Shown: positions 1-50,125 of the stretch, in pieces
Numbering within the stretch: the first letter of the stretch is position 1
How the letters are laid out: each line of letters opens with the position of its first letter
Assembly: GCA_030835135.1 (NCBI GenBank)
Contig: JAUQWO010000017.1
Location: forward strand, 1-50,125
Origin: Bacteroidota bacterium
GTDB taxonomy: Bacteria; Bacteroidota; Ignavibacteria; UBA10030; UBA6906
Direction of reading: 5' to 3'
Length of the DNA: 50,125 nt
The notes under the pieces: generated by a model
What the model saw: only the letters and a program-made list of their open reading frames with translations
Told to the model about the DNA's origin: nothing
The model's database searches: none
Program-made: the position numbers and the translations under genes

Positions 1-1094
1 TCGCTGCGCATCCGATAGTACAGGCTGCCGACGATCAGACCCAGGAACAGCGGGATCAATCCCAAGCCAAGGACCCCAAAATCACTGTAGAGCCAGAAGA
101 ACCCCGTATAGGTGTTGTATGGACTGTACAGGAACGGCATCCGGGTGAAGTTGAAATACTCGAGGACCCAGTACTTGAGCCCCGTCAGCGCGGTGATGAA
201 ATCGAAGGTGAAGTAGCCGTAGGTGTGGTAATCGGCCCTGGCCACAGCGAACGCGAAGTTCTCCAGGTTCATCACGACATACATGTACGGCTCGGTCAGG
301 GCTGCATACTCCTTCGGGAAGCGCATCCGGGAAAGTTGGTACGTGTACGTTGCCACGAGTTTCCCGAGTCGGATCGTCATGATCCCGAAGAACACTCCAG
401 CGATCGAGCCGACGCCGAGGAGGATCGTGCTGAAGCGGACCTTCCGTGTCGCGTAGTACAGGAGCGTGAAACACAGGAACGCCATCATGATCAGCTGGAA
501 CCGCTGCACGAGGAGGAAATACGTGAGGATGGACACCGCCGCCAGAATGACCAGGAAGAGTTTCTTCCCCCGTTTTCCATCAACGTAGAGGTGGTACAAC
601 AGGGTGAAATACACGATGAATGCCGTCGAGTTGATCAGCACACCAAAACCGAACACATAGAAATCCATGCGCGAGAATTTGCCGCCAATGGCGAAGATCG
701 GCAGGAACCCCTTGACGGCATAGATCACTGCATACGAGATCAGATACATGGTCACGCTCGCAACGATCGCGAGGTAGAGTTTCTTCTCGTTCACCTGGAA
801 TCTCTGCAGCCGTTCCCGCATGCTCGCGATCGGGAACAACGGCACGTTCATATGAAGGACGAAGGCAGCGAAGGTGCCGATGAGGAAGCCACCGACACCG
901 ATCAGGAGCAAGAGCCAGCTTTCCAGCGCCCATTCGTGCTGGAGCGCGGAGAGTTTGAGGTCTGCGAGCGCGATGGAGAGGCTCCACGTGAAGCCGAACA
1001 GGCGTGCCGGGGAGATCGGATCCGCACCTTGCTTGAGCAATGTCAGTGCGATCAGCACACAGATTCCCAGACCGAGGGCAGTCAGCAGCGTCAT
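1..1094 (-). CDS. Wzy-type O-antigen/oligosaccharide repeat-unit polymerase (3' end outside window)
   Basis: An open frame runs without a stop from ATG 1094 to the window edge, giving at least 364 residues of a polytopic inner-membrane protein. Hydrophobic segments alternate with short charged loops, with a charged loop near residue 90 (MRERLQRFQVNEKK) and a large periplasmic-looking loop rich in aromatic residues near residues 250-330. This layout fits the Wzy-like repeat-unit polymerases that join lipid-linked oligosaccharides in the periplasm. The family call rests on topology and neighbours, because Wzy sequences diverge strongly. An in-frame ATG at 1118 is an alternative start; 1094 has GGGAG about 10 nt upstream. 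It lies 81 bp (57 bp with the alternative start) behind the Wzz-type gene, consistent with polymerase and chain-length control being expressed together. It could instead be another polysaccharide membrane protein such as a ligase. Confidence 0.72.
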   Translation of the reverse strand, partial: MTLLTALGLGICVLIALTLLKQGADPISPARLFGFTWSLSIALADLKLSALQHEWALESWLLLLIGVGGFLIGTFAAFVLHMNVPLFPIASMRERLQRFQVNEKKLYLAIVASVTMYLISYAVIYAVKGFLPIFAIGGKFSRMDFYVFGFGVLINSTAFIVYFTLLYHLYVDGKRGKKLFLVILAAVSILTYFLLVQRFQLIMMAFLCFTLLYYATRKVRFSTILLGVGSIAGVFFGIMTIRLGKLVATYTYQLSRMRFPKEYAALTEPYMYVVMNLENFAFAVARADYHTYGYFTFDFITALTGLKYWVLEYFNFTRMPFLYSPYNTYTGFFWLYSDFGVLGLGLIPLFLGLIVGSLYYRMRS

Positions 1095-1175
1095 GACCAG
1101 TGGACTCCCGTCTGGCATGCAGGGTGCCCGCCCCAGAGAAGCGGATATACCGGTACCCCGGTGTCGGCCGACATG

Positions 1176-2429
1176 TCAGTGATCCGTCTTGTTCCGGCGG
1201 AATCGAAGTCCGAGCCACTCCGTCCGCACCGCATGGACGATGGCGTTCACGTGATCCGGCTGTGCGCGGCGCAGAGTCTCGAACATCTCACGGGTGAAGA
1301 CCACCAGCACCGCGACGAGAAGCGAACCCACAAATGCAATGAGTGTATAGAGGGCGACCTTGGGTTTCGCCTTTCGTTCTGCGGGTGAGGCCCGGTCCAG
1401 GACGATCACGGAGGGCGTCTGCCGTTTCTCCTCGACCTTCGCCTGCTCGAAGAGCGGTGTGATGAACTGGAGGATCTTATACTGGATCTCCACCTCGCGG
1501 TAGCGGCGGACGTATTCGAGGCCGAGGTGTGGGACTCTCTTGAAGGGAATGAACACGTTCATTTCACCGTTACCAGGACCGGTCCCTGCATTCATCTGTC
1601 CAAGCTTGCGTTGGAGTTCCTGGACCTCCACCTCCGCAGCGACCACAGCGGGGTGATCCGAAGCCTGGGTGCGCTTCAGGACACCTGCCTGGACTTCGCG
1701 GAGGGCCAGTTGTGCTGTGAGTTCGGCACCCGCCTTGATCGAGGCCTCCGTCTGCTCAGGCACGGCGATCACCCCATAGCGTTGCTGAAATGCACGCATG
1801 GAATCCTCGGCGGCGGCAAGATCGGCGAGGTTCTTCCGGTAGCGCTGCTCGATGAAGGCCCTGTTCGCACGGGCATTCTGCACCTGGAGTTCAGCGTTCG
1901 CGGCATTCAGCCGGTCCACGAAGAAATTCGCCATGTCCGCGGCGCGCTGGGGGTCCCTATCATACACTGTGATGGTCAGGTTCCCCTCGGGCTCCTGCAG
2001 GAACTCAACGTTGCTGAGCAATTCCTTCGTTGTCTTCTCAACCGGATACGAGGTGATGTCATAGACGTGCACGAGATCGAACTTCTCGATCACAGCATGC
2101 AGAACGGTCGAACTTTTGAGGATGGCCAAATAGCGGTCCATCTCGGTATTCCCCGTCAGCGATGAGAGTGCCCGCGACGGCGAAAAGGACTTCATGAGCG
2201 AGGAAACGCCATCGAGCGCCCCGAGCAGGTCCGTTCGTTCCGCAGGGAATACCGACGCGGTGGATTTGTACCAGCTCGGGACCACGAACGAGACCATCGC
2301 GACGGTCAGCGTGATCCCGACGACGAACCGGGTGGCAAAGCGCTGGTGCTTGATCATGAGGGCAAAAAAGTTCAGCATCGCGCTTCCCTGTGTCTGTCCG
2401 GCGTTCTCTTCCTTGGTTTCAGCGTTCAT
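1176..2429 (-). CDS. Wzz/GNVR-type polysaccharide chain-length determinant
   Basis: This 417-residue protein has the polysaccharide co-polymerase layout: a short cytoplasmic N-terminus, a transmembrane helix near residues 32-52, a large periplasmic part with coiled-coil character (about 150-270), and a second membrane helix near 355-378. A Wzz-type segment follows the first helix (SWYKSTASVFPAE), and Pro-rich residues precede the last helix (RASPAERKAKPK). Such proteins set polymer length or help export in Wzy-dependent pathways. There is no Walker-motif kinase domain after the second helix, only a tail of about 39 residues, so it is not a BY-kinase fusion. It lies between the SLBB export gene (57 bp upstream) and the Wzy-type polymerase, as expected for a capsule or exopolysaccharide operon. 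Confidence 0.85.
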   Translation of the reverse strand: MNAETKEENAGQTQGSAMLNFFALMIKHQRFATRFVVGITLTVAMVSFVVPSWYKSTASVFPAERTDLLGALDGVSSLMKSFSPSRALSSLTGNTEMDRYLAILKSSTVLHAVIEKFDLVHVYDITSYPVEKTTKELLSNVEFLQEPEGNLTITVYDRDPQRAADMANFFVDRLNAANAELQVQNARANRAFIEQRYRKNLADLAAAEDSMRAFQQRYGVIAVPEQTEASIKAGAELTAQLALREVQAGVLKRTQASDHPAVVAAEVEVQELQRKLGQMNAGTGPGNGEMNVFIPFKRVPHLGLEYVRRYREVEIQYKILQFITPLFEQAKVEEKRQTPSVIVLDRASPAERKAKPKVALYTLIAFVGSLLVAVLVVFTREMFETLRRAQPDHVNAIVHAVRTEWLGLRFRRNKTDH

Positions 2430-2486
2430 CGTCCATTCCGATCGTTCTCATTCGCTCGTTGCACAAGGTACCCGGTGGTGCAGTCA

Positions 2487-4193
2487 TCACTTGAACGTGT
2501 TGATCAACAGCGCCACCGTTGCCGCGGCAGCCACAATGCCGGCGATCTGCGAGTACAGCGTCACATAGTAGGAGAAAGGATAGCTCGTTTCTTTCGGTAC
2601 CCACACCATATCTCCGTCCTCGATCTCCGTTTCATCCGGATCGAGCCAGACACGCGTGCCGCACTTGATGATCTTCACATCTCCGACGCGGGCCTCATTG
2701 GCGAATCCACCGGCCTGAGCGATGTAGGACTCATACTCCCTACCGGCCTCGAACATGACATGGCCTGGCGAGACCACCTGCCCGAAGACGTAGACGGTCC
2801 GCTGTTGCGATGGTATGACGATGCGGTCTTGGGTCCGAAGCGCCACATCATGCGTGCTGTCACCGCGGACAAAGAGCGCCCGGAAATCGACGGACAGGAC
2901 CTCCTCCGTGAGCCGCAGCATGCTCTCGACGCGGTAGTAGCTCGTATCCTGAGCGGGCAGGGAGGCGCGCTGGCTCAGCAGGAGTTCGCGTTCGTCCACT
3001 GCTTTCTCCTCGGCCTCCGAGCGCAATCGGTAGATGACCGCACCGGAGAGACTTGCTCCTTTCGTCAGGCCACCTGCCATCGCTATGACCTGGCTCAGCC
3101 GTGTGCTCTCGCGCGTGATCGGGTACCGTCCCGCACGCAACACTTCGCCATCAACCTCCACCCAGAAGTTGCCGGCCTGCTGCACCGCTTTCGGAATGAT
3201 CAGCCGGTCCCCCGGACGCAAGGCAATGTCCGGTGCGCGTCCCGCTGCGATCGCGCGCGCATCCACCCGGAGGGTGTCCATCGCCGTCCCTGCAGGGGTG
3301 AGGCGCGTCAGGACCGCATGTTCCGGTTCAGCATCTGCCGGGAAGCCCATGCCCATGGCGATGAGCATCGAAAGACTGTCGCCTTCGACGAATTCAAAAT
3401 TCGCACCCGCGATCGTCGCCCCATACACACCGATCACATTGTCCGCATCCGTTCTGCGCGGTATATAGACCACATCGCCCTCACGCAGGTATGGATTGAA
3501 ACGACCGTCACCACGGATGCGATACCGCAAGAGATCGATCGGGAGGATTTCGCCTGTCCGGCGCTGGAGACTGATCAATCGTTCAGAAGCACCCGCCCGG
3601 ATCTTGTTCAGCCGGTCCTCGTACTCCCTGGCATCCATCCGCCCGGTCGGGAACTCGATGCCCAGTTCGATCAGGTCCGTGACACGCTGTGACGCATACA
3701 CGCTCTTCCGTCCTTCATGGGGAACCTGACCCAGGATCGTGACGGAGACCTTCCGCGGCATGAGCAGCGTCAATGACACCTCTGCATTCACATATTTCTT
3801 CACAACGAGCGAGCCAACGCGCGCCCGAGCCTGCGCCAGGGTCATGCCGTTCACATCGATCACGCCGACCGCGGGCACCAGGAGAAGCCCTTCCGGCGAG
3901 ACAGTGATCACACCTTCCGAAGGGGAACTTGACCAGACGTTCAGCGACAGCCGGTCTCCGGGGCCCAGAGTGTATTCCGTCGCACTGATCGGCGCATCGA
4001 CGGGAACGGCTTCGAAGGTCTCGAGACTCTTCGTCTGCGCAGGGAGACTCTGCTTAAGTGTCTGAACATCAGGGAACGAGAACGGTGTCTTGGACGGACT
4101 CATCGTCTGAGAGGATACCGGGCCGGCCATAAACAGCCACGCTGCGAGCGGCCCCAAGTACAACACACGTCTCCCCATGTCGATCCGCATCAT
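2487..4193 (-). CDS. Polysaccharide export outer-membrane protein with SLBB domains (Wza-like)
   Basis: The 568-residue product starts with a signal peptide (about residues 1-28, cleavage near PVSSQ), followed by a Poly_export domain (about 70-147, YTLGPGDRLSLNVW) and roughly four SLBB-type segments, for example GQVPHEGRKSV, VDGEVLRAGRYPI and FGQVVSPGHVMFEAG. It ends in a hydrophobic helix (about 547-566). There is no lipobox Cys, so it differs from lipidated Wza. The family forms the outer-membrane exit channel for exopolysaccharide. The start is supported by GAGGGA about 6 nt upstream, and an ATG follows directly at 4190. It is separated by only 3 bp from rfbB. The repeated SLBB domains and C-terminal helix are typical of longer Bacteroidota/Chlorobi export proteins. 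Confidence 0.88.
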   Translation of the reverse strand: MMRIDMGRRVLYLGPLAAWLFMAGPVSSQTMSPSKTPFSFPDVQTLKQSLPAQTKSLETFEAVPVDAPISATEYTLGPGDRLSLNVWSSSPSEGVITVSPEGLLLVPAVGVIDVNGMTLAQARARVGSLVVKKYVNAEVSLTLLMPRKVSVTILGQVPHEGRKSVYASQRVTDLIELGIEFPTGRMDAREYEDRLNKIRAGASERLISLQRRTGEILPIDLLRYRIRGDGRFNPYLREGDVVYIPRRTDADNVIGVYGATIAGANFEFVEGDSLSMLIAMGMGFPADAEPEHAVLTRLTPAGTAMDTLRVDARAIAAGRAPDIALRPGDRLIIPKAVQQAGNFWVEVDGEVLRAGRYPITRESTRLSQVIAMAGGLTKGASLSGAVIYRLRSEAEEKAVDERELLLSQRASLPAQDTSYYRVESMLRLTEEVLSVDFRALFVRGDSTHDVALRTQDRIVIPSQQRTVYVFGQVVSPGHVMFEAGREYESYIAQAGGFANEARVGDVKIIKCGTRVWLDPDETEIEDGDMVWVPKETSYPFSYYVTLYSQIAGIVAAAATVALLINTFK

Positions 4194-4196
4194 GCG

Positions 4197-5210
4197 CTAT
4201 CCCTCATGATAATGTTTCCGGTAATACTCCTGGTATTCGCCCGTCATCACCTTCTTCGCCCACGGCTGATTGGCGAGATACCAATCAATGGTCTCTGCCA
4301 AACCCCGCTCAAACGTATAGGACGGTGCCCATCCAAGTTCCCTGGCGATCTTCGACGCATCGATGGCGTAGCGCCGGTCGTGACCGAGACGGTCCTTCAC
4401 GAACGCGATCAGCGATTCAGGTTTCCCCAGGTGCTTCAGCAGGGCCCTGACGATGTCGATATTCTTCCACTCGTTGTTGCCACCGATGTTGTACACCTCC
4501 CCCACTCTCCCAGTACGCAGAACGGTGTTGATCGCCCGGCAATGGTCGACGACATGCAGCCAGTCACGCACGTTCAACCCATCGCCGTACACGGGCAGCG
4601 GCTTGTCCTGCAGGGCATTCATGATCATCAGCGGAATGAGCTTCTCGGGGAACTGATAGGGACCGTAATTATTCGAGCACCGCGTCACCACGACCGGAAG
4701 TCCGAAGGTATGATGATATGCCAGGACGAGGAGATCCGAGGAGGCTTTCGAGGCAGCATACGGACTGTTCGGATGCAACGAGGTCAGTTCGGTGAACTTC
4801 CCGGTCGCGCCGAGCGATCCGTACACCTCGTCGGTCGACACATGCAGGAAGCGCTCAACGCCTTGGGCTCTGGCAGCCTCCAGAAGGACCTGGGTCCCGA
4901 CGACATTTGTGGTGACGAATACTGCGGCTCCGGTGATGCTCCGGTCAACGTGTGATTCCGCGGCGAAATGAACCACCGTATCGATCTCGTGCTCCTGCAT
5001 CGCGCGGTCTACCGCAGTACGGTCACAGATGTCACCCTTCACGAAACGATAGCGTGAATCGGCATCAATCGCTGCAAGATTGCCCAGGTTCCCTGCGTAC
5101 GTGAGGTTGTCGAAATTCACGAGAACCACGTCGGCGTGCGCGCCAAGGAAGTACTGCACGAAGTTGCTGCCAATGAAGCCCGCTCCACCGGTGACGAGTA
5201 CGTTGCGCAT
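4197..5210 (-). CDS. rfbB: dTDP-glucose 4,6-dehydratase
   Basis: RfbB/RmlB converts dTDP-glucose to dTDP-4-keto-6-deoxyglucose, an early step towards dTDP-rhamnose and related deoxysugars. The 337-residue length is normal for this extended SDR. Visible motifs are the NAD-binding [10 protein letters not shown] near the N-terminus, the STDEVYG segment carrying the Thr-Asp-Glu catalytic triad, the YAASKAS catalytic Tyr/Lys motif, and the substrate segment [17 protein letters not shown]. It sits between the RmlC-like gene (3 bp gap) and the SLBB exporter (3 bp gap), so it is almost certainly cotranscribed and supplies sugar for the exported polymer. rmlA and rmlD are not in this window. Confidence 0.95.
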
Positions 5211-5213
5211 GGA

Positions 5214-5687
5214 TCAGTCCAGTCTGAACAGTGAATTGGCATCTTCTTCGTGCCGGATCTCGTCGACAGGCTCCTTCCTTCCCTTCCCGGCAAACAGCCG
5301 ATTCGGAAGGTTCACCACCATGCCGTCCTTCCCCCCCACATTACGGTACGCATGGACGACGCCGGGCGGAATGACCACGACCCGCGGCGAGTCCTGCCCT
5401 GCAAACACGACCTGGCGAACCATATACGTCGGCGACGCCTTACGATTGTCCCACAGATAGACTTTAAAATTGGAGGGCCCGATGAAACCGAAGCAATCAG
5501 CCTGATCCACGTGCTCGTGCGGCCCGCGTGCAATACCCGGCAGGGTCATGGAGATGTAGGACATCACCGGCATGAATTCAGCCGGGATCTCATCCTCACG
5601 GAAAAGTTCGACGAGCCATCCCCGCTCGTCGACGAATTTCGTGAGATTCTTCACGATCACATCATGGATCTTGCCGTTGGTGAACAT
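5214..5687 (-). CDS. RmlC-like dTDP-4-dehydrorhamnose 3,5-epimerase family protein
   Basis: A 157-residue cupin of the RmlC family. The segment ARGPHEH (about residues 53-59) corresponds to the catalytic His region, and IPPGVVHAYRNVG (about 106-118) matches the conserved second cupin strand. The family epimerises C3 and/or C5 of 4-keto-6-deoxysugar nucleotides, acting on the RfbB product. The protein is shorter than classical RmlC (about 180 residues), so it may be a C3-only or C5-only epimerase or a related ketoisomerase. The frame is open further upstream to 5765, but ATG 5687 has AGGGA about 6 nt before it and starts at the family-like position. It is the first gene of the minus-strand polysaccharide operon, about 150 bp downstream of a good promoter. 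Confidence 0.78.
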   Translation of the reverse strand: MFTNGKIHDVIVKNLTKFVDERGWLVELFREDEIPAEFMPVMSYISMTLPGIARGPHEHVDQADCFGFIGPSNFKVYLWDNRKASPTYMVRQVVFAGQDSPRVVVIPPGVVHAYRNVGGKDGMVVNLPNRLFAGKGRKEPVDEIRHEEDANSLFRLD

Positions 5688-5993
5688 GTGCGGTCCCTGG
5701 TGGTGGCTCTCTGTGTTTTCGTCCATACAGAGCAGCGAGGCAAAAACAGCCGGCACGCAGGCCATCTGCGACTGCCGGATGGCTCGCGCGGTCGCAAAGA
5801 TGCGAGCAGAATTCGTCCTTACCCATTGAATTCTTTGAAGTTACGAAATTCGGCGGGGAAAGTCAATGAAGCTCCCGGGAGGGTCAGCGTCCTGACAGGT
5901 CACTTCCTTGCGGGTTCAGAGTGCGCTCCGATGCCCCCCCAGGCACGCAGAATGATCACAAGCCCCTCTCCTGGCAGGCCATGGATCACGACC
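5688..5993. other. Intergenic region between argS and the polysaccharide operon
   Basis: About 306 bp without a convincing gene. It holds a promoter for the downstream minus-strand operon (5838-5866) and a transcribed leader of roughly 140 bases before the RmlC-like start. The part next to argS (5867-5993) shows only short dyads such as GTCAG/CTGAC near 5882-5895 and a run of seven C near 5935. No hairpin with a U-tract was found, so the end of the argS transcript is not defined by sequence. Confidence 0.6.
5838..5866 (-). promoter_or_regulatory. Sigma70-type promoter of the polysaccharide operon
   Basis: On the minus strand TTGACT (5861-5866) and TAACTT (5838-5843) are separated by exactly 17 bases. 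The expected start is near 5831, leaving a leader of about 140 nt before the RmlC-like gene. The -35 is near consensus and the -10 is moderate. Confidence 0.55.
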
Positions 5994-7628
5994 CTACATC
6001 TGCTCGGGCGCGGAGATACCCAGGATCGTGAATCCGTTCCTTAAAACGATCTTCACGGCCTGCACCAGCGCAAGCCGGGCCGCGGTGAGGCCCTCATCCG
6101 GCGTCACCACCCGGTGGTGGTGGTAGAATACGTGGAACATCGCCGCAACATCATGCAGGTAATCCGCAAGGCGATGGGGCTCGTGGGTCAATGCGCAGGA
6201 TTCCACCGTCTCGGGGAATTGCAGAAGTTGTTTGATCAGAGCAAGCTCTTCCGGGGCCACGAGAAGATCAAAGTTCGCTCGGGCCCCCGATGCCACGCGA
6301 CCTTCCTTCTCCGCGAACCGCAGGATGCTCGAGATGCGCGCATGGGCGTACTGCACGTAATACACCGGGTTCTCATCCGATTTCTGCTTCGCCAGCTCGA
6401 TGTCGAAGTTGAGATGGCTGGAGACCGTACGCATGATGAAAAAATACCGGACGGCATCACAGCCCGCATCGGCGATCAACTCGTCCAGCGTGATGAAGTT
6501 GGCCTTGCGGGTGGACATCTTCACCACCTCCGTCCCCTGCATGACCGTCACGAACTGGTGGATCAGCACTTTCACCTTGCTGCTGTCATAGCCGAGGGCT
6601 TTCAACGCGGCAAGAACATCCGGATACGTCGCCACATGGTCGGCGCCGAACACATCGATCATCAGATCGTAGCCGCGCTTGAACTTCTCGCAATGGTACG
6701 CGATATCCGGGAGCCGGTACGTTGGCTCCCCAGTGCTCTTGATGATCACCTTGTCCTTTTCGTTGCCGAGCGCCGAGGCCTTGAACCAGAGCGCCCCCTC
6801 CTGCTCATAGGTCAGGTCCTTCGCCTTCAGCGCGTCGACGACCTCGGTGATCTTGCCGTCGGTGTACAGCGAATGTTCGTTGAAATATGACGCGAACGTG
6901 ATCCCGATCGATCCCAGGGTCTTGCGGATGTCGGCGAAGATCTCCTCTTCGGCCACCGCCTTGAACAATCCCTCCGCCGGCTCACCACGCTTACTGTCAC
7001 CGTGCTTCTCCATCACCCCCCGGGCGATGTCCTTGATGTACTCGCCCTGATAGTAGTCCGCGGGAAATTCGATCGCGTCGCCCAGCAGTTCCAGGTAGCG
7101 CAGGCGCACGGAATCCCCCAGGATGCGCATCTGACGACCCGCGTTATTGAAATAGTACTCGCGCTCGACCACATGGCCGGTCCATTCCAGCAACCGGGAA
7201 ATGGTATCGCCGAACACGGCACCCCTCCCGTGCCCCACGGTCAATGGACCCGTCGGGTTCGCGCTCACAAACTCCACCTGCACGCGGCGACCCTGGCCTG
7301 CCGCAGAACGACCGAATGCGTCCCATGCCTCGAGCAGGAGCGCCAGCTGACGGCGGTGAAAGGTCTCCGTGAAGCTGATGTTGATGAACCCCGGACCAGC
7401 GATCTCGATACCGGCGATCAGGTCGGGATCACGCGGCAACTGTGCAACGATCTCTTCCGCCAGAGCGCGGGGCTTCTTGCCCGCCGCCTTCGCGAGGACC
7501 ATGGCGCAGTTCGTGGTCAGGTCGCCATGGCCGTCCTGCCGTGGGCGTTCCACCGTGATCGCCGCAGGGAGATCATAACCGGCCTTCTCCAGTGCTTCGG
7601 CAAGTGCTGTGCGCAGGTACGACTTCAT
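5994..7628 (-). CDS. argS: Arginyl-tRNA synthetase
   Basis: ArgS charges tRNA-Arg with arginine. The 544-residue product begins with the Arg-specific N-terminal additional domain. It carries the class I HIGH-type signature within SANPTGPLTVGHGRG (about 122-136) and a KMSTRKAN signature in the second half of the catalytic domain. It finishes with a DALR-type anticodon-binding domain (YYVQYAHARISSILR onward). Length and order match the family. The start overlaps the rsfS stop by four bases (ATGA), indicating translational coupling, and it is the last gene of the LytR_C-rsfS-argS run. Confidence 0.96.
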   Translation of the reverse strand: MKSYLRTALAEALEKAGYDLPAAITVERPRQDGHGDLTTNCAMVLAKAAGKKPRALAEEIVAQLPRDPDLIAGIEIAGPGFINISFTETFHRRQLALLLEAWDAFGRSAAGQGRRVQVEFVSANPTGPLTVGHGRGAVFGDTISRLLEWTGHVVEREYYFNNAGRQMRILGDSVRLRYLELLGDAIEFPADYYQGEYIKDIARGVMEKHGDSKRGEPAEGLFKAVAEEEIFADIRKTLGSIGITFASYFNEHSLYTDGKITEVVDALKAKDLTYEQEGALWFKASALGNEKDKVIIKSTGEPTYRLPDIAYHCEKFKRGYDLMIDVFGADHVATYPDVLAALKALGYDSSKVKVLIHQFVTVMQGTEVVKMSTRKANFITLDELIADAGCDAVRYFFIMRTVSSHLNFDIELAKQKSDENPVYYVQYAHARISSILRFAEKEGRVASGARANFDLLVAPEELALIKQLLQFPETVESCALTHEPHRLADYLHDVAAMFHVFYHHHRVVTPDEGLTAARLALVQAVKIVLRNGFTILGISAPEQM

Positions 7629-8149
7629 GATGCGATTTTTCTCCGGGGGCTCCGGGGTTTTGCCGGAGCGGCCGTGGCCTTCTTTTTCGGGGCTGCCTTC
7701 TTTTTCGCGGCGGGTTTCTTCGCCGGAGTGGACTTCTTCGCCGCAGTGGGCTTCTTTGCCGTTGCGGATCTCTTCTCCGCAGCGGGCTTCTTCGCAGGGG
7801 CGATCGGCGTGTCCTCGACATGCGAGATCACGGCATCACCCCAGAGCTTCTCGAGGTTATAGAACGGGCGTGTGCTCTTGTGAAAGACATGGAGGACGAC
7901 ATCAACGTAGTCCACCACGACCCAGTTCGGACTGCCGCGTTCCACCTGATACGGCCGTTCGCCCTTCAGCTTGAGCCCATCTTCCACCGCCGCAGCGATC
8001 GCACGCACCTGGGTGTCGGAATCCGCGGAACAGATCACAAAGAAGTCTGTCACGCTGCTCAGGCCTCTCAGATTCATCAGCACGACATCCTGCGCCTTTT
8101 TCGAGAGCGTCAGATCGGCAATGTGCTTCGCAAGGAGAGCGGGTTTCAC
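7625..8149 (-). CDS. rsfS: Ribosomal silencing factor RsfS (Iojap family) with a histone-like basic tail
   Basis: Residues 1-112 form a standard RsfS/YbeB/Iojap domain: TDFFVICSADSDTQVRAIA followed by NWVVVDYVDVVLHVFH and the FYNLEKLWGDA ending. RsfS binds ribosomal protein L14 (uL14) and blocks subunit joining when nutrients are short. Residues 116-174 are an added low-complexity tail almost entirely Lys, Ala, Pro, Thr and Ser, resembling histone H1 or AlgP tails. Typical RsfS is about 105-120 residues, so the tail is an unusual extension that may bind rRNA or DNA. It follows the LytR_C gene by 12 bp and overlaps argS by 4 bp. Confidence 0.93.
   Translation of the reverse strand: MKPALLAKHIADLTLSKKAQDVVLMNLRGLSSVTDFFVICSADSDTQVRAIAAAVEDGLKLKGERPYQVERGSPNWVVVDYVDVVLHVFHKSTRPFYNLEKLWGDAVISHVEDTPIAPAKKPAAEKRSATAKKPTAAKKSTPAKKPAAKKKAAPKKKATAAPAKPRSPRRKIAS
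7628..7804 (-). repeat. Degenerate AKK-rich repeat tract encoding the RsfS tail
   Basis: About 177 bp of imperfect short repeats encode variants of AAKK, TPAKKP and APKKK. Repeats of this kind change length easily by slippage, so the tail length is likely to vary between strains. Confidence 0.75.
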
Positions 8150-8161
8150 TCGGGCCCCTTT

Positions 8162-8650
8162 CTATTGTGCATGTTTGAGTGAGGCGTGATCCTGCCCCAC
8201 CACGACGGAAACGTCGACGTAATAATCGGGATTGAGCTGCTGAATGATCTGTGCGTTGTCGATGCCCAGCGCCCGGGCAACCTTCTCGGCATTCTTCATC
8301 TGTCCGGTGCGCTCGATCACCAGCGACCGTTTGACATCAAATCGGTGATAGTTCCGGATCTCAACGACATCATAGCCCCGCGACCGCAGATACGAGGTGA
8401 CCGCGGTGCCCGCGCGTGCAACGCCGCAGCCATTCAACACATCCACCTGGATCACCCGTCCGCGGGCATCGCCTTCCCGCAGGGTATCGACCTGTGGTGC
8501 GAAAAACATGCGCACGATCAGGGCATAGCTCAGGTAGAGGACGACCACGCCGAGTATGCCGATAGCGATAGTGAGCCAGAGGCCGGAGGACGGTTTCTTG
8601 AGCCGCGACAGCAGTGTATGGAGCAGACCAGGGGGTATGCGTTCGTTCAT
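8162..8650 (-). CDS. Membrane-anchored LytR C-terminal domain protein
   Basis: A 162-residue protein with one transmembrane helix (about 25-47) and a LytR_C domain (about 64-150) recognised by VDVLNGCGVARAGTAVTSYLRSRGYDVVEI and the later KNAEKVARALGI segment. It is a single-pass protein with the domain outside the cytoplasm. LytR_C is often found behind LCP cell-wall ligase domains, but no LCP domain is present here. The biochemical role of the isolated domain is not established. The gene starts 12 bp upstream of rsfS and is probably the first gene of that run; no clear promoter is visible in front of it. Confidence 0.78.
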   Translation of the reverse strand: MNERIPPGLLHTLLSRLKKPSSGLWLTIAIGILGVVVLYLSYALIVRMFFAPQVDTLREGDARGRVIQVDVLNGCGVARAGTAVTSYLRSRGYDVVEIRNYHRFDVKRSLVIERTGQMKNAEKVARALGIDNAQIIQQLNPDYYVDVSVVVGQDHASLKHAQ

Positions 8651-8674
8651 TGTGTTCGATCACGTCCTACAAAC

Positions 8675-8713
8675 AGAAAACCGGGAACGGCCCGCCAGGG
8701 ACCGCCCCGGTTT
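8675..8713 (-). terminator. Intrinsic terminator of the small exported-protein gene
   Basis: AAACCGGG (8678-8685) pairs exactly with CCCGGTTT (8706-8713), with further pairing inside the 20-base loop. Read on the minus strand the stem is followed by TTTTCTGTTT. It lies about 40 bases beyond the stop at 8755 and separates that gene from the LytR_C gene. Confidence 0.72.
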
Positions 8714-8754
8714 CACGACCGGGTACCGGAAAACCTGTGTGGACCATGCGCCCG

Positions 8755-9255
8755 TCAGAACCCATCTCCGCCGTACCAGGGGGAGGAGAACGGCGAGTAG
8801 TAGTACATGCCGTACGGGACCTGCCGGAACTGCAGTCTGACCGCTACATTCTCCCACGGGCGGTAATTCAGCTCGGCACGGCTGAGGTAGATCGAACTCA
8901 ACGAGTTGTTCGTCCCCTTGCCGAATGCGCCGGAGAAGGAGTTGAACGGCGAATAGCTCATGCTGACATCGGCGCGGGCATTCAGGTTGTCCGCGAACTC
9001 GTACATCATGCTGTTGGTATACGTCCCCAGCGACAGCGACTGGTCACCCATCGTCGTATACTGGAAGCTCACCGAATGGCGCATCGTGAACTTGTCCGGA
9101 TTGAACCATCCGAACAGCAACGATGGCTCACTCTGCTGCATGATGCCATTCGAAATGCGGGATTCCTGCTCGACCTGCGTCTTGAACTGCGCCCCGGCAC
9201 CGGCGACCGTCCCAAGAACCAGCGCCGCTACGAGAAGACAGCGGACCATTGTCAT
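8755..9255 (-). CDS. Small exported protein of unknown function
   Basis: About 166 residues with a clear signal peptide (MVRCLLVAALVLGTVAGAGAQ). The mature part is rich in Ser, Tyr, Phe, Met and Asn, and alternating polar/hydrophobic stretches (SVSFQYTTMGDQSLSLGTY, AELNYRPWENVAVRLQFRQ) suggest beta strands of a small outer-membrane or periplasmic barrel-like fold. I do not recognise the family. Possible starts are GTG 9258, ATG 9255 and ATG 9249; AAAGGG and CAGGG lie just upstream, and all give the same signal peptide. It stands alone, with its own promoter (9294-9322) and terminator (8675-8713). Confidence 0.75.
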   Translation of the reverse strand: MTMVRCLLVAALVLGTVAGAGAQFKTQVEQESRISNGIMQQSEPSLLFGWFNPDKFTMRHSVSFQYTTMGDQSLSLGTYTNSMMYEFADNLNARADVSMSYSPFNSFSGAFGKGTNNSLSSIYLSRAELNYRPWENVAVRLQFRQVPYGMYYYSPFSSPWYGGDGF

Positions 9256-9293
9256 CACCCTGCCCTTTCCCTATCCGACCGATTCCATACTAC

Positions 9294-9322
9294 AAAATAC
9301 GCAAAACAGCGGGGTTTGTCAA
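9294..9322 (-). promoter_or_regulatory. Sigma70-type promoter for the small exported protein
   Basis: Minus-strand TTGACA (9317-9322) and TATTTT (9294-9299) are spaced by 17 bases. The -35 overlaps the stop codon of the upstream glmU-like gene. The expected start near 9287 leaves a short leader of about 30 nt. Confidence 0.68.
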
Positions 9323-10074
9323 CCATGCCTCTTCGCATACACCCCCCGCGCATCCTCCAATTGCTGCACCGTGTTGATCCCCTGGATCTCGATGGGATCG
9401 TCCGCGGCAATGGCGCGCACCGGCAATTGTTTGTTCCAGAGATACCGGAACACATCCGTCAGATAGTATTCTTTCTGTACGTTGTTCGGCGTGATATGTT
9501 TGAGCCCCTCGAACAAATGCGCGCTGTCGAACACGTAGATCCCCGAATTGATCTCCCGGATGGCCCGCTGCTCCTCCGTTGCATCCTTGTGCTCGACGAT
9601 CCCCGTTACATCACCGGTGCCGACCGCACGAAGGATCCGTCCGTACCCGGTCGCATCCGGCAGCACTGCCGTCAGCACGGTCGCCGCCGCAGGTGAGGAC
9701 CGGTGATGGTCCAACAGCCGCTGGACGGTCTCCATGGTGAGGAGCGGGACGTCGCCCGACAGGACAAGGACATCGCCGCTGAAGCCCTGGAGCGGATTCT
9801 CGGCCTGCATCACCGCATGTCCGGTCCCGAGCTGGGGCGTCTGCTCCACGCAATCCACCCTCTTGCCGGTCCCCCGCAGGTGGTCGATCACGGAATCCTT
9901 CTGCCAACCGACGATCGCAACGACCCGCTCGGCCTGCAGCGCGTACGCAAGATCCACCACATGCTCCACCATCGGCTTGTCCGCGATGGTATACATCACC
10001 TTTGCCATGCCAGGGTTGTTCATGCGGGTCCCCTTCCCGGCTGCCATGATCACAACTGCCAGCGGACGTGCCAT
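9319..10074 (-). CDS. GlmU-type nucleotidyltransferase, N-terminal domain only
   Basis: The 251-residue product matches the uridylyltransferase half of GlmU: AAGKGTRM (11-18), the LGTGHAVMQAE substrate segment, VLSGDVPLL, GYGRILR, and EINSGIYVFD with NNVQKEYYLTD and the final IQGINTVQQL. That domain makes UDP-GlcNAc from UTP and GlcNAc-1-phosphate. The left-handed beta-helix acetyltransferase domain of bifunctional GlmU is absent; the frame ends directly after the pyrophosphorylase fold. The frame is open upstream to 10197, but ATG 10074 begins the conserved domain and lies 7 bp after panC. A separate acetyltransferase elsewhere, or a different sugar-1-phosphate substrate, would explain the missing half. 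Confidence 0.82.
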   Translation of the reverse strand: MARPLAVVIMAAGKGTRMNNPGMAKVMYTIADKPMVEHVVDLAYALQAERVVAIVGWQKDSVIDHLRGTGKRVDCVEQTPQLGTGHAVMQAENPLQGFSGDVLVLSGDVPLLTMETVQRLLDHHRSSPAAATVLTAVLPDATGYGRILRAVGTGDVTGIVEHKDATEEQRAIREINSGIYVFDSAHLFEGLKHITPNNVQKEYYLTDVFRYLWNKQLPVRAIAADDPIEIQGINTVQQLEDARGVYAKRHG

Positions 10075-10081
10075 TGTCTTC

Positions 10082-10933
10082 CTATACCGTAAGTGATGTG
10101 TTATCGATGAGACGTGTGGTGCCGAACCGGACGGCCATCGACACGAGGACGGGCCGCCCCTCGGATAGCACGGGGAGCTCTTCGAGTGTGCTGGCATCGG
10201 CGACGGAGATGTAGTCGATCGCAGCCAGCGGCGCCGCTGTGATCGTGGACGTCATGAGGGCACGCAGGGCATCTCCGCTCCGTTCGCCCGCGGCCACAGC
10301 CGCTTCTACAGCGCGCAGCGCCCGGAAGAGGACCGGCGCCTGGGCTCGTTCGTCGGCGCTCAGATAGCTGTTCCGTGAACTCATGGCGAGGCCGTCCTCC
10401 TCGCGGACGGTCGGAACAATGACGGTCCGCACCCCGGTGTTCAGATCTTCCAGCAACCGCCGGATGACAACGACCTGCTGCGCATCCTTCTGTCCGAGGA
10501 GCATCACATGGGGCCGGACGATATTCGCGAGCTTTGCCACGACGGTAGCGACCCCGCGGAAGTGTCCGGGGCGTGCGCGGCCTTCCAGCACAGCGGTCAC
10601 ACGTTCGAGATCAACGAACGTCGCGTAGCCCGGTGGGTACATGGACTGCTCGGAGGGTGCAAAGAGGATATCCGTTCCTGCAACTTCGGCTGCGCGGCGA
10701 TCGCGCTCCAGGTCGCGCGGATACCTGGTGAAATCCTCGCCCTGTCCGAACTGCGTCGGATTCACGAAGACCGAGGTGACGACGAGATCCCCATGATCAC
10801 GCGCGCGGCGGATGAGCGTGCAGTGACCTTCGTGGAGTGCACCCATGGTGGGGACGAAGGCCACTTCATTCCCCAGCCGCCGGGCATCATCCGCGAGACG
10901 CTGCATCTCCCGGGGATCGCTCACGAGGATCAT
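10082..10933 (-). CDS. panC: Pantothenate synthetase
   Basis: PanC condenses pantoate and beta-alanine with ATP to give pantothenate, the coenzyme A precursor. The 283-residue length is normal. Motifs seen are VPTMGALHEGH (27-37), VFVNPTQFGQGEDF, GHFRGVATVV, the GQKDAQQ segment and the KMSKS-like MSSRNSYL. The ATG overlaps the accD stop (ATGA), so the real gene starts at 10933. A longer open frame in this phase up to 11440 runs antiphase through accD and is not coding. Coupling to accD places CoA supply next to fatty-acid initiation. Confidence 0.95.
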   Translation of the reverse strand: MILVSDPREMQRLADDARRLGNEVAFVPTMGALHEGHCTLIRRARDHGDLVVTSVFVNPTQFGQGEDFTRYPRDLERDRRAAEVAGTDILFAPSEQSMYPPGYATFVDLERVTAVLEGRARPGHFRGVATVVAKLANIVRPHVMLLGQKDAQQVVVIRRLLEDLNTGVRTVIVPTVREEDGLAMSSRNSYLSADERAQAPVLFRALRAVEAAVAAGERSGDALRALMTSTITAAPLAAIDYISVADASTLEELPVLSEGRPVLVSMAVRFGTTRLIDNTSLTV

Positions 10934-11769
10934 GCGAGGTGCGTCAGGATCGAGTGAACGGTGTCGCGCATGTCGCGCCGATGGACGACCATATCCAGGA
11001 ACCCGTGTTCGAGGAGGAACTCCGACCTCTGGAATCCGGGCGGCAGGTCCTTGCCGATGGTCTGCTTGATCACGCGGGGGCCGGCGAAACCGATCAGGGC
11101 ATTCGGCTCGCCGATGATCACGTCGCCGAGCATCGCGAAGGAGGCGGTCACGCCGCCGGTCGTCGGGTCGGTGAGGATCGAGATGTACGGCTTGCGGACA
11201 TCGGCGAGGCGCGTGAGCTTCGCGCTGGTCTTCGCCATCTGCATCAGCGACAGGGCGCCTTCCATCATGCGCGCACCGCCGCTCGAGGAGACGATGATGA
11301 GCGGGGTCTTCGTCTTCCATGCCTTGTCCACGGCGCGCGCGATCTTCTCGCCGACCACGGAACCCATGCTGCCGCCGATGAACGAGAAGTCCATCACCGC
11401 CAGCACCACCGGCAGATCCTTGATCGTCCCCGTGCCCCACCGGAGCGCATCATACAATCGTGTCTTCTTGATGGCATCGTTCGTGCGATCGCGGTATTTC
11501 TTCGTGTCAACGAATTTCAGCGGATCGCCGGACCGCATCTTCTTGTCGCTCTCCTTGAACGAATCCTCGTCCAGAAGCACGGCGAGGTACTCCTCGCTCC
11601 CTACCCGGAAGTGCGCGTTGCATTTGCTGCAGGTGAAGAAGTTCTTCTGCAGTTCCTTCTTGTGGATGATCTCCCCGCAGGCATCGCACTTCGTCCAGAG
11701 GCCGTCAGGTATCTCCTTCTTCTGGGTTTCAGCAGCGATGTTTTCCTTGGAGCGTCGGAACCATGACAT
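10930..11769 (-). CDS. accD: Acetyl-CoA carboxylase carboxyltransferase subunit beta
   Basis: AccD with AccA transfers CO2 from biotin to acetyl-CoA, making malonyl-CoA. The 279-residue protein starts with the four-Cys zinc ribbon (C28, C31, C47, C50 in CDAC and CSKC), followed by the crotonase-like carboxyltransferase domain with FSFIGGSMGSVVGEKI, SSSGGARMMEGALSLMQM and TDPTTGGVTASFAMLGD. Length and order match bacterial AccD. CGAGG lies about 8 nt before the ATG. It is 15 bp downstream of tsaB and overlaps panC by 4 bp. Confidence 0.96.
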   Translation of the reverse strand: MSWFRRSKENIAAETQKKEIPDGLWTKCDACGEIIHKKELQKNFFTCSKCNAHFRVGSEEYLAVLLDEDSFKESDKKMRSGDPLKFVDTKKYRDRTNDAIKKTRLYDALRWGTGTIKDLPVVLAVMDFSFIGGSMGSVVGEKIARAVDKAWKTKTPLIIVSSSGGARMMEGALSLMQMAKTSAKLTRLADVRKPYISILTDPTTGGVTASFAMLGDVIIGEPNALIGFAGPRVIKQTIGKDLPPGFQRSEFLLEHGFLDMVVHRRDMRDTVHSILTHLA

Positions 11770-11784
11770 GGATGGTGCCTCGAG

Positions 11785-12471
11785 TTAATGAGAAGAACGC
11801 AGGAAGACCTCTTTCACATACATCGGTTCCAGGGTGCCGGCATCGGCGATCTCTCCCCGGGCAAAGAGCGCGGCACCGACACGCGCGACCGCGGCCGCGG
11901 AACACCGGGCCATCGCATCGTCAGCGAGCACAACAGGTCGGCCATCGGACAGCGCGGCAACGATCTTCTGCCGCGCATCGCCCGTGACCACGACCACGCC
12001 GGGCGGGAGCGAACGGACGATCTCGGCCACCGTGCGTGCATCAACGTCGCCCTCCGGCACCAGTGCGCCGCCGGCAACCGCGAAGGTCTGGCAGTATGCC
12101 TCATCGCGCCGGGCATCCAGTGCCGCAAGGATATGTTCACCATCCCCCGCGACCAACGGCAGGCAGCGGTGCGCCAGTGCGGTGAGGGTCGGCACCGCGA
12201 TGACCGGCGTCCCCAGCGCCAGATGAAACCCTTTCGCGGCGCTCAGACCGATACGGAGACCGGTGAACGAGCCCGGACCGATCGAGACGGCGACGGCATC
12301 GAGATCACCGGGATCCACGTCCGCGCCACGGAGCGCGGCATCAACCAACCCGAAGAGCTTCTCCGCGTGCGCCGACCGTTCATCGATCCACCGGTCCGCA
12401 ATGATCTCACCGTCCCGCAGCACCGCGCACCCGCACACGGTCGTCGATGTCTCGATCGCCAGGATGGTCAT
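11785..12471 (-). CDS. tsaB: tRNA threonylcarbamoyladenosine biosynthesis protein TsaB
   Basis: TsaB is the inactive ASKHA-fold partner of TsaD in the complex that makes t6A37 on ANN-decoding tRNAs. The 228-residue product shows the N-terminal ILAIETSTTVCGCAV strand, HAEKLFGLVDAAL, and the signature SIGPGSFTGLRIGLSAAKG. It overlaps tsaE by four bases (ATGA). The tsaE-tsaB pairing is common in bacteria and supports both calls. Confidence 0.94.
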   Translation of the reverse strand: MTILAIETSTTVCGCAVLRDGEIIADRWIDERSAHAEKLFGLVDAALRGADVDPGDLDAVAVSIGPGSFTGLRIGLSAAKGFHLALGTPVIAVPTLTALAHRCLPLVAGDGEHILAALDARRDEAYCQTFAVAGGALVPEGDVDARTVAEIVRSLPPGVVVVTGDARQKIVAALSDGRPVVLADDAMARCSAAAVARVGAALFARGEIADAGTLEPMYVKEVFLRSSH

Positions 12472-12905
12472 GCCCGCCCCTCTCCGGAATGCCGGATCAT
12501 GATCTCCCGCTCCGCGGGATCGGTGCGGTGCCGGAACTCTACAAGATAGTGTTCCTCGGGGAGCAGGTCAAGGACGCGGTCCGCCCATTCGATCAGCGTG
12601 ATGTACGGCGGCTGGAAATACTCCGCCAGCCCGATGTCGAACGCTTCCCGGACACTCCCGATCCGGTACATGTCGGCATGGATCACCGTACAGGCGGGTG
12701 CCCGGTATTCGTGGATGAGTGTGAATGTCGGACTGGCGATATGCCCTGTCGCCGATACCCCTGCACACACACCGGTGACAAAATGCGTCTTCCCTGCTCC
12801 CAGATCGCCGATCAGTGCTACGACATCCCCGGGACGCAGCGTGAAAGCGAACGCGCTCCCGGCCGCCACGGTCTCGTCCTCGGAGCGTGTGATGTCCAGT
12901 GTCAC
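12468..12905 (-). CDS. tsaE: tRNA threonylcarbamoyladenosine biosynthesis ATPase TsaE
   Basis: TsaE is the small P-loop ATPase needed for turnover of the TsaBD t6A complex. The 145-residue protein has the Walker A motif GDLGAGKT (33-40), the GHIASPTFTLIHEY segment and the HADMYRI Walker-B-like region followed by LIEWADRV. Length fits the family. Its ATG overlaps the porX stop by four bases, giving tight coupling to an upstream T9SS regulator, which is an uncommon neighbour. Confidence 0.95.
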   Translation of the reverse strand: MTLDITRSEDETVAAGSAFAFTLRPGDVVALIGDLGAGKTHFVTGVCAGVSATGHIASPTFTLIHEYRAPACTVIHADMYRIGSVREAFDIGLAEYFQPPYITLIEWADRVLDLLPEEHYLVEFRHRTDPAEREIMIRHSGEGRA

Positions 12906-14470
12906 CCGCGTGGCTCCATGCGGATCACCGGCAGGATCATCTCTTCCATCGACACGCCCCCGTGCTGGAAGCTGTCGCGGTACTGATTCAGGTACTTATG
13001 GTAGTCCGTGGGGTACACGAAATAGAAATCCTCTTTCGCGATGATGTAGTTCACGGCCACGCCCCGGTTGGGCAGCTTGAAATCCTGCGGGTTCTTCACG
13101 AAGATCGCCGCCTTGTCATCGCACTTGAGGTTCCGGCCGTACTTGTACCGGAGATTCGTCGAGGCTTCCCTGTCACCGAGCACTTTCGAACCCCGCAGAC
13201 TGCGGATGCTGCCATGATCGGTGGTCAGGATCACGGTCACGTTCTTGTGCCGCGACAGCGTCTTGAGCATGCCGAACAGCGATGAGTGCAGGAACCAGCT
13301 CCTGGTCAGCGAACGATAGGCGGATTCATCCGGCGCGATCTCCTTCAGGAGCGAAGAATCGGAACGCCCGTGCGCGAGCATGTCCACGAAGTTCACGACG
13401 ATCGATGTCAGGCGCGACTGCGTGTACGAACTAATGGTGCTCTCGATGCTCCGCCCGAACTCCGGGTCGAGGATCTTGATATACTTCGGCTCGGGCTTCA
13501 GCGTCACCTTGCGGCGCTCGAGAAGCTTCTCGAGGAACTGGCGTTCATACCGGTTGCGGCTGCTCTCGTCATCCTCGTTCTTGTCCCAGAGGTCCGGATG
13601 CCGCAGTTCCACGTCGCACGGATACGAGCCGCTGAAGATGGCATTGCGCGAATACGGCGTCGCGGTCGGCAGGATGCTGTAATAGTACTCCCGCGCGATC
13701 GTGAAATACTCCTGCAGCAACTCTTCGAACACCAGCCACTGGTCGAGCCGCATGCAGTCGATGACAAAGAAGACGACGGAGCGGCCGGTCTGCAGCTCCG
13801 GCAAAACATACCGGTCCACGATCTCCAGCGAGAGCGGCGGACGGCCGCTGGATTGCTCCACCCAGTCGCGGTAGTTTCGCTCGATAAACTTTCCGAACGC
13901 GAGATTGCACTCACGCAACTGGTCGCTGAGTGTCTGCTTCAGGCCGAGTTCCGGATGACGGTCGAACTCGAGGCCCCATCCGACCAGCCGCGTATAGATG
14001 TCGGTCCATTCCTTGTAGTCGGGACCGGCGTTCAGCGCAAGGGCGATCTCGTTGAACTCCTTGATGTAGTCCTTCGAGAGCGCCGCGCCGGCGATCTTCC
14101 GGCCTTCCAGGAACTTCTTGCATGCCATCAGGACCTGGCTCGGGTTCACGGGCTTCGTGAGATAGTCGCTGATCTTCCCTCCGATGGCCTCCTCCATCAG
14201 CGACTCTTCTTCATTCTTCGTGATCATGACCACCGGCACCGCCGGCTGCAGATCCTTGATCCCGGCAAGGGTCTTCAAGCCACCCATGCCCGGCATCATT
14301 TCATCGAGAAAGACCAGGTCGTACAGGTTCTCGCGGACGAGGGCCACCGCGTCCTCACCGTTCGTCACGGTCTCGACGTGATACCCGCGTTCGCGAAGGA
14401 ACGCGACATGGGAGCGCAGCAGATCGATCTCATCATCGACCCACAGGACCCGCCCCTTGGATTCGTCCAT
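12902..14470 (-). CDS. porX: PorX-type response regulator with PglZ/alkaline-phosphatase domain
   Basis: The 522-residue product joins a CheY-like receiver (about 1-125; acidic pocket D12/D13, phosphoacceptor D56 in VFLDEMMPG, T84, K106) to a PglZ-type alkaline-phosphatase-superfamily domain (about 160-522). Likely metal/catalytic segments are VFFVIDCMRLDQW, ATPYSRNAIFSG, VNFVDMLAHG and TTDHGS. This two-domain layout and length are those of PorX, the regulator needed for type IX secretion in Porphyromonas gingivalis. ATG 14470 is preferred over the longer frame to 14620 because the receiver begins there. It lies 34 bp behind sprA, which strengthens the T9SS assignment. The PorY kinase is not in the window. 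Confidence 0.9.
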   Translation of the reverse strand: MDESKGRVLWVDDEIDLLRSHVAFLRERGYHVETVTNGEDAVALVRENLYDLVFLDEMMPGMGGLKTLAGIKDLQPAVPVVMITKNEEESLMEEAIGGKISDYLTKPVNPSQVLMACKKFLEGRKIAGAALSKDYIKEFNEIALALNAGPDYKEWTDIYTRLVGWGLEFDRHPELGLKQTLSDQLRECNLAFGKFIERNYRDWVEQSSGRPPLSLEIVDRYVLPELQTGRSVVFFVIDCMRLDQWLVFEELLQEYFTIAREYYYSILPTATPYSRNAIFSGSYPCDVELRHPDLWDKNEDDESSRNRYERQFLEKLLERRKVTLKPEPKYIKILDPEFGRSIESTISSYTQSRLTSIVVNFVDMLAHGRSDSSLLKEIAPDESAYRSLTRSWFLHSSLFGMLKTLSRHKNVTVILTTDHGSIRSLRGSKVLGDREASTNLRYKYGRNLKCDDKAAIFVKNPQDFKLPNRGVAVNYIIAKEDFYFVYPTDYHKYLNQYRDSFQHGGVSMEEMILPVIRMEPRG

Positions 14471-14504
14471 CAGCGTACCACCCTTTCTCTGTCCTGCCCG
14501 CCTG

Positions 14505-17500
14505 CTACTGCGTAATGGAGATATGAATATCCAGACCCGCTTCGTTCGTGGTGCTGCCGGGGATTCGGGAACCGGAATCGTCCGGCGCGATCTTGGTGTA
14601 GCGGTAATACACGGAGGCATTCACCCGCGAACTGAGCACATACTTGATGCGCGGCTCGATCACCGTCCGGGTGGTCCCCTCCAGCGGCGTCCCCGTCACA
14701 TTCACCTCCAATTTTGAAACATCGTAGGTGACACGGGAGTTCTTGGTGACCGAATACGAGAAGCTGATGTCCACATCATTATTCAACGCCAGACCGAAGA
14801 ACGGGATCTCGAACCCGCGGCGCGCATAGGAAGCCGTCACCGAGATCTCCTGAGAAAGCGCCTCCACGATGTTGCGTGATGACGTGGTCAGATCGTACGA
14901 GGTCGTGGTGTTATAGCGTAAATTCGCTCCGAACGACCCCTTCCAGAGCTCTTTGAACGTGAAGTTCGCGCCGATGAGCGGTGAGAATCCATACATCACG
15001 CGCTGCCCGTCGGTCCGCTCTCCACCGCCCCCCGGCCGGTTCTGATACTGGCGGGTGAAATTCGAGTTATACGAATGATCCACCGACAGGCGCGTCACGA
15101 ATTTCTGGAACAGGGGGAGCTTCTCCAGGCCATCCCATCGTAGCGACCAGTTCACCCGCGGCGCAAAATCGCCGAAGATCTTCCGCATGAACGGAAGGGC
15201 CTCGAATCCCTCTTCGAACGCCTGATTCAGCTTCTCTTCATCGCTCTTGGTGTTGTCCTTGTCGTTCTTCAGTTCACCGTAGCGCTTGCTGACCTCCTTC
15301 AGACTCGTCTTGAAGGACCCGAGGAACAGCACGTCGGGGAAGGTCAGGAACGAGCGATCCACACTTCCCGACGTCGTCGTGTTCAATACGGTCGGGATAC
15401 CGATCGAGTCGGTCGTGATGTTCTGTGACCTGTTGTACGCCCAGCCAACGGTCCAGTTCAGGTCGAGTCGCGCGCCTTCCCAGAGTCCGCGTGAGGTCTT
15501 CAGCGCCAGTCGGTTGTTCTGGCGGAAGTTGTTCACGAGCACGCCGCCGGGCGCGCGCATGCCGGCCTCCACATCCCATCCGAACCACGGGAATTTCGGC
15601 CGCGTGCCGAAATTCGTGAGCGATCCTGCGGGATCGGAGATCAGGCCCAGTTGATACAGGCGCGAGGGACCATACTTCGGGTCCGCTTCCTGCACGAACG
15701 GGACACGCCCCCAGAAGTTCAGGAAACCGGCACGGCCCACCACGCCGCTGTTCTGCGTGTTGTTCGTCTGCGTGAACGTGACGTTGATGTTGTCGTAATC
15801 CAGGAATGGCACTTTGATGAAGATCTTTGCCAGGTTCGTCAATTGTCCGATCAGCTTCGCCAGCCCGCCGCCCGAACTCGTCGAATCAACGACCCGCGTC
15901 GAATCGCCCTCCTGCTCGCGCAACGCGGCCCCTTCCGCACTGCCACGGCGGCCACGTCCGCCGGCGGGAACCGTCGGTGCACCGGGGGTCCCGGGTTTCT
16001 CTTCGAACAGCGGATCGAACAGCTGCTTCATCCGGAAGTTCATGGTCAGATTGATGTTCGAGTTCCAGCCCGCCGACTTGCCGAGATCCCCGCGCGTGAG
16101 CGTGTTCTGCCAGGAATAGTCGACGCCATACGTGAAGGACACATCCAGGAATTTCCTGATGTTGAAAAGATTCGGGATCGTCGGTTTCGAGTTGAATGAC
16201 GTCCGTTGTCCGTACCGGGTATCCTGTCCGAAATTGATGAACTTGTCGCCGAAGAAGATGTCGCTCAGGATGGCGGAGAACGGACGCTGCTGCTTGCGCT
16301 GATCCAGCTCGAAATCCAGGAGACTGGATTCGACGCTGACACTATAGTCGCCGGACAGGTTCGTAAGCCCGCCCTCGGTCAGCTTATAGCCGAATCCGAA
16401 CTGACGCGATGCCGAGAAGTTGCGTGAGACGATCTCCTGCGCGCCCGCTGCGCGCTGCAGCGAATTGTCACGCGCGCGGGTGGCGCTGATCGCCCATGTG
16501 AAATTGGACGGTGCATAGAAGATCTTGAAGTCCTTGTAGTCTTCCAGCAGCCAGATCCCATCGAACAGGTCGCGGAACGGCTGGATGAATGCATCCGCCG
16601 GGAACGTGATCGCATACTGAATGCGCGCGTTCCACGACCAGGAGGTGCGCGAAACGACCGACGGGCTCCGTTCCGTCGACTTCGTGTACGTGAAGCCGAA
16701 ATTGAGTTTGTTGAACGTGTCGCGGATATACCAGGCGTCCGAGGGGAGATTGATCCGGAAATTCGGAGCGGCGTACGTGTCCGTCACGCGCCGGGTTTCC
16801 GACTCGCGGACGATCGCATCGGCTGCCTCCTGTCCGGCCTGCTCGGTGCCCCCCGCGCGGATGACCTTTTCCCGCGTTTGTGTCGCCGCCTCGCTCACGA
16901 GCACATCCGAGTTCGGCAGATATCGTGGCTCGGCCATGCTCTCCGTATGCGAATACGACAACGGCAGCGAGGTCCCTGCCCAGTTCTCATCCAGGAATTT
17001 ATCGGCCTGGATCGCAGCGCTCATGCCCCAGTTGGTGGAGAGCTGACGCGAGCCAAATCGCTGTTCCAGCGTATGGAAGTTCGGGTCGACGCGCGAATAA
17101 TTGAACGAGAAGGAGCCAAGGTCCGCCAGCTTCACCTGGGTATCGAACCTGTACGCCCATCCCGGCGTGTCATCCACTGATGTGAGGCGCAACTCATCCA
17201 GCCACACCTCGCCGGACAGCGGACGGCCGGTCCCCTTTCCCTGCGGGTTCTCGATGCCGGCTGCCAGGTACACGACCTGGGTCAGTGACGGGCTGCCCAG
17301 AACGCGATACACCGCCCCCGGTGGCCCGCCCTTCACGGGGATCGGCGGAGAGATGGTACGCACCGAATCGCGTGCCTGCTTCACGGCCGTGAGGTCCTCG
17401 AAGTTGATCACCACCTCATTCTGGCCATCCCACCCCTTGTGGATCGGTGCGCGGTATTCGTAATAGTTCAGACTGTCGAGACCGAACCGGAAGTAGAATT

Positions 17501-20500
17501 CGGCATCGTACCGGTTCTCGTCGATGTACACGAAATTCTCATCGCCGTGCAGGAACATCTTCATCTTCTTGTAATTGAAGAGATCCAGTGCACGGTAGGT
17601 ATAGAACTTCACCGCCTGGCGCGATTCTCCCGCCGGGAGGTCCTTCACGACGAGGGCAAGGGACTGCTCATTGGCGAACACGTCTTCATCAGGACGCGTC
17701 CGGTCGCGCTCACGGATGACGAACGGAGGACTCTGGTACTGGGGGTTGTCCTCGATGTTCACCACGGTCACTTCGAACGTCGTGTCATTCTGATCCACGA
17801 CCGCTTTCTGCCACTGGTTGCCCACGAGATTGAAATCCGCGATGCGCACCGCGATCGTGTCGCTCTCGTTCACGAACGCAACGCGGATGAACTCGATGTT
17901 CTCCTGTGACGGCGTACCGACTGTGAGAGCGTAATCACGGATGGGGATCCGGAACTGGTACCATCCCATATTCCCACCACCAACTATCAGAGGATTGCGT
18001 GCCGGCACAGTATCAAGTGGCACCTCATACTCGTAGTACGAGTTCGCCAGGTCCACCACACCGTTGGCATTCAGATCCTCGGTATCCGGGATGCGCCCGC
18101 TCGGGCCGTCCTTATTGCCATCGGTTCCGTTGATGCGCGAGAAGTCCTCCTGGGGGGTGCTCACCGTGGCATTATTGTACGCGTAATTGTCCCCGCTGGG
18201 GTCAGCATTCATCTCCGGGTACAGACCGATCATCGCCTGGTACGCGGCACGCTCTTCGCCATCGTTGAGCTTGTCGAGACCAACATCCTCGCCATCCTGC
18301 AGTACGCCGTTCGGGTATGAACCCTTGACGAGATCCTCCGAGTTCAACAATCGGTTCGGGATCGCATCCTCACTGATCGCACCGATGTCGATGAGCATCT
18401 TCGCCCCGGCCGGCGCCCGGTTCACCTGCATCCAGATCTCGATGAAGTTGATGTTCTCCTTCGACAGGTTGATCGCGGAGACCGACAGAGGCTTCATCAC
18501 ACTCCCCCAGTTCCGGTCCGGACGGAGCGTCGTACCAAGGTCGGCGCTATAGTTGAACATACCACGGCGCGCCGGGTAGTACCGGAAGTCCAGCACCGTC
18601 GCCTGATCGTTCGCCGGGTTCCCCGGCTCCTTGCGCGGGTAGATATCTCGTAGTTTGACGTCAGTCGGGAGGCGGTTGAACCATTCCATCCTCGCACGGG
18701 AATACATCTTCACCGAATCCGCCACACCGGAGAAATGGAAATTGTCGGCCAGCGGACTTCCCATGGTCCACGCCGCGTACGAGATCCCGACGGGGATCGA
18801 CCGGCGCGCCGCTTCGAAGTCGTCGATGTACGCGATGCCTTCGCTGTTGTCGCTCGGGATCGGGCTCTTCTTCGTGTTCGGATCGGGCAGCATGTACGCC
18901 GCCTCGCCGGATATCTTGATCTGCGATGGTTCGCGCGTCTGCAGGAGCGGCAATGCATCCAATGCGCGGGTCAGGAATGGCAGGTTGAACGTCGCACTCC
19001 CATCCACGCCGAAGATCGTGTTGTTGTTCGGCTCCTCACCCAGACGCACCTTGTCGCTGAGGGTCTGCTGATTGAGGTTCATCACGGTGAACCCGAAGTT
19101 CACGTTTGGCGCGATCGCGATGTCGCCCCGCGCACCGAGCAGGGTTTTGGAGGCGAGCTGGAACAGATCGTTCTGTTCGTACTTGATCTGGAGGTTGGCA
19201 CCGGGCACCAGCGCACGGTCGTTCTTGATCACGACCTCACCGATGATATAGTCGACCGTGTAGTCGACATTCGCCAGCAACGCCCGGCCGTCGAGGATCA
19301 CCTGCACGCTTCCCTCGACCACGTTGAATCCCAGCGCATAGCGCGAGGTCGCCTCGCCGGTGGCCTTGCCACGGATGACGTACCTGTTCCGCAGCGCCTG
19401 TTCTGCGAAGGTACGGGTGGTATCATAGACTTCGGGGTAGAAGTACTCGGACGAGTCCTTTAACACGGTTCCCTGCGTGCCCAGGTAGTCGTTCACACCC
19501 CAGTAGAAGGGTTTGAGGCTCGGGAAGATGATCTCGGCGCGGGCCTGATTGATCGTGCGGCCCGGACGGTAGTCGAATTGTCCATCACCGGTCGGTGCCG
19601 GCGTATCGTCGCTGTTGAACTTATCGAGTCCGAACACGCGCAGCAGCGGTTCATTCAGGATGCTGTTCTGGTCCTCGCTCCCCGGCACGCGACGGAAGAT
19701 GTCCAGCGAGAAGCCGGTCTTTTTCACGTTGCGCCCGATGCCCTGGATCGGATAGATGTTCTTGAGCAGTTTCTCCCAGGCATGGGCATATGACCTGCCG
19801 CTCGAGAGGAGGTTCTTCGGCTTCACCAGCACGAGGACGAGGCGCTTGGCGATCGCGACGCTATCGTTGCCGACATCGCGCGTGAGTTCACCGAACTGCA
19901 CCTCATTGAAGGCGCGGCGGTACGCGATGGCCACGATCTGCTGATCGCCCACCGCTGCGTTCAAAGAGATCACGCCGAGATACCCGTCGCCATCCAGCTC
20001 GTACTGCGACCGGTCGAGGCGGATCATCGGGCCGGTTTCGATCTGCCCGGGGACGTCCGTCGCGTTCCGGTACGACTCGTCATACCCGGTGGCCGGGCGC
20101 TGGGGCAGATCGATATACGCCACACCGAGACGCTCGTTCGGATCGGGAATGCCGCCCTGTCGCTGGATCCAGACCTCCTCTTCCACGATCTGGTTGTCGC
20201 TGTTCACGAGCGGAGGTTCGTTCAGATAGTACTTTTCGTAGACCGAGCGGTACGTCGTATCGACGAAGAAGTGGTTCGTTGCATATTCGAACGCCTTCAT
20301 CTCGAACGTCTGCTCTTTGGCACCGCCGGAGACAGCGACCTCCTTGATCTGACCTTTCTTCTGCGACGCGAGTGCCGTCAGGGTGAGCGGCCCCATCTGG
20401 AACTGCGCCTTCACACCGAACAGTGCCTGACTGCTCCCGATGAACGCGGACGGCGTCTGCAGCGACACGTTACCGGCTTCCACGCTCCGCACGATCTCAT

Positions 20501-21563
20501 CATCGTAGCCGGTGTACTTGATCTTCAGCTGGTTCTCGTACTCGAACGTGCGCTGGGTATTCCAGTCGGCCGCGATCACCAGCTTGTCGCCGATGGTGCC
20601 GTTCACGTTCACCTGCACATCCTGACTGAAATCCGGTTCATTCCGGCTCTGGTCCAGGCGCGAGATCGTGGTCTGGTCCGTCTGCGTGTTGCGGAACCCG
20701 GCCTTGATGTCCACCGCGCCGCTGATGTTCAGATTGATCTGTGGCTTACCGAAGATGCTGAAGATCGGGTTCGGCGGGATCGGGATGCTGATCTGGGTAA
20801 TGGTGCTGAGGAGTTCGCCGAGATCATTGCGTGCCGTGAGTGCCTTGGGCTTCCGCGCTTCATCAGCAAACAGTCTGCGTAGCTCGGCCTTCCGCCGTTC
20901 TTTGATATATTCACCGAGCGGCATCGTAACGGGTATGCGGACGGGATCCCCGGCCTGGGTCTCCCGGAACAGAACGCGCGATCCCGAAGAATCGAGCGCG
21001 ACCTCCCTGCGGAATTGCGAGCCCTTGGGAGTCCCGAAGAGCGGATATGTCCGTTTGGGGAAGGTCTCGACGGCGACGGGATCGTTCCGCACCGGGTTGA
21101 ACTGACGGAGCCGCGCGGATGAATCGAGGCACACCACATAGGTGGTGTCCTTGATCAGCGCACTGTTGTCGACACGACGACCAAGGGAATCAACGCGGTA
21201 CCCGAGCGAATCGATCCGGAAGCCGAGCGAGTCCACCCGGTGCCCGATGGAATCGACGCGCTGACCGAGCGAATCCACCCAGCGTCCGAGCGAATCGACG
21301 CGACGCCCGAGCGAGTCCACCCTGAAGCCGAACGAATCGCGATAGCTCGTATCCTGTCGGGCCAGCCATCCCGGAAGACGGTTCTGCCCCTGTTGTCCGG
21401 GCCTGGTGTCCTGGGGACGTATCTGTGCCGGAGGTTCGGCCGGCGCTGAGGGTTCGAACGGGTTGATGGAGCCGGTGAGCGGGAACACGCCGAGGAGGAC
21501 GGCGGTGAGAATGCTCAGGGCGATGGCCACCTGCCGCAGGGGGAGGCGGAGAAGACGTGGCAT
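14505..21563 (-). CDS. sprA: SprA/Sov type IX secretion translocon protein
   Basis: At about 2352 residues this is in the size class of SprA, the very large outer-membrane beta-barrel through which T9SS cargo passes. It starts with a signal/anchor segment (QVAIALSILTAVLLGVFPL), then a Pro/Gln-rich linker and a seven-unit heptad repeat (82-130). The long strand-rich body holds SprA-like segments such as GNVSLQTPSAFIGSSQALFG, YRVLGSPSLTQVVYLAAGI and GEVWLDELRL. The C-terminus ends in Asn/Ser/Tyr-rich strands. ATG 21563 is chosen; an in-frame TTG at 21587 is possible, and no strong Shine-Dalgarno is seen. The gene leads the run sprA-porX-tsaE-tsaB-accD-panC-glmU. Confidence 0.92.
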   Translation of the reverse strand: MPRLLRLPLRQVAIALSILTAVLLGVFPLTGSINPFEPSAPAEPPAQIRPQDTRPGQQGQNRLPGWLARQDTSYRDSFGFRVDSLGRRVDSLGRWVDSLGQRVDSIGHRVDSLGFRIDSLGYRVDSLGRRVDNSALIKDTTYVVCLDSSARLRQFNPVRNDPVAVETFPKRTYPLFGTPKGSQFRREVALDSSGSRVLFRETQAGDPVRIPVTMPLGEYIKERRKAELRRLFADEARKPKALTARNDLGELLSTITQISIPIPPNPIFSIFGKPQINLNISGAVDIKAGFRNTQTDQTTISRLDQSRNEPDFSQDVQVNVNGTIGDKLVIAADWNTQRTFEYENQLKIKYTGYDDEIVRSVEAGNVSLQTPSAFIGSSQALFGVKAQFQMGPLTLTALASQKKGQIKEVAVSGGAKEQTFEMKAFEYATNHFFVDTTYRSVYEKYYLNEPPLVNSDNQIVEEEVWIQRQGGIPDPNERLGVAYIDLPQRPATGYDESYRNATDVPGQIETGPMIRLDRSQYELDGDGYLGVISLNAAVGDQQIVAIAYRRAFNEVQFGELTRDVGNDSVAIAKRLVLVLVKPKNLLSSGRSYAHAWEKLLKNIYPIQGIGRNVKKTGFSLDIFRRVPGSEDQNSILNEPLLRVFGLDKFNSDDTPAPTGDGQFDYRPGRTINQARAEIIFPSLKPFYWGVNDYLGTQGTVLKDSSEYFYPEVYDTTRTFAEQALRNRYVIRGKATGEATSRYALGFNVVEGSVQVILDGRALLANVDYTVDYIIGEVVIKNDRALVPGANLQIKYEQNDLFQLASKTLLGARGDIAIAPNVNFGFTVMNLNQQTLSDKVRLGEEPNNNTIFGVDGSATFNLPFLTRALDALPLLQTREPSQIKISGEAAYMLPDPNTKKSPIPSDNSEGIAYIDDFEAARRSIPVGISYAAWTMGSPLADNFHFSGVADSVKMYSRARMEWFNRLPTDVKLRDIYPRKEPGNPANDQATVLDFRYYPARRGMFNYSADLGTTLRPDRNWGSVMKPLSVSAINLSKENINFIEIWMQVNRAPAGAKMLIDIGAISEDAIPNRLLNSEDLVKGSYPNGVLQDGEDVGLDKLNDGEERAAYQAMIGLYPEMNADPSGDNYAYNNATVSTPQEDFSRINGTDGNKDGPSGRIPDTEDLNANGVVDLANSYYEYEVPLDTVPARNPLIVGGGNMGWYQFRIPIRDYALTVGTPSQENIEFIRVAFVNESDTIAVRIADFNLVGNQWQKAVVDQNDTTFEVTVVNIEDNPQYQSPPFVIRERDRTRPDEDVFANEQSLALVVKDLPAGESRQAVKFYTYRALDLFNYKKMKMFLHGDENFVYIDENRYDAEFYFRFGLDSLNYYEYRAPIHKGWDGQNEVVINFEDLTAVKQARDSVRTISPPIPVKGGPPGAVYRVLGSPSLTQVVYLAAGIENPQGKGTGRPLSGEVWLDELRLTSVDDTPGWAYRFDTQVKLADLGSFSFNYSRVDPNFHTLEQRFGSRQLSTNWGMSAAIQADKFLDENWAGTSLPLSYSHTESMAEPRYLPNSDVLVSEAATQTREKVIRAGGTEQAGQEAADAIVRESETRRVTDTYAAPNFRINLPSDAWYIRDTFNKLNFGFTYTKSTERSPSVVSRTSWSWNARIQYAITFPADAFIQPFRDLFDGIWLLEDYKDFKIFYAPSNFTWAISATRARDNSLQRAAGAQEIVSRNFSASRQFGFGYKLTEGGLTNLSGDYSVSVESSLLDFELDQRKQQRPFSAILSDIFFGDKFINFGQDTRYGQRTSFNSKPTIPNLFNIRKFLDVSFTYGVDYSWQNTLTRGDLGKSAGWNSNINLTMNFRMKQLFDPLFEEKPGTPGAPTVPAGGRGRRGSAEGAALREQEGDSTRVVDSTSSGGGLAKLIGQLTNLAKIFIKVPFLDYDNINVTFTQTNNTQNSGVVGRAGFLNFWGRVPFVQEADPKYGPSRLYQLGLISDPAGSLTNFGTRPKFPWFGWDVEAGMRAPGGVLVNNFRQNNRLALKTSRGLWEGARLDLNWTVGWAYNRSQNITTDSIGIPTVLNTTTSGSVDRSFLTFPDVLFLGSFKTSLKEVSKRYGELKNDKDNTKSDEEKLNQAFEEGFEALPFMRKIFGDFAPRVNWSLRWDGLEKLPLFQKFVTRLSVDHSYNSNFTRQYQNRPGGGGERTDGQRVMYGFSPLIGANFTFKELWKGSFGANLRYNTTTSYDLTTSSRNIVEALSQEISVTASYARRGFEIPFFGLALNNDVDISFSYSVTKNSRVTYDVSKLEVNVTGTPLEGTTRTVIEPRIKYVLSSRVNASVYYRYTKIAPDDSGSRIPGSTTNEAGLDIHISITQ
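21174..21320 (-). repeat. Seven 21-bp tandem repeats encoding VDSLGxR heptads in SprA
   Basis: Residues 82-130 are seven near-perfect copies of V/I-D-S-L/I-G-x-R, where x is R, Q, H, F or Y (one unit ends in W). DNA units differ mainly at third positions and at the x codon, suggesting selection on the protein. Hydrophobic V and L fall at heptad positions a and d, which predicts a coiled-coil-like rod just after the membrane-proximal linker. Confidence 0.9.
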
Positions 21564-21690
21564 ATGATATTCGCGTAAGGAGTTCAATTCGATTCTCGCA
21601 CGGTACGATCACAACACACTGCTTCCAACCCGCGCATAACCATTACCAACAGAGATCGATATTGGACTCCTCATGCTATGTAGTGGACGT

Positions 21691-21719
21691 AACATAGAGA
21701 TTTGGAGGGAAAATAGCAA
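21691..21719 (-). promoter_or_regulatory. Possible sigma70 promoter for sprA
   Basis: Minus-strand TTGCTA (21714-21719) and TATGTT (21691-21696) are separated by 17 bases, about 128 bp before the sprA start. Both hexamers deviate from consensus, so the call is tentative. It is the best candidate in the 196-bp divergent gap. Confidence 0.35.
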
Positions 21720-21725
21720 GGAAAC

Positions 21726-21754
21726 TTGGAAAAACATGGCCGGAAAGTTATATT
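21726..21754 (+). promoter_or_regulatory. Possible sigma70 promoter for the LptF/LptG pair
   Basis: TTGGAA (21726-21731) and TATATT (21749-21754) are spaced by 17 bases. The predicted start would fall almost on the chosen ATG (21760), implying a leaderless or very short-leader message. The match may be fortuitous, since longer in-frame starts at 21736 and 21673 exist upstream. Confidence 0.33.
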
Positions 21755-21759
21755 CAACA

Positions 21760-23157
21760 ATGCCCCTGCTCTACCGGTATATCGTGCGCGCCCACGCGGG
21801 TCCCTTCCTCTTCTCGCTGGTCACGCTGATGTTCATCTTCCTGCTCCAGTTCGTCATGAAGTTCATCGACCAGCTGGTGGGCAAAGGGCTGTCCGGCATC
21901 GTGATCATCGAACTGGTGATCCTCAATCTCTCCTGGATGCTGGTCCTCGCGGTACCCATGTCCGTGCTCGTGGCCATCCTGATGGCATTCGGGGACCTCT
22001 CCTCCCGCAACGAGATCACCGCCATGAAAGCCGGCGGGGTCAGCATCTACCGGATGATGGCCCCCGTGTTCTTCGCCGGCACGATCGTCGCCCTGATCAT
22101 GGTCTGGTTCAACAACAGTGTCCTCCCTGAAACGAATCACCGCCTGAAGGCGTTGACGACGGATATCCGCCGGAAAAAGCCGACCATCGCACTCGTGAAC
22201 GGCGTGTTCTCACAGGACCTCCCTGGCTACAGCATGCTCGTCCGGAAAACATCCGAGCGGTCGAACGATCTGGAGGGGGTGACGCTCTACGATTACACGA
22301 ACCCGACCAAGAACATCGTGATCACCGCCGAGCGCGGTGCCATCTCCTTCTCCCCCGATTTCCGCAAGATCATCATGCAACTTTACCGCGGGGAGATCCA
22401 TGAACTGGATATGCAGGAACGCACCGGGTACCGAAAGGTGCGGTTCGAGAAGCACCGGATCGCCATGGATGTGGAGGGGTTCGATTTCGAGCGCTCGCAG
22501 ACCGGGGCGTTCTCGCGCGGCGACCGGGAACTCAGTGCCCCGGCGATGATGGTCGTCGTGGACAGCCTGTCCGGAGAACTCGGCCGGCAACGCGCGGAGG
22601 TCCAGCGCCTGATGACAGCGGAGATGCAGGGTGCGCTCGACGGCACGTGGCATACGGGATTGAACGACCCGATCATCCCGCAGGGGCCGGTCCCGACCAC
22701 CGCCCTCATCCGTGCGCGTACGCTCGGTTCCGCGCTCGCCACCGCCGCATTCCGGGTTGAGGCACTCGAGCGGCAGATCGATCAGTACCGGGTAGAGATC
22801 CACAAGAAGTATGCGATCCCGGCAGCATGCATCATCTTCGTGCTCGTCGGCGCCCCGCTCGGCATCATGGCGCGCCGCGGCGGCTTCGGCATCGCCGCCA
22901 CGCTCAGCCTCGGCTTCTTCGTTCTCTATTGGGCGTTCCTCATCGGCGGCGAAAAGCTTGCCGACCGCAACATCCTCTCCCCGTTCTGGGGCATGTGGGG
23001 GGCGAACATCATCATCGGACTGATGGGAGTGTATCTCACGTTCAAGATCGGACGGGAGACGATCCTCATCAATTGGAGCGGTCTTGAACGCTTCATCCCC
23101 CGCCGGTGGCGCACGCAGCTTCCCCAGACACCCGTGGCACCGGAGCAGGCGGCATGA
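21760..23157 (+). CDS. lptF: LptF/LptG family LPS-export permease (first of pair)
   Basis: A 465-residue YjgP/YjgQ-type permease with the family start LLYRYIVRAHAGPFLFSLVTLMF, three N-terminal membrane helices, the coupling segment FGDLSSRNEITAMKAGGVSIYRMM, a long periplasmic beta-jellyroll region, and three C-terminal helices (IIFVLVGAPLGIMARRGGFG onward). With LptB2 these permeases extract LPS from the inner membrane and feed the periplasmic bridge. It is about 100 residues longer than E. coli LptF, with an extra charged segment before the last helices, as in many Bacteroidota. The frame extends upstream to 21673, but ATG 21760 gives the family-like N-terminus. It overlaps the next permease by four bases. 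The lptF name is by order, not proven. Confidence 0.88.
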   Translation: MPLLYRYIVRAHAGPFLFSLVTLMFIFLLQFVMKFIDQLVGKGLSGIVIIELVILNLSWMLVLAVPMSVLVAILMAFGDLSSRNEITAMKAGGVSIYRMMAPVFFAGTIVALIMVWFNNSVLPETNHRLKALTTDIRRKKPTIALVNGVFSQDLPGYSMLVRKTSERSNDLEGVTLYDYTNPTKNIVITAERGAISFSPDFRKIIMQLYRGEIHELDMQERTGYRKVRFEKHRIAMDVEGFDFERSQTGAFSRGDRELSAPAMMVVVDSLSGELGRQRAEVQRLMTAEMQGALDGTWHTGLNDPIIPQGPVPTTALIRARTLGSALATAAFRVEALERQIDQYRVEIHKKYAIPAACIIFVLVGAPLGIMARRGGFGIAATLSLGFFVLYWAFLIGGEKLADRNILSPFWGMWGANIIIGLMGVYLTFKIGRETILINWSGLERFIPRRWRTQLPQTPVAPEQAA

Positions 23158-24239
23158 CACTCATCGACCGCTATATCATCCGGCAGTTCCTGGTCACGGC
23201 CCTCTTCTCCCTCGTGGCCGTGCTCGTCGTGTTCATCGTGATCGATGCGATGGAGAAGCTGGATGACTTCATCGACAAGCAGGCCGGGTGGGACATCATC
23301 GTGCTCTACTATGTATACTTCGTCCCCGAGATCATCAAACTCATCATCCCCGTGGCCATGCTGCTCGCCAGCCTGTTCGTCACGGCGCGGCTCTCGGCCC
23401 AGGGCGAATGGACCGCCTTCAAATCCGGTGGCGTCAGTCTCTACCGCCTGCTGCTCCCGTACATCGGCGTCGCATTCATGATCAGCGCTCTCTCCGTCTA
23501 CTTCAATGGCTGGATCGTCCCGAGCGCGAACAAGAAGAAGTTCACGATCGAACGGGTCTATCTCCACAAGGATGTCGTCAACGCGTCCGGTGCCAACATC
23601 TATGTGCAGGACAGTCCGACCCGCATCCTTTCCCTGGGATACTTCGACGACACGCGGAACATCGCCTCCCGTGTGAGCATCCAGGATTTCAGCGTCGCCG
23701 ATCCGACGGTGATGGTGGAACGCGTGGACGCGCTCACGATGGTCTGGGACTCGAGCAGTGCGCAGTGGATGCTGAACAACGGCACACGGCGCTGGTTCGC
23801 GCACGGGAAAGAGCGCATGGATGAATTCGCCGTCCAGCCCGCGGGGGCACTGCATTTCAATCCCGACGACCTCCGGAAGAAGCAGCAGAAGCCGGATGAG
23901 ATGAGCTTCGGTGATCTGGCATCATTCATCGACAGCCAGCAGCGCGCCGGGCAGGACGTGGCGCGCTGGCAGGTCGACTACTACAGCAAGATCTCGTTTC
24001 CCTTCGCCACCGTGATCGTGGTGCTCTTCGGCGTCCCGTTCTCGTCGATCCGCCGTCGGGGTGGCGTGGGCGTCCAACTCGGGATCAGTCTGCTCATCTG
24101 CTTCGTGTACCTCATATTCATGAAGGTGAGTCAGGTGTTCGGGTACAACGGGGACATCCATCCACTGCTTACCGCGTGGGCGGCGAACCTGCTGTTCCTG
24201 GGGGGGGCGATCGGGGTGCTGCTGCGGGTTCCGAAGTAA
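23154..24239 (+). CDS. lptG: LptF/LptG family LPS-export permease (second of pair)
   Basis: The 361-residue product matches LptG in length and layout: TLIDRYIIRQFLVTALFSLVAV as the first helix, the coupling segment LSAQGEWTAFKSGGVSLYRLL, a periplasmic jellyroll (about 130-270) and the C-terminal helices including FPFATVIVVLFGVPFSS and GVQLGISLLICFVYLIFM. It forms the heterodimeric permease with the upstream protein. ATG 23154 overlaps the upstream stop (ATGA). It is followed directly by a strong hairpin at 24245-24308. Confidence 0.9.
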   Translation: MTLIDRYIIRQFLVTALFSLVAVLVVFIVIDAMEKLDDFIDKQAGWDIIVLYYVYFVPEIIKLIIPVAMLLASLFVTARLSAQGEWTAFKSGGVSLYRLLLPYIGVAFMISALSVYFNGWIVPSANKKKFTIERVYLHKDVVNASGANIYVQDSPTRILSLGYFDDTRNIASRVSIQDFSVADPTVMVERVDALTMVWDSSSAQWMLNNGTRRWFAHGKERMDEFAVQPAGALHFNPDDLRKKQQKPDEMSFGDLASFIDSQQRAGQDVARWQVDYYSKISFPFATVIVVLFGVPFSSIRRRGGVGVQLGISLLICFVYLIFMKVSQVFGYNGDIHPLLTAWAANLLFLGGAIGVLLRVPK

Positions 24240-24244
24240 GTGAA

Positions 24245-24308
24245 GATGGAAGAGTGAAGATCGTCGAAGGATGCGTCATCCCCGATCTTCACTCCTCGAT
24301 CTTCCATC
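24245..24308. terminator. Long hairpin between convergent lptG and DUF5683-like genes
   Basis: The arm at 24245-24263 pairs with 24283-24308: GATGGAAGA with TCTTCCATC and GTGAAGATCG with CGATCTTCAC, leaving a 7-base bulge. No long T-run follows on either strand, but the stem sits exactly between two convergent genes and probably ends transcription from both sides. Confidence 0.62.
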
Positions 24309-24315
24309 GTCAATT

Positions 24316-25227
24316 CTACAGGCTGTAACTCACCTTCAGCGAACTCATCATCGTGTAGCCCGCCGGCGTGGGAATGACCCGGGAGCTCACCGACGCGTGG
24401 GCTTTATTGTAGATGCTCGCTGACCACGCTGCATCCACCGCACTGAGGATGTGATTGACGATCGCGATCGTCACCCAGCGCGTGGCCGTTTCGTAATACG
24501 TGTTCGCCTTGCCCCGCTCGTTCGCATACCAGGTGAAGTGCGCCGTGAGCGGATCCCCATACGTGAACGCCGCCGGCGCATCATCCCATCCCTGATTGAA
24601 CTGCGGATACTTGCCGATCAGCTCATAGTACTGCTGCTCCCCATACGCGGGGAGCGTATGTGAGTAGTACCCCGCGATATCACGCTCCATCCGGTTCAGC
24701 TCGGCCCAGTTCACCTGCGTCCACGGACGGTCCCACGGATCCATCCCCTCGGTCCCCTGCACGCGCCAGGCATAGGTCCTCCCCGTTGGTGCGAGTGTCT
24801 GCGCGTACTCCGCATACTTGACCACACTCCAGTGTCCATTCGCATAGGACTGGTAGAACCACGTCTTGTCGTTCCCCTTCCCATTGTTGGTCAATGCGAT
24901 GGCGATCGCCGCAACATCGATCGCCACGAAGATCGCTGCCTTCCAGTAGCTCTCAGCATAGAACTCCCCTGCCCCCGGCAGCAGCAATGAGAGTCCGGCG
25001 GCAAGCCAGGGAGACTTGCGCGGCATCATAACCGCCACGTCATCGGCGGGCAACGCCAGGCGCGGCCCATCGGTCAGGGCATCCATCCCGAAGAGATCGA
25101 CACGCAGATTCCCCGTGAGGACGCGGTGCGTCTCTGGTTTCTCGCCGGCATGCACCGGCACGCCATGGCCCACGAGAACGCCGCAGAGGATGACGAGGAG
25201 GACGGCGCGACCGCCAATTCGTTTCAT
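24316..25227 (-). CDS. DUF5683-like envelope protein
   Basis: A 303-residue protein with a signal peptide (RAVLLVILCGVLVGHGVPVHA). The motif KSPWLAAGLSLLLPGAGEFYAESYWKAAIF (about 70-100) is the hallmark of DUF5683-type proteins of Bacteroidota, where two hydrophobic stretches flank a Gly-rich turn. The rest is Tyr/Trp-rich, with another hydrophobic stretch (WVTIAIVNHILSAVDAAWS) near residue 255. Function is unknown. ATG 25227 is preferred over the longer frame to 25326 because the signal peptide starts there. It is the last gene of the porU operon, 53 bp after the protease/barrel gene. Confidence 0.72.
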   Translation of the reverse strand: MKRIGGRAVLLVILCGVLVGHGVPVHAGEKPETHRVLTGNLRVDLFGMDALTDGPRLALPADDVAVMMPRKSPWLAAGLSLLLPGAGEFYAESYWKAAIFVAIDVAAIAIALTNNGKGNDKTWFYQSYANGHWSVVKYAEYAQTLAPTGRTYAWRVQGTEGMDPWDRPWTQVNWAELNRMERDIAGYYSHTLPAYGEQQYYELIGKYPQFNQGWDDAPAAFTYGDPLTAHFTWYANERGKANTYYETATRWVTIAIVNHILSAVDAAWSASIYNKAHASVSSRVIPTPAGYTMMSSLKVSYSL

Positions 25228-25280
25228 AGCACAACCTGTCTCATGTGGTGTGAACACATCGCGTACGCGACACGATGTCA

Positions 25281-28200
25281 TCAATCCAGTTCGAACCCGA
25301 ACAGGATCCCGAAATACACCCGCCACTCCTGACCGTACGTGACATACTGGTCCCGGCTCCTGATGTAGCGTTCGAACTTGTCGAGGCCGTATGCCGCGCT
25401 CAGGAAGATCCGCGTCGGATACGCATAGTACGAGAACGACTCCAGTCGCAGCTCAATGCCGACATCCTTCTTGAAGTCCTTCAGGCGCGGACGGAAGTCC
25501 GTCCAGGCATACCCGGCGTCCGCGAACACCGCACCATACAGTTTGTCGAAGTACAGGTGCGCCAGGCGCACATCGATGTTATGCACCAGCGGGAAGCGCC
25601 ACGTCAGGCCCATGGTCGCCAGTTCATTGCCCCCGATCGCGTAGAACGGGTAGCCCTTCATGCCGATGAGCCCCCCCGCGTAGAAGTCGAAGAACTCGTC
25701 CACCGGCGGACCGATGATACTGCCACCGCGGAGATTCACCGACAGCGTGTGGTTCTTGAAGAGGAACGGCAGGTATTCGCGCCACTGCACTTCCGCACGC
25801 GTGATGTTCACGTCCTTGTAGAGCGGGTGCAGCCCGGTCGACGTCACCTCGTACTCCCCGTCGCCGTTGAACTTGTTCCACTCCCTCCCCAGCCGGAATT
25901 TGATCTTCCTGCCGACGGGGTTGATCTCCTGGGTGCGCGACGGCAGAAGCGCATCCACACGGAACGTGAGCGAGAGATCGTTCGCGATCAGATACAGATC
26001 GCTGGAGCTGGACACGAGCGACGGAGGCGTGGTCTCCGGATTGATGAACGATTCAATGATGGAAGTGTACCGGCTGTGCATGAAGCGGAGCTCTGCGTTC
26101 GCGAACTGCGAGAAGACCGGCTGGGCGAGCGCGAGGTCGACCTCCAGCAGGTTATAGCCGACATCGACGGGGATCGTTGACGCGGGGAGACTGATCACAT
26201 TGCTCGTCTTCCGCGTGATGTTGTACAGTTCGAGCGATGCTACGGGTTCCAGCCCGAGTTCGTACAACAACGGCAGCCTGCCGCGATAGGTGAACTGCAG
26301 GAACAGGTCCCGTTCCAGTTTTGCATTCAACGTTGCGCCGGCAAAGAACCCGGTCCGGTCCAGGACGTCGGTGGAAAAGACATAGGCACCGACCTTGATG
26401 ACATCGATACCCTTGCTCTTCGGATTATAGTTGTCCACCCGGATCACGGGAACGACGGAAAGATTCGTGAACACGCTCCGGTACGCGCGGGACGAGTCCG
26501 GCAACCCCTGCGTATCATCATACCCGCGAAGCGCGGACCAGTCGAATATTGCCGCACCGGTCGAGGCCACCACCGGGGCGGGGAACCGGCCGTCAAGCGG
26601 CCCGGGCTGATAGTGGTGATCGCCGTCGGGCACCGGCGCCGGAGCCGCATACCGGTACACCTTGTAGCCGCCGGAGGTGTACGCCGCATACACGAGGTCG
26701 CCCGCGGCATTGACCGTCGGATAGAACGCCCCGCCCAGCACGTTCGTCATCTGATCGGTCCGCTGGCTGGCGATGTCATACCGGTAGATATTGAAGATCC
26801 CGCCCCGATCCGCACTGAACCAGAAGGTCTTGCCATCCGGCGCGAACCGGGCCGCACGCTGGTCATCGTCACCGGTAACGAGGAAGGTCAGGTCGCTCCC
26901 GTCCGGCCGCACCCAGGCAATGTCCCGGCCGTCCTTGATCGAGTGATCGAACACGATCCGCGAGCCGTCCGGACTCCAGCTGGGGTTGTAGACCTGTTCG
27001 CCGTTCGCGTAGAGCGTGATCTCGCGGTATCCGCTCCCATCACGGTTCACCACCGCGAGGTTGGACGTACCGTCGCGCGTGACGACGAAGGCGATCTTTT
27101 CGCCATCCGGCGACACCGTAGGACTGATCCCGCGTCTGCCGAAGGTGACACGACGCTCTTCCTCTTTCGCAAGATCGTACTCGTAGATATCGAACTGCAG
27201 AGACCAATGAGGATTGTCCCGGCCGGAACGGCCATAGTAGAGCCTGGTGCCATCGGGAGACCACGCCGGGGACGTACGGACGCCGGGCTGGACGAGCGTC
27301 TCGGTGTGCGTCGCGAAGTCATAGACGAACAACGACGAAAGGCCGAAGTAGTCGCCGTTCTTCGCGCTCGTGAATGCGAGCTTCGAACCATCGGGAGAAT
27401 AGACCGGATAGAGGTTGGCGAATCCGACCGTGGCGTCACGCCGTCCGGCAGCCGGCAGGACAGGCGTCCGCATCATGCTCTCCAGACGGATCCCTTCTCC
27501 CGGATCGATCACCTCATAGAGAGAATCGGTGACCAGAGGCGTCCCTTCCCGCATCATCGCCCGCACGGGAGCCACGCGTTCGCGGTAGCCGCGTGTCAGT
27601 TCGGCCTTCCATTCGTCGTACAGGTCCGCGCCGCGGATCCCCACCGCCCTCTCGATCGCACCATCGATGGTTGCGGCATCGAACCGTGACAGATTTCGCG
27701 AGACCTCCCGCAGCTTGTCCTGCCCGAACCGTTCGCCGAAATAGCGGATGAATGCGAAGCCGGCGTTGTACGACGATTCGTTGCCCAGACTCGTCTTTCC
27801 GAAAACCCCCATCTGCTCCCAGGTGAGCATGTTCCCGTCAAGCGCATACGATCGCAGGATCATGTCACGGTGGGTATCCCAGAAATCATATTGCAGTTCG
27901 CGCCGGTTATGCTGGGCAACACCTTCCGCGAACCACGCCGGCACCACGAAGCCGGAGATCGGATACGAGGCCACGATGTTCGGGTAGCCATAGAGCACAT
28001 CCACGCGGCGTTCCGACTCGTACCCGAGCCACTGGAGGTAGACGGCCGGCACCTTCCGGCCGAACTTCATCGAGGTCTGGATCTGGATGATGTGGGTGAA
28101 TTCATGCGTGATCACGTTCCGCAGCCAGTTGTGCGTCCCGCGCAGCTCAAAGTCCATGCTGGGCGCGTAGATCTCGATCCGGTTGTCGTAGAAATACGCC

Positions 28201-28481
28201 GCACCATTGGAGATGTCGTCGTAGTCCTTGACGATGAAGCTTATCTTCGAATCGGGTTCGTGTTCGTAGAACGACGTCACGGGCCCGTAGATATCCTCGG
28301 CGATCTTCGCGATCACCCGGGCAGTGCGCTCCGCTCCCTCGTGGTAGTGCACAAGGAAGTGCCTGGTATCGATGGTCCGCCACACAAGTTCCGGATGCGG
28401 GAACTCCTCCTGGGCACGGAGTGGAGCGGCAATCAGAAGGAATGTTGCGACGAGCAGGACAGCGCGATGGTGCACGGACAC
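25281..28481 (-). CDS. Secreted metalloprotease-like, beta-propeller and outer-membrane barrel fusion protein
   Basis: The 1066-residue protein has a signal peptide (about 1-23). Next comes a peptidase-MA-like gluzincin domain with HEFTH (126-130) and the downstream Glu in PAWFAEGVAQ (E186). A TolB/PD40-type propeller follows (about 350-640), with repeats such as YPVYSPDGSKLAFTS, PAWSPDGTRLYYG and PSWSPDGSRIVFD. The C-terminal region of about 370 residues is strand-rich and carries a BamA/surface-antigen-like segment (FYAGGLIGMKGYPFYAIGGNE). All three zinc-site residues are present. Start is GTG 28481, 12 bp after the M6-like gene. A plausible role is an outer-membrane protein with a periplasmic or surface protease module; the substrate is unknown. 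Confidence 0.8.
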   Translation of the reverse strand: MSVHHRAVLLVATFLLIAAPLRAQEEFPHPELVWRTIDTRHFLVHYHEGAERTARVIAKIAEDIYGPVTSFYEHEPDSKISFIVKDYDDISNGAAYFYDNRIEIYAPSMDFELRGTHNWLRNVITHEFTHIIQIQTSMKFGRKVPAVYLQWLGYESERRVDVLYGYPNIVASYPISGFVVPAWFAEGVAQHNRRELQYDFWDTHRDMILRSYALDGNMLTWEQMGVFGKTSLGNESSYNAGFAFIRYFGERFGQDKLREVSRNLSRFDAATIDGAIERAVGIRGADLYDEWKAELTRGYRERVAPVRAMMREGTPLVTDSLYEVIDPGEGIRLESMMRTPVLPAAGRRDATVGFANLYPVYSPDGSKLAFTSAKNGDYFGLSSLFVYDFATHTETLVQPGVRTSPAWSPDGTRLYYGRSGRDNPHWSLQFDIYEYDLAKEEERRVTFGRRGISPTVSPDGEKIAFVVTRDGTSNLAVVNRDGSGYREITLYANGEQVYNPSWSPDGSRIVFDHSIKDGRDIAWVRPDGSDLTFLVTGDDDQRAARFAPDGKTFWFSADRGGIFNIYRYDIASQRTDQMTNVLGGAFYPTVNAAGDLVYAAYTSGGYKVYRYAAPAPVPDGDHHYQPGPLDGRFPAPVVASTGAAIFDWSALRGYDDTQGLPDSSRAYRSVFTNLSVVPVIRVDNYNPKSKGIDVIKVGAYVFSTDVLDRTGFFAGATLNAKLERDLFLQFTYRGRLPLLYELGLEPVASLELYNITRKTSNVISLPASTIPVDVGYNLLEVDLALAQPVFSQFANAELRFMHSRYTSIIESFINPETTPPSLVSSSSDLYLIANDLSLTFRVDALLPSRTQEINPVGRKIKFRLGREWNKFNGDGEYEVTSTGLHPLYKDVNITRAEVQWREYLPFLFKNHTLSVNLRGGSIIGPPVDEFFDFYAGGLIGMKGYPFYAIGGNELATMGLTWRFPLVHNIDVRLAHLYFDKLYGAVFADAGYAWTDFRPRLKDFKKDVGIELRLESFSYYAYPTRIFLSAAYGLDKFERYIRSRDQYVTYGQEWRVYFGILFGFELD

Positions 28482-28493
28482 AGGGGATCCCCG

Positions 28494-31400
28494 TTATTTC
28501 ACGACAGCGATTTTCACGACCGCGGATCCGCTTGCAGCGGCGCCCGCGGCATCAATATGGGCGAAGTAAATTCCGGTCTGCACCTCGGCGAGATCCCACG
28601 CAACCTCGTTGTCCATGCCCGCGATCCCCGGACCCTGCAACGTTGCAACGAGGTCCCCGGCCATGTCATAGATCTTCACCGTGACCGTGGCCGCTTCCTT
28701 GACGAAATAGCGGATCATGGTCGAGCCCCCGTACGCGGGGTTCGGCCAGTTGTACGCACGGGATGCCGGGAAGAAGTCCGACGATTGCGGTGCGCCCGGG
28801 GCCGGCGTGGCATCGTATCCGGTATGAGCGGCGTCGTGCCAGGCCTGGGGCCACGGCATCATCGTACCAGCAACCGGCGACGTCGACTTCCCCGTCAGCC
28901 AGCCGGACACGGATCCGTCGGTGGAGGATGCGGCAAAGACGAGGAGCGAATCGGCGACGGTCGTGACACCGATCGATTGCTTGCCGCGGCCTGCCAGGAG
29001 CGGGAATCCATCGACCGTCCTCCCCGTCCGATCGTACGCAACGATCAGACCGCGGTCCGTTCCCCCGAGGATATCCACACGCTGATCCCCATTCGCATCG
29101 GCGACCACCGGTGCAGCGGTCAGTGTGTCGGCGACGTCGAGCGTCACAGGGAAATTGTCGAGCATGGCCCCGGAGGCATTCCAGACGAGGATCCTGTTCC
29201 CCGCGAAGACCACCACGTCACGGCTGCCATCGCCGTTCACATCCGCGAGTACCGGAGCAAGCGACAACGGCTGACCCACGGTGACCGGGAAGCCAGGAAC
29301 CGGCGCGAGAGCGCCATCGAGCAGATACACCAGGCCGTCACGGGTCGCCACCGCGATGCGCACGGATGCCCCGGTCCCGGCCACCGCGGGAGCTCCGGCG
29401 ATCGGATGCCCGATCGAACGATAGCCAAGATCGGTCACCACACCGCCCGTTGCCGTCCGCGCGGTGACCGCGATCGAGCCCTGTGTACCCGCCACGACGA
29501 AGGCATCCTGCGCAGGATAGACAGCGATCCCGGTCACATCCTCCGACGAACCGGGGAACACGAAATCCGAGCGAAGCTCGGGAGCGTTCCGGGATATCCA
29601 ATGGACATAACTGGTGAGTCCACCGGTCGCGATCATGACCGATCCGATCACCGGGGGAGGGACGAGCGTACTTCCTCCGAACCGATACCGGAACAGGGAA
29701 TCCGCACGCCCATCGGCGTTCTGATCACGCAGACTCCACGCCCGGACGCGGAAGGCCCCATCATCCGCCACGACGAAGTCCGTGACGCCATCGCTATTGA
29801 TGTCACTGACCGCAACACCCGAGGTATAACCCGACGAATCATCACCCGCGGCGATGAGCCCGTCCGCTGATCCTCCCGCGAGGAGAGGACGTCCATCGAC
29901 GGTCCAACCGAAGATCCGCGGAGGTTGTTTCTGCGACGGTTGCGAAGGCAACGTGGTCCATGTGGTGGCATTCGACGTCGCGACGAACACTGCCGGTCTG
30001 CCGTTCAGCGTAGAGAGCGTGAGCGCACCGGGAGGAAGCGCCATCGCAACACCGGTCTCGCCGGTGAGCGACGTTGACCGGGGATATCCCGCCAGGGGGC
30101 CCTTCATCCCATCGCCGTGCGTCAACCCAACGGTCATGCGGGGTCCGCGAGCGCTGAAGTCTGTGAGCGCCACATAACTCAACGCGCCGTCGTTGCTCGC
30201 CGTCCCGGGCGTGGACGTGGCATTGAAGATATTCTTGTTCACCGGCGACGCATTCCCGACATACCAGAAGTCCAGCGCGGTCCCGATCTCACTCCCGCTT
30301 CCCGCGGAGAGGAATCCGTATTCCTGCCCAAGGTCCTGCGAGCCATCGGCCTCTTCGAGATCGATCCCACGGCGGTTCATGTTCGCGTTCACGGTGTTGG
30401 TCGCAAGTCCTGCCGCGATCACCGTCTCATCGATATGCCAGACCAGGATGCCGCCATCGTAGAACACACCCTTGGTGTCGACGCCACCCGGCAGACTCCA
30501 ATCCAGGTCTTCCACGTCGGTCACCGTACCCTGCAGCGCAGCAACATCGAAGGCGTTGAATCCCGTGGTATCGCGCGGGAATGCCTTCACCACGGTCGCG
30601 CCATTGTACACCATGGTGACACGCTGCCCGTCCTGCCGCGGATCGCGGTTGCGGTTCTCGATGAGATAGTACTCGCGCGCACCGATCGGGAGACGGTAGA
30701 TCGTGTCCGCGAGCGCGACGGCCGGAAGCGACAGCGTCCGCTGTCCCGGCGGAACGGTGATCGGTTCGATCCAGCCAAGCCAGTACTTCTCCCACGCCGA
30801 GGGCTCCGGGGGGAAGACGCCGTTGAAACTGAAGATCGACTGGCCATCCATGAGACCGAACCGTCCGATGGCGGTGCGGCCGGTCTTCGTATCGAAGAGG
30901 TCCGGCAGGCCAAGATAGTTGCCGAGCGAGGCACACAGGAGCCCGTTGATACTGTACTCGAGGAAGACATCGCCACCCAGCCCGGGGACCGAACGGCTTT
31001 CGGTCTCCGGGATGACGATCGAATTCGGGATCGTGAACGAACCGGCGCGGACCGGGACCCCGGAGACACCGTGCGCATCCCTGAAGGCCGATGGGCCGAG
31101 GTAGAGCGACGGGATATCCAGCGGTCCGGGATCGTACCCGAGCGATGCGACCAGGTCGATATCCCTACCCACACCCGCGTGGAAGACGACGAAAGCATCG
31201 TACGACGAGAACGCGGTGAAGAGCCCGAGAGAATCCACTGCGCGCCAGGCATCGCGCGCAAGGTCCGCCACCGGGGTATTCGCGGTGTTCTTCGGTGGGC
31301 TGTACCGCATCATCGTCGCAGGGAGCGTGATGACGGTCGGGATGAGCTGCGCCCGGACGATCAGCTTCCCCTTCGAGGCCTTCGCGTAGTAGTTCGCAAG

Positions 31401-31697
31401 GAACGTGAGATGGGCATCGAAGTAGTCGCGGTCCCGTGGTGGAGCATCGACAGGGATATCAGCGCTGGTCACACGCGAGGTATCGAACCGGCCATTGCCG
31501 GTCGTCCTGTCGTCCTTGTCCTCCTGGAACTGGACCATGACGGCGAGGACGTGCACCGTATCGGCCGCGGCGAGTACCACACGCCTGGCCTGCGGAAGAT
31601 CGGAGGGTGAAGCCACGATGCTGTGCGACACCGGTTGCGCGGCAAGCGCAACCGGTATCACCAGGAGGCCGAGGACCCGCCAGAGCATGTTGATCAT
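28494..31697 (-). CDS. Degenerate M6-type peptidase with FG-GAP repeats and T9SS sorting domain
   Basis: About 1067 residues. After a signal peptide there is an M6 (immune inhibitor A-like) peptidase fold: the approach FLANYYAKASKGKL, and LGLPDLFD, which normally follows the zinc motif. At the zinc motif the sequence is ASLGN (256-260), where HExGH is expected, so both His ligands and the catalytic Glu are replaced. FG-GAP/VCBS-type Ca-binding repeats follow (DINSDGVTD, DVNGDGSRD, DANGDQRVD). The last 85 residues form a type A T9SS sorting domain (NWPNPAYGGSTMIRYFV onward, ending KIAVVK). It is likely secreted to the surface via PorU/PorV as a non-catalytic binding protein. ATG 31697 or 31688 are possible starts. 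Confidence 0.83.
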   Translation of the reverse strand: MINMLWRVLGLLVIPVALAAQPVSHSIVASPSDLPQARRVVLAAADTVHVLAVMVQFQEDKDDRTTGNGRFDTSRVTSADIPVDAPPRDRDYFDAHLTFLANYYAKASKGKLIVRAQLIPTVITLPATMMRYSPPKNTANTPVADLARDAWRAVDSLGLFTAFSSYDAFVVFHAGVGRDIDLVASLGYDPGPLDIPSLYLGPSAFRDAHGVSGVPVRAGSFTIPNSIVIPETESRSVPGLGGDVFLEYSINGLLCASLGNYLGLPDLFDTKTGRTAIGRFGLMDGQSIFSFNGVFPPEPSAWEKYWLGWIEPITVPPGQRTLSLPAVALADTIYRLPIGAREYYLIENRNRDPRQDGQRVTMVYNGATVVKAFPRDTTGFNAFDVAALQGTVTDVEDLDWSLPGGVDTKGVFYDGGILVWHIDETVIAAGLATNTVNANMNRRGIDLEEADGSQDLGQEYGFLSAGSGSEIGTALDFWYVGNASPVNKNIFNATSTPGTASNDGALSYVALTDFSARGPRMTVGLTHGDGMKGPLAGYPRSTSLTGETGVAMALPPGALTLSTLNGRPAVFVATSNATTWTTLPSQPSQKQPPRIFGWTVDGRPLLAGGSADGLIAAGDDSSGYTSGVAVSDINSDGVTDFVVADDGAFRVRAWSLRDQNADGRADSLFRYRFGGSTLVPPPVIGSVMIATGGLTSYVHWISRNAPELRSDFVFPGSSEDVTGIAVYPAQDAFVVAGTQGSIAVTARTATGGVVTDLGYRSIGHPIAGAPAVAGTGASVRIAVATRDGLVYLLDGALAPVPGFPVTVGQPLSLAPVLADVNGDGSRDVVVFAGNRILVWNASGAMLDNFPVTLDVADTLTAAPVVADANGDQRVDILGGTDRGLIVAYDRTGRTVDGFPLLAGRGKQSIGVTTVADSLLVFAASSTDGSVSGWLTGKSTSPVAGTMMPWPQAWHDAAHTGYDATPAPGAPQSSDFFPASRAYNWPNPAYGGSTMIRYFVKEAATVTVKIYDMAGDLVATLQGPGIAGMDNEVAWDLAEVQTGIYFAHIDAAGAAASGSAVVKIAVVK

Positions 31698-31731
31698 AGA
31701 GGCAGTTGTCCGGATTCGGGTTGCAGGTCGC

Positions 31732-32856
31732 TTATTTCGGTTCGTCACCACCCCATGCGATCAGCAACGAGAACCTGATCGTATCCGAGAGCGGATGATT
31801 GTCCGCCGCGGAGATGTAGCTGAAATCGAACCCATAGATGTCGTAGCGGATACCCGCGCCGAACGTGAGGAACTTGCGGGCACCAAACTCCGGATGCTCG
31901 TAGAAATAACCCAGGCGCAGGGCGATGAGCCGCGGGGCACCATACCAGTATTCCGCACCACCGCTTACGATCACCTTCTTCAGGCCGGTCCCGTCGCCCC
32001 ACGCGCTGAACAGCGCTTTGTAGAACGGATCGGATGTCTGGTCCTCGCGGCGGCGGACCAACAGGCGGCTGAAGTCGAGGCCCAGTTGCAGATTGTTGTA
32101 TTCGTCGTTGAGGAGTTTGTACCCGAGACCGACACGCAGGTTCGTCGGGAGCGGGTCCGCCTGGTCGGCGTCAACGTAGGTCACCTTCGGGCCGAGGTTG
32201 GACAGGTTGACCCCGACGCTGAAGGCATTCCCGATGTCGCCGAGCAACGGCACCTCCAGTTTCACCGGGCGGTACATCAAGGCAAGGTCAACGCTGACCG
32301 TCGAGGAGATGCCGTTCCCCTTCTCCGATTCGGTGCCGATAGGAGAGAGGGCGCTATGGATGTAACGGACGTTCACGCCAATGCCCAGGTCCTCCGAGGC
32401 CTTGGTGGCATACCCGACCGCCACGGCGTACTCGAACGACTTGAACTTGTCGATGACCGTCGGACCCGAGGAGTTGGTGACCGCGAATTCACCGAGACTC
32501 AGGTACGTCACGCTCGCGCCGATGGTCCCCCCGATGGCGTCGATGTCCATGCGGTAGTTCAGGTGATCGTAGAAGAGGTCCGGCAGATTGAACTGCGGCA
32601 GCCAGTTGGCATGCGTGATACTGACCTCCTGCCCCTTCAGAAACGCGAGTGCCGCAGGGTTCCAGAAGATCGCGGACGCGTCGTCCACCGTCCCTGTGCC
32701 GGATTCACCCATACCGGAGGCACGCGAATTCGGGGCAATGAGCAGGAAAGGCACCGCCGACTCACCCTGTGCGCGCGCTTCGGAAGCAATGCCGGCCAGC
32801 GCGAATGCCGCAAGGAGCAGTGCGATGATCTGTGATACCCGATTCTGCGTTTTCAT
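31732..32856 (-). CDS. porV: PorV type IX secretion outer-membrane protein
   Basis: A 374-residue FadL-like outer-membrane protein with a signal peptide (about 1-29, cleavage near EARAQ) and the PorV start AVPFLLIAPNSRASGMGESG, followed by DDASAIFWNPAALAFLKGQEVSITHANWLPQ. PorV shuttles cargo from the SprA channel to the PorU attachment complex by binding the sorting domain. Length and motifs match PorV (LptO). AGGAGG lies about 10 nt before the ATG. It is 53 bp downstream of porU, its functional partner. Confidence 0.92.
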   Translation of the reverse strand: MKTQNRVSQIIALLLAAFALAGIASEARAQGESAVPFLLIAPNSRASGMGESGTGTVDDASAIFWNPAALAFLKGQEVSITHANWLPQFNLPDLFYDHLNYRMDIDAIGGTIGASVTYLSLGEFAVTNSSGPTVIDKFKSFEYAVAVGYATKASEDLGIGVNVRYIHSALSPIGTESEKGNGISSTVSVDLALMYRPVKLEVPLLGDIGNAFSVGVNLSNLGPKVTYVDADQADPLPTNLRVGLGYKLLNDEYNNLQLGLDFSRLLVRRREDQTSDPFYKALFSAWGDGTGLKKVIVSGGAEYWYGAPRLIALRLGYFYEHPEFGARKFLTFGAGIRYDIYGFDFSYISAADNHPLSDTIRFSLLIAWGGDEPK

Positions 32857-32909
32857 GTGAAGAACTCCTCCTGATCGAACAAGATAAACAGTGACTACAT
32901 CCAGTGTTC

Positions 32910-35900
32910 CTAACGCACCACGGTCAGTTTGCCGAGGGCCTCACTGCTGAAGCGGCCATCGGTGGTGCGGACAACAAGTTTGTACAGGTATACTCCATTC
33001 GCGAGCATATCGCCATCGCGGTCGCGGCCATCCCAGGGCACGCGAACCATCGGTTCGCCGGCCGTGATCGTGTGCAGCGACTGGATCAGGCGACCCGCGA
33101 CGGTATAGATCTTCACTTCCACGTCGAGCGGATCGCTCAGGTTCTGACGGAACGTGAATTGCGTTTCGCCCGCGAAGGGGTTCGGATAGTTGAAGACGTC
33201 GGTGATGCTGAGACTGCCGGAACTCGCGACCTCGAAGAACGTTTCTGCGACCGACGAATTGTTCTGTGAATCCCAGGCGCGGATACGAATCGTGTTCTTG
33301 CCGGATGCGAGACCGTTCAGCGGATACTCGACCGTTCCTGCCCGGAAATCATCCAGCGTACTCGTGTAATGCTCCGTCAGGTCCTTGCTCTGGGTACTGC
33401 CGTTGATCCACGCCTCGATGCGATGGCCGATACCGGCCGTCGAGGTATTCACGCCGCTTGAATCCCGCAGATCGACGAGCAGCCTCGGCGCCTCGGTCAC
33501 GACATCTCCCGGACGGAACTCCCGCGAGTTGAGATAGATGTGCATCGACGGTCCGGTGCCATCGTTGGCCGCCGAGGTATCGGTGCCGCCCACGCGCACA
33601 AGGCCCGTGAATCCCGCCCCATCCGCGCCACCGCCGGAGAAGTACGCCACCAGACGTCCGCGACCGGTGGTATCCGCGTACGAAATATCCTTGGGCACCA
33701 TGAACGTCGCACGGAAGCGGCCGGCATGCACGGAGTTCTCGCCCCGGTAGATCGTCCCGCCCGTGGACGTGTACGCCCAATTGCGGCCGGCATAGAAGTT
33801 CACGATCAGCTGTGCCCTGCTCACATCGTTCACGCGGAGTTGCACGATGCCGTTGAACGTGGAGTCGATACGGTTGCCGGCATTGCGGATCGTGCCACCG
33901 ACGGTCACCCGGCTCATCGCCTTCAGGACGATGGGGGTCGTGCGCGGCGCCCCGCCCACGCTATCGACCGGTTCCCCATTGATGCTGTCGATCATCGCAT
34001 ACCCGCGGGGATATGCCAGCTGGGTGGTCGGATCGCCCATGTACAGGTATTTTGCATCGTTCACCTGCTCGCCCCCGCCCGTGACCTTATACAACAGCAA
34101 CGCTGTTGCGGGCCGGTCCACGACCACCCGCCCGTACACATCACGCTTGAACATCCGCTCGTAGGTCCCCTGGTTCAGCTGTGCGTTACTAATGGCGAAC
34201 ACCTTGCGGGAAGCGGAGATCACGCCGATCGCCCCACCATCGGGTTTGTTCAGAAGCAATTCGCTGCCGGTGTAGTTGCGCGGGTCGTCGAACTGCGAGA
34301 AGTTGCAGGTCGCCAGGATGAAGAGTGCAAGCCGGTTCGCGTTCACCATCGGCGGGATCGAGGTGTTGACCTCAAAGATCATCTCGTGGGCCCACACCTT
34401 CGGGTTCCCGTGGCCGGAGTAGTTCAGGATCAGCACCCCCTGGTTCACCTGATCGATGATATCCTGGGCCGCACCCGGTTTCCGCCGGCCCTGCGCCGTG
34501 AAGACGGTCGGGTATTCCGCAATGTAGATCTTCTTCTTTTCAATTTCGTCCGGCGTGAACGCGGCACTGCTCAGCGTCTCGGCGTCGTCACTGTGCATCG
34601 TACCGTCTTCGGTTTCGCTCGTCCAGGAATCATCGCCGACGTACAGGATGCGCATCTTCCAGCTGTCGTCCGCGCTCTCCGCGCGGTACCGGATGGTCTT
34701 GTCCACGACAATGTTCGCTTCGCGCACCGTGCGCGCCGAGATGCGCCCGAGCACGAGCGACGGCAGGCCGTTCTGGGTGAACCGCGCGAAAAAATCATCG
34801 GTCGCATAACTGAAGATCTCGTTGCGCGATTCCGCGGACTGCCATGTAGGGACGTAACTGGACCTCGTCCCGAGGATGTTCTTGTAATCGTACGACGCGC
34901 CACCCAGGAACAACACAAACGTCGGCTTCAGCGTCCAACTCTCGTAGGCGTACTTGAGATAGTCCCGGATCGCCGAGATGTCCGGCAAGCCCCCGCCGAA
35001 TTCATTATAGATGTTCGCCACATCCACGACAATGGACTTCAAGCCGCCATTCGCGGGTTGTTCGCGGAAGGTCTTGATGCGGTCGGCGACACTCTTGAAC
35101 TCTTCACTCGTCAGGATGATGAAATCCGCCCCTCCGGCATACCCGCGGAGGTCCTGATTGGCGACCTTCTGCGCGCCGGCGATCGTCTTCCACGCACCGA
35201 CCGATGTCGCCCAGTACTCCGTGACCTCCCCGGTGCGAAGCGTATCGCGGAAGGTGTATGAACCGGCCACGCCGGAGATCAGGCGGACGTTCGCCGGGTC
35301 CGTTACATTGAACACCATCGGCTTGGCGGTGAACTGCTGGAGCAGGTACTCCGCGATACCCGTCGCATCGGGCGAGCGGAAGTGCAGCGCATTATTGACG
35401 CCCCAGAGCATGCGCGGGTACAGGATCTCCACCCAGTCGATCCAGGCCTCCGATGCCGCACTCGACGACTGGAAGCTCACGCTGAACTGGCTCGAGGTCC
35501 CGGACAGCGACGACGAAGCCGATGCTTCGAACGTGGAGGCCGTCGCATATTGGTAGCTTCCCTCGGATGAGGACGGGAGCGCGTGCGTCCCGAGCACCGT
35601 GGTTCCCTCCCGCACGGTGAACCGCGGGAACGTCTCATCGTGTGCAACGAGAGTGTATCGATACGTGATGACATCATTGGCCACAAGGCCAGGCAACGGA
35701 CTGACGTGAGTGAACGAGCCGGAGGGGCCGCTGATCGATTGTCCGTACCAGGCCTTGCCCGAGCTGAGCTTGTTCACCTTCTCTTCTTCGATCGCCACCA
35801 TGTCGGTGAACTTCTCCACGACCACCGACGGGGTCATGGCCGACGACGGCTGGTCCGCCATGCGCTTCCCGCGTGCCCCTCCGAAGGTCAACCAGTAGTA

Positions 35901-36983
35901 GTTCGTCTCGGTGTAGTGGTTGATGTAGTGGTCCCACGTCCGGCGCGATGGCGCGTAGGTCCACCCGCGCGGTGAACGGCCATAGAAGAGGATGTAGTCG
36001 GACGAACCCAGTTGGCCGTCGGCCTCCCCTTCCACATAGATGGCATTCTCCACGAGGTCGACCGGGCGCGCGTCCCCGGGATTCTCGGAGAGTTCCTTGC
36101 CGCCATTGCCATAGATGCGGATGGTGCGCGGATCGATCGATGCGACGGCGATACCCATCGCGGTGAGCGACGCTGCATCGATCTTGTAGATCCCCTCTTC
36201 CGTCACCGCGAGACGGTACCAATCCCCGGAGGCGAGCACGCTGGAAGCAAGGGCGGTCTTCGACAGCGGCCGTGTGGAGCGTGGCATCGATGAGAGCAGG
36301 GACGCATTGACAACGCCGGGCCCGAGCAACCGCACATCAGCATCGTCGATGGCCTGCGGGGTGCCGGACGCGAATGTGATCTCCACGACGATCCGGGAAT
36401 ACAGCCGCGCGGTCCTGGCGACGGGATCATATTGTATCGGGGCAAGGGTCACCGGCCCGACAAGGAGGCTCCGCACGGGAGCCGGCGCACCGACCGTGGC
36501 GATGGTTGCCGGAGCGAAACCCGGACGCGCATACGCATCGCGGTTCTCGGCATACACCGAGCCGTCAGGCATGCCATCGCGATAGCGGATCTGCGGAACG
36601 GGGAGGAGATCGATCCCCTTCCGGTCCTCATAGTCAGCGGCTAGGACGCGCACCGATGCAGCGCCCGAGGTCGGGAACGCGATGCCGGTGACGCGCGTAC
36701 GAAGATCGGGAGTGCCGTATTCTTCCGGGGCATACGCGCCTTTGCCTTCTCCGATGTTGAACCGGACACAGGTCCGGCCATCGACGATGACGGTGTCGGT
36801 GCTGGTGTACCGTGGAATGTATTCGAGCACGAGCGCGGACGGGGTGGAACTCAGCACACGAAGATCCGGCTTGTGCGCACCGGGATGCGCGGAAGCCGTT
36901 GCAGCCGAGCCGGCAGGTGCCGCCGGGAGATCCCCCGGCCAGAAGAGCACCGCGACAAGGGCAACCATCGCGACCCGGACCAT
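32910..36983 (-). CDS. porU: PorU type IX secretion C-terminal signal peptidase
   Basis: This C25-family (gingipain-like) peptidase of about 1357 residues removes the T9SS sorting domain from cargo and attaches it to the surface. After a signal peptide come a propeptide-like region and the C25 domain, with catalytic His858 in NYSGHGNPK and Cys893 in FILATCNFSQFDDP. The rest comprises Ig-like segments and a C-terminal sorting-domain-like module (NYPNPFAGETQFTF onward, ending KLTVVR). ATG 36983 gives a clean signal peptide (MVRVAMVALVAVLFW); GTG 37004, 11 nt after GGAGG, is a real alternative. The frame is open to 37082, but that stretch covers a terminator hairpin and is unlikely to be translated. 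It leads the porU-porV operon. Confidence 0.92.
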   Translation of the reverse strand: MVRVAMVALVAVLFWPGDLPAAPAGSAATASAHPGAHKPDLRVLSSTPSALVLEYIPRYTSTDTVIVDGRTCVRFNIGEGKGAYAPEEYGTPDLRTRVTGIAFPTSGAASVRVLAADYEDRKGIDLLPVPQIRYRDGMPDGSVYAENRDAYARPGFAPATIATVGAPAPVRSLLVGPVTLAPIQYDPVARTARLYSRIVVEITFASGTPQAIDDADVRLLGPGVVNASLLSSMPRSTRPLSKTALASSVLASGDWYRLAVTEEGIYKIDAASLTAMGIAVASIDPRTIRIYGNGGKELSENPGDARPVDLVENAIYVEGEADGQLGSSDYILFYGRSPRGWTYAPSRRTWDHYINHYTETNYYWLTFGGARGKRMADQPSSAMTPSVVVEKFTDMVAIEEEKVNKLSSGKAWYGQSISGPSGSFTHVSPLPGLVANDVITYRYTLVAHDETFPRFTVREGTTVLGTHALPSSSEGSYQYATASTFEASASSSLSGTSSQFSVSFQSSSAASEAWIDWVEILYPRMLWGVNNALHFRSPDATGIAEYLLQQFTAKPMVFNVTDPANVRLISGVAGSYTFRDTLRTGEVTEYWATSVGAWKTIAGAQKVANQDLRGYAGGADFIILTSEEFKSVADRIKTFREQPANGGLKSIVVDVANIYNEFGGGLPDISAIRDYLKYAYESWTLKPTFVLFLGGASYDYKNILGTRSSYVPTWQSAESRNEIFSYATDDFFARFTQNGLPSLVLGRISARTVREANIVVDKTIRYRAESADDSWKMRILYVGDDSWTSETEDGTMHSDDAETLSSAAFTPDEIEKKKIYIAEYPTVFTAQGRRKPGAAQDIIDQVNQGVLILNYSGHGNPKVWAHEMIFEVNTSIPPMVNANRLALFILATCNFSQFDDPRNYTGSELLLNKPDGGAIGVISASRKVFAISNAQLNQGTYERMFKRDVYGRVVVDRPATALLLYKVTGGGEQVNDAKYLYMGDPTTQLAYPRGYAMIDSINGEPVDSVGGAPRTTPIVLKAMSRVTVGGTIRNAGNRIDSTFNGIVQLRVNDVSRAQLIVNFYAGRNWAYTSTGGTIYRGENSVHAGRFRATFMVPKDISYADTTGRGRLVAYFSGGGADGAGFTGLVRVGGTDTSAANDGTGPSMHIYLNSREFRPGDVVTEAPRLLVDLRDSSGVNTSTAGIGHRIEAWINGSTQSKDLTEHYTSTLDDFRAGTVEYPLNGLASGKNTIRIRAWDSQNNSSVAETFFEVASSGSLSITDVFNYPNPFAGETQFTFRQNLSDPLDVEVKIYTVAGRLIQSLHTITAGEPMVRVPWDGRDRDGDMLANGVYLYKLVVRTTDGRFSSEALGKLTVVR

Positions 36984-37023
36984 GTGGAATCTGACTGGAC
37001 GCACGAAAGAGATCGCCTCCCGA

Positions 37024-37065
37024 TAAATAAAAAACCGAACGTTATCTAACATCCATAACATTCGG
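37024..37065 (-). terminator. Intrinsic terminator (possible attenuator) just upstream of porU
   Basis: On the minus strand an 11-bp stem (37055-37065 with 37035-37045, one mismatch, 9-base loop) is followed at once by TTTTTTATTT. It lies about 40 bases before the porU start and after the promoter at 37206-37234, so it would stop transcripts before porU unless overridden. Confidence 0.75.
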
Positions 37066-37199
37066 CGGCGGACATGGTTCATGGAGCCACCAGCGTGTTA
37101 TAGAATGTTCGTTAAAGGAACTCACCTGCCTGCAACCAGCACAAACCTTTAACCGAACACTTCTATAGGCTGAACTCCAGAATTATCGATGTCTGAATC
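37024..37199 (-). ncRNA. Rod-shaped structured RNA: small RNA or porU leader
   Basis: The predicted transcript from the 37206-37234 promoter to the terminator is about 170 nt and folds into one long interrupted hairpin. Paired segments are 37071-37075/37189-37193, 37082-37086/37175-37179, 37091-37094/37169-37172, 37099-37105/37161-37167, 37106-37111/37154-37159 and 37112-37118/37146-37152. That is 34 pairs with a 27-base apical loop and two single-base bulges. The right arm of the rod (GAATGTT at 37103-37109 on the plus strand) can instead pair with 37057-37063 inside the terminator stem, a layout typical of attenuators. Length and rod shape also recall 6S-type RNA, but no family consensus was recognised. 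No protein-coding content is seen here. Confidence 0.5.
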
Positions 37200-37205
37200 T
37201 GTGGC

Positions 37206-37234
37206 AATATAGCCAATGCGACCCTCTTTGTCAA
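37206..37234 (-). promoter_or_regulatory. Strong sigma70-type promoter upstream of porU and the structured RNA
   Basis: Minus-strand TTGACA (37229-37234) and TATATT (37206-37211) are separated by 17 bases: a perfect -35 and a near-perfect -10. The expected start is near 37199, giving about 215 nt before porU. Confidence 0.72.
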
Positions 37235-37260
37235 GCATGGGAGGACCCGCCGGCCATCAT

Positions 37261-37289
37261 TTGATTCTCAGACTGGAATTGGGTACATT
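37261..37289 (+). promoter_or_regulatory. Sigma70-type promoter of the glgA operon
   Basis: TTGATT (37261-37266) and TACATT (37284-37289) are separated by 17 bases. The expected start near 37296 lies after the in-frame ATG at 37293, which supports ATG 37341 as the glgA start. It is divergent from the porU-side promoter, with about 26 bp between their -35 elements. Confidence 0.52.
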
Positions 37290-37340
37290 ACAATGATTGA
37301 TGCAAGAAGAAGTTTATCTCCCCACGCCAATGTTCACGGA

Positions 37341-38825
37341 ATGCCTCGTCCTCTGAATATCCTGTTCATTTCCAGCGAAGTGGAGCCATTCGCGAAAACG
37401 GGCGGGCTTGCCGATGTCTCGGGTGCCCTCCCCCAGACGATCCGTCAGCTCGGGCATGAGATCCGGGTGATGCTTCCGCGCTACGGCTCTATTAATGAGC
37501 GGAAGGCCCGGCTGCACGACATGATCCGGATGAAAGAGATCGACATCCCGGTCGGCGAGCGCTCGTTCCCGGCCAGCGTGAAGTCCTCCTTCATCGCCAA
37601 CCCCCAGGTCAAAGTCCAGGTCTATCTCCTCGATAACAGCACACTGTTTGGACGTCCCGGCCTGTACGTTCACCCCGAGACCAAGAAGGACTTTCCGGAC
37701 AACGATGCGCGTTTCACGTTCTTCAATCGCGGCATCCTCGAGGTCCTGAAGAAGCTCGGCTGGCAGCCGGATATCATCCACTGCAACGATTGGCCGACGG
37801 GGCTGGTTCCGGCGTACCTGAAGACCCTCTATAAGAACGATCCGTTCTACAAGGAAACGAAGACGGTCTTCACGATCCACAACATGGCCTACCAGGGCAC
37901 CTTCCCTCACAGGTCGTTCGCACAGACCGGACTTCCCGCCGAGCAGGACGCGGAGAGCGGCGTGATCGCCTGGGGGAACCTGAACTTCCTCAAAGCCGGA
38001 CTCGTGCACGCAGATGCCCTGACGACGGTGAGCGAGAAATATGCTCAGGAGATCCGCAGCTCGGACGAATACGGCTGCGGCCTGCAGGCGCTGCTGGAGA
38101 AGCGCAAGCACGACCTGACGGGCATCCTGAACGGCGTTGACTACTCCGTGTGGGACCCGTCTGCCGACGAACTCATCCCCCAGCGATACGACGCGCGCGC
38201 GATGGATCTCAAGGTCGAGAACAAGAAGATCCTGCTGGACCGTCTGGGGCTCCCCTTCGATGAGCGGGTGCCGGTGATCGGGATCATCTCCCGGCTGGCG
38301 GACCAGAAGGGGTTTGACCTCATCGGCGACGTTCTGGACGAGATGATCGCCCTGAAGGTGCAGCTGGTGGTCCTCGGGACAGGCGAAAAGAAGTATCACG
38401 ATCTGTTCGAGAAGGCCACGAAGAAGTATCCGCGCAACATCGGGATCTCCCTGACCTTCAACGAGGAGCTGGCACACCTGATCGAGGCCGGAAGCGACAT
38501 GTTCCTCATGCCCTCGCGCTACGAGCCCTGCGGCCTCAACCAGATCTACAGTCTCCGGTACGGTACGGTTCCGGTGGTCCGGGCAACGGGCGGACTCGAT
38601 GATACCATCGAAGAGTATCATGCCTCTGCCGGCACCGGCACGGGGTTCAAATTTGCGCGGTATGAGAGCAGCGAAATGCTCAAGGCGCTTGGCCGGGCGG
38701 TCAAGGCCTGGGGCGATCAGAATGGCTGGCGCAAACTGATGAAGAACGGCATGGCGAAGGACTTCTCGTGGGAAGCCTCGGCACGCAAGTACATCCAGCT
38801 GTACAGGAGCCTTGCACGCAAGTGA
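37341..38825 (+). CDS. glgA: Glycogen synthase (ADP-glucose type)
   Basis: GlgA extends alpha-1,4-glucan chains from ADP-glucose. The 494-residue GT5 enzyme has the N-terminal signature LNILFISSEVEPFAKTGGLADV with the KTGGL substrate motif (19-23). Further motifs are the IIHCNDWPTGLVPAYLK segment, the GILNGVDYSVWDP motif, GIISRLADQKGFDLI opening the second Rossmann domain, and SRYEPCGLNQIYSLRYGTVPVVRATGGLDDT near the C-terminus. ATG 37341 gives the usual N-terminus; an upstream in-frame ATG (37293) adds 16 unlikely residues. The stop overlaps the next gene's GTG (GTGA). Confidence 0.95.
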   Translation: MPRPLNILFISSEVEPFAKTGGLADVSGALPQTIRQLGHEIRVMLPRYGSINERKARLHDMIRMKEIDIPVGERSFPASVKSSFIANPQVKVQVYLLDNSTLFGRPGLYVHPETKKDFPDNDARFTFFNRGILEVLKKLGWQPDIIHCNDWPTGLVPAYLKTLYKNDPFYKETKTVFTIHNMAYQGTFPHRSFAQTGLPAEQDAESGVIAWGNLNFLKAGLVHADALTTVSEKYAQEIRSSDEYGCGLQALLEKRKHDLTGILNGVDYSVWDPSADELIPQRYDARAMDLKVENKKILLDRLGLPFDERVPVIGIISRLADQKGFDLIGDVLDEMIALKVQLVVLGTGEKKYHDLFEKATKKYPRNIGISLTFNEELAHLIEAGSDMFLMPSRYEPCGLNQIYSLRYGTVPVVRATGGLDDTIEEYHASAGTGTGFKFARYESSEMLKALGRAVKAWGDQNGWRKLMKNGMAKDFSWEASARKYIQLYRSLARK

Positions 38826-39421
38826 GTGAAGGACGCGCCGCCGTATTCTTCGATCGGGACGGCACGCTGATCGAAGATGTAGGATACCTGAGTACCGCCG
38901 CGGGCCTCGCGATGATCGACGGCGCCGCCGAAGGTGTACGCCGCCTGAATGAGCGAGGCTTCCTCACGTTCATCATTTCCAACCAGTCCGGCGTTGCCCG
39001 CGGCTATTTCAGCGAACAGGACCTGGTGCCGATCCATCAACGGCTGGAGGCGGAACTGGCCACGGCCGGAGCGCACCTCGACCGCATCTATTATTGTCCG
39101 CACCATCCGACCCGTGGGACCCCTCCCTACAATGTCGAGTGCACGTGCCGGAAACCCCGCACGGGGATGCTGGAACAGGCCGTGAAGGAATTTGGCGTCG
39201 ACCTCAGCCGGTCGTATGTCATCGGAGACAAGTTTGCGGATGTCAAAGTAGGACACACTGCCGGGGCGCACACGGTGCTCGTGCTCACCGGCTACGGCCC
39301 CTCGGCCGTGCAGGAATGCCGTGAGGCAGGTATCACGCCGGATGCCGTCCGTCCTTCCATTGCGGAAGCGGTGGCATTCATTCTGGAACACACCGAAGGA
39401 GATGCACATCACCATGCGTGA
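38822..39421 (+). CDS. gmhB: HAD-IIIA phosphatase, GmhB-like
   Basis: A 199-residue HAD hydrolase with the nucleophile motif FFDRDGTLIED (D11, D13), the ISNQSGVARG motif II, the zinc-binding loop with CPHHP and CTCRKP, and GDKFADVKVG as motif IV. This set defines D-glycero-manno-heptose-1,7-bisphosphate 7-phosphatase (GmhB), which acts in heptose supply for LPS core. A related histidinol or other sugar bisphosphate phosphatase is possible. GTG 38822 overlaps the glgA stop by four bases. The stop overlaps the next gene by 8 bp. Confidence 0.85.
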   Translation: MSEGRAAVFFDRDGTLIEDVGYLSTAAGLAMIDGAAEGVRRLNERGFLTFIISNQSGVARGYFSEQDLVPIHQRLEAELATAGAHLDRIYYCPHHPTRGTPPYNVECTCRKPRTGMLEQAVKEFGVDLSRSYVIGDKFADVKVGHTAGAHTVLVLTGYGPSAVQECREAGITPDAVRPSIAEAVAFILEHTEGDAHHHA

Positions 39422-40589
39422 CGGGAAACGACGATGGCTGCCCTTGATCCTTGCAGTTGTCGTCATTGCGTGCAGTGAGGATCCCACGGAACAGAACGCC
39501 CTCGTCGCACCCCTGCCCCTCGTCGGGGTCGCGGTACGCGAGACCACCATCACCGCGACATCGAATTCGTCGTTCAAGCGGGTCCTCCCGATGAACGGCG
39601 CGGTCAATCTTATCGGCAAGAGTGGCAACTACACCGCCATCGGTGTGTTCGCCTTCTATTCGAACTACTTCCCCGCGCGCGACACGGTGAACGTGCTCTC
39701 CGCGCGGCTGTATCTCCGGGCCGCATCGTTCTTCGGCGATTCGACCGCCCCCTTCAGCTTCACCGTGCACCGCATCACCCGCACGTGGACCGCGGGCGGG
39801 TCGACCTGGGATACGGTGCAAGCGGGGTTCTATGATGCGGCAACGGTGCGCGGAACGTACACCGGCGGTGTGGGCGCCGACACCGGACGGATCGTCGTAC
39901 AGCTCGATACCGCCATGGCACGGGAGTGGCTCACGACCACAGACACCGACAACAAGTACGGCTTCGTCATTGTCCCGACACCCGGCACGAATGTCGTCCG
40001 CGGCTTCTCGTCGTTCGAAACGGATTCCACGAAGGATTTCCCGACACTCGAACTCATCGCGCAGAATGTCGCCGGGACGGTCCGCGATACGTCGACCTAC
40101 TCGCTGGGCATCGACACCTTCGTCGGCAACAACGATGCGGTCATCGCCTCACCCGCGCTCCTCTACACACAGGCCGGGATCGTCTACCGCAGCATCGTGA
40201 AGTTCGATGTGAGCTTCATCCCCCGCGGCTCCACCGTGCATGTTGCGGAGCTGCAATTGCAGCGCGATGCCACGACCTCGAAACTGAACCGGTTCTCCGG
40301 TGATGCCTCCATCGCGGCGCACATCATGCTCGCCGATTCGGCAACCGGAACGTTCAGCAGCACGGGGAGTACAGGGACCGTGAGATCGGGGACCGCGGAC
40401 ACCTATGTCGCCGAGGTCTACTCCACCGTACAATCCTGGGTACGTGGATCGAACTACGGGCTCCTCCTGCGCGTGAATGGCGCACAGGAGTTCGGCAGCT
40501 TCGACCTCATCACGTTCCATGGTGTCGGAGCCACGAACGCCGCACTGCGGCCGCGGCTCCGCATCGTCTATTCCATTCCCCAGAACTGA
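39414..40589 (+). CDS. Lipoprotein with DNRLRE-like beta domains
   Basis: A 391-residue lipoprotein: a basic N-terminus followed by LPLILAVVVIACSED, with the lipidated Cys at residue 20. The body holds two similar beta-rich halves (about 65-220 and 225-391). Motifs include SARLYLRAASFFGD with ITRTWTAGGSTWDTV, and IVKFDVSFIPRGSTVHVAELQLQ with VQSWVRGSNYGLLLR; these are typical of DNRLRE/CBM96-like domains found in surface proteins. No catalytic site is seen. ATG 39414 (GGAG 12 nt upstream) is chosen; ATG 39402 is also in frame. It probably acts with the next outer-membrane protein. Confidence 0.76.
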   Translation: MRDGKRRWLPLILAVVVIACSEDPTEQNALVAPLPLVGVAVRETTITATSNSSFKRVLPMNGAVNLIGKSGNYTAIGVFAFYSNYFPARDTVNVLSARLYLRAASFFGDSTAPFSFTVHRITRTWTAGGSTWDTVQAGFYDAATVRGTYTGGVGADTGRIVVQLDTAMAREWLTTTDTDNKYGFVIVPTPGTNVVRGFSSFETDSTKDFPTLELIAQNVAGTVRDTSTYSLGIDTFVGNNDAVIASPALLYTQAGIVYRSIVKFDVSFIPRGSTVHVAELQLQRDATTSKLNRFSGDASIAAHIMLADSATGTFSSTGSTGTVRSGTADTYVAEVYSTVQSWVRGSNYGLLLRVNGAQEFGSFDLITFHGVGATNAALRPRLRIVYSIPQN

Positions 40590-40603
40590 CCGGTGAGGCG
40601 ATC

Positions 40604-41860
40604 GTGAGAAGGTTCATCCGTGGCACAATGATCATCCCTCTCCTTCTGGCTGCGCTCCAGGCGCACGCCGGCAGTGGCGGGTCCATTTATTCCTTCCTGG
40701 GCATCGGCGATCTTCACATGTCGCCCAGCGTCCGGTCCGCGGGCATGGGCTACACCGGCTATGCCACACCGGCATCCTACGTCATCAACACAATGTCGCC
40801 GGCCACCTGGTCCCGCATCGACCGCGCACGGATCGAAGGCGGCCTTCAGTATGACGGATTCAACTCCACCAACGGGTCGACGTCGCGCTTTCTCGCCCGC
40901 GCCGATGTCAGCTCCGCGTTGCTGGCGCTTCCGCTCTCACCCGAACGCGGGATCGTGGTCGTGGTGGGATTCACGCCGTTCAGCAAGGTCGACTATAACA
41001 CGTACACGGACGGAACGTTCATCGGATCCGCGGACACGATCGCTTATGCCATCAACCACACCGGTCGCGGCGGCGTCAGCAAAGGCCTCCTCGGCGCGTC
41101 CTGGGCACCAACGAAGAGCCTCGCGTTCGGCGCGAACCTGAACTACCTCTTCGGCACCGTGGAACGCACGAGCTCCATCCTCCCGCGGGTGTCCACGTTC
41201 CCGGGCAGCGATCAGACGGAGGAATCGACGATGAGCGGGACCACGTTCGCCGTCAGCACCGTGATCGATAGCCTCGGCGGGGTCAGCCCGCTGCTCGCGC
41301 CGTTCTCTTTCGGATTCGCGTTCACGACCGGCACCAACCTGACGACAACGCACCGGTACACCTACCTCTTCACCGACCAGCGCGACACGACGCAGGAAAC
41401 CGAGGAGACCTTCGGCATCCCGGCGACGCTCGGCTTCGGCATTGCGTACCGCGCGAGTGAGCGCGTGCTGCTCGCCGCGGACGTGGTGACGCAGGCATGG
41501 TCCGGCTCGCTGTTCAGGGGGAAGACGCCGACAGGGCTCCGGAACTCCACCATGGTCGGTCTCGGCATGGAACGCACCCCTGCCCGCGAAGCGGGACAGC
41601 CCCTGCTCGACCGCATCGCCTACCGCCTGGGGGTGATGTATCATCAGACCTATGTCGCGCCGAACGGCGACCCGATCAACGCCTGGGCGGTGACGGCAGG
41701 CCTCGGGATCCCGGTGAGCGCGGATACACGGTTGAATCTCGCCATCGAGTACGGCAGCAGAGGCACCACGGAGAAGAACCTGATCAAGGACAACATCATC
41801 CGGTTCTCGGCATCATTGACGATCAGCGAATTGTGGTTCCAGCGGTACGAGGAGGATTGA
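40604..41860 (+). CDS. FadL/PorV-like outer-membrane beta-barrel protein
   Basis: A 418-residue protein with a signal peptide (about 1-22, cleavage near LQAHAG). The opening resembles PorV/FadL-type barrels: [30 protein letters not shown] and [15 protein letters not shown]. It ends in strands consistent with insertion in the outer membrane ([22 protein letters not shown]). It may be a transport channel or a PorV paralogue. Start is GTG 40604 with GAGG five bases upstream. It follows the lipoprotein by 14 bp, and glyA begins one base after its stop. Confidence 0.8.
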
Positions 41861-41861
41861 G

Positions 41862-43160
41862 ATGAAGAATCTGATGCAGCAGGATCCCGAGGTCGCCGCG
41901 GCGGTCCGCAGCGAGGTCCACCGGCAGAACACCAAACTCGAATTGATCGCGTCAGAGAACTTCGTGAGCCTCGCGGTCCTCGAAGCGGTGGGTTCGCCGC
42001 TCACCAACAAATACGCAGAGGGATATCCGGGCAAACGCTACTACGGTGGATGCGAGTACGTCGATGTTGCCGAAGACCTCGCGCGCGACCGCGCGAAGGA
42101 ACTCTTCGGCGCGGAGTACGCCAACGTGCAGCCGCATTCGGGTTCCCAGGCGAACATGGCGGTGTATTTCACGTTCGTGAAACCGGGCGATACGCTCATG
42201 GGAATGAACCTCTCCCATGGCGGCCATCTCACGCACGGATCGCCGGTCAACTTCTCCGGTCAGTTCTACAAGTTCATTCCGTACGGCGTCAACCCGCAGA
42301 CCGGCATGATCGACTTCAACGAGGTCGAGGACCTCGCGAAGAAAGAACGGCCAAAGATGATCACCGTGGGCGCCAGCGCCTACTCGCGCAACATCGACTA
42401 CAAGGCGTTCCGGGCGATCGCGGACAAGGTCGGTGCGTTCCTGTTTGCGGATATCGCCCACCCGGCCGGGCTCATCGCCCGGAAGCTGCTGAACGACCCG
42501 ATCCCCCACTGCCACGTCGTGACATCGACGACACACAAGACGCTCCGCGGCCCCCGCGGCGGCTTGATCCTTCTCGGCAAGGATTTCGAGAATCCGTTCG
42601 GTCTTGTCGCGCCGAAATCCGGCCGGACCAAGCGCATGTCCGAACTGCTCGATTCCATGGTCATCCCGGGCATCCAGGGCGGGCCGCTCATGCACGTGAT
42701 CGCGGGCAAGGCCGTGGCGTTCCGCGAAGCTCTCCAGCCCTCGTTCGAAGTATACGGCAGGCAGGTGATCAGCAACGCCCGGACGCTGGCACAGGCGCTC
42801 ATCGCCCGCGGGTATAACATCGTGTCGGGCGGCACGGACAACCATCTCATGCTGATCGACCTCCGGAACAAGAACATCACCGGCAAGGATGCGCAGGAGG
42901 CCCTCGATGCATCGGGCATCACGGTGAACAAGAACGCGGTGCCCTTCGACGACAAGAGCCCGCTCATCACGAGCGGCATCCGCGTCGGGACACCGGCCTT
43001 GACGACACGCGGGATGCGCGAACCCGAGATGGAACGCGTGGCGGTCCTGATCGACCGCGTGATCAGCGGGTCCGCAACGGCCACGGTGCATGCCCAGGTC
43101 GCTGCGGATGTGGAACACCTCTGCCTCGAATTCCCTCTCTATCCTGAACTCCAGGCTTGA
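41862..43160 (+). CDS. glyA: Serine hydroxymethyltransferase
   Basis: GlyA interconverts serine and glycine and feeds one-carbon units into folate. The 432-residue PLP enzyme has IASENFVS (29-36), [44 protein letters not shown] (D197, H200) and the PLP-binding Lys226 in [14 protein letters not shown]. Length and motifs are canonical. AGGAGG lies six bases before the ATG, partly inside the end of the preceding barrel gene, so translation is probably coupled. Confidence 0.97.
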
Positions 43161-43181
43161 TGCGCACAGAAGGGCTGATGC

Positions 43182-43976
43182 ATGGCTGATATGCCGGACA
43201 CCGGACCGGGACAGGAGACCGGCAATGAGATGTCGTTCCTCGACCACCTCGAGGAACTCCGCTGGCGCGTGATCAAGGCCCTCATCGGGGTGATCCTGGG
43301 CATGATCCTGTGCTGGGTCTTCATCGACTGGATCATGAACGACGTCCTCCTGCAGCCCATCGTCCGGGTGAACGCATCCCTCCTCCCCGGACAGCCGCCC
43401 ATCAAATTGCAGAACCTGAAACCGTTCGGTCAGCTGTTCCTGTACATGCAGGTGGCGATCATCGGCGGCGCGATCCTGAGTCTGCCGAACATCCTGTATC
43501 AGGTGTGGGCATTCATCGCGCCCGGTTTGCTGCCCCGGGAGCGGGGCACCGCCCGTGCGGTCGTCGCCTTCTCCTCGATATGCTTCCTCGGCGGCGTGGC
43601 CTTCGCGTATTTCGTGATGCTCCCGGCGGCACTCAACTTCTTCGCAACGTTCGGCACGGCCACGATCGAGAACAACATCGCCGTCAACGAGTACATGAAT
43701 TTCATCATCAGCGTGATGCTCGCGGCCGGCGTCGTCTTCGAGCTCCCCATGGTGTCCTGGTTCCTGTCGCGCCTCGGCATCCTGACACCGAAATTCATGC
43801 GCAAGTACCGCCGCCATGCGATCGTGGTCATCTTCGTCCTCGCGGCCTTCCTGACGCCCGGTACCGACCCGGTGAGCCAGATCCTCCTCGCGGTCCCGCT
43901 GCTCGTGCTGTATGAGATCAGCATCTTTGTGTCCGCATGGGCCTCCCGTGCACGGGACCCCGAGCCGGCACCTTAA
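43182..43976 (+). CDS. tatC: Twin-arginine translocase subunit TatC
   Basis: TatC recognises twin-arginine signals and exports folded proteins across the inner membrane. The 264-residue protein has the N-terminal signature MSFLDHLEELRWRVIKALIG, six membrane helices, the first periplasmic-loop Pro/Glu region and the segment LPNILYQVWAFIAPGLLPRER, with FELPMVSWFLSRLGILTP further on. The last helix ends in a short polar tail. AGAAGGG lies about 8 nt before the ATG. TatA is not in the window. Confidence 0.95.
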   Translation: MADMPDTGPGQETGNEMSFLDHLEELRWRVIKALIGVILGMILCWVFIDWIMNDVLLQPIVRVNASLLPGQPPIKLQNLKPFGQLFLYMQVAIIGGAILSLPNILYQVWAFIAPGLLPRERGTARAVVAFSSICFLGGVAFAYFVMLPAALNFFATFGTATIENNIAVNEYMNFIISVMLAAGVVFELPMVSWFLSRLGILTPKFMRKYRRHAIVVIFVLAAFLTPGTDPVSQILLAVPLLVLYEISIFVSAWASRARDPEPAP

Positions 43977-44006
43977 CGAATCTACGCGCACCACCAAAGG
44001 CACGTT

Positions 44007-44978
44007 GTGGACCTGCAGGCGATAGCGTCACCGATCCAGCACCACCTCCCGCTCTTCGACCGGGTCTTCCGCGAGGCGATCCGTTCACGGATCGGATTGG
44101 TTGACCTCGTCACGAAATACCTCGTCCGGCAAAAGGGCAAGAAGGTCCGCCCGATCCTCGTGCTGCTCAGCGCCGAACTCTGCGGCGGCGTGAATGAGAA
44201 GAGTCACCGGGGCGCAGCGCTCGTGGAGATCCTGCATACCGCCACCCTGGTGCATGATGACGTCGTCGATGATGCCGACACCCGCAGGGGCCTGGCCTCG
44301 ATCAACGCGGTCTGGAAGAACAAGATCGCGGTCCTGATGGGCGACTACCTCCTGTCGCGCGGACTTCTCGTCGCGCTCGACCATGACGACTTTGCCTTCC
44401 TGAAGATCAACTCGAACGCCGTCCGCCGGATGATCGAAGGCGAGCTCCACCAGATCCAGCGCAGCCGGAAGCTGGACATGGACGAAGAGAAGTATCTCCG
44501 GATCATCGGCGACAAGACCGCGTCATTGCTCTCCACGTGCTGCGAGATCGGGGCGACCAGCGCCACCGACGACGCGGACGCCCAGCGCCGGCTGCGTGAC
44601 TACGGCGAACTCGTCGGACTCGCCTTTCAGATCCGTGACGACATCCTGGATTATACCGGCCGCAAATCGATCACCGGCAAACCCACCGGCCTCGATCTCA
44701 GCGAGAAGAAACTGACGCTTCCGCTCGTCCATGCGCTCGCTCATGCCCGCCCCTCGGAACGGAAAGAGATCCTCGGGATGATCAAGGCCGGCGGCAAGAA
44801 GATCGACGTCCGCCGCATCGTGCGCTTTACGGAGGACCATGGCGGGATCGTGTACGCCACGGAACGGGCACGGCACTATGCAGAGCAGGCGAAGGCACAG
44901 ATCGCCGCATTCCCCGACTCACCGAGCAAGGCCTCGCTCGCGGCGTTCGCAGACTTCGTCGTCGACCGGGAGAAGTGA
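44007..44978 (+). CDS. Polyprenyl (trans-isoprenyl) diphosphate synthase
   Basis: A 323-residue all-helical isoprenyl synthase. It has the first Asp-rich motif DDVVD (84-88) in LVHDDVVDDADTRRG, the upstream GKKVRPILVLL substrate segment and the second motif in FQIRDDILDYTG, with KPTGLDLSEKKLTLPL after it. Such enzymes add isopentenyl units to make the side chain of menaquinone or the precursor of undecaprenyl carriers. Chain length cannot be decided by eye. Small residues before DDVVD (ILHTATLV) favour a long-chain product such as octaprenyl or heptaprenyl. Start is GTG 44007 with AAAGG six bases upstream. It is the last gene of the glgA run and is followed by a strong terminator. Confidence 0.93.
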   Translation: MDLQAIASPIQHHLPLFDRVFREAIRSRIGLVDLVTKYLVRQKGKKVRPILVLLSAELCGGVNEKSHRGAALVEILHTATLVHDDVVDDADTRRGLASINAVWKNKIAVLMGDYLLSRGLLVALDHDDFAFLKINSNAVRRMIEGELHQIQRSRKLDMDEEKYLRIIGDKTASLLSTCCEIGATSATDDADAQRRLRDYGELVGLAFQIRDDILDYTGRKSITGKPTGLDLSEKKLTLPLVHALAHARPSERKEILGMIKAGGKKIDVRRIVRFTEDHGGIVYATERARHYAEQAKAQIAAFPDSPSKASLAAFADFVVDREK

Positions 44979-45000
44979 CCCCCGCGATCATCGGAAATGC

Positions 45001-45035
45001 AACGGGGCGGTCCTCATGGACCGCCCCGTTTTTCT
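45001..45035 (+). terminator. Strong intrinsic terminator after the glgA-polyprenyl synthase run
   Basis: AACGGGGCGGTCC (45001-45013) pairs perfectly with GGACCGCCCCGTT (45018-45030) over a four-base loop and is followed by TTTCTT. It also lies just beyond the stop of the convergent minus-strand usp gene and may serve both. Confidence 0.92.
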
Positions 45036-45062
45036 TGGTACCACCGCTGGTGCATACGCCCG

Positions 45063-45617
45063 CTATGCGGGCCTGATCGTCAGGACCGGGCAGGGGGCAT
45101 GATGCACGATGCGGTCCGCCGTGCTGCCGAACAGCATGTGCTCCACGCCGCTGTGACCATGCGTGGCCACGATGATCAGGTCCACCGTCTGCTCCTCCGC
45201 CTCTGCCAGGATCTCGTGATGCGGGTTGCCGGTCCGCACCGCAAAGGTGGCGGGCACGGCCCCTCCGATCTCACGTTCGATCAATGCCTGAAGCTCCTCC
45301 GCGCCCTTCTGCCGCAACTCCTCTTCGACGCGCGGCAGGACCACCTGTCCGAAACCGAGATCAGCCGGATAGATGGTAGGCTCCACGACATAGACCAGGT
45401 GGAGCGCCGCATGGAACTGACCGGCCATGGGCACGGCATACTTCAGCGCATTCTTGGAGTGAACCGAAAAATCGATCGGGACGAGGATCCGGCGGATACC
45501 GAGTGCGGTCGCCGGTGTCGCGACCCGTTTCGGGGCCGGCCTCTTCCGCCGGGCCGCCGGGGCCTTGCGGGCTGTCCGGCGGCGTGCAGGTACGGACGTT
45601 CGCGTTTTTGTTTTCAT
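45063..45617 (-). CDS. Universal stress protein (UspA family) with basic N-terminal tail
   Basis: Residues 40-184 form a UspA domain: RRILVPIDFSVHSKNALKYA at the start and the ATP-binding motif THGHSGVEHMLFGSTAD (G-x2-G-x9-G-S/T form) near the end, finishing VLTIRPA. The first 39 residues are an Arg/Lys/Ala/Pro-rich extension not found in typical Usp proteins and similar in composition to histone-like tails. ATG 45617 has GGAGG six bases upstream; the longer frame to 45674 is not needed. The gene is 29 bp downstream of ilvE. Confidence 0.9.
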   Translation of the reverse strand: MKTKTRTSVPARRRTARKAPAARRKRPAPKRVATPATALGIRRILVPIDFSVHSKNALKYAVPMAGQFHAALHLVYVVEPTIYPADLGFGQVVLPRVEEELRQKGAEELQALIEREIGGAVPATFAVRTGNPHHEILAEAEEQTVDLIIVATHGHSGVEHMLFGSTADRIVHHAPCPVLTIRPA

Positions 45618-45646
45618 CGCATTCCTCCCTTGCCTGTGAGGATGGA

Positions 45647-46573
45647 CTACTTGGTGTACACGAACTTCAACCAATTGTGGGGATCGTTGGCCTTCGCAAC
45701 AATATCGAAAAAAGCCTTCTGTAATGCCATAGTCACCGGTCCGGGCTTCCCGGTGCCGACCACATTCTTATCCACCGAGCGGATCGGGGTGATCTCGGCC
45801 GCGGTGCCCGTAAAGAACATCTCATCCGCAACATACAGGGATTCGCGCGGCATGGCACCTTCACGGATCTCGATGCCCATTTCCCGCGCAAGCTGCATGA
45901 CCGATGACCGTGTGATGCCGGGCAGCAGCGATGCGGCAAGGTGCGGGGTGAACATGATCCCGTCACGCACCAGGAATAAGTTCTCGCCGCTCCCTTCGCT
46001 CAGATTTCCCGACACATCGAGCGCGATCGCTTCGGCGAAGCCATTCTGGATCGCTTCCACCTTCATCAGCTGCGAGAGCAGATAGTTCCCGCCGGCCTTT
46101 GCCATGGTCGGGAAGGTATTCGGTGCAGGGCGGTTCCAGGTGGAGACACACACATCAATGCCGTTGCCGAGTGCTTCCGGACCGAGATACGCGCCCCACT
46201 CCCAGACGGCGATCGCCAGGTCCACCGGGCAGGCGAGCGGGTTCACCCCGACATCACCATAGCCGCGGTAGGCGACGGGCCGGATATAGCACGCCTTCAT
46301 CTTGTTCACCTGGATCGTATCAAGGATTCCCTGCTCCACCTGTCCCTGTGTCCACGGCAGCGGCGTCCGGTAGATCTTCAGCGAGTCAAGGAGGCGACGC
46401 ACGTGCAGATCGAGACGGAAGATCGCAGGCCCCTTCTCTGTATTGTAGCAGCGGATCCCTTCGAACCAGCTGGTGCCGTAATGGACAACGTGCGAGAGAA
46501 CGTGGATCTGGGCATCGTCCCAGTTCACCATCTTGCCGTTCATCCAGATCTTGTCGACTTTTTGTACTGGCAT
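45647..46573 (-). CDS. ilvE: Branched-chain amino-acid aminotransferase
   Basis: IlvE interconverts Leu, Ile and Val with their 2-oxo acids. The 308-residue fold-type IV PLP enzyme shows KIWMNGKMVNWDDAQIHVLSH, HYGTSWFEGIRCY, IRPVAYRGYG, the Lys segment PTMAKAGGNYLLS, SEGSGENLFLVRDG and FFTGTAAEITPIRSVD. Length and motifs are canonical for the group I type. ATG 46573 has GAGG five bases upstream. It follows the GNAT gene by 25 bp; branched-chain transamination can supply precursors of iso-branched fatty acids and sphingoid bases. Confidence 0.95.
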   Translation of the reverse strand: MPVQKVDKIWMNGKMVNWDDAQIHVLSHVVHYGTSWFEGIRCYNTEKGPAIFRLDLHVRRLLDSLKIYRTPLPWTQGQVEQGILDTIQVNKMKACYIRPVAYRGYGDVGVNPLACPVDLAIAVWEWGAYLGPEALGNGIDVCVSTWNRPAPNTFPTMAKAGGNYLLSQLMKVEAIQNGFAEAIALDVSGNLSEGSGENLFLVRDGIMFTPHLAASLLPGITRSSVMQLAREMGIEIREGAMPRESLYVADEMFFTGTAAEITPIRSVDKNVVGTGKPGPVTMALQKAFFDIVAKANDPHNWLKFVYTK

Positions 46574-46598
46574 AACGTCCTCGTCAGGGGTGGTTGTG

Positions 46599-47717
46599 TT
46601 ACAACTCCATTTGATACAGGCGGTGCCGCTTGATGAGTTCACCCTTCAGCATGTGCGCACCGCGGTTCATCATCACATTGTCTTCGAGCACCCAGCTCGC
46701 TTCGCCGCGCGGGATCCCGGTGTTCGTGATCCGCCGGGCGATCTCGTAGAACAGCACGCCGCCGATCCCGGAGTTCAGGTATTCGGGAAGGACGCCGAGC
46801 ATGATGATGCGCGAGTCATCGATCCGCTTCTTGAGGAAGATCATGCGGAGGATCGCCGGAATGAGCCATCCGCGCCGGTTCCCCTTCAGGATGATATTGT
46901 AATCGGGAAGCGCAAGCGCGAAACCGACGGGTTTCCCTTTGACCTCCACGAAGATCACGAATTCCGGATTCACGATGGCCTTCAGGTCCTTGGCCATGTA
47001 ATTGAACTCGTCGTCCGTCAACGGCACTTCGCCCCAGTTGTGGATCCACCCTTTGGAGTAGAGCTCGTGGATCCGTTTGACCTCGTTGTCGAAGTCCTTC
47101 ATGTTGAACTTCCGGAAGACCAGGCCCTGCCGCTGCGTCGCCGCCTCGGAGACCCGCACCAGCTTGTCCGTGAAGACCTGGTCCTGATGCAGCCCCCAGG
47201 AATACAGGTCCTTGATCTTCGTGAAGCCGTAGGTCTCGACCAGCCGGGGATAGTACGGCGGATTGTACGCCATGAGGATCGCCGGGCTCCTATCGAAGCC
47301 TTCCACCAGCATGCCCACTTCATCGTTCACCGAGGGACTCGCCGGACCCCGCACCGCGGTCACGCCCCGCGCCTTGAGCCAGCGGACGGCCTCATCGAAC
47401 AGCGAGCTCGCGACCTCCTGGTCGTCGAGACATTCGAAGAAACCAAAAAAACCGATGTTCTCGTTGTGTTCGCGGTTGTGGTTGTGATTGATGATGGCAC
47501 CGATGCGACCGACCACTTCCCCGTTGCGCTCCGCAAGAAAGAATTCTGCATCGGCATGCGTATAGAACGGATTATGCTCCCGGTCCATCAGCTTGCGCCT
47601 GTCCATCAGCAGCGGCGGCACCCAGTATGGATTGCCCTCGTAAGGCTTCCATTGGAACTTGATAAAGATCTTCTCGTCTTTTTTGGAACGCAGGGGACGA
47701 ACAGTGACGGAACTCAT
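46599..47717 (-). CDS. GNAT-superfamily acyltransferase, candidate bacterial ceramide synthase
   Basis: A 372-residue protein with two GNAT-like halves. The first has PFYTHADAEFFLAERNGEVVGRIGAIINHNHN; the second has PEFVIFVEVKGKPVGFALALPDYN and LGVLPEYLNSGIGGVLFYEIARR, a GNAT acyl-CoA-binding-type loop. Between them is a conserved-looking RGPASPSVNDEVGMLVEGFD segment. In Caulobacter a GNAT-type acyltransferase acts as bacterial ceramide synthase beside serine palmitoyltransferase and an SDR reductase; all three types occur together here. That role is inferred from context and family type, not proven. The gene lies 115 bp behind the spt-like gene on the same strand. Confidence 0.7.
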   Translation of the reverse strand: MSSVTVRPLRSKKDEKIFIKFQWKPYEGNPYWVPPLLMDRRKLMDREHNPFYTHADAEFFLAERNGEVVGRIGAIINHNHNREHNENIGFFGFFECLDDQEVASSLFDEAVRWLKARGVTAVRGPASPSVNDEVGMLVEGFDRSPAILMAYNPPYYPRLVETYGFTKIKDLYSWGLHQDQVFTDKLVRVSEAATQRQGLVFRKFNMKDFDNEVKRIHELYSKGWIHNWGEVPLTDDEFNYMAKDLKAIVNPEFVIFVEVKGKPVGFALALPDYNIILKGNRRGWLIPAILRMIFLKKRIDDSRIIMLGVLPEYLNSGIGGVLFYEIARRITNTGIPRGEASWVLEDNVMMNRGAHMLKGELIKRHRLYQMEL

Positions 47718-47789
47718 GCGGTCACGGCCTCACAGAGAGTGGGACGGGAATAGATGTGCCTCGATCCGGAGGGCACCGGGGAACGGTAT

Positions 47790-47822
47790 GGTCAGCACGT
47801 CCCGCGATGGGACGTGCTGACC
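47790..47822. terminator. Perfect 14-bp hairpin downstream of the spt-like gene
   Basis: GGTCAGCACGTCCC (47790-47803) pairs exactly with 47809-47822 over a five-base loop, ten bases beyond the spt stop. No T-run follows on the minus strand, so it may be a weak terminator, a processing or stability hairpin, or a small palindromic repeat. Confidence 0.5.
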
Positions 47823-47832
47823 GGCGCAACGA

Positions 47833-49059
47833 TCAGCTGATCACGCCGAGCTTCTTGCCGATGACCGAGAAGGTTTCGAGGATGCGGTCGAGGTGCTTCT
47901 CCTCGTGCGTGGCCATGTAGCTGGTCCGCAGCATCGCCATGCCGGGAGGCACACCGGGGCTGACGAACGCGTTCACGAAGACGCCGGCATCGAACAGCTC
48001 GCGCCAGAACTTGAAGGTCAGCATGTCCTCGCCGATGATGACCGGGACGATCGCGGTCTTGGCATCCAGGACGCGGAAGCCGAGGGCCTTGAACCCCTTG
48101 CGCATCTTATCCGCGTTGCGGATCAGATTGTCCATCCGTTGCGGCTCGGCCTCCAGGATGGCCAGGGATGCAAGCGCAGCTGCGACCGCCGCGGGGGTCG
48201 GGCTTGCAGAGAAGATCAGTGCGGGCGCATGATGCTTCAGATAGTTGATCACGGCCGTGTCGCCGGCCACAAATCCGCCCAGCGACGAGAAGGTCTTCGA
48301 GAAGGTCCCCATCGTCATGTCCACTTCCTTCTCCAGACCGAAGTGGCTCGCCGTGCCACGCCCGCCTTTGCCGATGACACCCGTGGAGTGGGCATCGTCG
48401 ATGAGGATGCGTGCGTTGTACTTGCGGGCGACCTCGACGAGACGTGGCAGCTCGACGATCGTGCCGGTCGTGCTGAACACGCCATCGGACACGACCAGCT
48501 TCGGCACTTCCAGGGGTAACTTACTGATCACCCGCTCGAGATCATCCATGTCATTGTGCTTGAAGCGGATCATCTCGGCGAACGCACCTTTCGCCATCAG
48601 GTTGCCGGCCACGATGCATGCGTGGTTGTCCTTGTCGGACAGGACATATTCGCCCTTCTGGACGAGCGTCGGGATGATCCCCTGCGCCGTCTGGTAGCCT
48701 GTGCTGAAGAGCAGGCAGGCTTCCTTGTGGAAAAATTTCGCGAGCCGTTCTTCGAGCTCGATGTGGAGATCCAGCGTGCCGGTCAGATAGCGCGAACCGG
48801 AACAGCCTGTCCCATACTTCTGCACCGCCTTGATCGCCGCCTCCTTCACGCGCGGGTCCGCGGTGAGTCCGAGATAGTTGTTGGACCCGGCCATGATGAT
48901 CTTGCGGCCCTCGATCGTGACCACCGGCCCCTCATTCTCCTCGATCGGCCTGAAATACGGATAGAAACCCGCGGCCTTGATCTCATCCGCACGGGTGAAA
49001 GACCAGCACTTCTGGAAGAGGTCGACGGGTTGCTTGGCTGTCGCTTCAGGAGGTGTCAT
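47833..49059 (-). CDS. spt: Serine palmitoyltransferase-like alpha-oxoamine synthase
   Basis: A 408-residue fold-type I PLP enzyme of the alpha-oxoamine synthase family. It has [51 protein letters not shown], the PLP-stacking His146 in [19 protein letters not shown] (D222, H224) and the PLP Lys255 in [13 protein letters not shown]. The FYPYFRPIE start and [16 protein letters not shown] segment match bacterial serine palmitoyltransferases better than glycine C-acetyltransferase or BioF, though those remain alternatives. It would condense serine with acyl-CoA to 3-ketosphinganine. ATG 49059 (or 49065) follows AAGAG. Its promoter overlaps that of the divergent SDR gene. Confidence 0.82.
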
Positions 49060-49092
49060 CAGCATTCTCTTGGGAATCTCGAACACGAAGGT

Positions 49093-49121
49093 TTGATTAG
49101 ATGAAAGTAATTTAATATACT
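49093..49121 (+). promoter_or_regulatory. Sigma70-type promoter of the divergent SDR gene
   Basis: TTGATT (49093-49098) and TATACT (49116-49121) are spaced by 17 bases. The expected start near 49128 lies 27 bases before the ATG. Its -10 overlaps the -10 of the opposing promoter. Confidence 0.68.
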
Positions 49122-49142
49122 TTACCACCGTCTGAAAGTCAA
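49114..49142 (-). promoter_or_regulatory. Sigma70-type promoter of the spt-like gene
   Basis: Minus-strand TTGACT (49137-49142) and TATATT (49114-49119) are spaced by 17 bases. The expected start near 49107 leaves a leader of about 48 nt. Four bases of the -10 are shared with the opposing plus-strand -10. Confidence 0.68.
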
Positions 49143-49154
49143 TTGAGAACCCCC

Positions 49155-50125
49155 ATGAAAACAGCACTCGTTACAGGTGGCAGCGGCTTCATCGGCAGCC
49201 ATCTCGTTGAACTTCTCCTTCACAAGGGCTATGCGGTGCGTTGTCTTCTCAGGAAGACCAGCAGCACTGCATGGCTCAAAGACCTCCCCATCACCGTCGT
49301 TCAGGGCGATGTCTACGATGAGCAGGCGCTCGCGACAGCGGTGACCGGCGTCGACTTCATCTATCACTCTGCCGGCCTCACCAAGGCCAAAGAGAAGGCC
49401 GAATACTACCGCGCCAATGCCGAGGGGACGCGGAACCTCCTTCAGGCAGCCATCCGCCACGCCCCGAAGCTTACCCGCTTTGTCCAGATCAGCAGCCAGA
49501 CGGCTGCAGGCCCGAGCCCCACGGCCACCCCGATCACGGAGGACCAGTCCGGCGAACCCATTACCACCTACGGCAAGTCCAAGCTCCAGGCCGAAAAGGA
49601 GTGCCTTGCGGTGGCCGACAAGCTCCCGATCACGATCGTCAGGCCCCCGGCGGTGTTCGGCCCGCGGGATAAGGACGTCTTCGAGTTCTTCGCGACGATG
49701 CAGAAGGGCCTCCAGCCTGTGGTAGGTTTTGGAGAGAAGTACGTGACCCTGATCCACGTCAGGGATCTGGTGCGCGGGATCGTGATGGCCGGCGAGAGCC
49801 CGAACAGCGTCGGACACACCTACTTCATCGGCAGCACACAGATGTACGGCTGGAAGGAAGTCGGACAGCTCACACGTAAGGCGCTTGGCAGCGGCGCGGT
49901 AACGATCCGTGTTCCCGAAGCGGGGGTCTACGTGATCGCCGCCTTTGCCGAGTTCTTCTCACTGTTCTCCCCGAAGCCGGCCCTGATCAATTTCGAGAAA
50001 GCACGGGATATGGTCCAGAACTACTGGACGTGTGATTCATCGAAGGCGAAGAGGGATTTCGGTTATGAGCAGGAGATCTCGCTCGAGGCGGGTATCAACG
50101 ATACGATCGCATGGTGCAGGCAGCA
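49155..50125 (+). CDS. Extended SDR NAD(P)-dependent epimerase/reductase, candidate CerR (3' end outside window)
   Basis: An open frame of 323 codons reaches the window edge. It has the nucleotide-binding motif [10 protein letters not shown] (7-16), the catalytic YGKSK (Y139, K143) and [18 protein letters not shown], typical of extended SDR proteins. It is annotated in many genomes simply as an epimerase. In bacterial ceramide synthesis an extended-SDR protein (CerR) reduces the 3-keto group; the divergent spt-like gene and nearby GNAT acyltransferase make that role plausible here. A sterol-dehydrogenase-like or sugar epimerase role cannot be excluded. The ATG lies 12 bases after TTGAG and just behind a good promoter. 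Confidence 0.82.

Follow-up and report, generated by a model that had tools for sequence, protein, structure and literature searches.

In the stretch of Bacteroidota DNA analysed here (50,125 nucleotides, the window hereafter), the leader RNA that precedes porU, the gene of the type IX secretion (T9SS) sortase, belongs to a new RNA family and most likely attenuates the transcription of porU(-porV) and also that of a PorV-family gene. Judging from sequence comparison, we put the probability that it is a cis-acting four-segment transcription attenuator at about 0.75. Comparison across genomes supports the conservation of its location, promoter, rod, terminator and compensatory changes, as well as a coevolution, in three families, between one strand of the rod (B) and an arm of the terminator. 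We infer that both RNA states occur in cells, that the off state is the default, and that something occupies the other strand of the rod (A).

On the minus strand of the window, the interval between glgA and porU contains, in series, a promoter, an RNA that folds into a rod and an intrinsic terminator, which is the layout of a four-segment attenuator ahead of a structural gene. The features are as follows.

37293 (plus strand): start of glgA, the divergent neighbour
37206..37234 (minus strand): sigma-70-type promoter, TTGACA-17-TATATT, 11 of 12 consensus letters
37175..37178 (minus strand): conserved 5' signature GGAG, in the 5' strand of the rod at its base
37164..37166 (minus strand): AUA, within a conserved UAU(A/C/U) motif
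37146..37159 (minus strand): strand A, segment 1, UGUUCGGUUAAAGG; its GNUAARGGUU core is nearly invariant class-wide
37106..37118 (minus strand): strand B, segment 2, CCUUUAACGAACA; partner of strand A, with the terminator arm as alternative partner
37083..37094 (minus strand): closing stem of the rod, 3' strand, GCUGGUGGCUCC
37046..37065 (minus strand): segment 3, CCGAAUGUUAUGGAUGUUAG, comprising the 5' arm and the loop of the terminator; in part a mimic of strand A
37024..37045 (minus strand): segment 4, the 3' arm of the terminator, AUAACGUUCGG, with the U-tract
32910..37004 (minus strand): porU, type IX secretion sortase (NF033707, E 6e-290; Peptidase_C25, E 2e-83)
31732..32856 (minus strand): porV, for the outer-membrane shuttle of the T9SS, oriented like porU and downstream of it (NF033710, 258.9 bits for a cut-off of 250; PF19572)

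The promoter that the initial annotation had called near-consensus is the sole match of this strength near porU (about 1.3 matches of at least 9 of 12 letters are expected per 4 kb), and would start transcription near 37199 on the minus strand. The RNA from 37199 to 37024 folds with -56.8 kcal/mol, whereas dinucleotide-shuffled sequences give -42.6 +/- 4.1 (z -3.46; 0/200 as good), and its minimum-energy structure has 48 pairs in the rod and 12 in the terminator, which makes the 34 rod pairs counted initially a fair, conservative figure. The intrinsic terminator proposed at 37065..37024 is also there (CCGAAUGUUAU..AUAACGUUCGG-UUUUUU), and is overlooked by a simple scanner because its loop is 9 nt long. 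The whole leader element is single-copy in the window's genome.

The start of porU is likely the GTG at 37004-37002, preceded by GGGAGG, with ATG 36982 as an alternative. Upstream, the porU frame stays open through the terminator to ATG 37082, and an automatic start call could therefore wrongly place the start within the leader. The leader is probably non-coding, because the porU starts of relatives follow the terminator and because GTG 37004 stands behind GGGAGG in the window.

A DNA search of 60 genomes found the element in 12, every one of them from the window's own family (f1), with no match in genomes from other families. The model built from those matches (R1) extended it to 37 of 98 genomes of the order. 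A second, covariance model (R2) was made from families f3, f5 and f6 only and, despite containing no f1 sequence, recovers the window's RNA with an E-value of 1.3e-7. Of 391 genomes from the class, it finds the element in 89, usually as one copy per genome; about 75 of these genomes belong to the order itself and 14 to other orders. In a phylum-wide sample the element was not detected beyond the window's class. Direct searches upstream of porU in genomes that had looked like gaps gave clear copies in three genomes of the order (G057, G077, G065), weak ones in two more (G043, G055) and none in G035; nothing similar was found there in G112, G130 and G121. Nearly all genomes of the order carry one such element ahead of porU, and it recurs in several families of the class beyond the order. 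Two of the nearest named public records, which are metagenome-assembled genomes (MAGs) labelled Bacteroidetes or Ignavibacteriae bacterium, have the RNA as well (JACRFA010000076.1 and JADLEA010000142.1). In one genome of family f14 (G105, L155), all that is left upstream of porU is GGAG-CUAUAG-UUUGUUA, with rod and terminator absent. A MAG labelled Armatimonadetes, a label that may be wrong, encodes a PorU relative with 33% identity (L134, JADZEY010000024.1), and neither model finds the leader RNA in it.

At the loci that we inspected, porU follows the element, the exceptions being second copies ahead of a PorV/PorQ-family gene and a few weak chance matches, and the porU start usually lies 0-30 nt past the U-tract. 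Weak model matches (L060, L140, L143-L147) were set aside as bare terminators or unrelated genes. A promoter of the form TTGAC-(17-20)-TAnnnT is present upstream in 91 of 102 homologous loci, for an expectation of 0.006 per locus after shuffling.

The alignment of the regions upstream of porU, which the initial annotation had proposed as a check, revealed both conservation and compensatory changes. In 20 sequences drawn from three families, pairs are kept in 93.7% of cells and 30 cells are changed on both sides; the covariation score is 0.268, compared with 0.166 in shuffled alignments (0/500) and at most 0.083 in slid ones, and the signal is concentrated largely in the terminator. The conserved parts are strands A (UGUUCGGUUAAAGG) and B (CCUUUAACGAACA) and the terminator; the apical loop has neither a set length nor a set sequence. 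In the 5' strand of the A:B helix, G, U and A occur at fixed places in 99/99 aligned sequences, and GGUU, at the top of the rod, in 90-98%. Strand A is thus conserved above strand B, which accommodates to it (in f6, GAUAAAGG:CCUUUAUC and GGUAAAGG:CCUUUACU versus GUUAAAGG:CCUUUAAC), and pairing by itself does not account for this difference. The rod carries its own terminal U-run and resembles a terminator in f5, part of f1, f20 and f24, and at L093 (f20) and L091 (f24) no second terminator follows the rod.

Shorter second copies of the element, with the core UUGUUAGAG/CUCUAACAA, precede a PorV/PorQ-family gene in f5 and f6 genomes (L095, L096, L097, L136-L139, L141, L142). The gene behind them scores above the cut-off of NF033709 and is closest to PorV2. 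A permissive search of 30 genomes yielded no recurring target besides porU and this PorV-family gene.

In most families, a copy of strand A, complementary to strand B, lies in the 5' arm and loop of the terminator. This copy reads AUGUUAAAGGU in f2, CGUUAAAGG or CGUGAAGGUGU in f5, GUCAGGGUU in f3 and GGCUUGU, opposite ACAAGCC, in f6; in the PorV-family copies the strand A sequence GUUAGAG recurs in the terminator loop. Strand B pairs better with its own arm than with arms swapped within the family in f3 (-10.6 versus -8.2 kcal/mol, p 0.0008), f5 (-12.7 versus -10.8, p 0.0002) and f6 (-10.4 versus -8.1, p 0.0002), and across all families 0/20,000 stratified permutations gave as good a fit, in tests from which relatedness is not fully removed. 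When each genus is represented by a single sequence, the median p is 0.003, 0.027 and 0.001 for f3, f5 and f6, respectively, against 0.07, 0.50 and 0.18 in the reversed-arm control. Native pairing of B with the arm is also strong in f2 and f12, and in the PorV-family copies, but in the latter it comes with no added within-family coevolution (samples are small). The families f9 and f17 show, as groups, no sign of a preference for the own arm. The initial annotation had noted that seven bases of the rod (37103-37109) can also pair with the terminator arm (37057-37063) and had concluded that rod and antiterminator exclude each other. The alternative pairing does exist, and the conclusion is right in kind, as the coevolution in f3, f5 and f6 indicates, but it is weak in the window's own family, where B fits its own arm no better than a relative's arm (p 0.44), although the duplex reaches -15.2 kcal/mol in the congener G001 and -6.9 in the window. 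A mutually exclusive pairing of segments 2 and 3, one that would disrupt the terminator, is therefore supported by coevolution in f3, f5 and f6, and not in f1, f9 and f17 as groups.

Folding predictions give rod plus terminator as the default. When A is masked and the transcript is truncated before segment 4 (D), at least five pairs between B and the arm are predicted in 16/16 sequences of f5, 22/26 of f6 and 5/5 of f2. In the full-length RNA of the window, masking A is predicted to reduce the terminator from 11 to 0.5 pairs, with pairs between B and the terminator arm in its place. Masking A nevertheless leaves most terminators favoured in the full-length RNA, and the switch would accordingly need to operate kinetically.

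These observations can be assembled into the following model. Transcription of the leader would start at the conserved promoter, and strand A (GNUAARGGUU) would pair with strand B into the rod. With B sequestered, the terminator C:D would form and stop transcription just ahead of the porU start codon, the default thus being off. If A were occupied before RNA polymerase has reached D, B would instead pair with the A-like sequence in the 5' arm or loop of the terminator, and this antiterminator would block the terminator and let porU be transcribed. Of the two readings that the initial annotation had offered for this region, premature termination is thus the one favoured by the conserved promoter, rod and terminator before porU, the covarying pairs and the coevolution of B with the arm in f3, f5 and f6.

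The other reading, a free RNA, takes two forms. That the leader belongs to the 6S RNA family is exceedingly improbable: its rod shape and size do recall 6S RNA, but the covariance models of 6S (RF00013) and 6S-Flavo have no match between 36900 and 37300 up to E 10, the element keeps a fixed place before porU, and the genome has a separate 6S-like locus (G000:C22:60374-60616, L148), 81% identical to the RF00013-like RNA of G020, which led us to reject the leader as the genome's 6S gene, unless the genome had two such RNAs. Eight homologous loci likewise have no match in Rfam up to E 1, and no riboswitch, T-box or ribosomal-protein leader family of Rfam is matched either, the best hits of the window being microRNA models far below their cut-offs. 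Elsewhere in the order, 6S-like RNA reaches RF00013 scores of up to 55.7 bits (L017-L022); most of it lies under the Rfam gathering score, and Rfam would miss it in most of these genomes. More generally, the main product of the leader could be a small RNA of about 120-200 nt, stable and terminated, that acts in trans, with porU expressed by constitutive read-through. A strong promoter and terminator, a long rod, a possible seed in the nearly invariant 5' strand and the existence of second copies would all suit such an RNA, but we think it improbable, given that the place directly before porU or the PorV-family gene is kept across very diverged genomes and that a free RNA has no need of coevolution between B and the terminator arm. 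The terminated RNA of about 170 nt is likely a by-product. It is less probable still that rod and terminator are tandem terminators that only shield porU from neighbouring genes or hold its expression low and constant. The terminator-like rods of f5, part of f1, f20 and f24 fit this idea, which leaves the coevolution of A, B and arm unexplained; moreover, these terminators cannot insulate porU because the conserved promoter upstream reads into them.

Within the attenuator reading, the nature of the occupant of A can be approached through the 5' strand. A small molecule or an RNA-binding protein, perhaps reporting the state of the T9SS or of the envelope, might recognise GGAG-UAUHG-GNUAAAGGUU and shift A:B to B:arm, or else stabilise A:B. 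We consider this form somewhat less likely than not: the sequence of the 5' strand is conserved beyond the needs of pairing, including GGUU at the rod top, and the one other recurring target found likewise belongs to the T9SS type, but the leader lacks a conserved aptamer core of any elaboration, its apical loop is free to vary, and a riboswitch match is absent from Rfam. To our knowledge, there is no RNA-binding protein for porU leaders. It is rather unlikely that a ribosome plays this part, by binding GGAG and starting at the non-canonical codon AU(A/C/U) about 9-17 nt before the GNUAAAGG core, covering A and freeing B. AUH is found at this place in 86/90 porU loci (AUG in 1) against 36/90 in a control stretch, the spacing from the GG-box to AUH is mostly 5-8 nt, and in several families the frame soon hits a stop codon (in frame 0, early stops occur in f6, f2, f12 and f9 and not in f1, f3 and f5). 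Across families, however, no frame or peptide is conserved, a clear GGAG-AUH pair is absent in about half of f3 and in several PorV-family copies, and Shine-Dalgarno (SD) motifs precede 7/28 long ORFs of the window against 8.5 in the control. This lack of enrichment is as described for Bacteroidetes (PMC6847099). GGAG-AUH resembles a ribosome-binding site whose start codon is weak, and a protein or another RNA is an equally likely occupant. The fullest version of the ribosome form, in which a ribosome poised at the conserved AUA/AUC/AUU behind GGAG covers A and permits transcription of porU and of the PorV-family gene in a class-wide T9SS regulon, seems to us a little more doubtful again; if it were true, the leader would read the state of translation initiation directly. 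A leader peptide of the trp type was rejected: NUG starts are absent or scattered, few NUG ORFs have an SD motif, and AUH ORFs are not conserved in frame. Strand B also resembles the rrn boxA (CUCUUUAACA), a reading that we discarded as conservation is lower in B than in A (f6 has CCUUUAUC and CCUUUUUC).

Four-segment transcription attenuators are known from the trp and his type. The porU leader shares with them the competition between pairings 1:2, 2:3 and 3:4, a segment 3 that mimics segment 1 and an intrinsic terminator just before the gene, whereas it has no conserved leader peptide or codon run, its downstream gene is a secretion gene and its default seems to be termination through formation of the rod. 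A protein-dependent attenuator is found at rplJL of Bacillus subtilis, where L10(L12)4 acts (PMC4538822); there too, a terminator and an antiterminator compete within an RNA leader of the gene, and the porU leader differs from it in sequence and genes. Like the initial annotation, which knew of no described attenuator for T9SS genes, we found neither a porU leader RNA nor a T9SS attenuator in the literature, and the leader represents an RNA family absent from Rfam. If the switch is true, its nearly invariant 5' strand points to a factor that senses something relevant to secretion. Control of T9SS genes, porU included, has been described for PorXY-SigP (PMC7712824) and for an ECF-type promoter at porU of Flavobacterium psychrophilum (PMC9723704). 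These systems act at promoters, whereas the porU leader has a sigma-70-like promoter and carries its proposed control element in the RNA. A conserved RNA switch before the sortase gene, with a copy before a PorV-family gene, would if true be a new layer of T9SS regulation.
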